The notes below the pieces were generated by a model. The model ran no database searches. It was not told the origin of the DNA and saw only the letters and a list, made by a program, of their open reading frames with translations. Position numbers and translations under genes: made by a program. From positions 124,001-188,000 of the forward strand of contig NZ_FNCB01000001.1 in the NCBI RefSeq assembly GCF_900100855.1: DNA of 64,000 nucleotides, given 5' to 3'. The first letter of the stretch is position 1, and each line of letters begins with the position of its first letter. Of this stretch, positions 1-64,000 are shown piece by piece. This DNA is from Idiomarina zobellii (GTDB lineage Bacteria; Pseudomonadota; Gammaproteobacteria; Enterobacterales; Alteromonadaceae).

Positions 1-227
1 CACTGTTCTGCGAATGCACGAACTTCGTCTAAACTTTTAACCAGCTTCACACCGCCCGCTTTACCACGGCCGCCTGCGTGAACCTGACATTTTACGACCC
101 AAATGTCGCCACCAATACGCTTTGCCGCTTCTACAGCTTCATCAGCTGTGTCGCACGCAAAACCTTCAGATACTGGTAAACCGAACTCTTTAAAGAGTTG
201 CTTACCCTGATACTCATGCAAATTCAT
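1..227 (-). CDS. sucC: Succinyl-CoA ligase (ADP-forming) beta subunit, N-terminal part
   Basis: This is the first 75 codons of SucC; the gene runs off the left edge. The protein starts [12 protein letters not shown] and continues with the ATP-grasp elements [17 protein letters not shown], which are diagnostic of the family. SucC pairs with SucD and makes ATP while converting succinyl-CoA to succinate in the TCA cycle. The ATG at 225-227 is preceded by a purine-rich GGAAGAGC ribosome site. It lies 137 nt downstream of sucB in the same direction, the usual suc operon order, but the gap holds two hairpins. Identification is firm; the C-terminal part cannot be judged. Confidence 0.93.
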
Positions 228-286
228 GATGCTCTTCCGATTCGTTGAAACAACAAAAGCAGCTTACCTGCTGCCTACCCGAATAC

Positions 287-351
287 CGCGCCGAATTTTA
301 ACGTGAACGGCGCAAAATTAACAGCCGCAAGCTAAATTAGCATTGCGGCTG
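287..351 (-). terminator. Two tandem hairpins between sucB and sucC
   Basis: On the minus strand, sucB is followed by a hairpin with arms CAGCCGCAA/TTGCGGCTG (322-351) enclosing a second small palindrome. Its downstream side runs into TTAATTTT. A second hairpin with GCGCCG/CGGCGC arms follows at 287-314. Neither has a clean long T tract, so these may be a weak terminator, a processing site or an mRNA-stabilising element that tunes sucCD relative to sucAB. Confidence 0.4.
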
Positions 352-364
352 GTTCTCAGCGTCT

Positions 365-1927
365 TTAGATATCCAGGATAAGACGTTGAGGATCTTCTAA
401 CAGCTCTTTTACGGTGACCAGGAAGCCAACCGATTCTTTACCATCGATAATACGGTGGTCGTAAGACAGAGCTAAGTACATCATTGGCAAGATCTCAATC
501 TTACCGTCGACAACCATTGGGCGCTCCTGAATTTTATGCATACCCAGAATTGCGCTTTGAGGTGGGTTCAAAATTGGCGTGGATAACAGTGAACCAAAGA
601 CACCACCGTTAGTGATAGTGAAGTTACCACCCTGCATTTCATCCAGGGTTAACTTACCGTCACGACCTTTAATAGCCAGCTCGCGAATGCCTTTTTCCAT
701 ATCTGCAATTGACATTTTGTCTGTATCACGCAGAACCGGCGTTACCAAACCACGAGGGGTTGAAACCGCAATACTTACGTCAAAGTAGTTGTGATAAACA
801 ATGTCATCACCGTCGATAGACGCATTCACGTCAGGGAAGCGTTTCAGTGCTTCTGTTACTGCTTTAACGTAGAAGCCCATGAAACCAAGACGTGTGTCAT
901 GAGTTTCTTCAAAGACGTCTTTATACTTCTTGCGCAAGTCCATAATTGGCTTCATGTTGATTTCGTTGAACGTCGTCAACATGGCCGTGTCATTTTTCGC
1001 TTGTAGCAGACGCTCTGCAATACGCTTACGCAAACGTGTCATAGGTACACGTTTCTGGTCGCGGTCACCTGAAACTGCAGGTTGTGCAGATTGCTGCTTG
1101 CTGCTGTCCGAAGACTTAGATGATGAGCCTGCTTTCACGTGCTTCTCAACGTCTTCTTTGGTGACACGTCCGCCTTTACCCGTGCCTTTAACGTCACTTG
1201 GCTTAAGGCCGTGTTCACCTAATAAGCGACGCACTGCAGGACCAGCCACTTCGCTGTCACCGCCGTCGTCTTTGCTTTCAGCAGCAGACTCAGACTTGCT
1301 ATCGTCTGATTTGCTTACGCTACCGCCTGAAGAAGCACCCGCTTCCACAATACCGATAACGTCGTCAGCACCAACCGTTGCGCCTTCGTCGTGTTCAATT
1401 TTAACTAACACACCGTCAGCAGGAGCAACGACTTCCAGAACCACTTTGTCGGTCTCAATGTCTACTAAGTTCTGGTCACGTTTAACTTCGTCGCCTTCTT
1501 TAACGTGCCAGGCTGAAATCGTTGCGTCAGATACAGACTCTGGTAATTGAGGAACAGTCACGTTCATCTTCTCGCCTGAGCCTTTTTTCTCAGAAGAGCC
1601 GGAGTCTTTTTTGTCGTCTTTCTTATCGGCTTTTTTGTCGCCGTCGTCTGACTTCTCTTCTTTCTTTGAGTCAGAGCTTTCAGCGCCATCGCCTTCTTCG
1701 ATTTTACCAATTACTTCTTCAGCAGTAACTGTGGTGCCTTCTTCAGCAGTAATTTCGCCTAAAACACCGTCAGCTTCTGCGACAACTTCAAGCACTACCT
1801 TATCGGTTTCGATGTCCACCAAATTTTGGTCGCGCGATACTTTATCGCCAGGTTTTACGTGCCATGTTGCGATGGTAGCATCTGCAACAGATTCGGGTAA
1901 TTGAGGAACTTTAATATCAATCGCCAT
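365..1927 (-). CDS. sucB: 2-oxoglutarate dehydrogenase E2, dihydrolipoamide succinyltransferase with two lipoyl domains
   Basis: This 520-residue protein is the core acyltransferase of the 2-oxoglutarate dehydrogenase complex and passes succinyl groups from E1 to CoA. Residues 1-78 form a lipoyl domain with lipoyl-lysine K43 in ETDKVVLEV. Residues 121-197 form a second one with K161 in the same motif. A charged Lys/Asp/Ser linker separates them. The peripheral subunit-binding domain lies at about 228-264, and the catalytic domain fills the rest with H491 and D495 in HRIIDG. E. coli SucB has one lipoyl domain and about 405 residues, so the extra domain explains the added length. The gene begins 13 nt after sucA ends and is surely co-transcribed with it. 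A 206-residue open frame on the other strand is a composition artefact. Confidence 0.97.
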
Positions 1928-1940
1928 GGTTCATCTTCAC

Positions 1941-4745
1941 CTATTTAATGGTTAGCGCTTCGTCAACGAGTTTTTGTTGCTGTTTGTTATGCTCTGATAA
2001 ATAACCCACCGCTGGAGCCGCTGACGCGTCCCGACCACGATAAGTTAACTGAGCACCGGAAGGTATCGCAGCCCAGAAGTTGTGCTGGCTACTATACCAG
2101 GCACCTTGGTTCTGCGGCTCTTCCTGACACCAGACAAAGTCCTTGCCGTGTTGATAATCTTTCATGATATCGGCTACTTCTTCCGCAGGGAACGGATACA
2201 ACTGTTCGATACGGATAATAGCCACTTCGTCTTGTTCACGGTCGCGGCGCTCTTTCAGTAAGTCGTAATAAACCTTACCAGAGCATAACACCACGCGTTT
2301 TACTTTTTTCGGATCCAAAGAGTCGATTTCGCCAATCGCATTTTGGAAACCGGTATTTTCAAGCTCGCTCATCTCTGAGATAGCCAGAGGATGACGCAAC
2401 AATGATTTCGGCGTCATAACAACAAGCGGACGGCGAACCGGACGCAGTTGTTGACGGCGAATCATGTGAAATACTTGTGCCGGAGTGGTTGGCACACAGA
2501 CTGACCAGTTGTGATCAGCAGAAAGCTGTAAGAAACGCTCCAGACGTGCTGAAGAGTGCTCTGGCCCCTGTCCTTCGTAGCCGTGCGGTAATAACAGAGT
2601 CAGTCCGCATAAACGGCCCCACTTCTGCTCACCGGAACTGAGGAACTGGTCAATAACTACCTGAGCGCCGTTAGCGAAGTCACCGAACTGAGCTTCCCAC
2701 ATAATCAGTGATTTTGGTTCTGCCGTTGCGTAACCATACTCAAACGCAAGTACAGCTGCTTCTGACAGCACTGAGTCATAAATTTCAATTTGGCCCTGAT
2801 CGTCTCTGATATTGTTCAGAGGCATATAGACGCTAGCATCGTCCTGATTATGCAATACTGCATGACGGTGGAAAAACGTACCGCGGCCTGAATCCTGACC
2901 TGTTAAACGAATATGGACGTCTTGGTCTACTAAAGTTGCGTAAGCCAGGCTTTCTGCAAAGCCCCAGTCCAACGCTTTGTCACCTTTCGCCATTTTCTGG
3001 CGCTCTTGATAGACCTTGGCAACACGCGAGTTCAGCTTATGCTCTTCCGGATACGAAGAAATTTTATCCGCCAGCTCTTTTAACTTCTTCGCTGATACTT
3101 TGTAGTCATACTCAACGTCCCAGTCATTACCAATGTACGGTGACCAGTCGACTGAATGCGCACGCATTGGGCGGTGTTCTTCGACAACGACTTCACCCTT
3201 ATCCAATGCATCGCGGTAATCTTGTATCCACTGCTTAGCGTCTTCTTCGCTGACGGCACCTGATTCGTTTAAGCGTTTTGCATACAACTCTCGCGCCACT
3301 GGATGCTTCTTAACTTTTGCGTACATCAACGGCTGCGTTGCACTTGGCTCGTCCGCTTCGTTATGGCCGTGACGGCGATAGCAAACAAGGTCGATAACTA
3401 CGTCACGCTTAAAGGTATTACGATAATCGAGCGCTAATTGCGTAACGAAAACAACCGCTTCCGGGTCGTCTGCATTGACGTGGAAAATTGGCGCCTGCAC
3501 CATTTTCGCAATATCAGTACAGTACTGAGTTGAACGCGCATCTTCTTGTTTAGACGTTGTGAAGCCGACTTGGTTGTTCACAACAATACGTACTGAGCCG
3601 CCAACCTGATACGCTCGGGTCTGCGACATGTTAAAGGTTTCTTGTACCACACCCTGACCGGCAATAGCCGAATCACCGTGAATGGTAATTGGCAGAACTT
3701 TTTCGCCAACCTTGTCTTCTAAGCGATCCATACGAGCACGTACAGACCCCATGACAACTGGGTTTACAATTTCTAAGTGAGACGGGTTGAAGGCCAGTGC
3801 CAAGTGCACATCGCCGCCCGGCGTAGCGAAGTCCGAAGAAAAGCCCATGTGATACTTAACGTCACCAGAGCCCTTGCTTTCGCCGTGCTTACCTGCGAAC
3901 TCGTCAAATAAGTCTTGTGGCTTCTTACCTAAGACGTTCACTAAAACGTTCAAACGCCCGCGGTGAGCCATACCAATAACCACTTCTTTTGCGCCTTGCT
4001 CGCCAGAGCGAGAAATTAACGCTTTAAGAAGCGGTACCAGGCTGTCGCCGCCTTCTAATGAAAAACGCTTAGCGCCCGGGAATTTTGAGCCTAAGTATTT
4101 TTCCAGACCGTCAGCAGAAATCAGCTCACGCAGAATTTTGGTTTGTTGCTCTTTGTCGAACTTCGCTTTACCTAAAGAGCCTTCTAAACGCTGCTGAATC
4201 CAACGCTTCTCTTCAGTAGAAACGATGTGCATGTACTCAGCCCCAATAGAGCCGCAGTAAATGTTTTCCAACGCTTGGTGAATATCTTTCAATTTCATGG
4301 TTTCGCTGCCAACGGCAAGCGAGCCCACGTTGAATTCACGATCCAAGTCGTCTTTCGAAAGCTCATGAAAATCGAGAGAAAGATCAGGAACCCTGTCCTG
4401 TTTCCACAATCCAAGAGGGTCTAGATTAGCGTGTTGGTGACCTCGGAAACGGTAAGCGTTAATCAGCTGTAATACTTTAACTTGCTTTTGATCACTGACT
4501 GAGCTGCCGCTTCCAGACTGTTTGAGTTTGTTCTTCGCAGCCTCGCGAAATTGTTCGCGAACATCGCTCATTTTGGTATCTGTTACCTGGCCGTCGCTTG
4601 GCAGAGCATCGAAGACCTTACGCCACTCATCGCTGACAGCGGTTGGATCATCCAGATACGCCTCAAACATTTGCTCAATGTAGGCAACGTTCCCACCGGC
4701 TAGATGCGAAGTTTCTAGCCATTCACGCATTACACCGTCTTGCAT
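1941..4745 (-). CDS. sucA: 2-oxoglutarate dehydrogenase E1 component
   Basis: This is the thiamine-diphosphate-dependent decarboxylase of the 2-oxoglutarate dehydrogenase complex. It has 934 residues, almost identical in length to E. coli SucA. Visible signatures include the N-terminal E2-binding segment (YIEQMFEAYLDDP), the IGMAHRGRLNVL block, the ThDP/Mg site HGDSAIAGQG with VVNNQVGFT, and the pyrimidine-domain stretch RGTFFHRHAV. The ATG is preceded by AGGTGAAGGA. It is directly followed by sucB. Upstream, a terminator-like hairpin separates it from sdhB, so transcription may come partly by read-through from the sdh promoter and partly from its own unrecognised start. Confidence 0.97.
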   Translation of the reverse strand: MQDGVMREWLETSHLAGGNVAYIEQMFEAYLDDPTAVSDEWRKVFDALPSDGQVTDTKMSDVREQFREAAKNKLKQSGSGSSVSDQKQVKVLQLINAYRFRGHQHANLDPLGLWKQDRVPDLSLDFHELSKDDLDREFNVGSLAVGSETMKLKDIHQALENIYCGSIGAEYMHIVSTEEKRWIQQRLEGSLGKAKFDKEQQTKILRELISADGLEKYLGSKFPGAKRFSLEGGDSLVPLLKALISRSGEQGAKEVVIGMAHRGRLNVLVNVLGKKPQDLFDEFAGKHGESKGSGDVKYHMGFSSDFATPGGDVHLALAFNPSHLEIVNPVVMGSVRARMDRLEDKVGEKVLPITIHGDSAIAGQGVVQETFNMSQTRAYQVGGSVRIVVNNQVGFTTSKQEDARSTQYCTDIAKMVQAPIFHVNADDPEAVVFVTQLALDYRNTFKRDVVIDLVCYRRHGHNEADEPSATQPLMYAKVKKHPVARELYAKRLNESGAVSEEDAKQWIQDYRDALDKGEVVVEEHRPMRAHSVDWSPYIGNDWDVEYDYKVSAKKLKELADKISSYPEEHKLNSRVAKVYQERQKMAKGDKALDWGFAESLAYATLVDQDVHIRLTGQDSGRGTFFHRHAVLHNQDDASVYMPLNNIRDDQGQIEIYDSVLSEAAVLAFEYGYATAEPKSLIMWEAQFGDFANGAQVVIDQFLSSGEQKWGRLCGLTLLLPHGYEGQGPEHSSARLERFLQLSADHNWSVCVPTTPAQVFHMIRRQQLRPVRRPLVVMTPKSLLRHPLAISEMSELENTGFQNAIGEIDSLDPKKVKRVVLCSGKVYYDLLKERRDREQDEVAIIRIEQLYPFPAEEVADIMKDYQHGKDFVWCQEEPQNQGAWYSSQHNFWAAIPSGAQLTYRGRDASAAPAVGYLSEHNKQQQKLVDEALTIK

Positions 4746-4782
4746 TGCGTTTCCTTCACCTAAATATGTAAACCGATTTTAT

Positions 4783-4814
4783 AAAAAAATAGCCATCCTT
4801 TGTGGGATGGCTAT
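4783..4814 (-). terminator. Rho-independent terminator/attenuator between sdhB and sucA
   Basis: Reading the minus strand just after sdhB, a 10-bp stem (ATAGCCATCC / GGATGGCTAT, 6-nt loop) is followed by seven T residues. This is the textbook layout of an intrinsic terminator. It sits within an otherwise contiguous sdh-suc cluster, so it probably reduces rather than abolishes transcription into sucAB. Confidence 0.7.
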
Positions 4815-4853
4815 CCACAACATAAACCGTTCAAATTGACGCGCCGTTGGTTA

Positions 4854-5567
4854 TTAAACCGCGCGATTCAACAGCATCGATTTAATGTGGCCAATAGCCT
4901 TAGTTGGGTTCAACCCTTTTGGACAAACATTGACGCAGTTCATAATGCCGTGGCAACGGAACACACTGAATGCATCGTCTAAATCATCCAAACGCTCGTC
5001 GGTTGCTGTGTCACGGCTGTCGATTAAGAATCGATACGCATGCAACAAACCAGCAGGACCGATGAACTTGTCAGGGTTCCACCAGAACGACGGGCATGAT
5101 GTTGAACAACATGCACATAAAATACATTCATACAGTCCATCAAGCTTAGCACGCTCTTCAGGAGACTGCAGACGCTCACGCGCCGGCGGCGTTTTGTCGT
5201 CGTTAATCAGGTACGGTTTAATCTTCTCATACTGCTGATAGAACTGGCTCATATCAACAATAAGGTCACGAATAACCGGTAAGCCTGGCAATGGACGAAT
5301 GACAATTTTGCTGCCTTTCAATGCTGATGTTGGCGTAATACACGCCAACCCATTTTTACCATTGATATTGAGGCCGTCAGAGCCACAAACGCCTTCACGG
5401 CATGAACGCCGGAACGCCAACGACGGATCTTGCTCTTTCAATTTAATAAGCAAGTCCAGCACCATCATGTCTTGGTTTTCTTCCACCTCTAGGGTGTAGT
5501 CCTTCATGTAAGGTGCGTCATCAACATCCGGGTTGTAACGATAAATCGAAATATTCAATGTTTTCAT
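4854..5567 (-). CDS. sdhB: Succinate dehydrogenase iron-sulfur subunit
   Basis: This 237-residue protein carries electrons from the flavin of SdhA to ubiquinone through three Fe-S clusters. The [2Fe-2S] ligands are C56, C61 and C76 in SCREGVCGSDG, with D64 in the place where E. coli SdhB also uses aspartate. The [4Fe-4S] and [3Fe-4S] ligands come from CILCACCSTSCP (C148, C151, C154, C158) and from C205, C211 and C215. Length matches E. coli (238). It starts 16 nt after sdhA stops, closing the sdhCDAB order. A hairpin terminator follows its stop. Confidence 0.97.
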   Translation of the reverse strand: MKTLNISIYRYNPDVDDAPYMKDYTLEVEENQDMMVLDLLIKLKEQDPSLAFRRSCREGVCGSDGLNINGKNGLACITPTSALKGSKIVIRPLPGLPVIRDLIVDMSQFYQQYEKIKPYLINDDKTPPARERLQSPEERAKLDGLYECILCACCSTSCPSFWWNPDKFIGPAGLLHAYRFLIDSRDTATDERLDDLDDAFSVFRCHGIMNCVNVCPKGLNPTKAIGHIKSMLLNRAV

Positions 5568-5583
5568 CGCTTTAACCCCTTAA

Positions 5584-7350
5584 TTAGTACGTACGAGCTT
5601 TCGGAGGGAAAGCTTCGCGCAGTTTCGGTGCCATATTAACCTGACGAGTAACCATGTCTTCAGATTCTGGACGGTAAACAGAGTGAACCAACCATTTTTC
5701 GTCGTCACGGTCAGGATAGTCAGCACGGCTGTGCGCACCACGGCTTTCAGTACGGAAGTTTGCTGCAACCGCAGTTGAGTATGCCGTTTCCATTAAGTTA
5801 TCAAGTTCCATACACTCAACACGCTGAGTATTGAACTCTTTCGACGTGTCGTCTAAACGTGCATGCTTCAAGCGCTCACGAATTTCTTTCAATTCTTTCA
5901 GACCTTCTGCCATTGCGTCGCCTTCACGGAATACCGAGAAGTTCATCTGCATGCAGTTTTGCAGGTCTTTCTTAATTTGCGCCGGGTCTTCACCTTTCTG
6001 TGTGTTTTCCCAACGGTTGTAGCGAGCCATTGCCGCTTCAACATCAGATGCTGAAGATTCACGCGCTTCACTGTTAGCCGCTAAGGTTTCACCTAAATGC
6101 ATACCGGTCGCACGACCAAATACAACAAGGTCAAGCAGTGAGTTACCGCCCAAGCGGTTTGCACCGTGAACAGATACACAGGCAATTTCGCCACAAGCAA
6201 ACAGACCAGGTACAGGCTTAGTTTCGCCTTTATCGTCAACTGTCAGAGCCTGACCGTTAACGTCGGTTGGGATACCACCCATCATGTAGTGACAGGTTGG
6301 AATAACCGGAATAGGTTCTTTAACCGGGTCAACGTGCGCAAAGGTACGAGACAAGTCACAAACACCTGGCAAACGGCTTTCCAGCGTTTCTTTACCTAAG
6401 TGGTCCAGTTTCAACTTAAGGTGTGTACCCCAAGGACCTTCACAACCACGGCCTTCACGAATTTCGGTCATCATTGAGCGGGCAACAACGTCACGCGACG
6501 CTAAGTCTTTTGCATTTGGTGCATAACGCTCCATGAAACGTTCGCCGTCTTTGTTTAACAGGTAACCACCTTCGCCACGGCAACCCTCAGTTACCAAGCA
6601 ACCTGAACCGGCAATACCGGTTGGGTGGAACTGCCACATTTCCATGTCTTGTACAGGAACGCCGGCACGTAACGCCATGCCAACACCGTCACCGGTATTG
6701 ATGTGTGCGTTCGTGGTTGAAGCGTAGATACGACCAGCACCACCAGTTGCTAAGACAACCGCTTTGGCTTTCACGTAATAAACTTCGCCGGTTTCCATGT
6801 TCAGAGTTGTTACACCCGTGACAGCACCGTCTTGGTTCTTCACGAGATCAAGTGCATACCACTCAGAGAACACGGTAGTTTTGTTCTTAACGTTTTGCTG
6901 ATACAGCAAATGCAGAAGTGCGTGACCAGTACGGTCAGCAGCTGCTGCGGTACGTGCGGCTTGCTCGCCACCGAACTCTTTTGACTGACCACCAAATGGA
7001 CGCTGGTAAACTTTACCGTTCTCAAAACGTGAGAAAGGCAAGCCCATGTTTTCCAGTTCCAAAATAGCTTCCGGACCTGCTTTACACATGTATTCGATAG
7101 CGTCCTGGTCACCAATGTAATCCGACCCTTTTACGGTGTCGAACATGTGCCATTGCCAGTCATCTTCGTGTGCATTACCTAAAGCAACGGTAATACCACC
7201 TTGTGCAGAAACCGTGTGAGAGCGCGTTGGAAACACTTTCGACATCAACGCACAGCTCATTCCCTCTTGGGAAATTTGCAGCGCTGCTCGCATGCCGGCA
7301 CCGCCAGCACCAATCACCACTGCATCAAATTCTAAAGTTTTAACGTTCAC
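5584..7350 (-). CDS. sdhA: Succinate dehydrogenase flavoprotein subunit
   Basis: This is the catalytic subunit that oxidises succinate to fumarate at a covalently bound FAD. The 588-residue length equals that of E. coli SdhA. Residues 10-22 give the Rossmann FAD motif [12 protein letters not shown]45 in SHTVSAQGG is the histidine that carries the flavin. Further blocks, such as HPTGIAGSG and the capping-domain [10 protein letters not shown], are intact. It directly abuts sdhD (stop at 7351, start at 7350), indicating translational coupling within sdhCDAB. Confidence 0.98.
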
Positions 7351-7698
7351 TTAAACACCCCACAGTACGAATAAGCCAGTGAGCCAAACAGCGATGAGAC
7401 CAACGCTGAAAACCAGCTGAATGAAAGCACGTAAGCCAGCGGCTTTTACGTAGTCAGTCAGTACCTGCCAAATGCCAATCCAACCGTGGATAAGAACGGC
7501 TGTCAGAACCAGCATAGTGGCTACTTTCATCCAGATGTTAGCAAATAACCCACTCCAAACTTCATAGGTGACATCTGGCGTAGAAATGAAAAAGCCCGCC
7601 ATGAATAATGCGTATAAACAAATAACGATAGCGCTGGCACGAAGAAGGATAAAGTCGTGCGAACCGCTGCGTCCGAAAGTAGCTGCTGCTGTTACCAT
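7351..7698 (-). CDS. sdhD: Succinate dehydrogenase membrane anchor subunit SdhD
   Basis: This is a 115-residue anchor with three hydrophobic helices (roughly residues 20-38, 54-75 and 90-112) that helps bind haem b and ubiquinone. The opening MVTAAATFGRSGSHDFILLRA matches the SdhD family. I take the ATG at 7696-7698 rather than a TTG two codons upstream, because AGGAG lies 8 nt before it. The start overlaps the end of sdhC by 7 nt (ATGGTAA), a typical coupled pair. Confidence 0.93.
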   Translation of the reverse strand: MVTAAATFGRSGSHDFILLRASAIVICLYALFMAGFFISTPDVTYEVWSGLFANIWMKVATMLVLTAVLIHGWIGIWQVLTDYVKAAGLRAFIQLVFSVGLIAVWLTGLFVLWGV

Positions 7699-8066
7699 AG
7701 CCAAACTCCTACTAGCACGGAAAGAAGAATAGAAAGCACAATTGAAATAACCGCGCTGGTTCTTCCCGAATCAAGCTCTTCCCAGTAGCCCATATCCATC
7801 ACTAAATGGCGCAGGCCTATAATTAAGTGAAATCCTAGCGCTGTCAAAATACCCCAGCCAATAAATTTAGCGATAAAGCTGGTCATCAGGTTTTCAACTT
7901 GAGCAAAGCCTTCTGGTCCACTCAGGGAAACAGCAAACGCCCAAATAAGGAAAACAAGAGACACCAGCATTACGACACCTGAGATACGGTGCAAAATAGA
8001 TGCTTTGGCAGCGGCAGGAAATTTAATAGTTGATAAGTCTAAATTAACAGGTCTTTCTTTTTTCAC
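7692..8066 (-). CDS. sdhC: Succinate dehydrogenase cytochrome b556 subunit SdhC
   Basis: This is a 124-residue membrane subunit with three transmembrane helices. The N-terminal KKERPVNLDLSTIKFP and the following ASILHRISG (quinone-site Ser/Arg region) are family hallmarks. The GLRHLVMDMG segment contains the haem-ligand histidine. An open frame extends to a TTG at 8093, but homology to the E. coli start favours the GTG at 8064-8066. It is the first gene of the sdhCDAB cluster, with a good sigma-70-type promoter about 80 nt upstream. Confidence 0.92.
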   Translation of the reverse strand: MKKERPVNLDLSTIKFPAAAKASILHRISGVVMLVSLVFLIWAFAVSLSGPEGFAQVENLMTSFIAKFIGWGILTALGFHLIIGLRHLVMDMGYWEELDSGRTSAVISIVLSILLSVLVGVWLW

Positions 8067-8124
8067 GATAGATTGCCTTTTAATAAAGCACAAAAGAAAT
8101 GTCTTTCACGTGTGTGCAACAAGA

Positions 8125-8139
8125 TATTTGTTACAAATA
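8125..8139. repeat. Inverted repeat TATTTG-TTA-CAAATA in the sdhC leader
   Basis: Perfect 6-bp arms around a 3-nt centre, lying about 10 nt downstream of the predicted sdhC -10 box. The position would suit a repressor operator or a small RNA leader structure. No known consensus is matched with confidence. Confidence 0.4.
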
Positions 8140-8148
8140 CGGTGAAAG

Positions 8149-8177
8149 AGTATATCGACCCAAGCCACATTTTACAA
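8149..8177 (-). promoter_or_regulatory. Predicted sigma-70 promoter for sdhCDAB
   Basis: On the minus strand TTGTAA (8172-8177) and TATACT (8149-8154) are separated by exactly 17 nt. This would start transcription about 75-80 nt before the sdhC GTG. Both boxes are close to consensus and no better pair is seen nearby. Confidence 0.55.
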
Positions 8178-8382
8178 CGACAAAACAACGATTCGATAAG
8201 TGAACTGTTTAGTCATGCGACTAAAGTCTAACTTAACTCAAAAATGAGTAATCTTTTCTTCATCTTCACTACGTATACTTTGCTAGAATTAGTTCACGTT
8301 CTGCGAATTAAATTGACATTTACGGGCATGATCGAGTTAAATTAGCCCACTTTTTCAAAGTAAACAGTGAGGAGATTTCCTT

Positions 8383-9663
8383 ATGGCTGATCGTAAAGCC
8401 ACTTTACAGATTGACGGCCAATCCATTGAACTGCCAGTACTTTCACCGGCGGCAGGTAAGGATGTAGTTGACGTCCGAACACTGGGAAAACATGGTTACT
8501 TCACTTTTGACCCAGGGTTCCTGGCTACGGGCTCTTGCGAGTCGGCTATCACCTACATCGATGGCGAAAACGGTGTGCTATTACACCGCGGTTACCCTAT
8601 CGGTGAGCTTGCAACAAAAGCAGATTATTTAGAAGTTTGCTACATGTTGTTGCACGGCGAAGCGCCAACTGAAGAACAGTACCAAGAATTCAAGAGCACT
8701 ATCACGAAACATACAATGGTGCATCAGGGCATCCACAACTTCTTTAACGGATTCCGCCGCGACGCACACCCAATGGCAATGCTATGTGCTGTCACGGGTG
8801 CTTTGTCTTCGTTCTACCACGATGACTTAGACATTCATGATGAAAATCAGCGTCTGCGCAGTGCGTATCGCTTAATTGCTAAAATCCCAACGATTGCAGC
8901 AATGGCTTACAAATTCAGCATCGGCCAACCGTTCGTCTACCCACGTAACGACTTAGGATACGCAGAAAACTTCTTAAACATGATGTTCTCTGTACCTGCT
9001 GAAGACTACGAAATTAGCCCGGCGGTTGCTCGTGCTATGGATCGTATCTTCACGTTGCACGCAGACCACGAACAAAACGCATCAACCTCTACTGTGCGTT
9101 TAGCAGGCTCTTCAGGTGCAAACCCATATGCGTGTATCGCAGCGGGTGTTGCGTCATTGTGGGGGCCGGCTCACGGTGGTGCTAACGAAGCGTGCTTGCG
9201 TATGCTGGCTGAAATTGGCTCTGTTGAGAACATTCCTAAGTACATCGAAAAAGCAAAAGACAAAAATGACCCATTCCGTCTGATGGGCTTTGGACACCGT
9301 GTTTACAAAAACACTGACCCACGTGCAACAGTTATGCGCGAGTCATGCCACGAAGTACTTAAAGAGCTTAACCGTGACGATCCATTACTGGACGTTGCTA
9401 TGGAGCTGGAGCGCATTGCGCTTGAAGACGACTACTTCATCGAGAAGAAACTCTTCCCGAACGTCGACTTCTACTCAGGTATCGTGCTGAAAGCTATCGG
9501 TATTCCAACGAATATGTTTACCGTTATCTTTGCACTGTCACGTACTGTTGGCTGGGTGTCTCACTGGCACGAAATGATGGGCGAAGCAAACCAGAAAATT
9601 GGTCGTCCTCGTCAGTTGTACACTGGCTACACACAGCGTGAATTTAGCCCGATTAAAAAGTAA
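8383..9663 (+). CDS. gltA: Citrate synthase (type II, hexameric family)
   Basis: This 426-residue enzyme condenses oxaloacetate with acetyl-CoA, the entry step of the TCA cycle. The catalytic triad is visible: the histidine in [10 protein letters not shown], the one in [14 protein letters not shown], and the aspartate in NVDFYSG. The N-terminal beta-rich extension (residues 1-50) is typical of the NADH-sensitive gammaproteobacterial type. The ATG follows GAGGAG at good spacing. It is divergent from sdhC, as in many gammaproteobacteria, and is closed by a strong terminator. Confidence 0.98.
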
Positions 9664-9680
9664 GGCTAACTACTGCTTAC

Positions 9681-9706
9681 AAAGGCGCTCGATGAGCGCC
9701 TTTTTT
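9681..9706 (+). terminator. Rho-independent terminator of gltA
   Basis: A 10-bp perfect stem AAAGGCGCTC / GAGCGCCTTT with a GAT loop runs into TTTTTT, starting 18 nt after the gltA stop. Confidence 0.9.
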
Positions 9707-9904
9707 ATTGCTCGAAATTCAATAATTTTCCCGAAGATACCGACAATTAGTTCGTGTACGTTGCTTTTTATTCCTTAGAAAACGTGCAACTGCCCTTCAA
9801 TTTATTTATACTACGTCGCATTTCGCTGGCCACCCATAGCGACAAGGCCGATTTCATTTTCAGTGAGTGTCTGTCACTTACTGCAGATAATTACAGAGAG
9901 GCTT

Positions 9905-11251
9905 ATGCAGCAAGTAGTTAACGTACAACAACCCATCATTAAACCTCGTCGATTCAAGGTCTATCAGCACCGACAGCTTGATAAAATAGAAGCATTGAAC
10001 AAAGTGCCTGCTGATATGCGTTTTGAAATGAAAGTCGTTGCCAACGTACTGCCATTTCGGGTCAATGAATATGTGTTTAACGAGCTTATTGATTGGGAGA
10101 ATGTACCCAACGATCCGCTGTTTCAGCTAACTTTCCCACAAAAAGACATGCTTGAGCCGTCTGCGTTTCAGCGCATGGCTGACTTAATGTCGGGTAAACA
10201 CACAACGAATGAAGTGTTTGACCTGGCAACACAGTTACGTGAGGAAATGAACCCGCACCCGGCCGGACAAATGCAGATGAACGTACCTCACGTGGATGGC
10301 GAGCCATTACCGGGTATGCAGCACAAATACCGTGAGACCGTTCTGTTTTTCCCTGCGCAGGGACAATACTGTCATTCTTACTGTACTTTCTGCTTCCGTT
10401 GGGCACAGTTTGTGGGCAAGGCAACACGGTTTAACTCTAACGACGCCGATCAGCTGCATCGCTACTTGGCACAGCACAAAGAAGTGACAGACTTACTGGT
10501 AACGGGCGGCGACCCAATGGTTATGCGCACCCGTAAGCTAGCGGAGTACCTTGAAGGGCTGCTGAAGCCTGAGTTTGAACACATTAAAACCATTCGTATT
10601 GGCACTAAGTCTCTGACTTTCTGGCCGTATCGTTTTATTACCGACCCGGATGCAGACGAAATGCTGCGTCTACTTGAGCGTCTGGTTGATGGTGGTAAAC
10701 ACGTGTCCATTATGGCGCACCTTAACCATCCAAATGAACTGCGCACTGAGGTGTGTCAGGAAGCCATTCGTCGTTTACGCAGCACTGGCGTGCAAATTCG
10801 CTGTCAGGCGCCTTTACTGCGCCACATTAATGATGATCCGGACGCTTGGGCAAATATGTGGACGAAACAAGTGCAGCTGGGCATGATTCCATACTACATG
10901 TTCGTTGAACGTGACACCGGCGCGAAACGCTACTTTGAAGTACCACTTGAGCGTACTTGGGAAATTTTCCAAAAGGCGTACCAGCAAGTTTCGGGTATTG
11001 CCCGTACTGTTCGTGGGCCATCAATGAGTGCCGGGCCAGGAAAAGTCGAAGTTCAGGGTGTGACGGAAATTGCCGGTGAGAAAGTGTTTGCATTGCGCTT
11101 TATTCAGGGCCGTAATCCTGACTGGGTACAACGCCCATTCTTCGCAAAATATGACCCGGATGCAACATGGCTGCATCATCTTAAGCCGGCGTTTGGGGAA
11201 GAGAAGTTCTTCTTCGAAGATGAGTATGCGAAAATGTCAAAGATGGACTAA
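9905..11251 (+). CDS. KamA-family radical SAM aminomutase, substrate probably not lysine
   Basis: This 448-residue protein belongs to the lysine 2,3-aminomutase family, which uses SAM, a [4Fe-4S] cluster and PLP to move an amino group from C2 to C3. The cluster motif is C156-x3-C160-x2-C163. R165, two residues on, matches the carboxylate-binding arginine of the clostridial enzyme, and K380 in AGPGK matches the PLP lysine. By eye alignment, however, the two aspartates that hold the lysine side-chain amine are replaced by R336 (in YYMFVERDTG) and S373 (in GPSMSAGPGK). It is also longer than EpmB. The chosen ATG at 9905 follows AGAGAGG; an upstream in-frame GTG (9863) lacks such a site. A TATACT at 9807-9812 may be its -10. 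It stands alone between gltA and kdsB. Confidence 0.85.
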   Translation: MQQVVNVQQPIIKPRRFKVYQHRQLDKIEALNKVPADMRFEMKVVANVLPFRVNEYVFNELIDWENVPNDPLFQLTFPQKDMLEPSAFQRMADLMSGKHTTNEVFDLATQLREEMNPHPAGQMQMNVPHVDGEPLPGMQHKYRETVLFFPAQGQYCHSYCTFCFRWAQFVGKATRFNSNDADQLHRYLAQHKEVTDLLVTGGDPMVMRTRKLAEYLEGLLKPEFEHIKTIRIGTKSLTFWPYRFITDPDADEMLRLLERLVDGGKHVSIMAHLNHPNELRTEVCQEAIRRLRSTGVQIRCQAPLLRHINDDPDAWANMWTKQVQLGMIPYYMFVERDTGAKRYFEVPLERTWEIFQKAYQQVSGIARTVRGPSMSAGPGKVEVQGVTEIAGEKVFALRFIQGRNPDWVQRPFFAKYDPDATWLHHLKPAFGEEKFFFEDEYAKMSKMD

Positions 11252-11270
11252 GAGATTCGGCAAGGCCAGC

Positions 11271-12032
11271 TTAGCTGCTGGCCAGTGCTCGCGCCCGCTG
11301 CAAGTCGGCTTCAGTGTCGATACCTGCCGCGGGCGTTTTTATTGCCTCAGCGACATGAATACGCTCGCCATGCCAAAGTACGCGTAACTGCTCTAACGAC
11401 TCAATATGCTCAAGTGGGCTGCTTTCCCAGGTAATGTAGTCCAATACAAAACCCGCACGATACGCATAAATACCAATGTGACGTTGATAACTCTCAATAA
11501 CCGCCGGCTGTAATGGCTGATCTTTCGCAAATTCATCGCGGTTCCACGGTATAGCTGCACGGCTGAAATACAATGCATAACCTCTGCTATCAGTAACCAC
11601 TTTGACTGCATTGGGGTTAAATACGTCCTCTGCATCTTCAATGGGCACAGACAGAGTCGCCATGGGTGCTGCCGTCTGATTAGCCAGGTTATCCGCAACC
11701 TGACGGATAATTTCAGGTGGAATAAAAGGTTCGTCGCCCTGCACATTGACGACCACTTCGGACGTTTCAATATTGAGCTTACTTATTACTTCCGCCAAGC
11801 GCTCAGTACCAGAGTTATGACCCGGCGAGGTCATTAATACCTGACCATCAAAGGCTTTTACCGCGCTTTCTATTCTGCTGTCATCAGTCGCAACGATAAC
11901 CCGCCCTGCACCACTTTCCTGCGCACGTTCGTACACATGCTGAACCATGGGCTTGCCGCCAATGTCAGCTAAAGGTTTACCGGGTAAACGACTCGAACCA
12001 TAGCGAGCAGGAATGACAACGGTAAAACTCAT
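11271..12032 (-). CDS. kdsB: 3-deoxy-manno-octulosonate cytidylyltransferase
   Basis: This 253-residue enzyme activates Kdo with CTP to give CMP-Kdo for the inner core of lipopolysaccharide. The nucleotide-binding start [15 protein letters not shown] and the [11 protein letters not shown] and YAYRAGFV blocks are classical KdsB signatures. Its ATG overlaps the ycaR stop by 4 nt, so it is the last gene of a coupled msbA-lpxK-ycaR-kdsB operon. The stop codon lies within a GGCCAGC/GCTGGCC hairpin that it shares with the tail region of the convergent aminomutase gene. Confidence 0.97.
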
Positions 12033-12226
12033 GAAGGAACCTTTTCTAACTCTTCACTGCTGATTTCCCGGGCTTTATCGGCAATCAGAACAGGAATACC
12101 TTCACTGATAGGATAGGCAAGTTGTTCACCACGACAAACCAGTTCGTCTTTCTCTGCATAATGAACCAGCTTTCCCTTACACTTAGGGCACGCCAAAATG
12201 TTTAACGTCTTAGCTTCAATGGGCAT
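12029..12226 (-). CDS. ycaR: Trm112-family small protein (YcaR)
   Basis: A 65-residue protein of the Trm112/UPF0434 family. It shows a zinc-ribbon-like pair CPKCKGKL near residues 13-20 and the ending ISEGIPVLI that is typical of YcaR. E. coli has the same gene between lpxK and kdsB. Homologues serve as stabilising partners of methyltransferases, but the bacterial role here is not established. It overlaps lpxK by 11 nt and kdsB by 4 nt, showing tight coupling. Confidence 0.93.
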
Positions 12227-13202
12227 TTTGTTTCCTTTCCAGTTCTTTCAGTAACTGCTCTTTCAAAGAGTCAGGCAGTTTGGTCGCTATTGGCTGATAA
12301 TACCAATTTCCCCGAGCAAATGACTGACATTTGCCAGCGTCTTTCTCGGTCATTAATATCGGTAAATCTGTCAGGTTATCAAAGTCGCTTTCAACGAACT
12401 CGTGATGATCATTAAAAGGCACGGTCTGCTTTACCTCAAAACCCTGGTCTCTCAGAGAGTTAAAAAATCGTTGAGGGTAACCTATAGCAGCAACTGCGTT
12501 ATAGGCTTGCTCTTTATCCAGTTTGGTTTGTTCATCGTCGTTAACCCGATACCACTGACCGTTCTCAACTTCCGTTACATAGCGGGCAAACGGGTGGCGA
12601 CCATAATTTGATACCACCCACTGAGAGCCTTTAAGTCGCCATGGTCCTTCTCTAAGAGGGCCGGCCGGCAACAGCCATCCGTTCCCCACGCCGCGCTCTG
12701 CATCCAACATAATAAGTTCAATATCACGCTTCAGTGCATAATGCTGGAGACCATCGTCAGAAATAATAATATCAACATCAGGGTGCTGTTCGGCCATATA
12801 CTTAGCCGCTTCAACGCGCTTCGGAGATATAATCACAGGGCAGTCGGTTCGTTTACGGATAACCAAAGGCTCGTCACCCACCTTCTCTGCATCATCTCCG
12901 ACATTGATAGAGTGTGGGAATGGACCTTTTGCGCCATAGCCCCGGCTAACAATACCGGGTGTCCACCCTTCTTCTTTTAACCACTGACAAAGCGCAATAA
13001 CCATCGGCGTTTTACCGGTACCACCGACACTAATATTCCCCACCACAATAACCGGCACATCTGCTTTATAGCGCCTAAAAGGGCCAATAAAATAAAAACT
13101 GCGGCGCAAATTGGTCAATAACCAGAACAGCAATGACAAAGGCGTGAGCAGTAACAGTAGCGGATGTAAACGTCCTTTATACCACTGCTGCTGTAGCCAC
13201 AT
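12216..13202 (-). CDS. lpxK: Tetraacyldisaccharide 4'-kinase
   Basis: This 328-residue inner-membrane-associated kinase phosphorylates the lipid A disaccharide precursor to give lipid IVA. An N-terminal hydrophobic anchor (about residues 15-32) precedes the P-loop GNISVGGTGKTP. The motif IISDDGLQHYAL holds the catalytic Asp-His region. The start overlaps the msbA stop by one base. Its position between msbA and kdsB fits a lipid A/Kdo synthesis operon. Confidence 0.97.
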   Translation of the reverse strand: MWLQQQWYKGRLHPLLLLLTPLSLLFWLLTNLRRSFYFIGPFRRYKADVPVIVVGNISVGGTGKTPMVIALCQWLKEEGWTPGIVSRGYGAKGPFPHSINVGDDAEKVGDEPLVIRKRTDCPVIISPKRVEAAKYMAEQHPDVDIIISDDGLQHYALKRDIELIMLDAERGVGNGWLLPAGPLREGPWRLKGSQWVVSNYGRHPFARYVTEVENGQWYRVNDDEQTKLDKEQAYNAVAAIGYPQRFFNSLRDQGFEVKQTVPFNDHHEFVESDFDNLTDLPILMTEKDAGKCQSFARGNWYYQPIATKLPDSLKEQLLKELERKQNAH

Positions 13203-14950
13203 TAAGCGCCTCCATGGAACTGCAAGTTATACAGCTGAGAGTACGCGCCTTCCTGGTCGAGAAGTTGTTGGTGAGTACCACGTTCAAGTATTTCACCACT
13301 GTCCATGACCAAAATTTCATCGGCGTTTTCTATGGTCGATAGCCTGTGCGCAATAACAATAGCTGTACGGTTTTGTCGCAATGCGCCTAAGGCTTGCTGA
13401 ATATGGCGCTCAGACTCGGTATCAAGAGCCGAGGTTGCTTCATCCAGAATAAGTATTGGTGCGTCTTGTAAAAGCGCCCGTGCAATTGCAATACGCTGAC
13501 GCTGACCACCAGACAACATAACACCGTTTTCACCCACCATAGTATCCAGACCATTTGGCATGTTGTCGGTAAATTCAGTGACATAAGCTTGCTCAGAAGC
13601 TCTTATTATGTCGTCTTTTGACACCTCTTTTGACGCACCATAAGCAATATTATTAGCGATAGTGTCATTAAATAAGGTGACATGCTGAGACACCAGTGCG
13701 AATTGTCGACGCAGGCATTTCAGTTTGTAGTCATTAATGTTGTGGCCATCAAGCAAAATGCGCCCCTGCTCGACATCGTAAAAACGCGTCAGCAAGTTCG
13801 AAATTGTTGACTTACCACTGCCGGAACGTCCTACTAACGCAATGGTTTTGCCCGGCTCTACGTTAAAACTAACATGCTGTAACGCTAAATCGTCGCCCTG
13901 CTGATAACCGAAGCTGACATCGTCAAATTCAATATGGCCCGCCGCACGGTCAATCACTTTTGAGCCTTTATCAATTTCGATAGGCTCGTCGAGAATAGTA
14001 AATACGCTCGTTGCCGCTGCAATACCGCGCTGGAAATCGCTGTTTACGTTAGTTAGCTGTTTCAGCGGACGTAGCAGCATGATCATAGAGGTTAGCAAGG
14101 TCGTGAATGCACCTGCCGATAACTCACCCAGCATTTCCGGAAAACTGGCTATAACCAGCACCATGGACAAACTGAGTGATGCAATAAATTGAATAACCGA
14201 CGTGCTAATAACCCGTGTGTTCACCAATTTCATGTTTTGGTTACGGGTAGTGTTATTGATTTCTGCGAAGCGCGTCGACTCTTTCTTCTGTCCTTCGTGC
14301 ATCACGACGACTTTGTGGCCGTTGATCATTTGCTCTGCGGTGGTTGTCACATTGCCCATCGCCGTTTGAATACGGCTACTGACTTTACGGAAGCGTTTAG
14401 ACACTACCGCGACAACTTTAGCAATAAGCGGCCCGACAACGAGAAACACCAACGACAACTGCCAGCTTTGATAAAACATCAGCCCTAATAAGCCAATAAC
14501 AAAAGCGCCTTCGCGAACTAACACCAATAAAGCCCGGCTACTGGCTTCAGCGACTTGCTGGGTGTCATAGGTTATCTTAGAAATTAAATCGCCGGTTGAA
14601 TGCTGGTCATGGAAGGCAACAGGCAACTTCATCAGATGGTCGAACAACTGCTGTCGCATTTTAGTGACAACTTTAAAGCCAACCCAATTTAAGAAATAGC
14701 TGGAGGCAAAGTTAAAAAAGCCACGGATAATAAAGAAAAACGGAACAAAAATAGCACCATAGAGAAGAATATCGGAGTTTTGCTCGGTTAACCCGTCATC
14801 GATAAGGGTTTCAATTTGAGAGAAAAATAGAGTATCGACGCCTGCATAACCAATCATGCCGATAACTGCGGCGATAAAAGCGAGCTTATAAGGTTTGATA
14901 TAACCAATTAAACGCTTAAAGGTCGTCTGTTTTTTTTGCTGAGAATCCAT
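13202..14950 (-). CDS. msbA: Lipid A export ATP-binding/permease protein MsbA
   Basis: This 582-residue half-transporter flips lipid A-core across the inner membrane. Residues 1-320 hold six transmembrane helices. The nucleotide-binding domain has Walker A GRSGSGKST, signature LSGGQRQR and Walker B ILILDEATSALD, plus the switch histidine in AIVIAHRLST. Length matches E. coli MsbA (582). It is the first gene of the msbA-lpxK-ycaR-kdsB operon and lies 35 nt after comEC, so comEC may be co-transcribed, the same arrangement as ycaI-msbA in E. coli. Confidence 0.97.
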   Translation of the reverse strand: MDSQQKKQTTFKRLIGYIKPYKLAFIAAVIGMIGYAGVDTLFFSQIETLIDDGLTEQNSDILLYGAIFVPFFFIIRGFFNFASSYFLNWVGFKVVTKMRQQLFDHLMKLPVAFHDQHSTGDLISKITYDTQQVAEASSRALLVLVREGAFVIGLLGLMFYQSWQLSLVFLVVGPLIAKVVAVVSKRFRKVSSRIQTAMGNVTTTAEQMINGHKVVVMHEGQKKESTRFAEINNTTRNQNMKLVNTRVISTSVIQFIASLSLSMVLVIASFPEMLGELSAGAFTTLLTSMIMLLRPLKQLTNVNSDFQRGIAAATSVFTILDEPIEIDKGSKVIDRAAGHIEFDDVSFGYQQGDDLALQHVSFNVEPGKTIALVGRSGSGKSTISNLLTRFYDVEQGRILLDGHNINDYKLKCLRRQFALVSQHVTLFNDTIANNIAYGASKEVSKDDIIRASEQAYVTEFTDNMPNGLDTMVGENGVMLSGGQRQRIAIARALLQDAPILILDEATSALDTESERHIQQALGALRQNRTAIVIAHRLSTIENADEILVMDSGEILERGTHQQLLDQEGAYSQLYNLQFHGGA

Positions 14951-14985
14951 GTAGTCTCATATAAGTCATTAAAACTTTGTGCATT

Positions 14986-17154
14986 CTACCTGTTTTCATG
15001 TGGTAACTCCAAACTCCATGAGTCCCCGTCGCTGATTATTGTTATTTGCCCGACTTCCTGCGTTCCGTACCACGGCGACCCGGTGCGCTCTAGCCGCTGT
15101 ACAGTATAACGGTGCGGGAAATTGTAGCCACGATGTTTACCATAACTAATAACGTAAGCCTTGGCATTTACCGCCTGTAACAAAGGCCAGCTTGTCGAGG
15201 TTTTGCTCCCATGGTGTGGAACAGCAAGTATGGTGGAGTTAAGCACGCCTTTCGACTCAATAGAAGCGAGTAACGACTGCTCTGCCGCCATTTCAATATC
15301 ACCGGGAAACAACATTTGAAAGTCATTCCAGCGTAACTGAACAACACAAGACTCATTATTGCGGCTCAATTGACCACCTTTTGCATAGGACGCTGTCGGC
15401 CAGTAGGTATGCAAAGACATACCGTTCCAGTGAATAACCCGCCCGGACTCACAAGGATTATTCGTTTTAGCGCCTTGCCATTTTATGTTCGGGTAGCGTT
15501 TTGCTAAATACGCTTTACCACCACTGTGATCAATGTCTTTATGACTAATAACGGCAAGCTCCGGCACGAGTCCGTGGTACCTTAAAAAGGGTTCAATAAC
15601 CTGCTCCGCCACACTAAACCCGCTATGGTACGAAACACCTGTATCCATAAGAAGCGCACGGCCATTCCTTTCAACAACGACCGCCTGACTTTGTCCAACA
15701 TCTAACATGTGAACGCGCAGCTGGCCGTCACGACTATTGAGCAATACAAAGGCGGAAAGCGGCAGACACAGAATCAGCAATGCTCGCTGCCAATTGCGGA
15801 CTACTGGAACAATAAAGGCAATAATAAGCGCCCATAAAGCACCGAAACGCGCTTCTCTGGTAACCGCTAGAGCATCGATTGCCAGCCAGTTCGACGGGTG
15901 CGCGCTCAGCTTCTCTAAATACGGCATGACATAAGCCAGCGGCTGTTCCGCAATATGCCATAGCCACTGCGCGTAACTGACACCGTCGAATAGGCTGCAC
16001 ATCGTTGCAATAAGAGACAACGGTAAAATCCAAAAGCTAATAATTGGCAGTATCAGTAAATTGACCAGGGGTGCGAACAGCGAAAACCCACCGAATAAAT
16101 ACACCGACAACGGTGCCATAATAATTAACAGCACCCATTGAATGAACCAAAGTTGTCGGAGGCTGGCAAAACGCCCCTCTTTCGGGCGCCAGCGCCAGGA
16201 ACTGAAAAACAATGCCGTGACGGCACAAATAGACAGCCAGAAGCCAGCATCCTGCCAGGCGAAAAGGTCAACAATAAAAACGCCAAGACAGGTTCTAAGC
16301 AGTAACTGCAGTGGCGTTATTCGAACAGCAACTAACTTGTGGGCCAGAACAATACCTGCGAGCACAAGAGCACGAACCGTCGATATCGCAAAGTCTGCTA
16401 AAAATGCGTAGAAAACAGCGACCGCAATGCCAGCGCAAACGCTCACCAACCTTTTGTTGTAGCGCTCCCGGAAAGCCGGGCTTAGCGGTAAATAACGAAA
16501 AACTAATGACACAAAAAGAAACACAGCGCCAATAACCATACCGATATGCAAGCCGGATATTGCGAGGCTGTGCGCTAACCCTGTTTTTTGCCAAATCTGT
16601 TTGACTTGGTATGGCAAAAGGCTACGTTCGCCAATGGTTAAAGCGGCAATAATACCAGCAAAGCTTAGGTCAGCTTTCTTGATAGTATCGAAAATCTGCT
16701 GGCGAATGCTGGGGCTCCGGTTAAGCAATGTCACGTCTTTTAACGAGCCAACCGCACTTATGCCTTGTCGCTTTAAATAGGCTTTGTAATTAAAGCTACC
16801 ATCGTTACGGTAACTTTTAGGAGCTTTAAAAACCGCAGTTCCGCGTACTGTATCGCCCGCTTTCAAGGCTATACTTTCGTCGTAAGTACCGTCGTAAGTG
16901 TAAAGGTTTAACTGTACCCGAATGCCTTGGTACCAAGACGGAACGAATTCATTCACACGCAAAACCCTGCCCGTAACACGCGTATGGTATTGATAGATTT
17001 GAGGGATTTCGTCGAGTGTTACTTCAATAGAGTATTCTGCGCCCAGATAGCTCTTAGGTAGTGACTGAAACTCTTGCCAATAAAGGTTGGCATTCACCCA
17101 CGAAATACCGCAAAATACAACAATGAGTAGTAACCTGATGGTTTTAGAGTCCAT
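14986..17154 (-). CDS. comEC: ComEC/Rec2-family DNA uptake channel
   Basis: This 722-residue inner-membrane protein is predicted to carry single-stranded DNA into the cytoplasm during natural transformation. It has an N-terminal DUF4131 region with two helices and an OB-like segment, then the competence domain with many helices (about residues 165-470; LAISGLHIGMV is a family motif). A C-terminal metallo-beta-lactamase-like domain follows, with SHKDIDHSGG and VPHHGSKTS, so metal-binding histidines are kept. AGGGAGGGAG precedes the ATG. Full length suggests potential competence, though no other competence genes are in view. Confidence 0.93.
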   Translation of the reverse strand: MDSKTIRLLLIVVFCGISWVNANLYWQEFQSLPKSYLGAEYSIEVTLDEIPQIYQYHTRVTGRVLRVNEFVPSWYQGIRVQLNLYTYDGTYDESIALKAGDTVRGTAVFKAPKSYRNDGSFNYKAYLKRQGISAVGSLKDVTLLNRSPSIRQQIFDTIKKADLSFAGIIAALTIGERSLLPYQVKQIWQKTGLAHSLAISGLHIGMVIGAVFLFVSLVFRYLPLSPAFRERYNKRLVSVCAGIAVAVFYAFLADFAISTVRALVLAGIVLAHKLVAVRITPLQLLLRTCLGVFIVDLFAWQDAGFWLSICAVTALFFSSWRWRPKEGRFASLRQLWFIQWVLLIIMAPLSVYLFGGFSLFAPLVNLLILPIISFWILPLSLIATMCSLFDGVSYAQWLWHIAEQPLAYVMPYLEKLSAHPSNWLAIDALAVTREARFGALWALIIAFIVPVVRNWQRALLILCLPLSAFVLLNSRDGQLRVHMLDVGQSQAVVVERNGRALLMDTGVSYHSGFSVAEQVIEPFLRYHGLVPELAVISHKDIDHSGGKAYLAKRYPNIKWQGAKTNNPCESGRVIHWNGMSLHTYWPTASYAKGGQLSRNNESCVVQLRWNDFQMLFPGDIEMAAEQSLLASIESKGVLNSTILAVPHHGSKTSTSWPLLQAVNAKAYVISYGKHRGYNFPHRYTVQRLERTGSPWYGTQEVGQITIISDGDSWSLELPHENR

Positions 17155-17204
17155 CGCTTGCTCCCTCCCTGGAGCAAATCGAAACAGGTATTAAACATCA
17201 CATT

Positions 17205-17714
17205 ATGGCCAGACGCTTTATTCAACGCTTTATGCCTGACCACCAAAAAGTGCGTGAGTCTAAGGCAATAAGAATATTTGGCAGCCTTTTGCATGATGCA
17301 AATTTATGGCATTTAAACCGGCGTTCAGCCTCTGGGGCGTTCGCTGTTGGCCTTTTTTGTGCGTTTATTCCCGTTCCCTTTCAGATGTTATTAGCCGCAG
17401 CCTTGGCCATTCCTTTCCGGGTTAATCTGCCGCTGTCTGTGGGTCTGGTTTGGGTGTCCAACCCCATTACCATGCCACCCATGTTTTATCTGTGTTATCT
17501 GGTAGGCAATGCCATTCTGGCCGAGCCTCCACAGCCTTTTGCATTTGAGTTAAGCTGGGAGTGGCTGGGACACAGTATTTCCACTATTGGCCCCGCATTT
17601 ATTCTTGGCTGTTTAATTCTGGGAACACTGTCGAGCTTAATTGGCTACGTTGCCATTCGCTTGCTATGGCGCCGCTCTGTGGTTAAAGCATGGCGCAATC
17701 GCCAAAGCGACTAA
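17205..17714 (+). CDS. DUF2062 inner-membrane protein
   Basis: A 169-residue protein of the DUF2062 family. The conserved pattern is visible as FCAFIPVPFQMLLA, FRVNLPLSVGLVWVSNPITMPPMFY and a final hydrophobic segment. Three hydrophobic stretches (about 48-70, 80-105 and 125-150) suggest membrane insertion, and the N-terminus is basic. Its function is unknown; in other bacteria it neighbours comEC as here. It is divergent from comEC by 50 nt, and its stop overlaps the convergent lolE stop by 4 nt. Confidence 0.88.
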   Translation: MARRFIQRFMPDHQKVRESKAIRIFGSLLHDANLWHLNRRSASGAFAVGLFCAFIPVPFQMLLAAALAIPFRVNLPLSVGLVWVSNPITMPPMFYLCYLVGNAILAEPPQPFAFELSWEWLGHSISTIGPAFILGCLILGTLSSLIGYVAIRLLWRRSVVKAWRNRQSD

Positions 17715-18946
17715 CCTCTCTCGTGTAATGCTTTTGCGGGCTCCACTTTCATAGCACGCCAGGCCGGATAAATTGTCGCCAACCAACTCATTACCAGCGC
17801 AACAGCACTCACCAGAACAACATCGCTCCATTGCCACTGCGAGGGTATTTCGCTCACAAAATAAATACCGCCGTCAAGAATGTCGATATGAAACAAAGAC
17901 TCAATAAAGCGCATAATCTCAGGCATAAATTGTCCCAGTAAAATACCAATACCAGCGCCCCAAAGCACGCCGTATAACCCATTCATAATGCCCTGGAACA
18001 TAAAGGCCAGTAACAAAGTCCGGTCTTTCATACCTAACGTTTTCAGCATTGCAATTTGACGACGCTTTTTGGCCACTGTCATAACCAGTGTCGACACAAT
18101 GTTAAAGCACGCAACCGCCATAACCAGTACCAACACGAGATAAACCACTGAGCGAACTAGCTCAATGTCTCTATACAAGTGACCATGGGTACGTGTCCAA
18201 TCATTCAGGTAGACCAATTCAGGCAGTTGGTTACCGATCTCTTGTGCAACTGTCGGCGCTTTGAATACATCATTTAGCGCCAGTCGGACCGACGTCACAC
18301 CATCGGCAATACTAAGTTCATCCATCGCAGTGCTAAGCGATACGTAGGCGTTCAGATGATCAATTTCACCACCAAATTCAAACAGCCCTGTCACTTCTAA
18401 ACGCTTGCGCTTTGGAGACTGAAACCCTCTGGCAGATTTTTCAGGAAACAGAATGGATAACGAATCACCGATCTGTACATTAAGCTTTTCCGCAATTCCT
18501 GCTCCCAGCAAAATGCCACCTTCGGAAGTCCAGCGTTGCCAGTCTTCATCACTAACGTAACTACTGAGGTCAGATACCCTGTTTTCATGACTGGGGTCGA
18601 TACCTTTAAGCTGAATACCGTGAAAGCTAGTATTAGTTTGCACCATAACGGTACTGTTAATACCGGGAGCTGCCGCAACAACATCGGGATGTTCCTTCGC
18701 AATCTTACTGATGAGCTGCCAGTTTTTGAGCTCTCCCTCTACCGCGCTATATTCAACATGCGGAACAACCGACAAAAGCTTGTTCTGAAGAACGCTCTGA
18801 AAGCCATTCATCATTGATAAAGCGGCAATGAGCACCGCACATCCCAGTGCAATACCTGTTGTCGAAGACGCCGAAATAAAGGATAAAAACCCCTTTTTAT
18901 TGCGGCGGCTACGGAACCGTTTTGCCAATAACCAAGCTAAACTCAT
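17711..18946 (-). CDS. lolE: Lipoprotein-releasing ABC transporter permease LolE
   Basis: This 411-residue permease is one of the two membrane subunits of LolCDE, which extracts outer-membrane-destined lipoproteins for transfer to LolA. It shows the FtsX/MacB fold: one N-terminal helix (about 21-47), a large periplasmic domain, and three C-terminal helices (about 270-400). The ATG overlaps the lolD stop by 4 nt. Being the third gene after lolC and lolD supports the E assignment over a second C copy. Confidence 0.93.
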
Positions 18947-19653
18947 TGATGGTTCACCTGTACGTCGTCTCTCAACTGCTTACCATCCAAAGTACCACCA
19001 ACCAATCGCTCCACTCGGTGCAGCTGTTCAGCCAGCGTGTTGTCGTGAGTCACAACGATAAAAGCCGTGCCCTTTTCTTTATTAAGCTCGAGCATTAATT
19101 GGTAAATACTGGCAGCAGCTTCGCCATCAAGATTTCCTGTTGGTTCATCTGCTAATACGATATCCGGGTTGTTCACAAGGGCTCTGGCAATCGCCACCCG
19201 TTGCCTCTCACCACCGGACAGCTGAGCCGGCCGATGAGATAAACGATGCTCTAAGCCAACTCGCTTTAGCAGTGCTTCTGCCGCCTGCTTAGCCGCTTTA
19301 GGATTCTCGCCGGCTATCAGTCTTGGCATAGCCACATTTTCTAATGCTGAAAACTCAGGCAGCAAATGATGAAACTGATACACAAAACCGAGATTACTAT
19401 TGCGCCAGCTTGAAAGCTTGTCTGAAGACCAGGTTGTCATATCCTGACCGTTAAACAACAGACTGCCTTTACTCGGCTTTTCCAAACCTCCGAGGATATG
19501 CAGTAAAGTACTTTTCCCTGAGCCGGAAGCCCCCACAATAGCAACCATTTCCCCGGCAGAAATGGAAAAGTCGACCGACTTTAATACGTCGACCTGGCTT
19601 TCACCGTCCTGGTAAGTTTTACTCAGCTCACTACAATGCAGTAAATCAGTCAT
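18943..19653 (-). CDS. lolD: Lipoprotein-releasing ABC transporter ATPase LolD
   Basis: This 236-residue ATPase powers lipoprotein release by LolCDE. Walker A is [11 protein letters not shown], the Q-loop region reads [16 protein letters not shown], the signature is [10 protein letters not shown] and Walker B is [21 protein letters not shown] is a known LolD-specific stretch. It overlaps lolC by 8 nt at its start and lolE by 4 nt at its end. Confidence 0.97.
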
Positions 19654-20872
19654 ATCGAAGCGCCTCCGAAGGTTGCGTGTGAGCCGCCCGTAACGCTGGG
19701 TAAACCGTCGCTAGAATGGTTAGTGCAATAGCGGCGACTGCTATCAAGAAAATTTGTCCTGCATGAATCGATACGGGTAAACCGCCGTTACCCACGGCCA
19801 GGCCTCCGCCCATTAACGCCATAATGTCATTCAAAAACAGACTGACCAGCAGCCCGAGAATAACGCCAATAATGGAGCCCACCACGCCGTTGTAAGAGCC
19901 TTGCATCAGAAATACCGACCGAATGCTTTTATGAGAAAGACCTATAGTCTGCAAAATAGCAATATCGTGACGCTTATCATTTATTACCATAATAAGCGCC
20001 GACAACGTATTAAACGCGGCCACCGCAATAATCAGCGCCAGCATCAACCACATCATGCGCTTCTCCATGCCCACCGCTTCAAACAACTGGCCATAACTTG
20101 AACGCCAGTCAGACAGAGTAAACTCGGTTTTGCTACGAATGTTCTCTGCCACGGCAGGCGCCTTGAACGCGTCGTCCAAATACAGTTGCAAGCCGGTTAC
20201 GGTGTCTCGCGGCAAACGAATTAAACGGGCAAGGTCATCGCCATGTGCAAAAACCACCGAGTCATCGACTTCAGAGCCCATGGAGAATATCCCGCTGATA
20301 ACAAAACGTCGCTGTGAGGGAACCAACCCAAAAGGCGTATAAACACCACCTTCTGCGGCCACCAAACGCACAGTATCGCCCGGCGTTAAGCCTTGTCTTT
20401 GCGCCAGCCTTTCCCCAATAATTAAGTGGTAGTCGCCGGCGTTTAATGAAGTCCACTGCCCCTGTGTCAATTTGTTTCGTAACGAGTCCGGCAGCTCAGC
20501 TTTATTAGGGTAAATACCCTGCACTTGAGCCACAGAAAGCTTTTCATTTAATTGCAAGATGGCTTGAGTTTGAACATAAGGAAGTGTTTGTTGCACTGCG
20601 TCAATGTCCGGCAGCGCTTTGCGGGCGTCTTGCCAATTCGATAACTGGCGCGAGTTGTTTGTGTCATGCACCGTCACTTGAGGTACTGCACCTAAAATGC
20701 GCTCTTTCAGCTGTCCTTCAAAGCCATTCATAACGGACATGACCACCACCAACGCCATAACCCCCAGCGCAATGCCGATAAAAGCGAAGCGATTAATAAA
20801 GGCGGTAAAGGGTGATCCCTGTCGCGAGCGACTGTAACGCAGTCCGATAAACAGCTCGACGGGCTGAAACAT
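19646..20872 (-). CDS. lolC: Lipoprotein-releasing ABC transporter permease LolC
   Basis: This 408-residue first gene of lolCDE has the family N-terminus [24 protein letters not shown], a single helix (about 25-48), a periplasmic domain carrying the hook region for LolA contact, and three C-terminal helices. It resembles LolE along the whole length, as expected for the paralogous pair. The operon promoter should lie in the 85-nt gap to the divergent PilZ-like gene. Confidence 0.94.
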
Positions 20873-20957
20873 GTTCCCTCAATGTTTTTGTGGTTGCTAA
20901 TTCATTACGAGCAAGGATAATGACTTGTTAACAGCCTGACAACTAAAAGCAGAGGCA

Positions 20958-21599
20958 ATGATGCAATCGCAGACATCGATGACAGCACCAATAGGCGATT
21001 TCTTCACCGTGCAGGAAGACTTCCCGGTTAACCTGGTACCGCTAGAGAATACTGATCAGCTGCCAACCGATGAGGAGTTTGAAACACAAATTCCTGAACT
21101 GTTTTTAATTGCCTCTAGCATGGCTGAAAACGACACCCAGAAAATACAAGCCATTAAAGTCGAGCAACCTGCCGGCAGCGCTCTTGTTGACTTCCTTGAG
21201 CAGCAGCACAAACGCATGAATATTCTGCTGGGCTATATGCTTCGTAATGAAGACGATGCGACACACCGCTTTTCCGGAAAAGAATATGGCGGCGGCGGTA
21301 TTCGGGTGATTTCAGGCTCACCACTAGAAAGCGGCCAATTATTTCAGGCGAAGCTGTTTTTTAAAGAAGAAGCACTGGCTATATTCTGCTATGTCCGTCT
21401 TGAGAGCTCAGAAGCGCTCGACGATAACGACACCTACTTATGCACCCTAACTTTCGAGCGTATCCGCGAAGAAGACCAGGAACTCCTCATACGTGCCAGC
21501 CTGCACGCGCAAAGTCGCCAATTAAAGCAGCGCTCTAAACAACGCCGCGAACAAAAAGATAATGCAGAGGAAAAAGCTGACGACTCATCCAATTCCTAG
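20958..21599 (+). CDS. PilZ-like domain protein upstream of mfd
   Basis: A 213-residue soluble protein with an acidic N-terminus and a strongly charged, disordered Lys/Arg/Gln tail (about 185-213). The middle part (about 75-175) has the spacing of a PilZ barrel (sections beginning RFSGKEY, GGIRVISGSPLESGQL and FCYVRLES), ending TFERIREEDQELLIR, which resembles PilZ C-terminal strands. I cannot see the canonical RxxxR and (D/N)xSxxG c-di-GMP motifs cleanly, so it may be atypical or non-binding. It has no close partner; mfd follows after 71 nt. Confidence 0.6.
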   Translation: MMQSQTSMTAPIGDFFTVQEDFPVNLVPLENTDQLPTDEEFETQIPELFLIASSMAENDTQKIQAIKVEQPAGSALVDFLEQQHKRMNILLGYMLRNEDDATHRFSGKEYGGGGIRVISGSPLESGQLFQAKLFFKEEALAIFCYVRLESSEALDDNDTYLCTLTFERIREEDQELLIRASLHAQSRQLKQRSKQRREQKDNAEEKADDSSNS

Positions 21600-21670
21600 T
21601 CATTTTCAGTATAATACCGTCGTTCGCGCAGCTTTTACTGCAACCTTTTTAACGTAACTATTGAGTAGTC

Positions 21671-24600
21671 ATGACTAAGGCATCTGTATTACGACCGCCC
21701 TTTCCTTCATCTAAAGACAAAGACATTACCTGGCAGGAGCTCCAAGGTAGTTCTCCGGCACTTGCTCTGGCCAAACTGATTGACTCGACTCCGGGCCGGG
21801 TATTGGTGGTTACTGCCGATGCCAATCAGGCCTATCGCCTTGAGGAGGAAGTTAAGTTTTTTGCCGACGAACACACCGAGTATCATGACGACATAACACT
21901 CTTTCCAGACTGGGAAACTCTGCCCTACGACAGTTTCTCACCGCATCAGGATATTATCTCTGACCGTCTGTCAGTGCTGGCACGTCTGCCCTCTGCCAAG
22001 CGTGGTGCGCTTATTGTCAGCGTCAATACCTTGATGCACCGCATTGCCCCAACCTCTTACGTGTCGGGACAGGCTCTACAAATAGAAAAAGGCCAGCAAC
22101 TGGATGCCATTAAGTTGCGGGAAAAACTGGAGCGAGCTGGCTACCGGCATGTTAATCAGGTTATGGAGCACGGTGAATTCAGTGCGCGTGGCTCCATTTT
22201 AGATTTGTTCCCAATGGGTAGCGAAACGCCTTATCGACTGGACTTTTTCGATGACGAAGTTGACACCATTCGTCCATTTGACCCGGAAACACAGCTGTCA
22301 AAAGACCCAATAGAAGATATTAATCTGCTGCCGGCGCACGAATTCCCAATGACTAAAACCGCGATTGAGCGGTTCCGTGCCCAGTATCGCGAGCGTTTTG
22401 AAGCCAGTACCGAGCGCGAATCGGTTTATCAGCAAGTCAGTAAAGGCCAGCTACCCGGCGGCATTGAATACTATTTGCCGCTGTTTTTTGAGGAAACGGC
22501 TTCATTATTTGACTACTTACCTGAAGACACGGTTCTGGTGACCTTTGGCAACATTCAGGCAAGCCTTGAGCGACTCTGGCAGGACATTAATCACCGTTAC
22601 GACCAACGCCAGTTCGACCCATTGCGTCCGCTACTGCACCCTAATGAGGTGTTTTTACCTGTCGATGCGATTCACTCTAACTTTAAGGAGTATCGACGAG
22701 TACGAGCCAGCGTTCCTGCCGACATGGCACAACCGGGTTCCGTACAATTTGAGTCTCAGGCAGTGACTGAGATAGCCGCAGATCACCAGCAAAAGGCGCC
22801 TTTTGAAAAGCTCAATAAAGTTATCACTAATGCGCTCGAGAACTCAGAGCGGGTTATTATTTCTGGTGAAACAGCCGGCCGACGCGAAGCACTGAGAGAA
22901 ATCATTGCGAAACTGGGTCATAAAGTCACGCTGTGCCAGCATTTAGGAGACGCACCTGCAAAAGGTGTTGGATTAATTGTCAGCCCCATCGTCAACTCCT
23001 TTTACTTACCCGACGCCAAACTCTGGTTCATTACAGAAACGGAGCTTTTCGGCAGCCGCGTAGTACAAAGTCGTCGACGCGAACAAAAAGCAACCGTCAG
23101 TGCCGATACCCTCATTCGCAATCTGGCGGAACTGCAACCCGGTCAACCCGTGGTTCACCTTGACCATGGCGTGGGCCGTTATAAGGGGCTCACAACACTG
23201 GACGCCGGTAACGTCACTACCGAGTTTGTCACCATTGAATATGCAGGTGGCTCGAAGCTTTATGTGCCAGTGGCTAATCTTAATGTTCTGAGTCGATACA
23301 GCGGTGGCGAAGAAAGCCATGCACCACTGCATAAGCTGGGTAACGACACTTGGGAAAAAGCTAAAAAACGTGCGGCAGAGAAAGTGCGGGATGTTGCTGC
23401 TGAACTGCTCGACATCTACGCTCGCCGAGAGGCTAAGCCCGGTTACCCGTTCAAAATTAACGATGAAGACTACCAACGCTTTGCAGCAGGCTTTCCGTTT
23501 GAGGAAACCATCGATCAGCAAGCCGCCATTGAAGCTGTTAAAAATGATATGCAGCAACCAAGAGCTATGGACCGACTGGTTTGTGGTGACGTTGGTTTCG
23601 GTAAAACGGAAGTGGCCATGCGCGGCGCCTTTATTGCGGTAAACGAAGGCAAACAAGTCATGGTGCTGGTACCAACCACCTTGCTGGCTCAGCAGCATTA
23701 CGAGAATTTCAGCGACCGCTTCGCCGATATGCCAGTGCGTGTCGAGGTACTTTCACGCTTTAAAACAGCCAAGCAGTCCAACGCCATTCTTAGCGACCTG
23801 GCTGACGGTAAAGTCGATATTATTATCGGCACACACAAGTTGCTGCAGGACACGGTAAAATGCCGTGATCTTGGCTTGCTGATTGTCGATGAGGAGCATC
23901 GCTTTGGGGTGCGCCAGAAGGAAACCATTAAACGACTGCGAGCTGATGTCGACATTCTGACATTAACCGCAACCCCGATTCCTCGAACACTGAACATGGC
24001 CATGAATAACATTCGTGACCTGTCGATAATCGCGACACCACCGGCGAAGCGCCTGGCGGTTAAAACCTTCGTGCGTGAATACGACGAGCCAACAGTGCGA
24101 GAAGCCATTCTGCGTGAAATATTGCGTGGCGGTCAGGTGTACTTCCTGCACAACAACGTAGAAACCATTGAGAAAACCGCCCGCGACATTGAAGAGCTGG
24201 TCCCTGAAGCTCGTGTCACTATTGCCCACGGCCAAATGCGGGAGCGTGAACTTGAGCAAATTATGTCGGACTTCTACCACCAGCGATTTAACGTATTGGT
24301 GTGTACGACCATCATTGAGACCGGCATAGATATACCAAGCGCTAATACCATTATTATGGATCGCGCCGACCATCTAGGCCTTGCGCAAATGCACCAGCTG
24401 CGTGGCCGTGTCGGACGTTCTCACCATCAGGCGTATGCTTATTTACTGACCCCTCACCCCAAACGGATGACCAAAGACGCAGCGAAGCGCCTGGAGGCCA
24501 TTTCTCAGTTGGAAGATTTGGGCGCTGGCTTCATGTTGGCCACCCATGATCTTGAAATTCGTGGCGCCGGAGAATTGCTTGGCGACGATCAGAGCGGCCA

Positions 24601-25150
24601 AATTGAGAGCATTGGCTTTACCTTATACATGGACATGCTCGAGCAAGCCGTAGACGCCTTAAAAGCAGGCAAAGAGCCGTCGCTGTCTCAACTTCTGCAT
24701 GAGCGCTCAGAAATTGACTTGAAGTTACCGGCGCTACTGCCTGACGACTATATTCCGGATATTAATAATCGCCTTAGCCTGTATAAGCGCATTGCTAATT
24801 GCGAAACCAATAAAGAAATTGATGACATTCAGGTGGAGTTAATTGACCGCTTTGGACTACTGCCTGACGCCGCTAAGAACTTGTTGCGTCAAACCAGTCT
24901 AAGAAACCATGCCGAACAATTGGGCATTCGCAAAGTGGATGTGGGTAATCAGGGCGGTGTCATTGAGTTTGCTGATAACACTAAGATAAACCCGGAAGTG
25001 ATTATCGGCTTAATTCAAAAAGCACCGCATCATTACAAACTGGACGGTCCAAACCGCCTGCGCATCAGTCAGTCGCTTGAAGATACTCAAAGCCGCTTAA
25101 AACTGATAGAGTCATTACTTAATGAGTTTTCTGAACAGTCGGAAGCCTAG
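21671..25150 (+). CDS. mfd: Transcription-repair coupling factor
   Basis: This 1159-residue translocase removes RNA polymerase stalled at DNA lesions and recruits UvrA. The N-terminal UvrB-like region (1-350), the RNA-polymerase interaction domain (PGQPVVHLDHGVGRYKG at about 480-560), the translocase motor (Walker A GDVGFGKTEVAMR, DEEH box, TATPIPRTLNMA) and a C-terminal TRCF domain are all present. Length is close to E. coli Mfd (1148). It is followed by csiV after 20 nt. A 230-residue frame on the opposite strand is a shadow. Confidence 0.98.
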   Translation: MTKASVLRPPFPSSKDKDITWQELQGSSPALALAKLIDSTPGRVLVVTADANQAYRLEEEVKFFADEHTEYHDDITLFPDWETLPYDSFSPHQDIISDRLSVLARLPSAKRGALIVSVNTLMHRIAPTSYVSGQALQIEKGQQLDAIKLREKLERAGYRHVNQVMEHGEFSARGSILDLFPMGSETPYRLDFFDDEVDTIRPFDPETQLSKDPIEDINLLPAHEFPMTKTAIERFRAQYRERFEASTERESVYQQVSKGQLPGGIEYYLPLFFEETASLFDYLPEDTVLVTFGNIQASLERLWQDINHRYDQRQFDPLRPLLHPNEVFLPVDAIHSNFKEYRRVRASVPADMAQPGSVQFESQAVTEIAADHQQKAPFEKLNKVITNALENSERVIISGETAGRREALREIIAKLGHKVTLCQHLGDAPAKGVGLIVSPIVNSFYLPDAKLWFITETELFGSRVVQSRRREQKATVSADTLIRNLAELQPGQPVVHLDHGVGRYKGLTTLDAGNVTTEFVTIEYAGGSKLYVPVANLNVLSRYSGGEESHAPLHKLGNDTWEKAKKRAAEKVRDVAAELLDIYARREAKPGYPFKINDEDYQRFAAGFPFEETIDQQAAIEAVKNDMQQPRAMDRLVCGDVGFGKTEVAMRGAFIAVNEGKQVMVLVPTTLLAQQHYENFSDRFADMPVRVEVLSRFKTAKQSNAILSDLADGKVDIIIGTHKLLQDTVKCRDLGLLIVDEEHRFGVRQKETIKRLRADVDILTLTATPIPRTLNMAMNNIRDLSIIATPPAKRLAVKTFVREYDEPTVREAILREILRGGQVYFLHNNVETIEKTARDIEELVPEARVTIAHGQMRERELEQIMSDFYHQRFNVLVCTTIIETGIDIPSANTIIMDRADHLGLAQMHQLRGRVGRSHHQAYAYLLTPHPKRMTKDAAKRLEAISQLEDLGAGFMLATHDLEIRGAGELLGDDQSGQIESIGFTLYMDMLEQAVDALKAGKEPSLSQLLHERSEIDLKLPALLPDDYIPDINNRLSLYKRIANCETNKEIDDIQVELIDRFGLLPDAAKNLLRQTSLRNHAEQLGIRKVDVGNQGGVIEFADNTKINPEVIIGLIQKAPHHYKLDGPNRLRISQSLEDTQSRLKLIESLLNEFSEQSEA

Positions 25151-25170
25151 CGCACAAGGAGAGCAAATTA

Positions 25171-26265
25171 ATGGCGTCAGTCACCAGTCTGATTAAACAC
25201 AGTTTAATTGCTGCTATTGCCGTTGCGGCAATTTACCCGGTTAGCGCGAAAGCTTTGCCGGATAAAGACTACTGGCGCTGGTTTGAAGTCGAAGTTCTGG
25301 TATTCAAACAACGCATTGCTGATGACTCCAGTGAACAATTCCAATTGTCACCGACTCACATTGAAAGTCGTAACGAAAGAAATTTAATTGCGCCTTTCAT
25401 AAATCAAAAACCGCGGGCCTTAATCAGTGGATTACCCGTTTGTGAGCCATTAGACGAGACTCAACAAATTGATTTAGCCTGTCGCTATGAAAACGAAGAG
25501 CAATGGATTCCGATTGCCGGTAACCCTTTAGCTCCGCCAGCGCCGCTTATGGCGTTGCCTGAAACCCCGGTGGTCATTGACGGCAAGGGTGGCGACATTA
25601 ATACCGCAGCAGCCCCGTTTTTAGTGCCTGCTGACAAGCTGGAGCTCAATGAAATTCGTACCGAGCTTGAAGAAAAAGGCCATGCTAAGCCGTTATTACA
25701 CCTAGCCTGGCGCCAACCGGTTTTCAAAAAAGGTGTTGGTCCCAAGTACCGTCTATTTGCCGGAACAAATTACTCGAATGACTTCTTTTATGATGGCTTC
25801 CCTAAAAAAGACGATGAGTTTATAGCGCCATTGGAAAACCAAAGTAGTCATGCGCTTCAGTCCGATATTGAGCAATTGTTTGCACTTATTGAAAGCGGTC
25901 GTAAGCCCTTTAAACCTTTAAGCAAAATACCGCAGCCAGAGCAAATGCGGTCGTTAAATGAGAAGAACCCGCTGGTTTGGGAGTTTGACGGTCTTATCGA
26001 CATATACCTTATTGGTAACTACCTGCACATTGACGGCGAATTCAATTTACGGGAAAAAAGCAGCCTGGAGCGCATTGGTAATAGCATTGAAGAACAGGCA
26101 CAACTCGCTTTAGCTGGTGCGCAAACCGATACAGAGTTTTTACGCAGTTATTACTTCTCGCAACTGCGCCGCGTAATTAGCCACGAAACACATTACTTTG
26201 ATCATCCGAGACTCGGTGTTGTCGTCCAAATTCGTCGAACTGACTTGTCAGCTCCACGATACTAA
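25171..26265 (+). CDS. csiV: CsiV-family periplasmic protein
   Basis: A 364-residue exported protein of the CsiV family. In Vibrio the namesake binds peptidoglycan and is needed with LpoA/PBP1A under D-amino-acid stress. A signal peptide covers about residues 1-28 (AIAVAAIYPVSAKA). It is followed by the family hallmark YWRWFEVEVLVFKQR, and the C-terminus carries SQLRRVISHETHYFDHPRLGVVVQIRR, also typical. AAGGAGAGC precedes the ATG. It follows mfd by 20 nt and precedes the marR-type gene by 14 nt, so read-through between these is likely. Confidence 0.82.
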   Translation: MASVTSLIKHSLIAAIAVAAIYPVSAKALPDKDYWRWFEVEVLVFKQRIADDSSEQFQLSPTHIESRNERNLIAPFINQKPRALISGLPVCEPLDETQQIDLACRYENEEQWIPIAGNPLAPPAPLMALPETPVVIDGKGGDINTAAAPFLVPADKLELNEIRTELEEKGHAKPLLHLAWRQPVFKKGVGPKYRLFAGTNYSNDFFYDGFPKKDDEFIAPLENQSSHALQSDIEQLFALIESGRKPFKPLSKIPQPEQMRSLNEKNPLVWEFDGLIDIYLIGNYLHIDGEFNLREKSSLERIGNSIEEQAQLALAGAQTDTEFLRSYYFSQLRRVISHETHYFDHPRLGVVVQIRRTDLSAPRY

Positions 26266-26279
26266 AACGGAGACCGATA

Positions 26280-26759
26280 ATGGAAAAGTACGAAGAGCTT
26301 TTATTGGCACTCAGAAAAGTGATTAGAGCCATTGACCTCTATTCCAAGCAACTCAACAAGTATTCCGGGCTCACTGCCCCGCAGCTGCTTATTCTAAGAG
26401 AAATTAAAGCCGCCGATGGCATTACCGCCAGTAAAGTGGCTCAGAATATTAATTTAAGTCCCGCCACTGTTTCTAACGTGATTGAGCGGCTCGAACATCG
26501 TCAGCTTATTCACCGGCATCGCAGTGAACAGGACAAGCGTCGGGTGTCACTGTATTTGACCGACAGCGGAATGGAGTTATTGAATAAAGCGCCACAGCCG
26601 TTGCAGGAAGACTTTATTGAAAAGTTTCAGGCGTTAGAAGAATGGGAGCAGTCCTTACTGCTCTCTTCCATGCAGCGCATTGCCAATATGATGGATGCTG
26701 AACGACTCGACGCTGCCCCGGTGTTAGAAGTCGGTAGTTATCACAAACTGGATCATTAA
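26280..26759 (+). CDS. MarR-family transcriptional regulator
   Basis: A 159-residue winged-helix regulator. The recognition region is about residues 35-95 (LTAPQLLILREIKAADGITASKVAQNINLSPATVSNVIERLE), followed by the wing HRHRSEQDKRRVSLYLT, which fits MarR. The ATG has GGAGACC upstream. The stop is separated by only 2 nt from the start of the secreted nuclease gene (TAATTATG), so the two are translationally linked and the regulator may control its own unit. The ligand is unknown. Confidence 0.88.
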   Translation: MEKYEELLLALRKVIRAIDLYSKQLNKYSGLTAPQLLILREIKAADGITASKVAQNINLSPATVSNVIERLEHRQLIHRHRSEQDKRRVSLYLTDSGMELLNKAPQPLQEDFIEKFQALEEWEQSLLLSSMQRIANMMDAERLDAAPVLEVGSYHKLDH

Positions 26760-26761
26760 TT

Positions 26762-28558
26762 ATGACTGCTTCACTGTTCACACGAGCTTCGCTCATCACA
26801 GCGTTAATAGCTGCGGCCTCTCCATTTGCCGCAGCCGCTGATGTCTGTAAAACCGACAACCCAAATATTACGCCCATTAATGCCGTTCAGGGCAGCAGCT
26901 TTAACTCACCGATGGTCGACACTCGCGTCACGGTGAGAGGTATCGTAACGGCCAGCTGGCAAGCCGAAAAAAAGCTTGGCGGCTTCTTTATTGAAAGTGC
27001 GCCAGATGACGCTGACGACAATGACAAGACGTCTGAAGGCTTATTCGTGCAAGCAGACAACCACATTAGTAACGTGTCGCCCAAGGACACTATTGTTCTT
27101 TCCGGAGTCATTCAGGAAATCAACGATGTCACTACCTTAACCGAGGTTAACGAACTGACTACCTGTGGGTCTCTTGATGCTTTACCGGCAGCCACTCAGT
27201 TTACTCTGCCTGCAGCCGATAAAAGCGACTTTGAGCGTGTCGAAGGCATGCGCGTAACACTTTCCAGTAGTAATAATGAGCCTCTCACCGTTTCAGGCAA
27301 TTACAATTACTCGCGCTACGGCTTTGTAGATGTTTCTGCGGGTCGTTTATGGACACCGTCGCAGGTTGTTAATCCTGGTGACGAAGCCCGTGAACTGTCA
27401 GCAAAAAACGAGCTCAATCGCATTCAAATGGACGACAATAGCAACCAAAAAGAGCCTCGCCCATTGCCTTTTGACAGTTTATTTTCAGGTCCTCAGAAGA
27501 GTTTACGTACAGGCTCTGAAATAGAGCCGTTAGTTGGCGTAGTCAGTCAATTTAATAACCGTTATCGGTTTCAGCCATTAGACACGCCGCAACTCAAAGG
27601 GCCCGGAAAACCGATTGTTTCTGACACTCCCGAAAAAGCCGGGGGCACACTAAGAGTCGCCAGTTTTAACGTGTTAAATTTCTTTAATGGTAATGGCCAG
27701 GGGCAAGGCTTTCCAACGCCACGCGGCGCCGATACGCCAGAAGAAATGAAACGGCAACAAACCAAAATAGTGTCGGCAATAAACGCATTAAACGCCGATG
27801 TCATAGGTATTATGGAAGTTGAGAATGACGGTTTTGGCAAGCACAGTGCCATTCGACAGCTAGTCGATGCGCTAAACGAGTCCGGTTCAGTCACTTATTA
27901 CATCTCTGAACCGCAAGCTCAGCGCATTGGCGGTGACCAAATAACCGTTGGACTGATATACAACAAAGATACTGTCTCTGCGTCTTCTCACGCATTAATT
28001 AACACATCCGGTGCATTCGCTTGGGGAAGTCGCCCGCCGTTGGCACAAACACTGAAAGATAAAAACACTGGCGAAGAGTTTACTGTTATCGTTAACCACT
28101 TTAAGTCCAAAGGAAGCTGTCCGGAAGACAACGAAAGCCCAAATAGCAACCAAAATGACGGACAAGCTTGCTGGAACGACTTGCGGGTAAAATCTGCGGA
28201 GCAGCTGACTGAATGGATTGCAGAAGAAGCCTTCCCGAATGCGGTATTACTGGGTGACTTTAACGCCTATTACAAAGAAGATCCTATTCGTTACTTTTCA
28301 GAAAACGGCTTTCATAATCCATCAAAGGCAACTGACTATTCCTACGTTTATGACAGCCAGGCTGGCGCGCTTGACCATATCTTTGTGGCCGATACCCTAA
28401 AAGACAATGTTTCAGGCGTTTACCATTTACCGTTTAACGCTGACGAACCGTGGATTTATGACTACCGTAATGCGGACTTTTATGAACCAACGCCTTATCG
28501 TTCATCAGACCATGATCCATTAGTATTGGATTTGCGCTTTTCGGCATCGGGCATGTAG
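26762..28558 (+). CDS. ExeM/NucH-type secreted endonuclease
   Basis: A 598-residue exported nuclease. A signal peptide spans about 1-25 (ending SPFAAAADVC). An OB-fold/YhcR-like domain (about 30-170) precedes an endonuclease-exonuclease-phosphatase domain (about 295-598), whose active-site blocks are visible as VASFNVLNFF, IMEVEND, VNHFKSKGSC, LLGDFNAY and SDHDPLVLDL. Relatives in Shewanella (ExeM) and Vibrio degrade extracellular DNA for nutrient use and biofilm dispersal. No C-terminal membrane anchor is seen. Its last 64 nt overlap the convergent gene. Confidence 0.87.
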   Translation: MTASLFTRASLITALIAAASPFAAAADVCKTDNPNITPINAVQGSSFNSPMVDTRVTVRGIVTASWQAEKKLGGFFIESAPDDADDNDKTSEGLFVQADNHISNVSPKDTIVLSGVIQEINDVTTLTEVNELTTCGSLDALPAATQFTLPAADKSDFERVEGMRVTLSSSNNEPLTVSGNYNYSRYGFVDVSAGRLWTPSQVVNPGDEARELSAKNELNRIQMDDNSNQKEPRPLPFDSLFSGPQKSLRTGSEIEPLVGVVSQFNNRYRFQPLDTPQLKGPGKPIVSDTPEKAGGTLRVASFNVLNFFNGNGQGQGFPTPRGADTPEEMKRQQTKIVSAINALNADVIGIMEVENDGFGKHSAIRQLVDALNESGSVTYYISEPQAQRIGGDQITVGLIYNKDTVSASSHALINTSGAFAWGSRPPLAQTLKDKNTGEEFTVIVNHFKSKGSCPEDNESPNSNQNDGQACWNDLRVKSAEQLTEWIAEEAFPNAVLLGDFNAYYKEDPIRYFSENGFHNPSKATDYSYVYDSQAGALDHIFVADTLKDNVSGVYHLPFNADEPWIYDYRNADFYEPTPYRSSDHDPLVLDLRFSASGM

Positions 28559-29514
28559 GCGTTTGTAGTACCAAAGTGAACTTCGAACTCAATACCCACT
28601 AACCACTGGCCTTGCCGTTGCTCTTGTAAGTGATTACGAGGCCAGTGATAGCCCACCCAGCTTTCAACAAAAAACCATTCTCTTAAATAGCGCTGTCGGT
28701 TTAATAGCCGTAAACCATAGTCACTAATAGGCACCTCGTGGTCAGTTTGCCCCTCTATCCAAGTCTCCGTTGCCCAGGCCTTATCTTCGTTATATAAGTG
28801 ATATAGGCGTGCAGTTGAGCTCCAGCGCAGTCCTTCTGTTTCCTCAGCAAAAGTACCTAATGCCCCCCACTGTAACAGCCAACGTTCATCTAATGCCGAC
28901 TCATAATTGAAACGCTGCGAGACGCCAAAGCCATCGCTATCTCGCCAAAATGCTGCCGACTGAAATTTAAGCTGCTGTTTGTCCGATATGACAAAGCCCG
29001 TCATATAGCGTGCTCTCACGTAAGTATCAAAGCGCAAGCCACCGCGGATACCGACACTGTACGATACTCGATGCCCCTCATGTATCTCGGGGTCAAACCC
29101 CAATCCAACCAACCATTCTCGGTCAGATTCAGGCGAGCGTATCACCGACGGTTTACCCGTTGACTCTTCGTCTAAAAACTCGTCGTCATCAACACGCCCG
29201 ATAAACGCGGACACGTTATCTTTGAGGTTAGGCAATGCAACACGAGCACGAAACCGCGACTTAACCTCAAAACCGTCGTATTCGTCCCACTGCGGTGCTA
29301 CCGAAAGGCGCCCATACGAGCGGTGGTAGTCGTCTTCAAATTCGCCATCACCAAAAAGGCCGTCAAACCACAGTGCGGTTGCATCGACTGTGTCACCTAA
29401 ACCGACCCTGAATCCATCCAGCCAAAACTCGTCGTCCTTTTGTTCCTGCTCGGCTGCAAGGCTCGGTAAAGAGCAACTTAAGGTGAGAATAATTGAGTAA
29501 GTAATCTTTTTCAT
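28495..29514 (-). CDS. Predicted outer-membrane beta-barrel protein of unknown function
   Basis: A 339-residue protein with a clear signal peptide (MKKITYSIILTLSCSLPSLAA). It has a very acidic N-terminal mature part, then alternating aromatic/polar strands (for example WLVGLGFDPEIHEGHRVSYSVGIRGGLRF and YVRARYMTGFV) suggestive of a barrel. I do not recognise a named family. The C-terminus is odd: the barrel appears to end near WLVGIEFEVHFG, and the last 25 residues (PDAEKRKSNTNG...) come from the stretch antisense to the nuclease gene, so the stop may have been lost and the gene extended. Confidence 0.65.
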   Translation of the reverse strand: MKKITYSIILTLSCSLPSLAAEQEQKDDEFWLDGFRVGLGDTVDATALWFDGLFGDGEFEDDYHRSYGRLSVAPQWDEYDGFEVKSRFRARVALPNLKDNVSAFIGRVDDDEFLDEESTGKPSVIRSPESDREWLVGLGFDPEIHEGHRVSYSVGIRGGLRFDTYVRARYMTGFVISDKQQLKFQSAAFWRDSDGFGVSQRFNYESALDERWLLQWGALGTFAEETEGLRWSSTARLYHLYNEDKAWATETWIEGQTDHEVPISDYGLRLLNRQRYLREWFFVESWVGYHWPRNHLQEQRQGQWLVGIEFEVHFGTTNAYMPDAEKRKSNTNGSWSDER

Positions 29515-29559
29515 AAAAGTTGGTCTATAAAGTATTAACCCTGGCGTTTGGAGTTTGCC

Positions 29560-29865
29560 ATGAAAAAGCTCATTACTATTGTTAGTGCCACACTGTTATT
29601 TTCTTGTTTCAGCATGGCACAAAATACTGAGCCAACAAAGCAAAATAATGAAAAAGTCGCCACATTTGCGGGTGGCTGTTTTTGGTGTGTGGAAGAAGCT
29701 TTCGAGCAGCTGAGCGGTGTGCGGGAAGTGGTGTCCGGTTACGCTGGCGGCACCGAAGAAAACCCTGGTGGTGAGCAACCGTCGGCAGCGTTAGAGTTTA
29801 TTCCACTGGAAGACATGGAAGAGAGAGGATACGGTGACTACATTTCTGCAGTCACCGGTGATTAA
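29560..29865 (+). pseudogene. Internally deleted MsrA-MsrB methionine sulfoxide reductase remnant
   Basis: A 101-residue frame with a signal peptide ([21 protein letters not shown]) and the start of an MsrA domain: [20 protein letters not shown] with the catalytic Cys, then [11 protein letters not shown]. It then jumps straight to [20 protein letters not shown], which reads like the extreme C-terminus of MsrB. The MsrB catalytic RYCxN and most of both domains are missing. A full MsrA-MsrB fusion would be some 270 residues longer, so an in-frame deletion is the simplest reading. The ATG at 29560 follows GGAG by 6 nt. It may still be expressed but should lack normal reductase activity. Confidence 0.7.
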
Positions 29866-29877
29866 AAAGTTAGAAAA

Positions 29878-31893
29878 CTAAGCAGTCCAGCCGAGCTCTT
29901 TTGCTCGCTGTGCTGCTTGTTGAGGCACGTCTGTTGCTACAAAGTGATGGTGCAATACCTGAACACCCAGCATGTGATTAATCACTGCATCCAGCTGTAC
30001 ACGCTCTTCATTAGGTACGTTTTCGTCCTGATGACGCTCAAAGGTTCTAACCACTTCGTCATAGTCGAGTAACCCTGCAGACTCCACCGCGTCTTTACTT
30101 AAGAACTGCTCAGCGAGCTTTTCTACAGCTTTCCACTTTTCCGGATCGGTATGCGCAGGCGGTGCCATAAAGGCAAACTTTTCACGCTTATACAGGGTTT
30201 CCGGCAAGAGGCCTTTCATCGCTTCACGCAGTACATACTTTTCTTTGTTGCCCTTAATACGTAAATGCGGCGGCACAGTAAACGCATATTCCGCCAAATG
30301 ATGGTCAAGAAACGCAGGACGCGCTTCCATCGAGTTTGCCATATCGACGCGGTCACCACCCCAGGTCAGTATTTGCCCTTCCAGCATGGTTTTTATCCAT
30401 ACATATTGAGCTCTGTCTAACGGGTGACGGCCTTCCAGCATGGTTTCATCCAAAGTATCCGCAATAGCTTCGCTCGGGTCATAATGCTCGACCTGCTGAC
30501 GCTTCTCAGCCGACATTAATGGTAAAGCGACTGACGAGCAGGACAACCAAGGCTGCACGCAACTTGGGGTAAAACCCATTTTCTTATTGAACGCGTCACT
30601 GACAAACTCTTCGCGAGCCAGCATAGCGCCCTTGAATAAGGCATTGTTCTTTTCCAGTAACTCCTGCCATTCAACTCGTTCAACTTCCGGCAAATGGTCA
30701 AGACCATGCAGGAACATATCTTTACGGAACGCCGGGTAGCCCGCAAAGAGCTCGTCCGAGCCCTCGCCTGTCATAACCACCTTATAGCCGGCTTCATGCA
30801 CTTGCTGACTCATTAAATACTTCGCCACACCCAGCGTGTTGTATATAGTTCGCTCTGTATGCCATAGGGTTTTCACAAAGTGATCGTAAAGATCGTTCGC
30901 ATTCAGTCGCATAATATGATGGTCAGCGTTGGTCGCTTCCGCCATCTCTTTCGCTATTGGTGTTTCGTCGTAGTCGTCCGAGTCAAAACCAATGGTAAAG
31001 GCTTTTACGGAAGTTTGAGTTGACGCGGAAGCCAGCCCCAGTATCGAACACGAATCGATACCACCTGACAAATAACAGCCGACCGGTACATCGGCGGTCA
31101 TTCGATGCTGGACCGCCTCTAATAACTTGGCACGGACACCTTCAATGTACTCTTCTTCATCGACGTCAGCCCCCGGGTAACTGTGCTCGGGAGGAAAGTC
31201 GACGTCCCAGTATTTATGCTCTGACGCAACCACTTTGCCGTTTTTACGCTGCAATTTAACGACATAGCCCGGTTGCACCTGGTTTATGCCCTCAAACGCT
31301 GTAGAGCCCGGCACCATGACCTGAATTAATTGGTGATATAAACCTTCCGCCGAGAATTGACGCTTAACATCCGGGTGCGCAAATAAAACTTTCAGCTCCG
31401 AACCAAACACCACGCCGTGCTCGGTTTCCGTCCAGTACAATGGCTTGATGCCGAAACGGTCGCGCACTAAATACAGACTATCGTCTTCGGCATCAAACAA
31501 ACCGAATGCAAACTCGCCACGCAGCTCTTTTAGCGTTTCTTCCAGTCCATAACGCTCGAACAAGTGCAAAACAATTTCTGAGTCGCTTTTACTGTTAAAG
31601 TTTGCACCGCGCGCCGTTAAATCAGCCCGAATACGTTTAAAATCATAAAATTCGCCATTATGTGTCAGCATTAAGCGTTTATCTGCCGACATAAAAGGTT
31701 GACGTCCCCGATTTTCATCGAGGTCAATAATAGATAAGCGAGCGTGACTAAAGCCTACGCCGCGCTCTGGTTGAATCTTGTAACCAAACCCATCAGGACC
31801 GCGATGATGCATAATCGCTGCCATGTTAACCAGAGTTTGAGGATCAATGTCTCTTTCCGTTTGGTGATGAAAAACGCCAGCAATTCCGCACAT
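29878..31893 (-). CDS. asnB: Asparagine-synthase-type glutamine amidotransferase
   Basis: A 671-residue two-domain enzyme. C2 after the initiator Met is the glutaminase nucleophile (MCGIAGVF), with RLSIIDL, NGEFYDF and SDSEIVL completing the class II glutaminase site. The synthetase domain has the PP-loop SGGIDS at 276-281 for acyl-AMP formation. It is over 100 residues longer than E. coli AsnB (554), placing it with the longer amidotransferases, several of which amidate substrates other than aspartate. It is the last gene of the operon and begins 18 nt after the divergent carbamoyltransferase. It may make asparagine, or amidate the carbamoylated product. Confidence 0.85.
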   Translation of the reverse strand: MCGIAGVFHHQTERDIDPQTLVNMAAIMHHRGPDGFGYKIQPERGVGFSHARLSIIDLDENRGRQPFMSADKRLMLTHNGEFYDFKRIRADLTARGANFNSKSDSEIVLHLFERYGLEETLKELRGEFAFGLFDAEDDSLYLVRDRFGIKPLYWTETEHGVVFGSELKVLFAHPDVKRQFSAEGLYHQLIQVMVPGSTAFEGINQVQPGYVVKLQRKNGKVVASEHKYWDVDFPPEHSYPGADVDEEEYIEGVRAKLLEAVQHRMTADVPVGCYLSGGIDSCSILGLASASTQTSVKAFTIGFDSDDYDETPIAKEMAEATNADHHIMRLNANDLYDHFVKTLWHTERTIYNTLGVAKYLMSQQVHEAGYKVVMTGEGSDELFAGYPAFRKDMFLHGLDHLPEVERVEWQELLEKNNALFKGAMLAREEFVSDAFNKKMGFTPSCVQPWLSCSSVALPLMSAEKRQQVEHYDPSEAIADTLDETMLEGRHPLDRAQYVWIKTMLEGQILTWGGDRVDMANSMEARPAFLDHHLAEYAFTVPPHLRIKGNKEKYVLREAMKGLLPETLYKREKFAFMAPPAHTDPEKWKAVEKLAEQFLSKDAVESAGLLDYDEVVRTFERHQDENVPNEERVQLDAVINHMLGVQVLHHHFVATDVPQQAAQRAKELGWTA

Positions 31894-31911
31894 TCTTTGC
31901 TTTTCCTCGTA

Positions 31912-32979
31912 TTAAACGACATCAATGACGCGCTCAGCTCGCTGAACCATGCAGGTCAGTAGCGCCATACGTAAAAACACTGCCCCTCTGGCCTGACTGA
32001 AATACCAGTTATGAGGCGTATGATCTAAGTCCGTTGAAAGTTCTTCACCACGCGCCAGTGGATGCAAAATAATGGCGCTTTCTTTTAGTGGCGACTTTGC
32101 CGACAAGTGAAACTCACTGCCGTACGTATTCACTGAATTACCTTCCCATGAAATGGCATTGATATAAACCACATCAAGCTCTGGTAATACCTCATCGAGC
32201 TCTCTGGTACTGCGAATTTTTATCCCCGCCTGCTCTACCTGTTCTTTTTGTTCACTACCAAATAATTGCTCTGTTGAAGCCTCATCATGAATAATGACCA
32301 GCTCATCAATAGCTTTAGGAAATTTGGTTAAACACTTAATGAAGCTTCTGACCGTGCGCATTTTGTCCGGTACGCCAATAATACCGACTTTTATCGACGC
32401 TTTTTCCGCCTCTTCGGTGACTAAGTCAGGACGCCATTTAAATATCGCGTACATATCAGACAGCGCCTGAGTTGGATGCTCATCGGCACCGTTACCGGCG
32501 TTGATAATTGGGATACGCAGCGAATCGATCATTTCCTCTAACGAGGTCTCGTTGTTGTCCCTAAGCACCACGCAATCGCCGTAATTATTGAACATTTCAG
32601 CGATGTCCGACAAACACTCGCCTTTTGCGATACCAGTAGTTGAGCGGTCGGTTATTGACATAATATCGCCGCCTAGCCGATGCCAGGCACTCTCAAAAGA
32701 CAGCCGCGTACGAGTGCTGGGCTCGTAGAAAGCACTGATTAGAATCTTGCCCTGTAACGACGTACTAAAACGACGCGGATTAGCTTCATACTTTGCCGCC
32801 AAGCGAAACAACTGCAACATGCCTTGCTGAGAAAACTGATCAGCCGACACGATGTGTTGATTCGCTAGTTTCAGTAGGTAATCGCCGTCCTCCTGAATGG
32901 CTTTCAACAACGCCTTCGGGTGGGCATCACCACAGACATCCGGGCGCTCACGTTCGAAGGATACATCCTTTATATTCAT
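31912..32979 (-). CDS. Divergent aspartate/ornithine carbamoyltransferase-family enzyme
   Basis: A 355-residue transcarbamoylase. The carbamoyl-phosphate site is intact: STRTR at 88-92, the loop lysine K119, R140, HPTQ at 168-171 and HPL at 306-308; R208 also matches the amino-acid carboxylate arginine of ATCase. But where ATCase has R-x-Q (R229/Q231 in E. coli) for the second carboxylate of aspartate, this protein reads YINAISWEG (272-280), so Arg is replaced by Ala and Gln by Ser. It is also about 45 residues longer than PyrB. No pyrI or other pyrimidine gene is nearby; it sits between a 38-residue membrane protein and the amidotransferase. I infer a carbamoyl acceptor other than aspartate. 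Confidence 0.82.
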   Translation of the reverse strand: MNIKDVSFERERPDVCGDAHPKALLKAIQEDGDYLLKLANQHIVSADQFSQQGMLQLFRLAAKYEANPRRFSTSLQGKILISAFYEPSTRTRLSFESAWHRLGGDIMSITDRSTTGIAKGECLSDIAEMFNNYGDCVVLRDNNETSLEEMIDSLRIPIINAGNGADEHPTQALSDMYAIFKWRPDLVTEEAEKASIKVGIIGVPDKMRTVRSFIKCLTKFPKAIDELVIIHDEASTEQLFGSEQKEQVEQAGIKIRSTRELDEVLPELDVVYINAISWEGNSVNTYGSEFHLSAKSPLKESAIILHPLARGEELSTDLDHTPHNWYFSQARGAVFLRMALLTCMVQRAERVIDVV

Positions 32980-32983
32980 AGAA

Positions 32984-33100
32984 TTACCATATTGTTTTTG
33001 AAATTAAATCTTTTACCCAGAGCACCAGAAGTATTACAGGCGCTACGCAGCTGAGGATCAATGCGATGATGATCATCCACTCGAATACCGACTCACTCAT
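32984..33100 (-). CDS. 38-residue single-span membrane protein
   Basis: A short gene with ATG at 33098-33100 and stop at 32984-32986. The peptide is MSESVFEWMI, then a hydrophobic helix (about residues 8-28) with one Cys and one Pro, ending WVKDLISKTIW. Its ATG lies inside the last codons of the symporter gene (overlap of 8 nt, ATGAGTGA), and its stop is 4 nt before the carbamoyltransferase ATG. Such spacing strongly suggests a real, translationally coupled gene. It may be an accessory subunit of the symporter; no family is recognised. Confidence 0.65.
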   Translation of the reverse strand: MSESVFEWMIIIALILSCVAPVILLVLWVKDLISKTIW

Positions 33101-34526
33101 TAGCATGTGCGTCTTCCTCCTGCAGCTGGTTCCAGTCAAAGCTGTCTTGGCTGGTCATAATACCCACAGCACATATCACGCCCGATACGGCACACGACAC
33201 CAGCGCAGCCACATAAAACCCGATGATGAAATACCCTATCATGCCGCACGCGGTACCCGCTGCCATAGCTATTGCTGCATAAGTACCGGTCAGCTTCTTA
33301 TGATAAAGCCCCAGTAATATTGGCCAGATAGTGCTTGCCACAAAAGCGCCGGCAAAATTCAGTAATGCCCCCAGCGTGGCTATTTTTGGAAGGCAGAAAA
33401 GCCAGGTCACAATACCAAGCCCTAAAATACAGCTTCGGTTAAACCGCATCAGGTTTTTATCTGACGCACCTGGTTTTAGCTTTTTGTGATAAATATCTTG
33501 TGTAACCAGATCTGAGGTCGCAGCCAGCAAAGAATCAAGACTGGACGCTAAGGCTGAAAATATCACGATAAAAACGATAACCGCGCCAGCTTTCCCTAAC
33601 ACCGCAGCAGCAACCGTGGGGCCTATCATGTCCATGCTCGGCGGGAATATGCCCAGCTGCGGGGCCGCCAAAGCAATAAAACCAGTAACAATAGGTATAG
33701 GCAGCCACATTAACCCGCCGGTCAAATAGGCTTTATAAGCGACACCTTTTTTAAACGACAATGCCCGTGACCACCATACGTTGGAGTGAAATATCTCACC
33801 CAGACCAAAGAAAATATTATTAAATAAGAACATAACGGCGGCAGGAAATAGGACATCCAGCAGTTTTGGGTGCTCCGCTGTCAAATTTTCATGAATACTG
33901 CTAAGACCGATATTGTCAATAAGCCAATAGGCAATAAAGCTGACCCCAGCGATAATAATGAGAGCCTGGATAAAGTCGGTTGCGATAACCGCGCGCATAC
34001 CGCCAAACAAGGTATATCCCACACAAATGATCAAAATTGTGGTCATCCCGATGTGGTAGTCGAGCCCGGTTAAAGACTCCAGAAGAATACCACCCGCCAT
34101 GCCAAGACTGATTAACCAGCCGAATGCATAGACCACAGAAATAATAATGAACACAACCCAGGCAAACTGCCCATAGCGCAGCCGGATAAAGTCACCTGAG
34201 GTATAACCGTTAGGCAGCAGCTGTTTAATGCGTTTCGCCATGGGGGCGAACAAAATAAGCCCCAGCGCTGCAAATGAGTAGCCTATCATGCCCCACACGC
34301 CAAACTGGAACGTCAGCTGCGGCGCAACCAAAGTGGTATTACTGGTCACCCAGGTTGCCATCGCCGTCGCCGCTGCAAAAGCAAAACCGACGTTTCGGCC
34401 GGCTAACGCAAAGTCTTCATGGCTTTTATTTTTGCGACCCAGCCAATACCCAAAACCTATCCAAAACAGGCCAAAAAGCACAATGATGAGAATGCCGGTA
34501 CTTGTGTCCAGTGCAAATTCAGTCAT
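33093..34526 (-). CDS. Sodium:solute symporter (SSS family)
   Basis: A 477-residue transporter with about 12-13 transmembrane helices and the LeuT-like SSS fold. The start reads LDTSTGILIIVLFGLFWIGFGYWLGRKNKSHEDFALAGRNVG, as in the family. GFG and FALAGR near helix 1-2 and the FSALASSLDSLLAATSDLVTQDIY region of helix 8, which supplies Na2-site Ser residues, are clear. The substrate is unknown; the family carries proline, sugars, urea, pantothenate and others. The start overlaps the upstream gene by 8 nt and its end overlaps the small membrane gene, so it is embedded in the operon. Confidence 0.9.
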   Translation of the reverse strand: MTEFALDTSTGILIIVLFGLFWIGFGYWLGRKNKSHEDFALAGRNVGFAFAAATAMATWVTSNTTLVAPQLTFQFGVWGMIGYSFAALGLILFAPMAKRIKQLLPNGYTSGDFIRLRYGQFAWVVFIIISVVYAFGWLISLGMAGGILLESLTGLDYHIGMTTILIICVGYTLFGGMRAVIATDFIQALIIIAGVSFIAYWLIDNIGLSSIHENLTAEHPKLLDVLFPAAVMFLFNNIFFGLGEIFHSNVWWSRALSFKKGVAYKAYLTGGLMWLPIPIVTGFIALAAPQLGIFPPSMDMIGPTVAAAVLGKAGAVIVFIVIFSALASSLDSLLAATSDLVTQDIYHKKLKPGASDKNLMRFNRSCILGLGIVTWLFCLPKIATLGALLNFAGAFVASTIWPILLGLYHKKLTGTYAAIAMAAGTACGMIGYFIIGFYVAALVSCAVSGVICAVGIMTSQDSFDWNQLQEEDAHANE

Positions 34527-35022
34527 GGGGATGGTGCCGCGAGTGTGTCCATTTACGATGAAGTAAAAGCAACGTGGTTACGACGGCCACAAAAATAATT
34601 AAACCAATAAAAAATAGTGTCAGCGCCTGCCACAGAGGATAATGCTTAACGGTAACCTGAATAACATTACTGACCAGCGACTCGCCGCTTTTGGTTTCGG
34701 CTTTGGCTCTTAAGTGATAACTGCCATTTGAAAACCCGGTTAACGATATGGTGGAAAAGTCACCCAGTGCAGGAAACTGTTTCTGGCTTTCAGTAAAGCT
34801 TGCGTCTGTCGCTACTTCAATCGTTAACTTGTCGAGCTTTTGCTGCTCTGACTTTGCAGACACTGAGACATTAAAGTACCCTTCTTTAATAACTGAAGTA
34901 GGCCCTTCAATGGTAAGCTGGTGAGCTGATTCATTCGCAAGGGTTGGCGTTGGCAGAAAGCCAATAAAACAAAATAAAAACAAGATATAGCAATAGTTAA
35001 AGCTTTTTTTGTTTTTTGTCAT
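34519..35022 (-). CDS. Membrane-anchored protein with Ig-like periplasmic domain
   Basis: A 167-residue protein from the ATG at 35022; an in-frame TTG at 35046 is a weaker alternative. It has a signal-type N-terminus (about residues 8-28), an Ig/fibronectin-like beta domain (about 35-125, with VSVSAKSEQQKLDKLTIEVATD and GSYHLRAKAETKSG), a C-terminal transmembrane helix (about 130-152), and a short basic, His-rich cytoplasmic tail. It is the first gene of the symporter/carbamoyltransferase/amidotransferase operon and overlaps the symporter start by 8 nt. A substrate-binding or regulatory role for the symporter is possible; no named family is recognised. Confidence 0.65.
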   Translation of the reverse strand: MTKNKKSFNYCYILFLFCFIGFLPTPTLANESAHQLTIEGPTSVIKEGYFNVSVSAKSEQQKLDKLTIEVATDASFTESQKQFPALGDFSTISLTGFSNGSYHLRAKAETKSGESLVSNVIQVTVKHYPLWQALTLFFIGLIIFVAVVTTLLLLHRKWTHSRHHPHD

Positions 35023-35070
35023 TAAGACATCTGCTCGCCAACGCAAGTTGAAATTTCAGGCTATCAGCCA

Positions 35071-35078
35071 ATTATAGC
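35071..35078 (-). promoter_or_regulatory. GCTATAAT -10 element of the symporter/carbamoyltransferase operon
   Basis: Minus strand TATAAT (35071-35076) preceded by GC, about 50 nt upstream of the first ATG. No good -35 hexamer is present at 16-18 nt. A strong -10 with C at -13 and a poor -35 resembles promoters read by the stress sigma factor RpoS, but ordinary sigma-70 use is also possible. Confidence 0.45.
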
Positions 35079-35166
35079 AATTTCAACTGTTTCACGGGGT
35101 CATCTGTTTTACGCTGTACACCGTATATGACACAACATAATTTTTACGTTTAGTGGCTTTTAACTT

Positions 35167-35535
35167 ATGAAGTATTTATGCAGCCTGGGGTCGAATATCG
35201 ATCCTGAAATGAACATCCATCACGCAAAACAACAGTTACGAACGCTCAGCGGCGACTGCTTGTTCAGCCAAAACATAGCCACGAAGCCTGTTGATATTGA
35301 TACAAACAACGGTTTTCTCAACGCCTTATTTATTATCGATACACCGCTTAGCTCAGATGAGCTAAAGCAGCAATTTAACCAAATAGAAGAAGCTCTGGGT
35401 CGCGACCGCAGTGACCCGGAAAGAAGCAAAAAAGACAGAACCATCGATATCGATATTTTAGGGCTTCTTGATGAACGCCCTGACGTACCAGACTATTTAC
35501 AATCACTGACCACAGAGTTAGGGCTTGCCTCATGA
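35167..35535 (+). CDS. Short FolK-like pterin pyrophosphokinase protein
   Basis: A 122-residue protein that matches the first three quarters of 6-hydroxymethyl-dihydropterin pyrophosphokinase: SLGSNIDPEMNI at the start, NGFLNALFIIDT, then EEALGRDRSDPERSKKDRTIDIDILG with the Mg-binding D-x-D. The usual C-terminal PHPR...FVL.PL segment of the roughly 160-residue enzyme is absent and replaced by PDYLQSLTTELGLAS. It overlaps folM by 4 nt, so it belongs to a pterin unit. Either a specialised short kinase or a degenerate paralog of a complete FolK elsewhere. Confidence 0.78.
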   Translation: MKYLCSLGSNIDPEMNIHHAKQQLRTLSGDCLFSQNIATKPVDIDTNNGFLNALFIIDTPLSSDELKQQFNQIEEALGRDRSDPERSKKDRTIDIDILGLLDERPDVPDYLQSLTTELGLAS

Positions 35536-36239
35536 CAAAAACCGCACTTGTTACCGGCGCTGGTCGCCGTTTCGGCTTTGAAGTCGCCAAAGCACTTATA
35601 GAAGACGGCTACAAAGTATTTGCACATTACAACAGCTCAAAAGACGGTGTCGATGAACTGAGTCAATTAGGTGCAGAGCCCATTCAAGCGAACTTTGCAC
35701 GCCAGCACGACGTTAAAGAGATGGTTACTCAAATTAAGAAAAGTGGCTCCAAACTGGACTTGTTGATTAATAATGCGTCCTGTTTTTTCGATAACGACAG
35801 CGTAGACAACGATTCAGAAGCGCTTGAAACCGTCTTTCAGGTACACAATATTGCCCCCTATTTGCTTATTACCGGCTTACAACAACAGCTGTCGAATTCC
35901 GACAATGGGCTTATAATCAACATTACGGATATATACACCGACAAACCTTCCACTAATTACATTGCTTACTGCGCAGCGAAAGCCGGCTTAGCCAATATGA
36001 CTCAGGCCTTTGCGAAAGCATTAGCACCGGATGTACGTGTGAACGCCATTCAACCAGGACCGATTTTATTCCTTCCGGAACACGACAACGAACATAAAAT
36101 GCAGGTGCTGGACGAAACACCTTTACAGGTAGAAGGTGGATTAGAGCCAATGATAGACACCGTCCGCTTTTTACGTGACAACCCATTTCTAACCGGCGAG
36201 TCGATAAAAGTTGATGGCGGCAGAGCGCTTAATTTGTAG
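35532..36239 (+). CDS. folM: Dihydromonapterin/dihydrofolate reductase FolM (SDR family)
   Basis: A 235-residue short-chain dehydrogenase. NADPH is bound by TGAGRRFGFE at residues 8-17, a basic variant typical of pteridine reductases, and the NNAS block follows near residue 80. The active site is Y-x3-K in YIAYCAAKAGL. The segment IQPGPILFLPEHDNEHK parallels the E. coli FolM stretch ending ILFNEHDD, favouring FolM over a general SDR. It makes tetrahydromonapterin or reduces dihydrofolate. It is coupled to the FolK-like gene (ATGA overlap) and ends at a shared bidirectional terminator. Confidence 0.85.
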   Translation: MTKTALVTGAGRRFGFEVAKALIEDGYKVFAHYNSSKDGVDELSQLGAEPIQANFARQHDVKEMVTQIKKSGSKLDLLINNASCFFDNDSVDNDSEALETVFQVHNIAPYLLITGLQQQLSNSDNGLIINITDIYTDKPSTNYIAYCAAKAGLANMTQAFAKALAPDVRVNAIQPGPILFLPEHDNEHKMQVLDETPLQVEGGLEPMIDTVRFLRDNPFLTGESIKVDGGRALNL

Positions 36240-36269
36240 TGCCGTTACCTGTTAACGAATAGCCAATAA

Positions 36270-36297
36270 AAAACCCCGGCTAAAAAGCCGGGGTTTT
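36270..36297. terminator. Bidirectional terminator between folM and acnA
   Basis: A 12-bp perfect stem AAAACCCCGGCT / AGCCGGGGTTTT with an AAAA loop; T runs are available on both strands. It lies between two convergent genes. Confidence 0.9.
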
Positions 36298-36314
36298 GTC
36301 ATTTCAGCTGACGA

Positions 36315-38984
36315 TTACTTAAGCATTTGACGCAGTACGTAGTGCAAAATACCGCCGTTCTTGTAATAGTTCATTTCGTTACCAGTGTCGATACGACATT
36401 TCACCTTGAACTTAGCCTCTGAACCGTCTTTGCGTTTTGCAACAACGTCCAGCATTTGACCCGGTTTAAGGTCATCGCTCAGTCCCAATACCGAAATTTG
36501 CTCTTCACCAGTAAGCTTGTGCTCTTCAACGCTCTCTCCGTCTGCAAATTGCAGTGGCAGAACGCCCATGCCAACTAGGTTAGAACGGTGAATACGCTCG
36601 TAACTTTCTGCGATAACAGCCTTAACGCCCAGCAAACGAGTGCCTTTTGCTGCCCAGTCTCGGCTAGAGCCCGTACCGTATTCCTTACCTGCCAACACGA
36701 CTAATGGTGTGTCATTTTCCATGTACTTCATGGCAGCGTCGTAAATTGGCATTTGCTCGCCTGTTGGAATGAACTTAGTAAAGCCCCCCTCAACATTGTC
36801 GAGCATTTGGTTCTTGATACGGATATTGGCGAATGTGCCGCGCATCATGACTTCATGATTACCACGACGCGAACCATACGAGTTGAAATCTTTCACGGCC
36901 ACACCGTTTTCCTGCAAGTATTTGCCCGCAGGAGAGTCTGGCTTAATAGAACCCGCTGGTGAAATATGGTCGGTGGTAATCGAGTCGGCAAACACCGCTA
37001 AAACATTTGCGTCTTTTATGTCACTAGGCCCTTCTAATGGCTTATCAATACCTTCGAAGAACGGTGGGTTCTTAACGTAGGTCGACTCATCCTGCCAATT
37101 ATAGGTTTTACCCTCAGCGACACTGATGTTCTGCCACTCTTCGTCGCCCGCAAAGACTTCAGCATATTCTTTGCCGAACATTTGGTTATCAACCGTTTTC
37201 ACCGCTTCTGAGATTTCAGCGCTGCTTGGCCAAATGTCTTTCAAGAATACGTCGTTTCCGTCTTTGTCTTTACCAATAGGGTCTTTGGTTAAGTCAGTAC
37301 GAGTTGTACCGGCTAACGCATAAGCAACGACTAGCGGTGGTGAGGCCAGCCAGTTTGCCTTAACTTCTGGGTGAACACGCCCTTCAAAGTTACGGTTACC
37401 GGATAACACTGAGGAAACCGTCAAGTCGCCTTCCTGAATCGCTTCAGTAATTTCATCGTCCAGTGGACCCGAGTTACCAATACAGGTCGTACAGCCATAG
37501 CCCACAAGGTTAAAGCCGAGTTTATCGAGGTACTCGTCCAGACCTGCTTTCGCCAAGTAATCAGTAACCACCTTCGAACCAGGTGCCAGTGACGACTTAA
37601 CCCACGGTTTACGCATTAACCCTTTTTCTATGGCTTTTTGAGCTAATAAGCCCGCTGCCATCATAACGCTTGGGTTTGACGTATTCGTACAAGAGGTAAT
37701 AGCAGCAATAACAACGTCACCATGTGACAAGCTGTAATCCTTACCTTTTACTGGTACTTCTTTATCTTTTTCAGCTGACTGACCGTTTGTCTCAAGAATC
37801 AGGTCAAAGTTGCTACCCAGTTGCTCCATGTTGACACGATCTTGCGGACGTTTTGGTCCTGCAAGCGATGCTGTCACATCGCTTAGATCTAACTCCAACG
37901 AATCGGTGTATTCTGGTTCGTTGTCGTTGTCACGCCATAAGCCCTGAGCTTTGCTGTATTTTTCAACCAGCTCAATGGTCTCTTCATCACGGCCAGACAA
38001 ACGGAAGTAACGCAGTGTTTCATCATCCACCGGGAAGAAGCCACAGGTTGCACCGTACTCTGGAGCCATATTTGATATAGTCGCACGGTCTGCCAGTGGC
38101 AGGTTGTCTAAACCTGGACCGTAAAACTCTACAAACTTACCAACTACGCCTTTTTCACGCAGCATTTGCGTAACAGTTAAAACCAAGTCCGTTGCAGTCA
38201 CACCTTCGTTGAGTTTACCGGTTAAACGGAAACCAACCACTTCAGGAATCAACATAGACACAGGCTGGCCAAGCATCGCAGCTTCCGCTTCAATGCCACC
38301 AACACCCCAGCCCAACACACCAATACCGTTGATCATGGTGGTGTGCGAGTCGGTACCGACCAACGTATCCGGGAACGCAAAGGTTTTACCGTCTTCCTCT
38401 TTGGTCCAGACACTCTTGCCTAAGTACTCCAGGTTCACCTGGTGGCAGATACCTGTGCCTGGCGGTACAACACGGAAATTTTCAAACGCGCCCTGTCCCC
38501 ATTTCAGAAATTCGTAACGCTCTTTGTTACGTTCCATTTCAATGCGAACGTTTTCTTTAAAGGCTTCGGGACTTGCGTATTTGTCGACCATAACCGAGTG
38601 GTCAATGACCAAATCAACAGGCGACAGCGGGTTGATGGTTTCAGGGTTGTGCCCTGCTTTATCCACCGCGTCACGCATGGCCGCCAAGTCGACAATGCCC
38701 GGCACGCCGGTAAAGTCCTGCATAAGAACACGCGCTGGGCGATACTGTATTTCACGGTCAATTTTCTTATCTTTCTGCCAATCGACCATGGCTTTTAAAT
38801 CGTCTTCATTCACTGTGCTGCCGTCTTCATTTCGCAGCAAGTTTTCTAATAACACTTTCATTGAAGCCGGAAGTTTAGAAATATCCCCTAGAGCTTCTGC
38901 CGCCTTCGGCAAACTGTAGTAATGAAAGGTTTTTCCGTTAACCTCTAATGTACTTAAGGTTTTCAGACTGTCTTTGCCTGACAT
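36315..38984 (-). CDS. acnA: Aconitate hydratase A
   Basis: An 889-residue enzyme that interconverts citrate and isocitrate through a [4Fe-4S] cluster. Length and order match AcnA/IRP1 (E. coli 891) rather than AcnB. The cluster cysteines lie in [12 protein letters not shown] and [31 protein letters not shown] and the swivel-domain active-site block [15 protein letters not shown] are complete. It lies alone between folM and tesB. In E. coli acnA responds to stress and stationary phase; no specific operator is recognised here. Confidence 0.98.
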
Positions 38985-39240
38985 AGATACTCTCCCATTC
39001 GCTTCTTAAGCGTTTTGTTAAGCCAAACGATACTTCTAATATAGACAATTTGAATCGTTTGAGCCACATAAAGTGCTTTCTATGCAAACACAAATCAAAG
39101 ACTTGTGCCAACATACTGGGCGCTAAATGCTCAGTTAATCCACTATAATCGTTATTTTCTTACTTTATATTACATAGTCCGGAAAAACCGTTTAAGATCA
39201 ATAAGACTTAAGTTTTAACCAGCATCACAGGACGCAGGAA

Positions 39241-40101
39241 ATGAGCAAGGTACTCGACGACTTATTGAACCTACTGACACTGGAAACCATTGAAGATGGT
39301 CTTTACCGTGGCCAAAGTCAGGATTTAGGCTTTGGTGCCGTATTTGGCGGTCAGGTCATTGGGCAGGCTTTATCTGCTGCGAAGGAAACACTGCCGCCAG
39401 AGCGTGTAAGTCATTCGTTTCACAGCTACTTTTTACGTCCGGGCGATGCAAAAAAGCCCATTGTTTATGACGTAGAAAATATTCGTGACGGCAAAAGCTT
39501 TTCGGCACGACGGGTGCAGGCCATTCAATATGGCAAGCCTATTTTCTACATGACAGCCTCGTTTCAACAACAGGAGCAAGGGTTTGAGCATCAAGATGTG
39601 ATGCCACAGGTTCCGGGTCCCGAAGGCTTGGTTTCTGACTTGGATATTTATCGCGAGCATGAAGAGCTTATCCCAGCGCCGCTGAGAAATAAGTTTATCT
39701 GCGAAAAGCCGATAGAAATGCGCTTTGTTACACCCTATAACCCATTTAAACCCGAGAAAGATGAACCTAAGCGTTATGTTTGGTTAAAAGCCAACGGCAA
39801 CATGCCTGCGGATACTCGCGTACATAAATACCTATTGGCTTATGCCTCAGACTTTAACTTCTTACCGACAGCCTTGCAGCCTCACGGCGTCAGTTTTGCG
39901 CAACCTAATATGCAAGTTGCTACCATTGACCATGCTATGTGGTTCCACCGGGACTTCCGCATGGATGACTGGGTGTTATACGCAATAGACAGTCCTTCGG
40001 CCAGCGGGCAGCGTGGACTTGTACGTGGTCAGATTTATACCAGAGACGGTGTTTTGGTCGCATCGACCATTCAGGAAGGTGTCATGAGAGACCGCAGTTA
40101 A
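39241..40101 (+). CDS. tesB: Acyl-CoA thioesterase II
   Basis: A 286-residue double-hotdog hydrolase that cleaves medium and long acyl-CoAs to free acids. The N-terminal half shows [25 protein letters not shown]. The C-terminal half has [18 protein letters not shown] with the catalytic Asp, and [11 protein letters not shown]-type sequence ([20 protein letters not shown]). Length equals E. coli TesB. CAGGACGCAGGAA supplies the ribosome site. Transcription appears to end in a hairpin that overlaps its stop codon. Confidence 0.95.
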
Positions 40102-40117
40102 TTGCGGTCTCCCGGGT
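40088..40117 (+). terminator. Hairpin terminator of tesB
   Basis: A 9-bp stem GAGACCGCA / TGCGGTCTC spans the tesB stop codon and is followed by CCGGGTTTT. The T tract is short and offset by 5 nt, so efficiency is uncertain. Confidence 0.5.
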
Positions 40118-40121
40118 TTTA

Positions 40122-41330
40122 TCAGGTTAGAGAAACAAAGAACCCTGCAATAGCGGCACTCATCATATTGGCGAGTGTCGCTGCCAATAAAGCTCTCATA
40201 CCCAGTCGGGCAATATCATGACGACGACTCGGCGCCATGCCACCTAGCCCACCAAGCAAAATAGCAATAGATGAGAAGTTCGCAAAACCACAAAGCACGA
40301 AAGTAATAATGACCTGCGAATGCTCACTCATTTGGTCTTTATAATTCACAAAGTCCAGGTAGGCGACAAATTCATTAATAACCAGCTTTTGGCCAATGAA
40401 GCTACCAGCCAGGTTCGCTTCGTCCCAACTGACCCCTAATACATAGGCAACCGGCTGGAAGACGTAGCCAAAGACTTCTTGCAGAGTTAAGTCCGCGTAA
40501 CCAAACCAGCTACCGACCCAACCAAAAATGCCGTTAATTAATGCAATAAGTGCCACAAAGGCTAACAACATTGCACCCACATTCATGGCTAGCTGCAAAC
40601 CGCTGGACGCGCCTTGTGCAGCGGCATCAATCACGTTTGCTGAATTTTCTTCAACTTCTATTTCTTCTAAGTCGTTACGTGGCTTCTCGCATTCAGGAAT
40701 CATCATTTTTGCCATGAGGAACCCTGCCGGAGCTGCCATAAAGCTTGCCGCGATTAGATATTTCAGCTCAACACCCACGCCCGCATAGCCCGCCAATACG
40801 GAGCCTGAAACGGACGCCATTCCGCCAACCATCACGGCAAACAATTCCGAACGGGTCATAGTGCCTATGAAGGGCCGCACCATCATAGGCGCTTCAGTCT
40901 GCCCCACAAAAATATTAGCTGCTGCCGACATTGATTCCGGGCGACTGGTACCCAGCAGTTTTTGCAGGCCACCGCCTAGTATGCGAATGACCCATTTCAT
41001 AATGCCTAAGTAATAAAGCACTGAAATAAGTGATGAGAAAAAGACAATAACGGACAACACCTGAATGGCGAACACAAAACCAAAGTCTTCGGACGCTAAG
41101 TTGCCAAAAAGAAAATCGATACCCGCTTTTGTATAACCTATAACGGTCGAAACACCTTGCGCGAACCCAAACAGCATTTCGCGCCCTATAGGCACATAAA
41201 GTACAAATCCGGCAAGCACCACTTGAATAGCAAACGCACCGAGAACGGTGCGCCAGCGGATAGCTTTACGGTTAGTAGAAACCAAATAAGCAACGAGAAA
41301 AATAATGGCAATGCCAAGAATACTATTCAT
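40122..41330 (-). CDS. nupC: Concentrative nucleoside transporter (NupC/CNT family)
   Basis: A 402-residue inner-membrane symporter with about ten hydrophobic segments, similar in length to E. coli NupC (400). Family blocks include [32 protein letters not shown] and [23 protein letters not shown]. It imports nucleosides with H+ or Na+. It begins 12 nt after udk, so import and phosphorylation of pyrimidine nucleosides are coupled in one operon. The Tsx-like channel at 47.5 kb could supply the outer-membrane step. Confidence 0.93.
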
Positions 41331-41342
41331 AAGAAAACCAGT

Positions 41343-41975
41343 TTATTCCGCCAGCAACTGACGTATTTTTGTTTTTATAATGTCAATGGCTATTTCGTTC
41401 TGGCCACCGCGAGTGACAACAAGATCTGCATACTGCTTGGATGGGAAAATAAAGTCAAAAAACGCCGGGCGCACGTACTGCTCATACTGTTCAGTAACAG
41501 ACTGTAGTGTTCTGCCACGTTCCTCAATATCGCGCTTAATACGACGCAGCAAGCAAATATCCAACGGCGTATCCATAAATACGGAAATGTCGAACTGTTC
41601 GCGAAGCTTTTCGTCCGTCAGCAGCAAAATACCTTCAACCATAACCACCCTTGCCGGTGCGACTTTAATACTTTCAGGCAAGCGAGTGTGTGTTTTGTGA
41701 CTGTATTGTGGCATTTCGACTGCTTCGCCAGCTTTCAGCTGCTTGAGGTGTTGCATGAGCAAGTCATGCTCAAACGCTGCAGGCTGGTCATAATTTGTAA
41801 GAACGCGCTGCTCCATTGTCATATGACTTTGGTCGCGGTAATAGGCATCCTCGGCGAGAATGGCGATACCGTCAGTGCCGAGTTCGGCCACTAACTCCTG
41901 ATAAACCGTTGAGGCAAACAAGCTTTTACCTGATGCTGAAGCCCCTGCTATTGCTATAACTGTCGTCTTACTCAC
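41343..41975 (-). CDS. udk: Uridine/cytidine kinase
   Basis: A 210-residue P-loop kinase that phosphorylates uridine and cytidine. Walker A is [11 protein letters not shown] near the start. The acceptor region [25 protein letters not shown] and the [10 protein letters not shown] strand are typical of Udk, and [13 protein letters not shown] is the lid with its arginines. Length matches E. coli Udk (213). It is the first gene of the udk-nupC salvage unit. Confidence 0.96.
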
Positions 41976-42187
41976 AAGATACCGTATCTATTTGCTGCAA
42001 ACCGCGCGCAATTATCCTTGATTGTCTGTGTAATTAAAAGACTTGACTAAGACCTTATTTCACACAAACAACCCTCCATCATTTCAATATGTTTAATTTC
42101 GTTACAATTTAATAGCCCTTTTCATGAGCATAACAAGCCGTCCTTTCGTATAGTAGACGAGCTTATAAAAACAAATTGGGAACAACG

Positions 42188-44959
42188 ATGAAAATGATGA
42201 AAACCCTCACTGCAGTGGCAGTGACAACAGTATTATTAGGCGGCTGTCAGTCAACCAGCTCTGCTAATAACACCACGGCCGTTAGCCAGTCACAATTTCC
42301 AGAAGTTAAAGTCGATTATGAGACTTTTACTTTAGATAACGGTTTAACCGTTGTTGTGCATGAAGATCGCAAAGCGCCAATTGTTGCTGTTAACGTCTGG
42401 TATGCCGTTGGCTCTAAAGACGAAAAACCCGGTAAAACTGGTTTTGCCCATCTGTTTGAACACTTGATGTTCAATGGTACTGAAAACTACGACGATGAGT
42501 ACTTCGGTCCCTTCGAGCGTGCTGGTGCAACCGAAATGAACGGCACCACCAACAATGACCGCACCAACTACTTTGAAAATGTCCCGACTCCTGCGCTTGA
42601 TATGGCGTTATGGATGGAGTCGGACCGCATGGGTCATTTGTTAGGCGCTGTGACTCAAGAAAAACTCGACGAACAACGTGGCGTTGTGCAAAACGAGAAG
42701 CGCCAGGGCGAAGCTCAGCCATACGGTAAAGCCTGGAGCTACATTGCCGAGCAAACATTCCCGGAAGGTCACCCTTATTCATGGTCGGTTATTGGCTCCA
42801 TGGAAGACTTAAATGCGGCAACTTTGGACGACGTCCATCAATGGTTTAAAGATTATTACGGTGCTGCAAACGCGGTATTAGTTTTAGCCGGTGATATTGA
42901 TGTTGAAACCGCTAAAGAGAAAGTGACTAAATATTTTGCAGATATTGGTCCGGGCAAGCCTCTGAAAAAACAAGAAGCCTGGGTTGCTAAGCGCAATGAA
43001 ACTAAACGAGCGACTATGGAAGACCGTGTTCCAGCCGCTCGTGTATATAAAGTTTGGAATACCGCGCAAATGGGTACGGCTGACTCCGAATACCTTGAAC
43101 TATTTGCCGACATCCTTGCTAATGGTAAAAACTCACGTCTTTATGAGCGCTTAGTATACGAAGAGCAAATTGCCAGCTCAGTCGGCGCGTTCCAATATGG
43201 TCGTACTCTTGCCGGGCAGTTTATGATTACCGCCGATGCCAAAGCGGGCGTTGAGCTCGAGCAAATTGAAGCAATTATTAATGAAGAGTTACAGCGCTTA
43301 ATTAAAGAAGGGCCTACCCAAGCTGAACTGCAACGCACTAAATTCAGTAATACAGCGAACTTTGTCCGCCGCGCTGAAAAAGTAGGTGGTTTCGGTGGTA
43401 AGTCAGACATTCTAGCCTCTGGCGCTGTCTACCACGATGACCCTGGCTTCTACGCGCAGGAAATGGAGTGGACCAAGCAAGCAACCGTTAGTGACGTTCA
43501 AAATGCGGCTCAACAGTGGCTTTCAAGCGGTGATTTCGTTCTGAACGTTGTTCCACAACCAAACTACACGGCGCAGGAAACGGATGCTGATCGTTCTGAG
43601 CTTCCGAACGTGGGTGACTTACCACAATTAGAGCTGCCGGAAGTTGAACAATTTACACTATCGAATGGCTTAGACGTTTACTTAGCACAACGTACCGATA
43701 CGCCAACCATCGAAATGAGCTTAGTCTTTGACAGTGGTTACGCCTCTGACGTTGGCGGCAAACTGGGCACGGCAAGTTACACTATGTCGATGCTAAAAGA
43801 AGGTACTGAGAGTCTGAGTTCGCTAGAGTTGAGTGAACGTCTGGAGTCTTTAGGGACTAACCTGAATGCATCAGCTAGCCTGGATAGCTCGCGCATTAGT
43901 ATGGACACACTGAGCGTTAACTTTGCAGAAAGTCTGGGGCTTATGAATGACGTGCTGCAAAACCCAGCTTTCTCAGAAGAAGAAATTGAACGTAAGCGCT
44001 CAAACTGGATTGAAGGTATTCGCAAAGAAGAAGCTCGCCCTCAAACTCAGGCCTTGCGAGTTCTGCCAGGCTTAATGTTTGGTGATGGCCATGCTTACAG
44101 CCAACCATTAACAGGCTCTGGTACAGTCGAGTCTATTAAGTCTTTGACGCGTGACGACTTAGTTGAGCACGCACAAACCTGGCTACGCCCGGATAACGCA
44201 AAACTGGTTATTGTAGGTGATACCACAGTAGAGCAGGCTAAATCTCTGCTGGAAGAGCAATTCGCCAGCTGGCAGGCTCCAGCAACGCCTAAACCTGAAA
44301 AAACCTTGGATGCATCTGCTGCGTCAGACGAAAACCGAGTGTTCTTAATTGATAAGCCAGGAACACCGCAGTCACTGATTATAGCGGGTCAGCTAGCACC
44401 TTCGGGTCAGGTCGATAACGCCGACACTGTCGATGTCATGAATACAATTCTTGGCGGCAGCTTCACCAGTCGCTTAAACATGAACCTTCGCGAAGACAAA
44501 GGTTGGTCTTACGGCGCACGTTCTATTTGGCTAGACAACGAAGGCCCGGGACTATTGATGGCGCTTGCGCCGGTTCAAACCGACAAGACCCAAGAGTCTA
44601 TTCAGGAGATTGTCAAAGAGTTTACTCAGTATGAAGACGACAAGCCGGCCACTGACGACGAACTTGCTAAAGTTAAAGCGAACAAAACCGCTAAACTGCC
44701 TGGTGCTTATGAAACCAAAGGTGCCTTGTTAGGCGGTCTAGTCAGTACCTTTAACAAAGGCAAAGACGTTGAGTATCTTGAGTCTTATGGCCAGCGTATT
44801 AACGCTATAACGTTGGATGATATTCAACAAAGCGCCGACAAGGTGTTAACGCCAAACGCAATGACCTGGGTTATTGTTGGTGACTTAGCTGAAATTGAAG
44901 ATAAGGTTCGCGAGTTGAACCTGGGTGAAGTCACGATTCTTCAAAGTGACGAAGAATAA
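42188..44959 (+). CDS. M16-family zinc metalloprotease, lipoprotein
   Basis: A 923-residue tandem M16 peptidase. The start is set at ATG 42188 because GGGAAC lies just upstream; an in-frame TTG at 42176 is disfavoured. The N-terminus is a lipoprotein signal ending LLGGC (C20), so it should be anchored to a membrane facing the periplasm. The active half carries HLFEH at 88-92 with the downstream glutamate in EQRGVVQNEK. The second half (about 480-923) keeps the fold and the R/Y region (FTSRLNMNLREDKGWSYG) but lacks HxxEH, as usual. It probably degrades peptides. A strong terminator follows. Confidence 0.93.
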   Translation: MKMMKTLTAVAVTTVLLGGCQSTSSANNTTAVSQSQFPEVKVDYETFTLDNGLTVVVHEDRKAPIVAVNVWYAVGSKDEKPGKTGFAHLFEHLMFNGTENYDDEYFGPFERAGATEMNGTTNNDRTNYFENVPTPALDMALWMESDRMGHLLGAVTQEKLDEQRGVVQNEKRQGEAQPYGKAWSYIAEQTFPEGHPYSWSVIGSMEDLNAATLDDVHQWFKDYYGAANAVLVLAGDIDVETAKEKVTKYFADIGPGKPLKKQEAWVAKRNETKRATMEDRVPAARVYKVWNTAQMGTADSEYLELFADILANGKNSRLYERLVYEEQIASSVGAFQYGRTLAGQFMITADAKAGVELEQIEAIINEELQRLIKEGPTQAELQRTKFSNTANFVRRAEKVGGFGGKSDILASGAVYHDDPGFYAQEMEWTKQATVSDVQNAAQQWLSSGDFVLNVVPQPNYTAQETDADRSELPNVGDLPQLELPEVEQFTLSNGLDVYLAQRTDTPTIEMSLVFDSGYASDVGGKLGTASYTMSMLKEGTESLSSLELSERLESLGTNLNASASLDSSRISMDTLSVNFAESLGLMNDVLQNPAFSEEEIERKRSNWIEGIRKEEARPQTQALRVLPGLMFGDGHAYSQPLTGSGTVESIKSLTRDDLVEHAQTWLRPDNAKLVIVGDTTVEQAKSLLEEQFASWQAPATPKPEKTLDASAASDENRVFLIDKPGTPQSLIIAGQLAPSGQVDNADTVDVMNTILGGSFTSRLNMNLREDKGWSYGARSIWLDNEGPGLLMALAPVQTDKTQESIQEIVKEFTQYEDDKPATDDELAKVKANKTAKLPGAYETKGALLGGLVSTFNKGKDVEYLESYGQRINAITLDDIQQSADKVLTPNAMTWVIVGDLAEIEDKVRELNLGEVTILQSDEE

Positions 44960-44978
44960 AGGGTAAGGTGCTCTCAAT

Positions 44979-45015
44979 AAAAAGCCCCGGCTTAATCGTT
45001 AAGCCGGGGCTTTTT
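44979..45015. terminator. Strong bidirectional terminator after the M16 gene
   Basis: A 17-bp perfect stem beginning AAAAAGCCCCGGCTTAA around a TCG loop, with T runs on either strand. It lies between convergent genes and serves both. Confidence 0.93.
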
Positions 45016-45046
45016 ATGCCTTAAAGCACATTAATGCATCGAGCAA

Positions 45047-45742
45047 CTAGGCGCCAAATAACTGCTCGGCGCGGCTATGCAGAATCCAGCTGGTAAGAAT
45101 GTACTTGTCATTAGACACTGGCGTTCTGCCACGGTGAGTATGGGTGAAATACGCGGGAGCAATAACCATTTGTCCGGCTTTGGGCTTTAACGAACGCTCC
45201 TGGTAGTAAAAGTCAGTCTCCCCCCCTTCTTCCACATCGTTTAAATAGTACATAAATAACAAAGCACGATGCAGTGGCTCGGTCGAGCCTTTTTGCGGAA
45301 ACGTCTCGCAATGCCAGTAGTTATAATTGCCCTCACCTTTACGATAGCGTTGCATTTGAATGGCGCCTACCCGAAACAGCTTTTGCATAATCGCCATTTC
45401 ATTGCCTTTGGCTATTTCGTCAAAATTTTCATGGGTCAAAGGCGTTGGTTGTTGAGTTTTAGGGTGTTGCAGTGTCAGTGCGACCGGCGCAATTAGTGCA
45501 AAATGATACTTTTTAAAGTACTGCAGTGCATGGTCTGCTGTCGCTTTTTGAATTTTCAGCAGTAAATCTTGATACTCTGCGTGAGAGTTGAGCATTAAGT
45601 CTGTGCTCGACTTTTTCTCCACATCCACTCCACCGCCAGTGCGGCCTTGAAAAGTGTGTCCGGAACTCTCAAAAGTATCAATCAACTGCTTACAAAAGTC
45701 TGACGACAATGCATTATCGTAAGTTTCTATAAAATCAGTCAT
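45047..45742 (-). CDS. 2-oxoglutarate/Fe(II)-dependent oxygenase (prolyl-4-hydroxylase-like)
   Basis: A 231-residue protein with a jelly-roll oxygenase pattern. Iron ligands can be seen as H144-x-E146 (WHCETF; glutamate rather than the common aspartate) and a distal histidine at H201 or H203 in FTHTHRGRTP. K213 or R206 could bind 2-oxoglutarate. The line LLFMYYLNDVEEGGETDFYY is typical of the P4Hc group. Its substrate is unknown. It starts 7 nt after the PAS/EAL gene, so the two form an operon linking a c-di-GMP enzyme and an oxygenase. Confidence 0.82.
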   Translation of the reverse strand: MTDFIETYDNALSSDFCKQLIDTFESSGHTFQGRTGGGVDVEKKSSTDLMLNSHAEYQDLLLKIQKATADHALQYFKKYHFALIAPVALTLQHPKTQQPTPLTHENFDEIAKGNEMAIMQKLFRVGAIQMQRYRKGEGNYNYWHCETFPQKGSTEPLHRALLFMYYLNDVEEGGETDFYYQERSLKPKAGQMVIAPAYFTHTHRGRTPVSNDKYILTSWILHSRAEQLFGA

Positions 45743-45749
45743 AGGGAAA

Positions 45750-47339
45750 TCAGTTTAGTAGTCGGTTTACTTCAGGGCTTGGTTTGCCAATGTAGTAGCC
45801 TTGCAAGTACTCGATGTTCTGGCTACACAAGTAGCTGCTAACTTCTTCATTTTCAACAAACTCGGCAACAATAGGAATATTCAATTCCTTACAAATGCTA
45901 ATCATGCCATTCAAAATGCTGGCACTGGTCTCGTCATATAAAACATTCTGAACAATACTGCCGTCAATTTTCAGGTAGTCTGGACGTAGACTAATTAGTC
46001 GGGAGAAGTTCGAATATCCTACACCAAAATCATCAATCGCAATTTGGCCACCCAGCTGTCTTACCTCTTGCGCAAACGTCTGAACTTTTTCGAAATCCTC
46101 GGTCGATTCCGTTTCGGTGATTTCAAATATCAGCTTAGCTTTTTTGTGCTCCATGAGCACATACCGTATGAAATTTACGGTTTTGTCGTTGAGTATGTCT
46201 TCAATCGATAAATTCACCGATATCGCAACACCAAATTCTTCAGACGCTAACACCGCTTGCTCTATGACTGAACGTGTAATTTCACAGTAATAACGAGTCG
46301 TTTTTGCTTTATCTAGAAACATTCCCGGAGGTAAATCACTGTTGTTGTCACGCATTCTCACCAGCGCTTCATAATAACTCGGACGCTCGTTCGAGGTGCT
46401 TTTAATTGGTTGGTAATAGTTCACAAAGCGGTGATCGGTGATGGCGGATTGAATTTTAGGAATCCAATTAACCTTGTTTTCTTTTAAGAACTCACGCTCT
46501 CGCACGACTTCTATTTTGTGCCCGGAATAAATTGCCTTAGCTTTTGATAAAGCACTCTCTGCGAGCTGCAGATGCTTGCTGTCACCGACCCCCATACCTA
46601 TGGCCACGTCCAAGTTCGCCTCAACGTCACGCACTTCCAACTTAAGGTCAGACAAGGCTTCATAAAAGTGCAGTAAGTGACTTTCAAACAACGTAGGTAT
46701 CATTCGAAAATCAGGAATGAGCGCAAACTTGTCACTGTACAAGCGATAAATATTAATATGGTTTGGCTTTAGCTGCTTCTGTGCCCATAAACTGAATTTA
46801 CGAAGCAACTCGTCACCAAAGTCCAAACCATAGAAGTCCGCATAACTGCGGAATTTTCGTATATCAAGTACGGCCAGACATTGTGCTTTTACACGTTTCA
46901 GGTCGTTTAATAAGTCAACTCTGGTTGGTAACCCCGTTACCCGATCATAGCGCGCTTCTTGCAGCAGTTCGTTAAGGTGAACTTCTCGTGAGATATCCTG
47001 AAACAACAGAACCAGTTCATTTAGCGTACCCGCTTCGTCGTAAAGTGGAATGGTCATACAGCGACACCAGTTCGTGCGTGTGTTGCTTTCAAGGCAAACC
47101 GTACCGTTCCAGCTGTTACCCGATTCAATTGCATAGCTTATAACTTCTGTTACATGCTGTCTGTTGTCAGGGTGCAGGAAATCACGAAACGCTGTGGTCT
47201 GTTTTAGGTAGTGAATATCGAGCAGCTTATGCATGGAGTCACTTAACCACCGAATGTGACCAGACGGCGACAGTCGGGCACAAAGCGCAGTTGACTCTAA
47301 CGTATTTATGTACTGCTTAAACAAAAATTGATCACGCAT
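45750..47339 (-). CDS. PAS - degenerate GGDEF - EAL cyclic-di-GMP phosphodiesterase
   Basis: A 529-residue cytoplasmic signalling protein. A PAS/PAC unit covers about residues 20-125. A GGDEF domain (about 130-290) has YSDKF where the GGDEF signature should be, so cyclase activity is not expected. The EAL domain (about 300-525) keeps the substrate/metal residues: EAL in YYEALVRMRD, VNLSIEDIL, FEITETES, IDDFGVGYSNF, LKIDGSIV and VAEFVEN, so phosphodiesterase activity is likely. No membrane helices are seen. It is upstream of and co-transcribed with the 2OG oxygenase. Confidence 0.9.
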   Translation of the reverse strand: MRDQFLFKQYINTLESTALCARLSPSGHIRWLSDSMHKLLDIHYLKQTTAFRDFLHPDNRQHVTEVISYAIESGNSWNGTVCLESNTRTNWCRCMTIPLYDEAGTLNELVLLFQDISREVHLNELLQEARYDRVTGLPTRVDLLNDLKRVKAQCLAVLDIRKFRSYADFYGLDFGDELLRKFSLWAQKQLKPNHINIYRLYSDKFALIPDFRMIPTLFESHLLHFYEALSDLKLEVRDVEANLDVAIGMGVGDSKHLQLAESALSKAKAIYSGHKIEVVREREFLKENKVNWIPKIQSAITDHRFVNYYQPIKSTSNERPSYYEALVRMRDNNSDLPPGMFLDKAKTTRYYCEITRSVIEQAVLASEEFGVAISVNLSIEDILNDKTVNFIRYVLMEHKKAKLIFEITETESTEDFEKVQTFAQEVRQLGGQIAIDDFGVGYSNFSRLISLRPDYLKIDGSIVQNVLYDETSASILNGMISICKELNIPIVAEFVENEEVSSYLCSQNIEYLQGYYIGKPSPEVNRLLN

Positions 47340-47436
47340 TCGCGCTTGATTACCTCAGCGACTCAGTAGAGATGTTAGCTTTTTGTAATGTAACGAATTC
47401 GATTGAATAATAACAGCCCGCAATCGCAGATATTTC

Positions 47437-47466
47437 TTTAAATTTACAGTACAGCTTGCGTATAAT
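47437..47466 (+). promoter_or_regulatory. Predicted promoter of the Tsx/OmpK-like porin gene
   Basis: A perfect TATAAT (47461-47466) is preceded by TTTAAA (47437-47442) with an 18-nt spacer, giving a leader of about 38 nt before the ATG at 47511. Confidence 0.45.
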
Positions 47467-47510
47467 CGCTCCGTTTTTGCAAACTTGACTAAAGTTTAGG
47501 CGCTTTATCC

Positions 47511-48209
47511 ATGAAACACATCGTTTTCTCTTTGTTCATTCTTTTGGCTTTGCCTTTTTCAGCAACCGCAGAAAAGTATTGGTCGGACACCAGTCTCACC
47601 TACTTAAATGGTAGTGACTATGAAGTTGGCGACCCTGACCGCCAGGTTATCACTCTTGAGTACGTTGGCGGGTACAGTTGGGGCAAGATCTTCTCTTTCG
47701 CCGACCGTTTAGAATCTGATAACGGCGATACAGAAACCTATATTGAGGTCTCTCCGGAAGTCTACTTCGTGCAGTTTGAAGACAACATCGTCAACAATTT
47801 AAGCGTTACCACGACCGCAGAAGTTGGTGACGGTTTTACTCACTACCTTTATGGCATAGGCGCAGCTTTCGATATACCTGGCTTTCAGTTTTTTGAAGTT
47901 GATGCGTACAGGAGAAACAATGATGGTTTCGACAACAACTACCAAGTGACCTTGTCTTGGGGAGTACCTTTCTCTGTTGGTGAAACCCAATGGATGTACG
48001 ATGGCTTTTTAGATTACGCCTCTGGTATTAGCGGTATCGGTCCGGCTAATATGAACTTCACTTCACAGCTCAAGTGGAATTTAGCGCCTTATTTTGACCT
48101 GTCTGCGCCACTTTACGTTGGTGTCGAGTACGTTTACTGGCGCAACAAGTTTTATATTGATGGTGTTAACGAGAAAAACCCGAATTTATTGATTAAATGG
48201 CACTTTTAA
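47511..48209 (+). CDS. Nucleoside-channel (Tsx/OmpK) family outer-membrane protein
   Basis: A 232-residue exported protein. The signal peptide is about 1-20 (MKHIVFSLFILLALPFSATA). The mature part begins KYWSDTSLTYLNGSDYEVGDPDRQVITLEYVGGYSWGKIFSFADRLE, which is the OmpK/Tsx pattern, and continues with amphipathic beta strands ending in the C-terminal Phe (IKWHF) expected for barrel assembly. It may pass nucleosides across the outer membrane, complementing NupC/Udk. A hairpin overlaps its stop codon. Confidence 0.83.
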   Translation: MKHIVFSLFILLALPFSATAEKYWSDTSLTYLNGSDYEVGDPDRQVITLEYVGGYSWGKIFSFADRLESDNGDTETYIEVSPEVYFVQFEDNIVNNLSVTTTAEVGDGFTHYLYGIGAAFDIPGFQFFEVDAYRRNNDGFDNNYQVTLSWGVPFSVGETQWMYDGFLDYASGISGIGPANMNFTSQLKWNLAPYFDLSAPLYVGVEYVYWRNKFYIDGVNEKNPNLLIKWHF

Positions 48210-48220
48210 GTGCCATTTTT
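48195..48220 (+). terminator. Terminator of the Tsx/OmpK-like gene
   Basis: An AAATGGCACTT / AAGTGCCATTT stem with a very short central turn overlaps the stop codon and runs into TTTTT. Confidence 0.75.
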
Positions 48221-48314
48221 CTATAGATGATACACCCCTTGATAATCCGCAACAGACACTTGCCGTGCGAGAATGTCACAGATGCTCTTGCGGTGGCTTG
48301 CATAGATACAATAG

Positions 48315-49790
48315 TCATACAGCATCCTTTTCTATGCGATCACGGCCGTTTCGCTTTGCTTGTAATAACGCCCTATCAGCCCGGTCAACAGCGACCATAA
48401 TATGTTCATTTTTTGATACCTGTGCCACACCAAAGCTGCATGACAAACGCTCTGCAAGTGATGGTATGACTATTTTCGATATACCCTCTCTCAGTTTATG
48501 CGCAACACCCACAGCATGGCTTTGATCGGTATCAGGGAGTAAAATCATAAACTCGTCACCACCAAAGCGACCGAGTACATCCGACTCCCGCAACTGCGCA
48601 TTGACCGCATTGGTAATTTCAACAAGCGCTGAGTCACCAACAATATGACCATAAGTGTCATTAATTGATTTAAACTTATCGAGATCAAACATAATGACTG
48701 AAATAGGTTTGTTACGTCGCCGAGCCATTTTCAGTAGTAAGTCCGCTTGTTGCATAAAGTGTTCACGAGAGGCCGCGCTTGTTAAACCGTCTTGCGACAC
48801 TTGATGCGTCAAGTATTGATTATGTGCGACTAGCGCCGGAACCGTTAATCCAAACCATGCCGTTGACGCTATAACAGTGACCGCAAACTGATACACAATT
48901 GCGTAGTCCATTAACCCCAATAGACCAATAGAGAAGGCCGTAATGGTACTAAAAACAGCAAGTGCTATAGCGGTTTTTAATGGCGACTCGGTATAGGAAA
49001 TCCAAAGTAAAGGTAAAATTAAAAAGAAGACCAGAAAGGCAGCCTCTTCATAGCTGGAAAACATAGAAATGACTAAGCAAACTGCCAGCATAATGACAAT
49101 AATTAGCAACTTTGTAGAAAAGGACGACCAACTGCCCCCACCTTCGGTAAACTTTAAGCCGCCTAACCAGCGTTCTATTTGTGGGTAGCGCCAACTCACC
49201 AACGCAATGAAAATAGGCGTGAGCACAATAACGCCACTCAAGTCCCCTATCCACCAAGGCAGCCAGGTGTACCAAAGCGCCTCAGCTTGAAGCAAATTAC
49301 CGGAAATCATGACCTCAGTACCCAACCACGCCGCGCAAAATGATGACAGTGCAGCAATACCTAAAAACGTCATAATGGTGTTAGACAAACCGTGGCTGCC
49401 TAAGCGAAGTAGTTTGGAGCGCAATAACCACGCCCCTAAGAAATAAGGCACCGTATGAGCTACTCCAAAACTCACACCAGTAACCAGCAACTCTTTAACA
49501 GGCGTTAGATCACCGTATAAATCCGAGACCCACAACGTGGTAATAACACCTCCCAGCAGTATTGCCGGGAACGCTCGCCAACTCATGACCAAAAAAGCCG
49601 CAAATGTCAGACCCGCCGGTGGAAACCAAATACTGGCGTGGGGGCCGTACTCCATGACAGCGGCAACACGCCACAAGAGTAACCAGGCCAGCGTTAGAAA
49701 AAATGTTCGTAGTAGGTATTGGCGCAAAATTAGCTTCTTTTTATTTTTCGTTATGCTTCTAACTGTTATCAAAAAACGCTCAAAAGGCAA
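48315..49790 (-). CDS. MASE1-GGDEF membrane diguanylate cyclase
   Basis: A 491-residue integral membrane cyclase. Residues about 25-320 form a MASE1 sensor with eight or so helices; WFPPAGLTFA and WWIGDLSGVIVLTP are typical MASE1 stretches. The C-terminal GGDEF domain (about 335-490) has an intact RFGGDEF active site and FDLDKFKSINDTYGH, so c-di-GMP synthesis is expected. No RxxD inhibitory site is seen before GGDEF (RESDVLGRF gives RESD at the right spacing, so product inhibition is in fact possible). The given start is a TTG; internal TTG starts are alternatives, so the first 20 residues are uncertain. Confidence 0.9.
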   Translation of the reverse strand: MPFERFLITVRSITKNKKKLILRQYLLRTFFLTLAWLLLWRVAAVMEYGPHASIWFPPAGLTFAAFLVMSWRAFPAILLGGVITTLWVSDLYGDLTPVKELLVTGVSFGVAHTVPYFLGAWLLRSKLLRLGSHGLSNTIMTFLGIAALSSFCAAWLGTEVMISGNLLQAEALWYTWLPWWIGDLSGVIVLTPIFIALVSWRYPQIERWLGGLKFTEGGGSWSSFSTKLLIIVIMLAVCLVISMFSSYEEAAFLVFFLILPLLWISYTESPLKTAIALAVFSTITAFSIGLLGLMDYAIVYQFAVTVIASTAWFGLTVPALVAHNQYLTHQVSQDGLTSAASREHFMQQADLLLKMARRRNKPISVIMFDLDKFKSINDTYGHIVGDSALVEITNAVNAQLRESDVLGRFGGDEFMILLPDTDQSHAVGVAHKLREGISKIVIPSLAERLSCSFGVAQVSKNEHIMVAVDRADRALLQAKRNGRDRIEKDAV

Positions 49791-49851
49791 CCTTTAGTGT
49801 ATTGACGAAGGTAATTTAACTTGCTTCACTCAAGCTAATAAGGAGTGAAAC

Positions 49852-51528
49852 ATGACGCAACAATACCCAAAAGCCGATGAGTTCATGGCCAGCACGCATG
49901 AAGTTGAAAACCAGCCGGAGCCTTTAGAAAACTATAATCTCTATTTAGCTGACAAGGCGCTTCAAGCGGCGGTCGAACGTGAGGGAGCCAGCTGGGCCTA
50001 TTCTGACCTTATTGCTTTTGGTGCACTGGTCGGTCAACGTGAAAGTATTGAGCTTGGGTTTCAGGCAAACAAATATCCGCCGGAGCTGAGAACTCACGAC
50101 CGCTATGGGCATCGTATTGATCAGGTCGACTTTCACCCCAGTTATCACCAATTAATGACAACCGCCATTGAGCATGGGTTGCATGCCAGCCCCTGGAGCG
50201 ACCCTAAACCGGGAGCTCATGTGGCTCGCGCCGCAAAATATTACCTGCATACTCAAGTCGAAGCCGCGCACGGCTGCCCTATTACGATGACCTTTGCCGC
50301 TCTTCCGGCTCTGCGCCACCAACCCAATTTACTCAAAGAGTGGGCGCCTAAAATCACAGCCCGCGTTTATGACCCAAACAATCGTCCTCATACCGAAAAA
50401 AGCGCCGTGACGATTGGTATGGCGATGACCGAAAAGCAAGGTGGCTCTGACGTGCGTCGAAATTCGACTCGCGCTTACGCCATTAGTCAACAAGGCTCAG
50501 GGGAAGCCTATGAGCTCATTGGACACAAATGGTTTGTTTCAGCACCTATGTGTGACGCTTTTCTTGTATTAGCACAAACGACAAATGGTTTATCGTGCTT
50601 TTTAGTCCCCCGCTGGCGTCCCGACGGCTCAAAAAATCCGCTACAAATACAGCAGTTGAAACAAAAAATGGGCAATGCCGCCAACGCTTCCAGCGAAACC
50701 GAGTTGCGCGGAGCTTTGGGCTGGATGGTCGGCGAAGAAGGTCGCGGTGTTCGCACGATTATCGAAATGGTTGCTACCACTCGCTACGACTGCATGATTG
50801 GCTCGTCGTCCGGCATGCGCCAAGCTGTGGCTCAAGCCATCCATCACGCCTCGAATCGGGAAGCTTTCGGTGCCCGGTTAAGCGAACAACCGCTCATGCA
50901 AAACTTGCTGGCTGACCTGGCAATAGAAAGTGAAGCAGCTATGACATACACCATGCGCATTGCCCGAGCAATGGACAACCAGAACAGCGAGCATGAAAAG
51001 CTGTTGTCCCGCATTGCCACACCCGTTGGCAAATACTGGATTTGCAAGCGTACACCGAACCATGCCTACGAGGCGATGGAAGTCATTGGCGGCAGCGGTG
51101 TTATGGAAAACCATATTATGCCGCGTTTATTCCGGGAGTCGCCGGTGAATGCGATATGGGAAGGCAGCGGCAATGTTCAGTGCCTTGATATTTTGCGTGC
51201 AATTGAAAAACAGCCGGAGGTTCTCGATGCGTACTTTACTGAATTAGAGAAGGCTCAGGGAGCGGATCGACACTTTGATACCTTTGTGCGTAGCTTAAAA
51301 TCTGAATTTAGTGATATAAGCACTCTGCAATATCAGGCAAGGACTATTGCGGACAAAATGGCGGTAGGCTTGCAGGGGGCACTATTACTGCAACACTCCA
51401 CAAATGATGTTGCTGACGCCTTTTGCAAAAGCCGCTTAGCGTCCAATAGTGGCTTGAATTACGGGACCATGCCGAGTGGGCTTAATTGTGCTGCGATCGT
51501 CGAAAGGGGCGCGCCAACAAACGAATAA
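49852..51528 (+). CDS. aidB: AidB-type acyl-CoA dehydrogenase family protein
   Basis: A 558-residue flavoprotein most like E. coli AidB (about 540), which belongs to the adaptive response to alkylation and binds DNA. AidB-like blocks are the N-terminal NYNLYLADKALQAAV, TGMAMTEKQGGSDVR-type sequence (IGMAMTEKQGGSDVR), EVIGGSGVMEN, and NAIWEGSGNVQCLDILRA. AGGAG precedes the ATG. No Ada regulator or Ada box is visible nearby. Its last 47 nt overlap a convergent DUF2937 gene, and the extra C-terminal residues come from that overlap. Confidence 0.88.
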   Translation: MTQQYPKADEFMASTHEVENQPEPLENYNLYLADKALQAAVEREGASWAYSDLIAFGALVGQRESIELGFQANKYPPELRTHDRYGHRIDQVDFHPSYHQLMTTAIEHGLHASPWSDPKPGAHVARAAKYYLHTQVEAAHGCPITMTFAALPALRHQPNLLKEWAPKITARVYDPNNRPHTEKSAVTIGMAMTEKQGGSDVRRNSTRAYAISQQGSGEAYELIGHKWFVSAPMCDAFLVLAQTTNGLSCFLVPRWRPDGSKNPLQIQQLKQKMGNAANASSETELRGALGWMVGEEGRGVRTIIEMVATTRYDCMIGSSSGMRQAVAQAIHHASNREAFGARLSEQPLMQNLLADLAIESEAAMTYTMRIARAMDNQNSEHEKLLSRIATPVGKYWICKRTPNHAYEAMEVIGGSGVMENHIMPRLFRESPVNAIWEGSGNVQCLDILRAIEKQPEVLDAYFTELEKAQGADRHFDTFVRSLKSEFSDISTLQYQARTIADKMAVGLQGALLLQHSTNDVADAFCKSRLASNSGLNYGTMPSGLNCAAIVERGAPTNE

Positions 51529-51988
51529 ATAATTCACCAACAATAGCCAGCACTAAGCCGCAAACCAAGCCAAATAGGATAGCGCCCGGGTTCAGCTTAA
51601 CAGTGTAGGAAAAGTCGCTTCTGACTTCCTGTTGTATATCTGGTACAGGAGAAATAAAAGCCTGAGTATAAGCGTTCCAGGCACTTTCATTAAATTCATT
51701 CAACGCACTGAGTAATAGCTGGTGGCGTGTGTATATAACGCTAATGCTTTGCCCGCCTTCCCGGAAGACAATATCGTCACTGGCCTCATAGTGAGCAATG
51801 AGCTGTTCGATATCACCGTCAAAAAACTTTTCTGCTTCATCTCTGAATGCATCAAGGCTTTTCTCTGACTCTATTAGATGAGCATTAAGACTTTTGCCGT
51901 ATTGATCAACAAAGCCCGGTAATTGAATACCAGCCAGTACGCCCAGAATCAGTAAAATAATTCTCAGGTAAGATGTGACAACACCCAT
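51482..51988 (-). CDS. DUF2937 membrane protein
   Basis: A 168-residue protein with an N-terminal hydrophobic helix (about 7-27), a periplasmic-side helical stretch rich in Glu and Asp, and a C-terminal helix (about 133-157) before a short basic tail. The start GVVTSYLRIILLILGVLAGIQLPGFVDQYGK is the usual DUF2937 opening. Function unknown. It converges on and overlaps aidB by 47 nt. Confidence 0.8.
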   Translation of the reverse strand: MGVVTSYLRIILLILGVLAGIQLPGFVDQYGKSLNAHLIESEKSLDAFRDEAEKFFDGDIEQLIAHYEASDDIVFREGGQSISVIYTRHQLLLSALNEFNESAWNAYTQAFISPVPDIQQEVRSDFSYTVKLNPGAILFGLVCGLVLAIVGELFIRLLARPFRRSQHN

Positions 51989-52074
51989 GCTCTCTCCTTA
52001 CGCAGTCTAAAACAACTCTAGGCTAGACCATGGACAATAATCAAACAAAATTACACGACTTAACGCAAGACTCA

Positions 52075-52977
52075 CTAACCCGTCAGAACAACGGCGTTCT
52101 TGCCTTCCTTTTTAGCCTGATACATAGCCCGGTCTGCCCGCGCCATAATATTTTCAACAGTGTAATGCTCTGACGGTTTGTCGCATTGGCATAAACCTAT
52201 AGACAAGGTGACCGGCAACTTTGCATGCCCTATTCCGCTGACTAATTCAGCTCTTAAGCGTTCCATCATTTGCTCAGCGTCACTTGCTGCAATCATCGGA
52301 TGAATGGTCGCAAACTCGTCGCCGCCAATACGAGCGACATAATCGGTATGCCGACTGTGCAAACGAATAAGTTCAGCTATCTTTTGTAGGACTTCATCAC
52401 CATACTGGTGACCGTACTCGTCGTTAATTTCTTTAAAGTCATCAAGATCAATAAAGCTAACGGCGAACGGCGTTCCATGCTGCTCCAACTGCGTAATTTC
52501 ATCGGTCAACTGCGCTGTAAACGCTCGTCGGTTCATTATGCCAGTTAAATGATCCGTCAGCGCCTGACGTTTTTCAAACTCCAGCTCCAAACGAATTTTA
52601 TCTTCCGCTTTTTTTAGCAACGTGTAATCGCGAGCTATCGCAATGCCAAACAGTTCACCATCAATTTCCATCTGGTTCAGCATAATATCAACATAAAACT
52701 TAGAACCATCACGGCGAACGGCGGGAAAAATTAGGCCGTTCCCCATTGAACGCCGCCCAGGGTGTTTAAAAAACTTCACCAGGTGTTCATCGTGCTTTTC
52801 CCGGAATTCTTCGGGCAATAAGCAATTTAACGGCATTTCCAACATTGAAGACGACGAATAACCAAACATTGTCGCTGCTGCTTGATTCACAGCGACAATC
52901 AACCCTTCAGTGTTTATAACGACTGCACCATCGGGAATAATCTCGAGAAAATCGGTAAAGGCTTGTTTTACTTCCAT
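52075..52977 (-). CDS. PAS-GGDEF diguanylate cyclase
   Basis: A 300-residue cytoplasmic protein: a PAS domain (about 5-120, with GAVVINTEGLIVAVNQAAATMFGY and RRDGSKFYVDIMLN) followed by GGDEF (about 140-300) with intact ARIGGDEFA and FIDLDDFKEINDEYGHQ. Synthesis of c-di-GMP is expected. The second of two close ATGs (52977) is chosen because GGAG lies 7 nt before it but almost touches the first. It is monocistronic and divergent from rhlE. Confidence 0.92.
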   Translation of the reverse strand: MEVKQAFTDFLEIIPDGAVVINTEGLIVAVNQAAATMFGYSSSSMLEMPLNCLLPEEFREKHDEHLVKFFKHPGRRSMGNGLIFPAVRRDGSKFYVDIMLNQMEIDGELFGIAIARDYTLLKKAEDKIRLELEFEKRQALTDHLTGIMNRRAFTAQLTDEITQLEQHGTPFAVSFIDLDDFKEINDEYGHQYGDEVLQKIAELIRLHSRHTDYVARIGGDEFATIHPMIAASDAEQMMERLRAELVSGIGHAKLPVTLSIGLCQCDKPSEHYTVENIMARADRAMYQAKKEGKNAVVLTG

Positions 52978-53156
52978 GAGCATTCTCCGTTACAGCACAG
53001 CCCTTTAAAGCGAATGTTTTAACTAAGATAACTAATATATAACAGTTCTGTTGAAGCTTTAAGCAAAATCGCCCAGAAGCGGTTTAGAATAGCTTCTCCG
53101 AAGGTAAAACTTGACTCAGATCAAATAGAATTACTGAATCCGAGTTACGGAGAATG

Positions 53157-53165
53157 TGATATAGT
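53157..53165 (+). promoter_or_regulatory. Extended -10 promoter candidate for rhlE
   Basis: TGATATAGT gives TGn followed by TATAGT, an extended -10, with no convincing -35. It would give a leader of about 50 nt. A TTGACT at 53111 has no good -10 partner. Confidence 0.35.
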
Positions 53166-53219
53166 GCAGGGAAAGTCACAGCAAGTGTGATGCCTACTTA
53201 AAACAATTCCCGGAGCTTC

Positions 53220-54473
53220 ATGTCCACAGAACAAAATCAGAGTTCGTTCCAGTCACTAGGACTGAACGACAATATCTTACGAGCCGTAAATGAATGCGGT
53301 TATACCACCCCTACCCCGATTCAAGAGCAAGCCATTCCGACCGTAATGAGAGGTCATGACTTACTGGCAGCGGCACAAACCGGAACCGGGAAAACAGCAG
53401 GCTTCACGCTTCCTTTATTGCATAACTTGTCTTTGACGAAGACAGAAAGTAAGCCTGTTATTCGAGCGCTAATATTAACACCGACACGCGAGTTAGCAGC
53501 TCAGGTTGAGGATAACCTCAACACCTACGCAAAATACACAGGCCTTAAGTCGCTGGTCATTTTCGGTGGTGTTGGTATCAACCCGCAAATTAATGCGTTA
53601 CGTCGCGGCGTCGATATCTTAGTTGCGACACCAGGACGACTGCTTGATCACAGCCGTCAAGGAACGGTCGACTTGAGCGAGATTGATGTACTGATATTAG
53701 ATGAAGCCGATCGCATGCTGGACATGGGTTTTATTCATGACATTAAGAAAGTCATGAAGCTGATTCCTGAACAGCGTCAGACACTGCTGTTCTCGGCGAC
53801 GTTTTCTAAAGAAATTAAAGCGCTGGCTCAGCAGTTTATGCATCAACCTAAACTGGTGGAAGTTGCTCGACAAAATGCCACTGCTGACACGATTGAGCAA
53901 CGCGTTTATCCGGTTGATAAAAAACGCAAACGTGAGTTACTAAGCTACTTGATTGGCAGCAGAAACTGGCGGCAAGTATTAGTCTTTACTCGTACCAAGC
54001 ATGGAGCCAATCGTTTGGCGACTCAACTTAGCGACGACGGTCTACCAGCAATGGCTATTCACGGCAATAAAAGCCAGGGCGCCAGAACCAAAGCTTTAGC
54101 GCAGTTTAAAGCAGGAAAGTTACGTGTTTTAGTCGCAACCGATATTGCGGCACGTGGCATTGATATCGATGAATTACCACACGTTATCAATTTCGAATTA
54201 CCGCAGGTTGCCGAAGACTACGTACACCGAATTGGCCGAACCGGGCGTGCCGGCAGTGAGGGTGAAGCGGCTTCTTTGGTCTGTGTGGACGAGCACAAGT
54301 TGCTGCGCGACATTGAAAAACTAACTAAAAACGAAATACCCAAAGAAGTGGTTCCGGGCTTTGAGCCTGATCCAAGCATAAAACCAGAGCCTATCCAAAA
54401 ACCCAGAGGTAGCCGACCAAATAATTCGCGCCGCGCACCACGACAAAAACGTCCAGCGACACGGCGCTCATAA
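53220..54473 (+). CDS. rhlE: DEAD-box RNA helicase, RhlE type
   Basis: A 417-residue ATP-dependent RNA helicase. The motifs in order are: Q motif ([11 protein letters not shown]), Walker [29 protein letters not shown] in [17 protein letters not shown], then the second domain with [10 protein letters not shown]. The tail (about 375-417) is short, basic and proline-rich, as in RhlE. It probably remodels structured RNA during ribosome assembly or cold growth. It stands alone, with GGAG before its ATG. Confidence 0.93.
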
Positions 54474-54493
54474 CCTTACTGGTCGCGGGGGTG

Positions 54494-55405
54494 TTACTTT
54501 AAGAAATCCAGCCCCCCCGTTACCGCAGCGACCTGGGCTTCAATACACTGCTCAGGCGTTGCTTTTGGGCTGTCGGGGTAAACTTCTGTAGTTGTGGCGT
54601 ACTCGGCTTTACTGAAGCTAATGCAAAGTCCAAGCTTAGACGTTGGCAGTAAAATAACACCACGCTGAGCAATGTCTTCACCAATCAGTTTATTCTCTTC
54701 GTCAGCGTCCGCTATATGTGTGACTTTCTCGACAGAGTCCAGTACGGCCTTCTGGAATTCAGGATAAGGCTTCTCAGCATTCCCCACCAAATAAAAGCCG
54801 TCAGGAATATTCCAGTTGGTGTTCACAGTACCGTCCATTGCGGCTTTTGCCGGACGAAATTCACTGTTGTCAGTATCGGTCGTTTCATGCAAGTCAATGT
54901 GTGCCAGAATATCTACGTCCAAACCAGCGACATACTTCATAATATGCGCGCACTCACCTGCCGGTGACTCAGCAACAAATGAACGGTTCGGATCAATCGC
55001 GGCCGGGTTCCAACGGTTAATGGTTTCATAACCCCATGGGCTTAAACATGGCGCAACAACGACATTAAAGTGCTCAGCATAACTATTGGCTTTGGTTTCA
55101 ATAAAACGCAGCGCGCCGTGAACACCACTTGTTTCATAGCCATGCACACCGCCAGTGACTAATACCGTTGGCTTACTACTGTCCCAGCTCTTGGTTTTCA
55201 CTGCGAACAACGGATAAGTAGCGCTCTCATAAGCCAATTCACCATATTGCTCAACGTCAAAATCGTTTTTAAATGTTTCTATCTTACTGACAACATCATC
55301 AAAGTATGAACGCTTTTGAGTTTGCTCCGCTAACCATTGCGCTTTTTCTTCTGCACCCCACGGCTTACCCGGAGTACCAATGTGGTAAATCGTTTCTTGC
55401 GTCAT
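54494..55405 (-). CDS. M14-family zinc carboxypeptidase
   Basis: A 303-residue protein without a signal peptide. The zinc site can be read as H88-x2-E91 (GGVHGYETSG) and H173 (HIDLHETTD); DPNRSF at 138-143 supplies the substrate-carboxylate Asn-Arg pair. Near the C-terminus TTEVYPDSP could hold the general-base glutamate. It fits a cytoplasmic M14 peptidase or deacylase; the substrate is unknown. It converges with rhlE. Confidence 0.82.
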   Translation of the reverse strand: MTQETIYHIGTPGKPWGAEEKAQWLAEQTQKRSYFDDVVSKIETFKNDFDVEQYGELAYESATYPLFAVKTKSWDSSKPTVLVTGGVHGYETSGVHGALRFIETKANSYAEHFNVVVAPCLSPWGYETINRWNPAAIDPNRSFVAESPAGECAHIMKYVAGLDVDILAHIDLHETTDTDNSEFRPAKAAMDGTVNTNWNIPDGFYLVGNAEKPYPEFQKAVLDSVEKVTHIADADEENKLIGEDIAQRGVILLPTSKLGLCISFSKAEYATTTEVYPDSPKATPEQCIEAQVAAVTGGLDFLK

Positions 55406-55474
55406 AGTCTGATCCTATCCATTACGTCTTTGAAAGAGGCAGCTATACTACCAAAATCTTCACAAGCACCAAAG

Positions 55475-55786
55475 CTAAGCCGCTTTAGTCGACTCTTTAC
55501 TTTCTGCTTTATTGTCAGCTTTCTCTGTCGGTGCTTTTTCCGCTTTCGGCTTTTTCGGTTTCTTAGCGCCCAGAGCAATTAATACATTTTCTCGTTCTTT
55601 CGCTAAAAACATCGCCATATCTTCAAGCTGCTTGTCGTCAGTAAAAAGCTCGCTGCTTTCAATTAAGGGCGTTAGCGCCTCTGCCATATCCAACATTTTA
55701 TCGTGTGCATCAGCTTCGGCTTTCGAGGTAAATGTCATTTTTTCGGCTCCATCGCGAATCACTACGTATTGGGTTACTACAGCCAT
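55475..55786 (-). CDS. yebG: YebG-family SOS protein
   Basis: A 103-residue protein whose first 75 residues follow YebG closely (MAVVTQYVVIRDGAEKMTFTSKAEADAHDKMLDMA). The tail (75-103) is Lys/Glu/Ala-rich and probably disordered. YebG is a DNA-damage-inducible protein of unknown biochemical function. A well-formed LexA box lies about 30 nt upstream of the start, independent support for SOS control. Confidence 0.93.
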   Translation of the reverse strand: MAVVTQYVVIRDGAEKMTFTSKAEADAHDKMLDMAEALTPLIESSELFTDDKQLEDMAMFLAKERENVLIALGAKKPKKPKAEKAPTEKADNKAESKESTKAA

Positions 55787-55814
55787 GGTTGTGTCCTTTG
55801 CTGAGGTTTACAGA

Positions 55815-55834
55815 TACTGGTTATTTGTACAGTA
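55815..55834. promoter_or_regulatory. LexA (SOS) box upstream of yebG
   Basis: TACTGG-N8-ACAGTA with core CTG-N10-CAG: it matches the gammaproteobacterial LexA consensus except for one base (G for T after CTG). It lies 29 nt from the yebG start and about 87 nt from the divergent MFS gene start, so it may control one or both. Confidence 0.8.
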
Positions 55835-55920
55835 TAAAGCAAGTAATTGCAATAGCTGCCACATTCGCTAAACTGCGCACTCTTAATAAAGACGATAAGT
55901 ACAGGAATACAGCCAGCCCC

Positions 55921-57105
55921 ATGACTCAGTTCTCCAAAGCACAAGTTCGACTGGCTATATTTGCCATGGCCATTGGCAGTTTTGCTATTGGTATCGGTGA
56001 GTTCGTGATTATGGGTTTGCTGCCTGACGTCGCTACCGATTTTAATACTGACACGCGTACAACCGGGCACTTAATCAGTCTTTACGCTTTAGGTGTTGTT
56101 GTCGGTGCGCCACTTATTACTATCCTCTTTGCGCGCTTTCCTCGTAAGCCTATGCTACTCATACTGTTGTTCGTTTTCGCTATTGGTAATTTTGCCAGCG
56201 CATCGGCCGATAATTACTTTTTGCTGCAAATTTTACGATTTCTAACTGGTCTGCCGCATGGGGCTTATTTTGGCATAGCCTGTTTGGTCGCTGCCGATAT
56301 GGTACGCCGGAACCAACGCGGTATGGCTGTCACTATGGTTATGATGGGCCTTACCATCGCCATTTTGGTTGGTAACCCTCTAGCTACATGGCTCGGGCAG
56401 CTCATCGACTGGCGTACGGTCTACCACACTGTTGGTGCATTAGGTTTAGTTGCACTGGTTATGATTGCACTTGTGGTTCCACAACATCCAAACGAACAAA
56501 AAACCTCTGCTCGAGGCGAAATGAGAGCCTTACAGAACCCACAGGTTTGGCTAACGCTGGCTATTGGCGCTATCGGTTTTGGCGGCATGTTTGCGGTTTT
56601 AAGCTACATAGCCCCCACCTTGATTAACGCTACCGGACTGGCTCCCCACTGGATACCTATTGCATTGCTTATCTACGGTATCGGCTCGTTAGCAGGAAGT
56701 TTAGTCGGCGGTTGGGCAGCGGACCGAAGCCTTAAGTTAACGATTGGTGGCTCACTTATTTGGTCAGCGGTTGTACTAGGTATTTTCCCCTTTACGCTAG
56801 AAAGCATTTGGAGCGTTATGCCAATGGTCCTGCTACTTGGCAGTGCAGCGGCTTTGGTTCCCGCGCTTCAGGTTCGCCTTATGGATGTAGCGGGAGAAGC
56901 ACAAACCTTAGCCGCATCGCTGAATCACTCGGCATTTAACGCGGCCAACGCCTTAGGCGCCTGGCTAGGTGGTTTAGCTATTGTTTCCCCCCTGAGCTGG
57001 CAAGGTACCGGTTGGGTCGGCTGCGGTTTGTCCCTCGCAGGCTTATTGCTATTCTGGATCACTAAAGAACACAGCCGTAAAGCGCCCGATATTATTAGCC
57101 TTTAG
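55921..57105 (+). CDS. MFS transporter (AraJ/PbuE-like drug:H+ antiporter)
   Basis: A 394-residue transporter with 12 predicted helices. GEFVIMGLLPDVATDF in helix 1 and the GVVVGAPLITILFARFPRK loop fit the DHA1 AraJ/YdhP group of exporters. The ATG at 55921 is chosen since it starts the family N-terminus (MTQFSKAQVRLAIF). The open frame extends 63 codons upstream across the yebG promoter, which is unlikely to be coding. It shares the yebG intergenic region with its LexA box. It ends 11 nt into the convergent flavin reductase. Confidence 0.88.
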   Translation: MTQFSKAQVRLAIFAMAIGSFAIGIGEFVIMGLLPDVATDFNTDTRTTGHLISLYALGVVVGAPLITILFARFPRKPMLLILLFVFAIGNFASASADNYFLLQILRFLTGLPHGAYFGIACLVAADMVRRNQRGMAVTMVMMGLTIAILVGNPLATWLGQLIDWRTVYHTVGALGLVALVMIALVVPQHPNEQKTSARGEMRALQNPQVWLTLAIGAIGFGGMFAVLSYIAPTLINATGLAPHWIPIALLIYGIGSLAGSLVGGWAADRSLKLTIGGSLIWSAVVLGIFPFTLESIWSVMPMVLLLGSAAALVPALQVRLMDVAGEAQTLAASLNHSAFNAANALGAWLGGLAIVSPLSWQGTGWVGCGLSLAGLLLFWITKEHSRKAPDIISL

Positions 57106-57751
57106 TCTCGCCGTTGATGTGCAATTCGCGCAACTCTTCGTCGGGCTTTGCGTAAGACAAACGCACTGCGCGAGAGGTCGAGTGATAACCATCTAGTCCG
57201 GAAATAGTCATAGTACCCAGACCTTCAATGTCGATATAACCATCACTTTGAACTACATCCTCTTGTACATCGACCCAACGCACTTCGCCAACAATAAGCG
57301 CCGTGTCGTTGTGTTGTATCGGAATAATTTCAACCAATTGCATACCAATACGCAAAGAGCTCTCAGCCACATAGGGCGCGTGAAAACCATCCATAAACTC
57401 AGGTGTTAGGTCACAAGCATCAAACTCGGACTGCTCTCTCGGGTAGCGGGCAGAGGTTTTATGCGCCCTTTTAAAAAAGCTCTCGCCAACATGATTAATA
57501 GTATACACACCACTTTCCTCAATATTCTCCCAGGTGTGCCGTGTCACTGACTGTGGACGCATAACAAAGCCAAGAAACGGCGGATTGCTTCCAAGGTGCA
57601 CAACCGAACTCACAATAGCCAGGTTATCCTGCTGGCGCCGATCGCGTGTACCTATGACATTGGCGCTCTTAAAGCCAGACAAGCAGTTCACGAAACGAGC
57701 CCGCTCTCTATCTTTCATTTGAGCTAAGTCGCTCTGTTTATAGTGTTTCAT
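57095..57751 (-). CDS. Flavin reductase-like FMN-binding protein
   Basis: A 218-residue protein with a split-barrel flavin-reductase fold. LAIVSSVVHLGSNPPFLGFVMRP near residue 45 and the ESGVYTINHVGESF block are typical of FMN-binding reductase-like proteins such as the DIM6/NTAB group. It probably binds FMN and supports reduction of flavin or a small substrate. It overlaps the MFS gene by 11 nt at the 3' ends. Confidence 0.82.
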   Translation of the reverse strand: MKHYKQSDLAQMKDRERARFVNCLSGFKSANVIGTRDRRQQDNLAIVSSVVHLGSNPPFLGFVMRPQSVTRHTWENIEESGVYTINHVGESFFKRAHKTSARYPREQSEFDACDLTPEFMDGFHAPYVAESSLRIGMQLVEIIPIQHNDTALIVGEVRWVDVQEDVVQSDGYIDIEGLGTMTISGLDGYHSTSRAVRLSYAKPDEELRELHINGETKG

Positions 57752-57900
57752 AATGACCTCAGAAATTTACTTATAGTCTGTGTTACGCACAAATAGCCGC
57801 TTTTGATCGTTTAAAAGAACATTTACAAAAACACTATTGCGAACAGTTATCATTTGCGTTAACTTGTTTTCAATAACGATCAATAGGGAAAGAGACAAAA

Positions 57901-58320
57901 ATGAATAATGCCTACACAGCTTACTTTAGCAGCCAAAAACATCTGCAAGAAGCTACCCGGTATTTACAGCAGAAAAACTATTGCAGCGCAGCCTCAATAC
58001 TATCTGAGGCTATTGGCAATGCTCGATGTGCTGCAGAAGAGGCAGCATTAACTGCGAATGCAATACAAACCTACACGACAGCATCAGTTTTGCTCATCGC
58101 TGTTTATATTCGACTCAATAACCAATTCCTTGCTCAGGAAAAGCAAGAAGATGCGAGTCGGCAGCTTGAAAAATGGCGAACAACCTCGAACTCCAAACAA
58201 GTTAAAGATTTATGCCGCTACTGCTGCCAATTACTTGTTACGGGGTGCCAACATTCTCGTTGTGTGGGTCACTATGTTCAACAGCTGGAGGAACTGAACC
58301 ATGCGCAGGAACAAACCTGA
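57901..58320 (+). CDS. Cysteine-containing helical protein of unknown function
   Basis: A 139-residue protein predicted to be all helical, with a TPR-like start (YLQQKNYCSAASILSEAIGNAR). The C-terminal part has a cluster of Cys residues (KDLCRYCCQLLVTGCQHSRCVGH). No family name is recognised. GGGAAAGAGAC precedes the ATG. Its last 20 nt overlap the next gene, whose ribosome site (GGAGGAA) lies inside this gene. An upstream stretch GTTATCATTTGC at 57846-57857 partly resembles a Fur box. Confidence 0.6.
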   Translation: MNNAYTAYFSSQKHLQEATRYLQQKNYCSAASILSEAIGNARCAAEEAALTANAIQTYTTASVLLIAVYIRLNNQFLAQEKQEDASRQLEKWRTTSNSKQVKDLCRYCCQLLVTGCQHSRCVGHYVQQLEELNHAQEQT

Positions 58321-58495
58321 GCGTTTGCAACTGTCTATGAGTAAGGAGCAATTGAAGCTCTTACTCTTAGAAAAGCGACTTGTCGCCAGTGATATTCGTT
58401 GCTGTGACTACTGTAGTCAATGCGAGTTAAAAGAGCTAATACTGGAGTGCGCCCGGATAACCTGCTCAAGTGAAACCAGAAATGTGGGAGGCTAA
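58301..58495 (+). CDS. Small cysteine-rich protein of unknown function
   Basis: A 64-residue protein. The first half is basic and leucine-rich (RLQLSMSKEQLKLLLLEKRL); the second half has six Cys within about 25 residues (SDIRCCDYCSQCELKELILECARITC), which could bind a metal. GGAGGAA 8 nt before the ATG and the 20-nt overlap with the preceding gene make a real coupled gene likely. The stop overlaps the convergent arfB stop by 4 nt. Not assigned to a family. Confidence 0.6.
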   Translation: MRRNKPERLQLSMSKEQLKLLLLEKRLVASDIRCCDYCSQCELKELILECARITCSSETRNVGG

Positions 58496-58902
58496 AACTC
58501 TTTTTTGCGAAGCACCTTTTTCTGGCCGTGCTGCTTCTTCTTATTCAAGCGCTTCTCTTTTGCTGCCCGGCTTGGTTTGGTCGGAATACGCTTTTTCTGT
58601 GTTTTCGAAACGCTTCGAATAAGCTCTGTCAGTTGCTCTAATGCTAGTTCTCTGTTCCTTGCCTGACTACGTGTTTCCTGACTTTTAATAATCACTTTGC
58701 CACTTTGAGTAATACGGTGATCATGCTTTTTAAGCAGTCGTTGTTTATAAAAATCCGGTAGTGACGAAGCCTGAATATCAAAAATAAGTTGAGCGGCCGT
58801 GGCCACCTTATTGACGTTCTGACCACCCGCCCCACTGGAACGGATAAACTGCCATTCTATTTCATTTTCTGCAATTTGAACGCGCTGAGAAATTTGAATC
58901 AT
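58492..58902 (-). CDS. arfB: Alternative ribosome-rescue factor / peptidyl-tRNA hydrolase ArfB
   Basis: A 136-residue protein of the RF1-like family. GGQ in RSSGAGGQNVNKV at about residues 25-28 is the peptidyl-tRNA hydrolysis motif. The Lys/Arg-rich tail (about 105-136: PTKPSRAAKEKRLNKKKQ) is the part that enters the empty mRNA channel of stalled ribosomes. Length matches E. coli ArfB (140). Its role is release of ribosomes stalled without a stop codon. Confidence 0.95.
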   Translation of the reverse strand: MIQISQRVQIAENEIEWQFIRSSGAGGQNVNKVATAAQLIFDIQASSLPDFYKQRLLKKHDHRITQSGKVIIKSQETRSQARNRELALEQLTELIRSVSKTQKKRIPTKPSRAAKEKRLNKKKQHGQKKVLRKKEF

Positions 58903-58944
58903 AAGGAACCTGTTCAGTCAGTGTCATCCGATTGTTAAAAAATA

Positions 58945-58953
58945 TGGTATATT
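58945..58953 (+). promoter_or_regulatory. Extended -10 promoter candidate for ilvE
   Basis: TGGTATATT (TGn plus TATATT) about 35 nt upstream of the ATG; no suitable -35 is seen. Confidence 0.4.
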
Positions 58954-58987
58954 ACTGCGCAACTTTTTACTCGAGCAGGATTAACTT

Positions 58988-59983
58988 ATGGCAGCTTTTG
59001 GCTCTGTATTTATGCCGCAAATGACGTTGGCGGCGTTTGAAAACTCAAACTGGAGCACGCCTGAACTGGTTTCCTCCGACGCCATTCAATTACACCCGGG
59101 TGCCCACGTTTTACACTACGCCAGCACCTGTTTTGAAGGGCTGAAAGCGTTTCGACACGACGATGGTTCCATTAATATTTTTCGTATGGATAGAAATGTA
59201 AAACGTATGCAACAGAGCAGTGAGCTGCTGTCATTGCCAGCGTTCGACGAATCTATGCTCGAACATATGATTATCGATGTTGTAAAACACTTTAGCGGAG
59301 AAGTCCCTGCTCCTCCGGGCTCTATGTACATTCGACCAACCCACATTGGCACCGAAGCCGCTATTGGTAAAGCCGCTTCGCCTACGCACTCATCCATGCT
59401 CTATGTTCTTTTGTCTCCTGTTGGCGACTATTTCTCAGGCGGCGATAAAGCATTGCGGTTACTGCTTGAAGAAGATGGTTCACGCTGTGCCGCCCACATG
59501 GGGATGGTAAAAAGTGGCGGTAATTATGCCAGCGCGCTCCAGCCAATTCTTAAAGCTCGTGCTTCTGTTAACGCTGACCAGGTTCTGTTTTGCCCTAATG
59601 GTGACGTCCAGGAAACCGGGGCTGCAAACTTTCTACTTATCGATGGCAATGAGATTATCACCAAAGCACTGGATACCAGCTTTTTGCACGGCGTCACTCG
59701 TGACTCTATTCTCACCATTGCTAAAGACTTAGGAATGACAGTGTCAGAGCGGGAACTAAGTGTTGAAGAATTATTAGAGCGCGCAGCAAAACCAAACTGC
59801 GAGGCCGCTCTATCAGGTACGGCAGCCGTTTTAGCACCAGTTGGTACTCTTATTCATGATGGTCAGGAGTTCTCAGTCGGCAATGGCAACACAGGCGAAA
59901 CCACACTGAAGCTCCGCAAGGCCTTAAATGATATTCAATGGGGCAAAACAGAAGATACACATGGTTGGCTAACCAAAATCTGA
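58988..59983 (+). CDS. ilvE: Branched-chain amino acid aminotransferase
   Basis: A 331-residue PLP enzyme of fold type IV for the last step of Val, Leu and Ile synthesis or the first step of their breakdown. The PLP lysine lies in AHMGMVKSGGNYA; the glutamate/Ala-Asn block is QETGAANFL, and HGVTRDSI is a conserved phosphate-site motif. It has the longer N-terminus of the class found as single genes (BCAT2-like), not the 309-residue operon type. It stands alone; a role in branched-chain catabolism is possible, since Idiomarina-type bacteria live on amino acids. Confidence 0.93.
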   Translation: MAAFGSVFMPQMTLAAFENSNWSTPELVSSDAIQLHPGAHVLHYASTCFEGLKAFRHDDGSINIFRMDRNVKRMQQSSELLSLPAFDESMLEHMIIDVVKHFSGEVPAPPGSMYIRPTHIGTEAAIGKAASPTHSSMLYVLLSPVGDYFSGGDKALRLLLEEDGSRCAAHMGMVKSGGNYASALQPILKARASVNADQVLFCPNGDVQETGAANFLLIDGNEIITKALDTSFLHGVTRDSILTIAKDLGMTVSERELSVEELLERAAKPNCEAALSGTAAVLAPVGTLIHDGQEFSVGNGNTGETTLKLRKALNDIQWGKTEDTHGWLTKI

Positions 59984-59997
59984 AATATGTAGCACTT

Positions 59998-60318
59998 TTA
60001 GGTCGTTTTTCCAGGCGGTAAGACGACCCACTCTGGATCTTCGAACTCCCCTAAGGCCGTAATCTCACAAAACGGCGCAGCGCCGCGAATAATCTCAGCG
60101 ACGTCTGGGTTGTGTTGGTTTTCCATTGCATCCCGCTGCGCCTTCGAGTCCCAGGATGCAATAGCAATCAGTGTTTTATCATCGCCAATTTTACGGTGGA
60201 GCTCGGTGCCTCGTGCGCCCGGAGCACGCTGAATAGTTTCACTGGCTTTAACCCAGGCTTCTGCATAGTCTTCTGCTGTGTACCCTTCTTTTATACGCAC
60301 CTGAAAAATATATTTCAT
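59998..60318 (-). CDS. Small dimeric alpha/beta-barrel (ABM-like) protein
   Basis: A 106-residue protein with the beta-alpha-beta-beta-alpha-beta pattern of the antibiotic biosynthesis monooxygenase superfamily: YIFQVRIKEGYTAEDYAEAWVKASE, then RGTELHRKIGDDKTLIAIASWDSKAQRDAM. The substrate is unknown; many members are quinol or stress-related oxygenases, others are simple regulators. It lies 29 nt after the DUF3149 gene and may be co-transcribed. Confidence 0.68.
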   Translation of the reverse strand: MKYIFQVRIKEGYTAEDYAEAWVKASETIQRAPGARGTELHRKIGDDKTLIAIASWDSKAQRDAMENQHNPDVAEIIRGAAPFCEITALGEFEDPEWVVLPPGKTT

Positions 60319-60347
60319 TACTCTCCTTTATTCGCGTACTGGTATAG

Positions 60348-60488
60348 TTATTTTCGTTTTTTCTCCGCTTTCACCATTTTTATATAAAAAAATACAGCGT
60401 AGAAAAAGCACATACCAATAACAATAGCCAGCCCACTAAAAGAAATAAAGATAACGGGGTCACTGAAAAACTCTTGCCATAAACTCAT
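60348..60488 (-). CDS. DUF3149-like small membrane protein
   Basis: A 46-residue peptide with ATG at 60486-60488 and stop at 60348-60350, preceded by AGGAG at 8-nt spacing. It reads MSLWQEFFSDPVIFISFSG, followed by a hydrophobic helix (about 12-36) and a basic tail VKAEKKRK. The SDPV..ISF.GL pattern is that of DUF3149. Function unknown. Confidence 0.7.
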   Translation of the reverse strand: MSLWQEFFSDPVIFISFSGLAIVIGMCFFYAVFFYIKMVKAEKKRK

Positions 60489-60681
60489 AACGGATACTCC
60501 TATTTTGTTTTCATCAGTTTACGAGAGCGCCGCAAACCCGTTATTGAGCTAAATCAACTTAATGAATATCACTTTGTTTTTTGTGGGTATTTTGAAAAAC
60601 ATCTGTAAAGAACACCATAAACGTAAATTATTGTTCTATATTTAATAGCGTTAGTATTTTAGTTAACACTGGAGGTTAGTG

Positions 60682-61182
60682 ATGAAAAACGTAAAAGCAG
60701 CTTTATTCGCAAGTTTAATTCCATTGTCGCTTCTGGCACTGTCTGGTTGTAGTGAACAAGAAGCAAACAAAGCAGAGTCTGAAGTTGAGAGTAAAATGGA
60801 ACAGGCTGAGCAAAAAACAAAGGAAACCATGGACGACGCTCAGGAAAAGTCAGAAGACGCTTGGAATGAAACCAAAGAAACGTCTGAAGATGCCTGGAAT
60901 AAAACCAAAGAGGAAGCTCAGGAAGCTGGCGACTACGCTGAAGAAAAAGCAGATCAAGCGGGTGACTACATCGATGACTCTATCATCACCACGCGCGTTA
61001 AGGCCGTTATTTTTGAAGACGATAACCTCAACAGCATGAATATTAGCGTTGAAACCAACAATGGTATTGTTCAGCTGTCAGGTTTTGTTGAGAGCGACGC
61101 TGATATTGATACAGCTGAAAACTTAGCTTCTACAGTCGAAGGCGTGAAAGACATTGAAAACGACCTTCAAGTGAAAAAATAA
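60682..61182 (+). CDS. BON-domain lipoprotein
   Basis: A 166-residue lipoprotein. The signal ends in the lipobox LALSGC, so the mature N-terminus is the lipidated Cys. Residues about 25-98 are a long charged helix made of repeats such as TKETSEDAWNKTKEEA (LEA/apolipoprotein-like). A BON domain (about 98-165: SIITTRVKAVIFEDDNLNSMNISVETNNGIVQLSGFV) completes it. BON proteins such as OsmY help the envelope against osmotic stress. ATG 60682 is used, with GGAGG 6 nt upstream. A strong terminator follows. Confidence 0.88.
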   Translation: MKNVKAALFASLIPLSLLALSGCSEQEANKAESEVESKMEQAEQKTKETMDDAQEKSEDAWNETKETSEDAWNKTKEEAQEAGDYAEEKADQAGDYIDDSIITTRVKAVIFEDDNLNSMNISVETNNGIVQLSGFVESDADIDTAENLASTVEGVKDIENDLQVKK

Positions 61183-61200
61183 CGTCGTCACTTAGCGTCA

Positions 61201-61230
61201 AAAAGAGCGGCAAATTTGCCGCTCTTTTTA
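61201..61230 (+). terminator. Terminator of the BON lipoprotein gene
   Basis: A perfect palindrome with stem AAAAGAGCGGC / GCCGCTCTTTT, loop AAATTT, followed by more T residues; 18 nt after the stop. Confidence 0.92.
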
Positions 61231-61314
61231 TTTGTATCAAAGCATTTCAGGCACTAGCAGGAGACTTAAAAGCTTGCTAACTTAGGCTCCAACAACAATA
61301 ACAAGCAGCCTGTC

Positions 61315-61857
61315 ATGTCTACCAGTTCATTTTCAAACGAGACAATCGAAAGCAGCAGCCTTCCTAAAGCTCGTGAACAACGATTTTTACCGTTAAGTCC
61401 AGCCTACGTTAAAGTCAATTTACTTTGCCGCTTACTGCTTTGGCTTGTGATTTTAGTCGCCTTGGTTGTCGTTTACTGGCAGCCCTGGTTTGAACTGCCC
61501 AGCCCTATGCAAAAAGCAATTCCCAGCTTACTCATTGCTATTGCCTCATTAGGGCTATTGCTATCCGTTTACGGCGTTATTGGCGACAAAATTAAAGGCT
61601 ATGCGCTGCGAGAGCATGATTTAAGTTACAAAAGCGGTGTTATTTTTAAGTCGATCATCAGTCAGCCCATATTACGAATACAGCATGTTGAATTAAAACA
61701 TGGGCCCATCGACCGCCACTTTGGGCTCGCCTCCTTAGAGGTATTCAGTGCCGGCGGTGCTATGCATACGTTCGCTATTCCTGGCTTGCCCGAAGAAAAA
61801 GCCCGCGAGCTTCGTCAGTATATACTTGAACACAGTGATATTGCGGCCAATGAATAA
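61315..61857 (+). CDS. YdbS-like bacterial PH (bPH2) membrane protein
   Basis: A 180-residue membrane protein with two helices (about 42-62 and 70-92) followed by one bPH2 domain (about 100-172: LREHDLSYKSGVIFKSIISQPILRIQHVELKHGPIDRHFGLASLEVFSAGG). This is the YdbS layout. YdbS/YdbT-type proteins have been linked in Bacillus to resistance against peptides; the role here is unknown. The next gene starts 8 nt before this one ends. Confidence 0.85.
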   Translation: MSTSSFSNETIESSSLPKAREQRFLPLSPAYVKVNLLCRLLLWLVILVALVVVYWQPWFELPSPMQKAIPSLLIAIASLGLLLSVYGVIGDKIKGYALREHDLSYKSGVIFKSIISQPILRIQHVELKHGPIDRHFGLASLEVFSAGGAMHTFAIPGLPEEKARELRQYILEHSDIAANE

Positions 61858-63403
61858 CAAACAAACAAGCAGTATTGACACTGCCACTGAAGAATATCGT
61901 GATAAATGGCTCAAGCTGTCTCCGGTCGCGATCATTTATTTTGCGATTCAATTTATTAAAAATACCGCCAGTAACTTCGTTTATTTGATTCCAGCGTTCG
62001 TTATTGGGTATCAGAAGCTGGCAGACAATATTGTTTCTATTATTGTTGGAGTAGCCGGAGTATTGGCGTTTATCGCCATCAGTGCGTTGGTTAAATTTTA
62101 CTTTTACCAATACCGAATTACCGGACAACGAGCACAAATTCACTCGGGAGTTTTTCAAAAAAAGCATATTGATTTACCCTTTGAGCGTATTCAGAACATT
62201 CGCTTTGAACAGCCTATTTATTACCGCCTTACTGATCACGTCTGCATGTTGCTCGACACTGCCGGCTCGAGTAAGGCGGAAGCAAAAATCATCGCCCTTC
62301 CCAAACCCGTCGCCGAGGCGCTTAAACAAGAAATACTGCTGTTTAAAGATCACAAAACCAACACTGAAGATCATCCAGACCCCGAACAAAAGCAAGAAGA
62401 GCGAGAAACAGTTCTTAATACTCGTTCAGTGAGAGATCTCGTAATTCACGGCCTAGCAAGCAATCGTATTTGGATTGTCTTAGGGGCATTAGCGCCCTTT
62501 TTTAATTCGATTTCTGAACAAGTGATTGAGGGAATAGAAAGCTTCGGTGTCGATCTGGAAGCGCTCATGTCCTCCACTCAGTACGCGATGTGGCAATACA
62601 TTCTGGTTATTGCCTCGGCCACCTTCATTATTGTTGCGTTCCTGGCGTTAATTTCTGTCATTGGCTCGGTCATTACCTTTTACGATTTTCGACTTACTCG
62701 TTCAGGCGATCGCTATATTCGAAGAAATGGTCTATTTACCCGTCACGAAGTAGCAATGCGACTGCGTCGGCTACAGATGATCGTATACCAACAAAACTGG
62801 CTGGACCGCTTGCTACAGCGCGTGAACCTGAAATTTGAGCAACTCAATTCCAGTGTTGAGCGGCACAATGCTTCCACAGCGAGTGGAAAAATAATGGTTC
62901 CCTCCGTTACTTTGAGTGAAGCTGGGGAACTGGCAGGCAATGCCTGGCCTGAGCATCAAATGGGCAGCATTAAGTTTCACCCGATAAGCAAGCGGTTAAT
63001 GGTGCGAAACGCATTGGTCTCCTTTTGGCTATTGGTGGGTTCTGCACTAGTTATAAGTTACTTTGGCCACTACCAACTTTCAGCCGCCTTAGTTGCCCTG
63101 TTCCTAGCTAGCCTGCCTCTTATCTCGCTACGCTGGAAGCGCTGGGGGTATGCAAGCGACGACCAGTTTATATACATTCGTAAAGGTCTCATTGGCGTTA
63201 ATTACCGTTGCTTTCCCATTCACAAAGTTCAACAAACCTCGTTTTACCAAAGCTGGTTTATGCGCCGCTTTAAACTGTGCTCTGTCGGCTTCGTGCTTGC
63301 CTGTGGTGGGCAGTCAGTTCCTTTTATTAAGGAAACCACAGGTGACGCTTTAATTGACGAAACGCTACATCAGGTTGAGTCATTAAAGAAATCCTGGATG
63401 TAA
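61850..63403 (+). CDS. YdbT-like protein with several bPH2 domains
   Basis: A 517-residue membrane protein, partner of the YdbS-like gene. From ATG 61850 it has paired N-terminal helices (about 30-85), a first bPH2 domain (QYRITGQRAQIHSGVFQKKHIDLPFERIQNIRF), a second helical pair with a second domain (FYDFRLTRSGDRYIRRNGLF), and a third with KRLMVRNALVSFWLL and ISLRWKRWGYASDDQFIYIRKGLIG. An in-frame upstream start at 61748 would lie inside ydbS and is rejected. The 8-nt overlap points to coupled translation and a two-protein complex. Confidence 0.87.
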   Translation: MNNKQTSSIDTATEEYRDKWLKLSPVAIIYFAIQFIKNTASNFVYLIPAFVIGYQKLADNIVSIIVGVAGVLAFIAISALVKFYFYQYRITGQRAQIHSGVFQKKHIDLPFERIQNIRFEQPIYYRLTDHVCMLLDTAGSSKAEAKIIALPKPVAEALKQEILLFKDHKTNTEDHPDPEQKQEERETVLNTRSVRDLVIHGLASNRIWIVLGALAPFFNSISEQVIEGIESFGVDLEALMSSTQYAMWQYILVIASATFIIVAFLALISVIGSVITFYDFRLTRSGDRYIRRNGLFTRHEVAMRLRRLQMIVYQQNWLDRLLQRVNLKFEQLNSSVERHNASTASGKIMVPSVTLSEAGELAGNAWPEHQMGSIKFHPISKRLMVRNALVSFWLLVGSALVISYFGHYQLSAALVALFLASLPLISLRWKRWGYASDDQFIYIRKGLIGVNYRCFPIHKVQQTSFYQSWFMRRFKLCSVGFVLACGGQSVPFIKETTGDALIDETLHQVESLKKSWM

Positions 63404-63464
63404 AACACGGCCCGCTTTTTTGTTAGAGTATCGATTACTAACGACGACAACTCGGTGATATTTT

Positions 63465-64000
63465 ATGGAGCTACCGTTCTCACAAGCATGTGAAAACAAT
63501 AAAAAGCCAATACTTGAGGTTCTGGAAGTCGCTTTTGCTAATGCGTCACAAGTTTTGGAGGTAGGCAGTGGCACCGGACAACATGCGGTTTACTTCGCTA
63601 GGCAACTCCCTCATATAGAATGGCAGGCAAGTGACCAACCGGCCTATTTATCGGGCGTAAAAGCCCGAATTTTAAAAGAAGGAGCGCCAGGCCAAGCTTT
63701 GCCGGTGGAATTCGACGTATTTAAAGAGGCTCCTGCGGGTCAGTTCGATGCTTTATTTACCGCCAATACCTGCCACATTATGCCTAAAGAAGGAGTGAAA
63801 GCACTGTTTGAGCATTTGGGAAACAGCCTTAAGTCGGTAAAGCGTTTATGCATTTATGGACCATTCAACGACAACGGTCAGTTTACCAGTGAGAGTAACC
63901 GCTCATTTGATGAATCATTAAAAGCGCGTGACAGCCAAATGGGAATCCGTGATAAACAATGGATTTCAGAGCTTGCCAGCCAGCATGGGTTTCATTTGAA
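63465..64000 (+). CDS. DUF938 SAM-dependent methyltransferase, N-terminal part
   Basis: The first 178 residues of a protein that runs off the right edge. It starts ATG GAG CTA at 63465. The sequence MELPFSQACENNKKPILEVLEVAF, then the SAM motif LEVGSGTGQHAVYFARQLP and LFTANTCHIMPKEGV, fit the DUF938 family, a Rossmann methyltransferase of unknown substrate. A family motif GPFNDNGQFTSESN is also seen. Only about 25 residues of the usual 200 are cut off. Confidence 0.88.
   Translation, partial: MELPFSQACENNKKPILEVLEVAFANASQVLEVGSGTGQHAVYFARQLPHIEWQASDQPAYLSGVKARILKEGAPGQALPVEFDVFKEAPAGQFDALFTANTCHIMPKEGVKALFEHLGNSLKSVKRLCIYGPFNDNGQFTSESNRSFDESLKARDSQMGIRDKQWISELASQHGFHL

Follow-up and report, generated by a model that had tools for sequence, protein, structure and literature searches.

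Five tightly packed genes on the minus strand of the window analysed here (64,000 nucleotides from Idiomarina zobellii) combine a carbamoyltransferase (CT), an AsnB-type amidotransferase (ASN) and a Na+/solute symporter. This raises the question as to what the encoded proteins make and move, and whether the product could be Nα-carbamoyl-L-glutamine 1-amide (CGA), which was reportedly described as a compatible solute in work from 1991. An earlier note on this DNA had suggested that the two enzymes carbamoylate and amidate an amino acid to give a solute of this kind. We propose, with a probability of roughly 0.75, that the locus is a CGA compatible-solute operon for synthesis and Na+-driven uptake, without degradation genes in the Idiomarina cluster; substrates, product, transport and regulation are inferred. 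CT would use carbamoyl phosphate to carbamoylate L-glutamine at its alpha-amino group, the 1-carboxylate would then be amidated by ASN with ATP and glutamine, and the solute would be imported or recovered by the SSS symporter, with two further membrane proteins as putative accessories. The gene set, its conservation and co-occurrence, the residue changes in CT, the presence of the genes in a type strain of Ectothiorhodospira and the synteny of related regulators elsewhere are direct observations.

A conserved five-gene locus

All five genes were confirmed as ORFs. The first, at 34519..35022, starts with ATG and encodes a single-pass membrane protein of 167 aa without a Pfam match; its AlphaFold2 model (mean pLDDT 78.5) has an Ig/FN3-like beta-sandwich and a C-terminal helix, and many FN3 domains are found among its Foldseek matches. 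It is followed by the SSS-family symporter (33093..34526, 477 aa), a membrane protein of 38 aa with a single helix (32984..33100), CT (31912..32979, 355 aa, Pfam OTCace_N/OTCace) and ASN (29878..31893, 671 aa, Pfam GATase and Asn_synthase). The overlaps of 8 nt and 8 nt and the gaps of 4 nt and 18 nt given in the earlier note follow from these coordinates, and its identification of all five products from the letters alone holds. The gene order is kept in 18/18 fetched relative loci (20 relatives carry the gene), which argues for an operon over a chance arrangement. A promoter and terminator scan gave counts near those of shuffled sequences and was uninformative, and a repeat search found no outstanding repeat pair flanking the operon.

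The SSF domain of the symporter spans residues 39-424 (110 bits, cut-off 22.8); the protein stays under the TIGR00813 cut-off (141 vs. 184), and among its solved relatives DUR3 urea transporters score best. We propose that it imports the solute, its cargo being inferred only. The symporter accompanies CT in 69 of the 80 named loci. The small membrane protein is found in 18/18 fetched and 24/80 named loci. The Ig/FN3-like gene was detected in 17/18 fetched loci (all but L042) and in 43/80 named ones, and its product is probably an accessory of the symporter.

The co-occurrence of the two enzymes, which the earlier note had proposed as a check, proved to be near-perfect. In a class-wide draw of 369 gammaproteobacterial genomes CT is present in 23 and ASN in 20, all within the CT set, and the three CT genomes without an ASN call reflect a contig end in two cases and a split reading frame in the third. 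ASN lies on the same strand as CT in 78/80 named loci, and seven loci from spirochaete-type MAGs keep the gene set in a different order. A phylum-wide draw (398 genomes) returned the source genome and just one more, in which a 45% homologue sits in the order Ig-SSS-CT-ASN with a carbamoylase gene nearby. No relative turned up on viral contigs (a single scan) or on plasmids (a single protein search). In Thiorhodospira sibirica no ASN lies within 8 kb of CT, which counts against the assignment to CGA.

Substrate sites of the two enzymes

By sequence and fold, the closest matches of CT are aspartate transcarbamoylases (ATCases), with Z 37.0 to 37.6 and rmsd 1.8 to 2.3 for the six best structural matches; the best 50 are ATCases as well, which does not exclude other transcarbamoylases. 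Relative to E. coli PyrB, CT has kept almost every carbamoyl-phosphate residue and retains S52, T53, R54, T55, K84, R105, H134, Q137, R167 and L267, and the EPSTRTR motif is present in all 80 named loci. The residues that bind aspartate are replaced in 22/22 aligned CT orthologs (R229 by A/S, Q231 by A/S and P268 by A), so that the absence of the R-x-Q motif, already remarked on from the sequence, is borne out by the alignment. The same replacement pattern is found in 79/80 named loci, with locus L166 as the exception; among these 79, residue 229 is Arg in none and Lys in one, and small residues and a conserved Trp occupy the lost R-x-Q region. These changes make it barely credible that CT acts in pyrimidine synthesis as another ATCase, or in making N-carbamoyl-asparagine from carbamoyl-aspartate, in spite of its best matches. 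In addition, CT does not reach the cut-off of TIGR00670 (203 vs. 237), and the same Idiomarina genome encodes a separate PyrB with R-x-Q and HPLPR; the substrate-site residues and this PyrB are the grounds for rejecting a plain second ATCase. The ornithine carbamoyltransferase motifs HCxP and D-x-W-x-SMG, which the genome's own ArgF shows, are absent from CT, where HPLAR and INAISW are found instead. We retain CGA synthesis as the preferred reading and propose CT as the enzyme that carbamoylates the alpha-amino group of L-glutamine, with both glutamine as substrate and the activity itself inferred. Position 80, which we take to be a further ATCase active-site residue, is changed from Ser to Gly in 22/22 CTs, and this counts against the proposal; the same genome's PyrB has Ala there.

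The specificity of ASN is less easily read from profile scores. The protein begins with MCGIA (Cys2 present), has its SGGxDS ATP loop as SGGIDS at 276 and scores 453 bits on the asparagine synthase model TIGR01536 (cut-off 267). This match is non-discriminating, since the amidotransferases of the N-acetylglutaminylglutamine amide (NAGGN) pathway pass the same cut-off; on the NAGGN model TIGR03104 ASN reaches 303 bits, short of the cut-off of 570, and it is 31-32% identical to three NAGGN enzymes compared. ASN could instead be the ordinary asparagine synthase of the genome, tied to CT metabolically and not in one pathway. Passing TIGR01536 would fit this, as would the fact that ASN is the sole strong Asn_synthase protein detected in the Idiomarina genome, but ASN orthologs occur only together with CT (20/20), and E. 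marismortui has ASN alongside four further strong Asn_synthase proteins, three of which were compared and are 29-31% identical to ASN. We give this explanation very little credence as an account of the link to CT. An asparagine-making role in Idiomarina is nevertheless not excluded, because there is no second strong candidate and neither AsnA nor a tRNA-dependent route has been ruled out. For CGA synthesis, we propose that ASN amidates the 1-carboxylate of N-carbamoyl-L-glutamine, with activity and substrate inferred.

The CGA producer and the linked hydrolases

According to the available portions of two reviews (PMC1224877, PMC3857566), CGA accumulates in E. marismortui, in agreement with the earlier note. 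The part of the 2013 review at hand treats it as a minor solute of one organism only and mentions Raman spectra of E. marismortui extracts without a CGA signal (PMC3857566), and excerpts of another source report it in other purple sulfur bacteria as well (PMC7824335). That a solute reviewed as minor, confined to one organism and without a Raman signal (PMC3857566, in part) would be matched by a widespread CT/ASN pair speaks against the assignment. Contig NZ_FOUO01000006.1, titled E. mobilis DSM 4180, has the order marR-HyuC-ISO-CT-ASN, where HyuC is an N-carbamoyl-amino-acid hydrolase and ISO an isochorismatase-type amidase; as far as the accessible text of the source goes, FOUO00000000 is E. 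marismortui DSM 4180 (PMC8877833). The pair is thus present in the type strain and in 7/7 other Ectothiorhodospira loci retrieved. The link to a CGA producer therefore holds at the level of species and type strain; identity of DSM 4180 with the strain of the 1991 work is not established. Of the three PF02729 proteins in the DSM 4180 genome, one shows ornithine carbamoyltransferase motifs, another has the R-x-Q of PyrB and the third is CT; a sucrose synthase gene adjoins the operon there (TIGR02470, 1182 bits, cut-off 810). Together with the co-occurrence and the residue pattern, DSM 4180 supports the suggestion that carbamoylation and amidation yield a CGA-like solute; activity and glutamine specificity remain inferred. 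No gene assignment for CGA was found in the literature searched, in line with the earlier note, and the literature matches listed for Thioalkalivibrio and for Idiomarina held nothing relevant to expression as a function of salt.

The CTs of Idiomarina and E. marismortui are only about 61% identical, and the loss of R-x-Q by itself does not reveal which side chain is accepted, so the pair might make a related N-carbamoyl amino-acid amide in Idiomarina by the same logic, e.g. with asparagine or a different neutral amino acid as the starting compound. We consider this unlikely, as columns 229, 231, 232 and 268 hold the same residue kinds in both CTs, and CGA is the sole N-carbamoyl amino-acid amide named in the literature examined, in so far as that was available.

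Going beyond the earlier note, HyuC is linked in 56/80 named loci, and 50/80 named relatives carry both HyuC and ISO. The linked HyuC passes both NF006771 (532 bits, cut-off 399) and the cut-off of TIGR01879; on ErtE, a model of N-carbamyl-L-glutamate amidohydrolase, it scores 393 and does not reach 520. Judged by their families, the two hydrolases would be the hydrolytic reverse of carbamoylation and amidation: in many relatives ISO may take off the amide, and HyuC the carbamoyl group, returning glutamine. The pairwise distances of CT, ASN, SSS, HyuC and ISO correlate with r 0.85 to 0.94, which is weak support because shared species history alone yields high r. With such hydrolases and a DUR3-like symporter, the operon could alternatively serve uptake and catabolism of ureido compounds as a nitrogen source, with CT running phosphorolytically. 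This seems very unlikely, given that a glutamine- and ATP-dependent AsnB-type synthetase stands beside CT in 78/80 named loci, even where hydrolases or symporter are missing, and that the regulator subfamily described below and the sucrose synthase neighbour indicate osmolytes. The Idiomarina cluster lacks HyuC and ISO, a single hydrolase homologue (47%) lying elsewhere in the genome, and the Ectothiorhodospira clusters lack the symporter; both absences weigh against the assignment to CGA.

The regulator and known systems

A MarR-family regulator, which the earlier note does not mention, is encoded on the plus strand at 26280..26759, outside the operon and 3.1 kb beyond its end. Of 39 relatives of this protein, 20 have ectA/ectB as neighbours, five the NAGGN amidotransferase and two the CT operon (27/39 in all), with other genes near the remaining 12; these counts stand without a chance background. 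The regulator, as a member of this ectoine/NAGGN-linked subfamily, may control the CGA operon, its role being inferred. Its distance, its strand and the 12/39 relatives near none of the solute genes tell against the assignment to CGA. A further point against it is that the MarRs encoded within the operons of Ectothiorhodospira and Thioalkalivibrio fall into a clade of their own. A search for ectoine synthase (PF06339) had no match in 21 genomes, of which 13 belong to the genus, but control genomes gave none either, so that the absence carries no weight. The preferred reading, CGA synthesis and uptake, gains independent support from the linked hydrolases, which are of types acting on carbamoyl and amide groups, and from the regulator subfamily near ectoine and NAGGN genes.

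On balance, we lean towards CGA being a compatible solute that is widespread among halophilic and marine bacteria, with a dedicated cassette for synthesis, Na+-coupled uptake and reversal under MarRs related to those that neighbour ectoine and NAGGN genes, in Idiomarina and relatives, Kangiella, Thioalkalivibrio, Ectothiorhodospira, several uncultured Gammaproteobacteria and spirochaetes. If true, a near one-organism curiosity would be predicted for many halophiles and would add another generally important system to the solutes derived from amino acids. A glutamine-specific transcarbamoylase would be defined, a new substrate class for this fold, and proteins otherwise mistaken for PyrB-like or AsnB-like enzymes would gain a function. 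Testable genes are now proposed for CGA, for which the literature searched named none. The linkage of uptake and breakdown genes to the synthesis genes suggests that in saline waters CGA is exchanged as a nutrient rich in nitrogen as well.

Among known systems, the CGA system of E. marismortui shares the linked CT and amidotransferase genes, in the species' type strain, but those parts of the literature that could be examined do not list Idiomarina among the producers. The hydantoinase/carbamoylase family is represented by the linked HyuC; here, it accompanies a synthetic pair and is missing from the Idiomarina cluster. In the ectoine systems, ectABC is repressed by the MarR-type EctR1 and CosR, according to the available section of the source (PMC7876524). 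A MarR subfamily close to biosynthesis genes may be common to both, whereas enzymes and product differ, and regulation is inferred here without sequence comparison to EctR1/CosR. PyrB shares with CT the fold and the carbamoyl-phosphate residues checked, S80 excepted, and differs in the aspartate site and in being present separately. Finally, in NAGGN synthesis the amino group is acylated, whereas it would be carbamoylated here, and ASN is a distant relative of the NAGGN enzymes, below their model's cut-off; in both, a blocked glutamine derivative is, or would be, amidated by an AsnB-family enzyme, and NAGGN genes neighbour this MarR subfamily in 5/39 loci.

An amidotransferase-linked carbamoyltransferase with an altered substrate site

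The five-gene minus-strand operon very probably directs the synthesis of an N-carbamoyl amino-acid amide that serves as a compatible solute; the most likely product is N-alpha-carbamoyl-L-glutamine 1-amide (CGA), which the linked symporter would take up. ORF calling in this 2.58 Mb genome reproduced the five minus-strand frames described in an earlier note, with overlaps of 8 and 8 nt and gaps of 4 and 18 nt. Pfam domains are OTCace_N and OTCace in the carbamoyltransferase (CT; 31912-32979), GATase and Asn_synthase in the AsnB-type amidotransferase (ASN; 29878-31893), and SSF in the symporter (33093-34526). The first operon gene had no match in a Pfam search; the Ig-like fold claimed for its product is supported by a predicted model that combines a beta-sandwich and a C-terminal helix and whose structural matches are of FN3 type. 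At E 1e-60, CT is present in all 19 genomes of the genus that were examined, the window genome among them, and in 2 of 17 further genomes of the same family outside the genus. Across the 18 relative loci fetched, out of 20 such relatives, the order Ig-like gene, symporter, small membrane protein gene, CT and ASN is kept, the sole gap being an undetected Ig-like gene at one locus (L042). Adjoining the end of the operon, an MsrA-type gene (29548-29865, plus strand) is reduced to its start and last stretch. An MsrA/MsrB-type frame of ~385 aa stands at two same-genus loci (L027, L031), and a third (L026) has the same short form; the shortening is an in-frame internal deletion.

To read the active site, 22 CTs were aligned with E. 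coli PyrB, whose numbering is used here. All 22 keep S52, T53, R54, T55, K84, R105, H134, Q137, R167 and L267. All have also lost the aspartate R-x-Q motif, as the earlier note had claimed, with A or S at 229, A or S at 231 and A at 268, and an invariant Trp right after position 231. Other changes are S80 to G (A in the window genome's own PyrB) and Y165 to R, K or N; K83 and E233 fall in gap columns. Among 80 named loci, the best of at least 576 relatives, EPSTRTR is present in all 80, and 79 show the replacement pattern. The predicted CT model (mean pLDDT 85.7) matches aspartate transcarbamoylases (ATCases) at Z ~37. In ATCase, R229 and Q231 bind aspartate, R229 at the side-chain carboxylate, with R167 at the alpha-carboxylate. 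According to PMC6056424, Arg167 touches the substrate analogue PALA and E233 orients Arg229 into the active site. Because CT keeps R167 and nearly all carbamoyl-phosphate residues and loses R229 and Q231, we infer that its substrates should be carbamoyl phosphate and an amino acid whose alpha-carboxylate is free and whose side chain carries no acid group. Glutamine would fit, with carbamoylation preceding amidation. An ordinary asparagine-synthase role of ASN is not excluded in the window genome, since ASN is its only strong Asn_synthase protein.

Distribution of the pair and its hydrolase neighbours

A sample of 369 gammaproteobacterial genomes, own included, gave CT matches (E 1e-55) in 25, of which 23 at 56-100% identity (own included) and two at 39-40% only. 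ASN (E 1e-190) was found in 20, all inside the 23 CT genomes, so that the co-occurrence search proposed earlier came out in favour of the pair. In the three CT genomes without an ASN match, the contig stops inside CT (G092) or inside ASN (G394), or the ASN frame is split in two (G299). At three loci (L088, L089, L090) CT paralogues ~37% identical have an altered carbamoyl-phosphate S-T-R-T motif and no operon partners in the sequence retrieved around them; genome G305 carries a CT of each kind. A locus from another class of the phylum (L200) encodes a CT (45% identical) with ASN (49%), a symporter and an Ig-like gene, and a carbamoylase ~1.4 kb past ASN on the opposite strand; this set may represent an early-diverging form of the cassette.

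Scanning genome contigs turned up at least 576 relatives among at least 596 pattern matches. The best 80 by similarity to the query, and hence biased to close relatives, include Ectothiorhodospira spp., Thiorhodospira, Thioalkalivibrio, Thiohalobacter, Kangiella, Aliikangiella, Pleionea, Aliidiomarina, Pseudidiomarina, Thiohalophilus, Thiogranum, and Leptospiraceae and Spirochaetaceae MAGs. In many gammaproteobacterial relatives the Ig-like gene is separated from the symporter by ~2 kb that encode an N-carbamoyl-amino-acid hydrolase-type protein (HyuC) and an isochorismatase-type protein (ISO). HyuC scores 532 bits against NF006771 (cut-off 399) and 393 against ErtE, N-carbamyl-L-glutamate amidohydrolase, below its cut-off of 520; its best solved match is an N-carbamoyl-L-amino acid hydrolase (3n5f). 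ISO matches Pfam Isochorismatase, and its top NCBIfam model, biuret amidohydrolase, reaches only 78 bits against a cut-off of 370. By tblastn (E 0.01, best match), these 80 best loci carry ASN at 78, the symporter at 69, HyuC at 56, ISO at 51, HyuC and ISO together at 50, the Ig-like gene at 43, a MarR gene at 39 and the small protein at 24; for the 64 with 4.7 kb on each side the counts are 63 (ASN), 54 (symporter), 48 (HyuC) and 43 (ISO). ASN is missing from two loci: L102, truncated by a contig end, and L098, from Thiorhodospira sibirica. The T. sibirica CT shares 77% identity with the E. marismortui CT, and no amidotransferase, symporter or hydrolase was detected within 8 kb of it. Seven loci (L124, L126, L138, L150, L151, L157, L159) have the order CT-HyuC-ISO-ASN; six are titled Leptospiraceae or Spirochaetaceae MAGs and one only 'bacterium', and the rearranged order may reflect horizontal transfer. 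In another spirochaete MAG (L169), ASN directly follows CT. The Idiomarina cluster is without HyuC and ISO; one HyuC homologue (47-49%) is present in each of 13 genus members searched, lying in the window genome on another contig (C23) among unrelated neighbours. We infer that an N-carbamoyl amino-acid amide with reversible metabolism would need just such a set: enzymes that add a carbamoyl group and an amide, linked to members of one family that removes carbamoyl groups and of another that often acts on amides.

Ectothiorhodospira marismortui and the published record

The first CT in the query alignment is 100% identical to NZ_FOUO01000006.1, titled Ectothiorhodospira mobilis DSM 4180. FOUO00000000 is given as the type strain E. 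marismortui DSM 4180 in PMC8877833, and in the NCBI taxonomy E. marismortui is listed under E. mobilis. The pair is thus present and linked in the type strain of E. marismortui, the species, though not necessarily the strain, from which CGA was described in 1991. The order there is MarR-HyuC-ISO-CT-ASN, with no symporter in the operon. This genome encodes the operon CT and two further transcarbamoylases, of which one bears OTC motifs and one is PyrB-like with R-L-Q-R-E-R. Of its five strong Asn_synthase proteins, four have a fetched locus; identity to ASN is 67% for the CT-linked protein and 29-31% for the remaining three. A sucrose synthase gene (L091, the operon locus, 2864-5248; TIGR02470, 1182 bits against 810) directly flanks the operon and is a possible second solute gene, followed by a sugar-kinase-like gene for which every model stays under its cut-off. 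Sucrose, N-acetylglutaminylglutamine amide (NAGGN) and carbamoyl-glutamine amide are listed as solutes of other purple sulfur bacteria in PMC7824335.

No genes for CGA were named in the literature searched, in which subscription journals are poorly covered, and a published assignment could be missed. The solute is named without genes in PMC7824335, PMC1224877 and PMC3857566, as far as their text was available. For a carbamoyltransferase with asparagine synthase and osmolyte, the sole match concerns Clostridium thermocellum under ethanol. The 2025 description of Idiomarina aminovorans ATCH4 gives betABT and other solute genes (PMC12279604), and 'carbamoyl' and 'asparagine' are absent from its main text; the ATCH4 genome carries the operon (L155). 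The CGA reading is weakest on four points: which substrate CT uses, what the symporter carries, what the regulator does in Idiomarina, and why so few organisms are reported to contain CGA if the pair is common. A possible explanation of this last point, by inference, is that few strains have been cultured in the absence of betaine and analysed by NMR.

A MarR gene and its osmotic context

The window MarR gene (26280-26759) has relatives in 40 of the 369 gammaproteobacterial genomes (E 1e-28). Besides that of its own genome, 20 of 39 lie within ~2 kb of ectA (18 of these also with ectB), five beside a NAGGN amidotransferase, two close to a CT operon and 12 near none of these genes; the counts stand without a chance background. 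All five NAGGN-adjacent amidotransferases (L245, L255, L257, L263, L264) score above the TIGR03104 cut-off. These five and two EctA proteins are confirmed by curated cut-offs, and the remaining ect calls rest on similarity to the proteins of one locus (L210). A NAGGN label for two further loci (L250, L251) was rejected, the matches being 30% identical and >4 kb from MarR. In a FastTree phylogeny, MarRs encoded close to the CT operons of Kangiella and Aliikangiella share a clade with the window MarR (support 0.989); this clade also contains other Idiomarina-group MarRs and two from the window genome's family (L233, L234), near none of the ect, NAGGN or CT genes. The MarRs encoded within the operon in Ectothiorhodospira and Thioalkalivibrio form a clade of their own. 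These neighbourhoods only hint at a single regulator family serving several amide-type solutes as well as ectoine. The known ectABC repressors EctR1 and CosR are of MarR type, according to PMC7876524.
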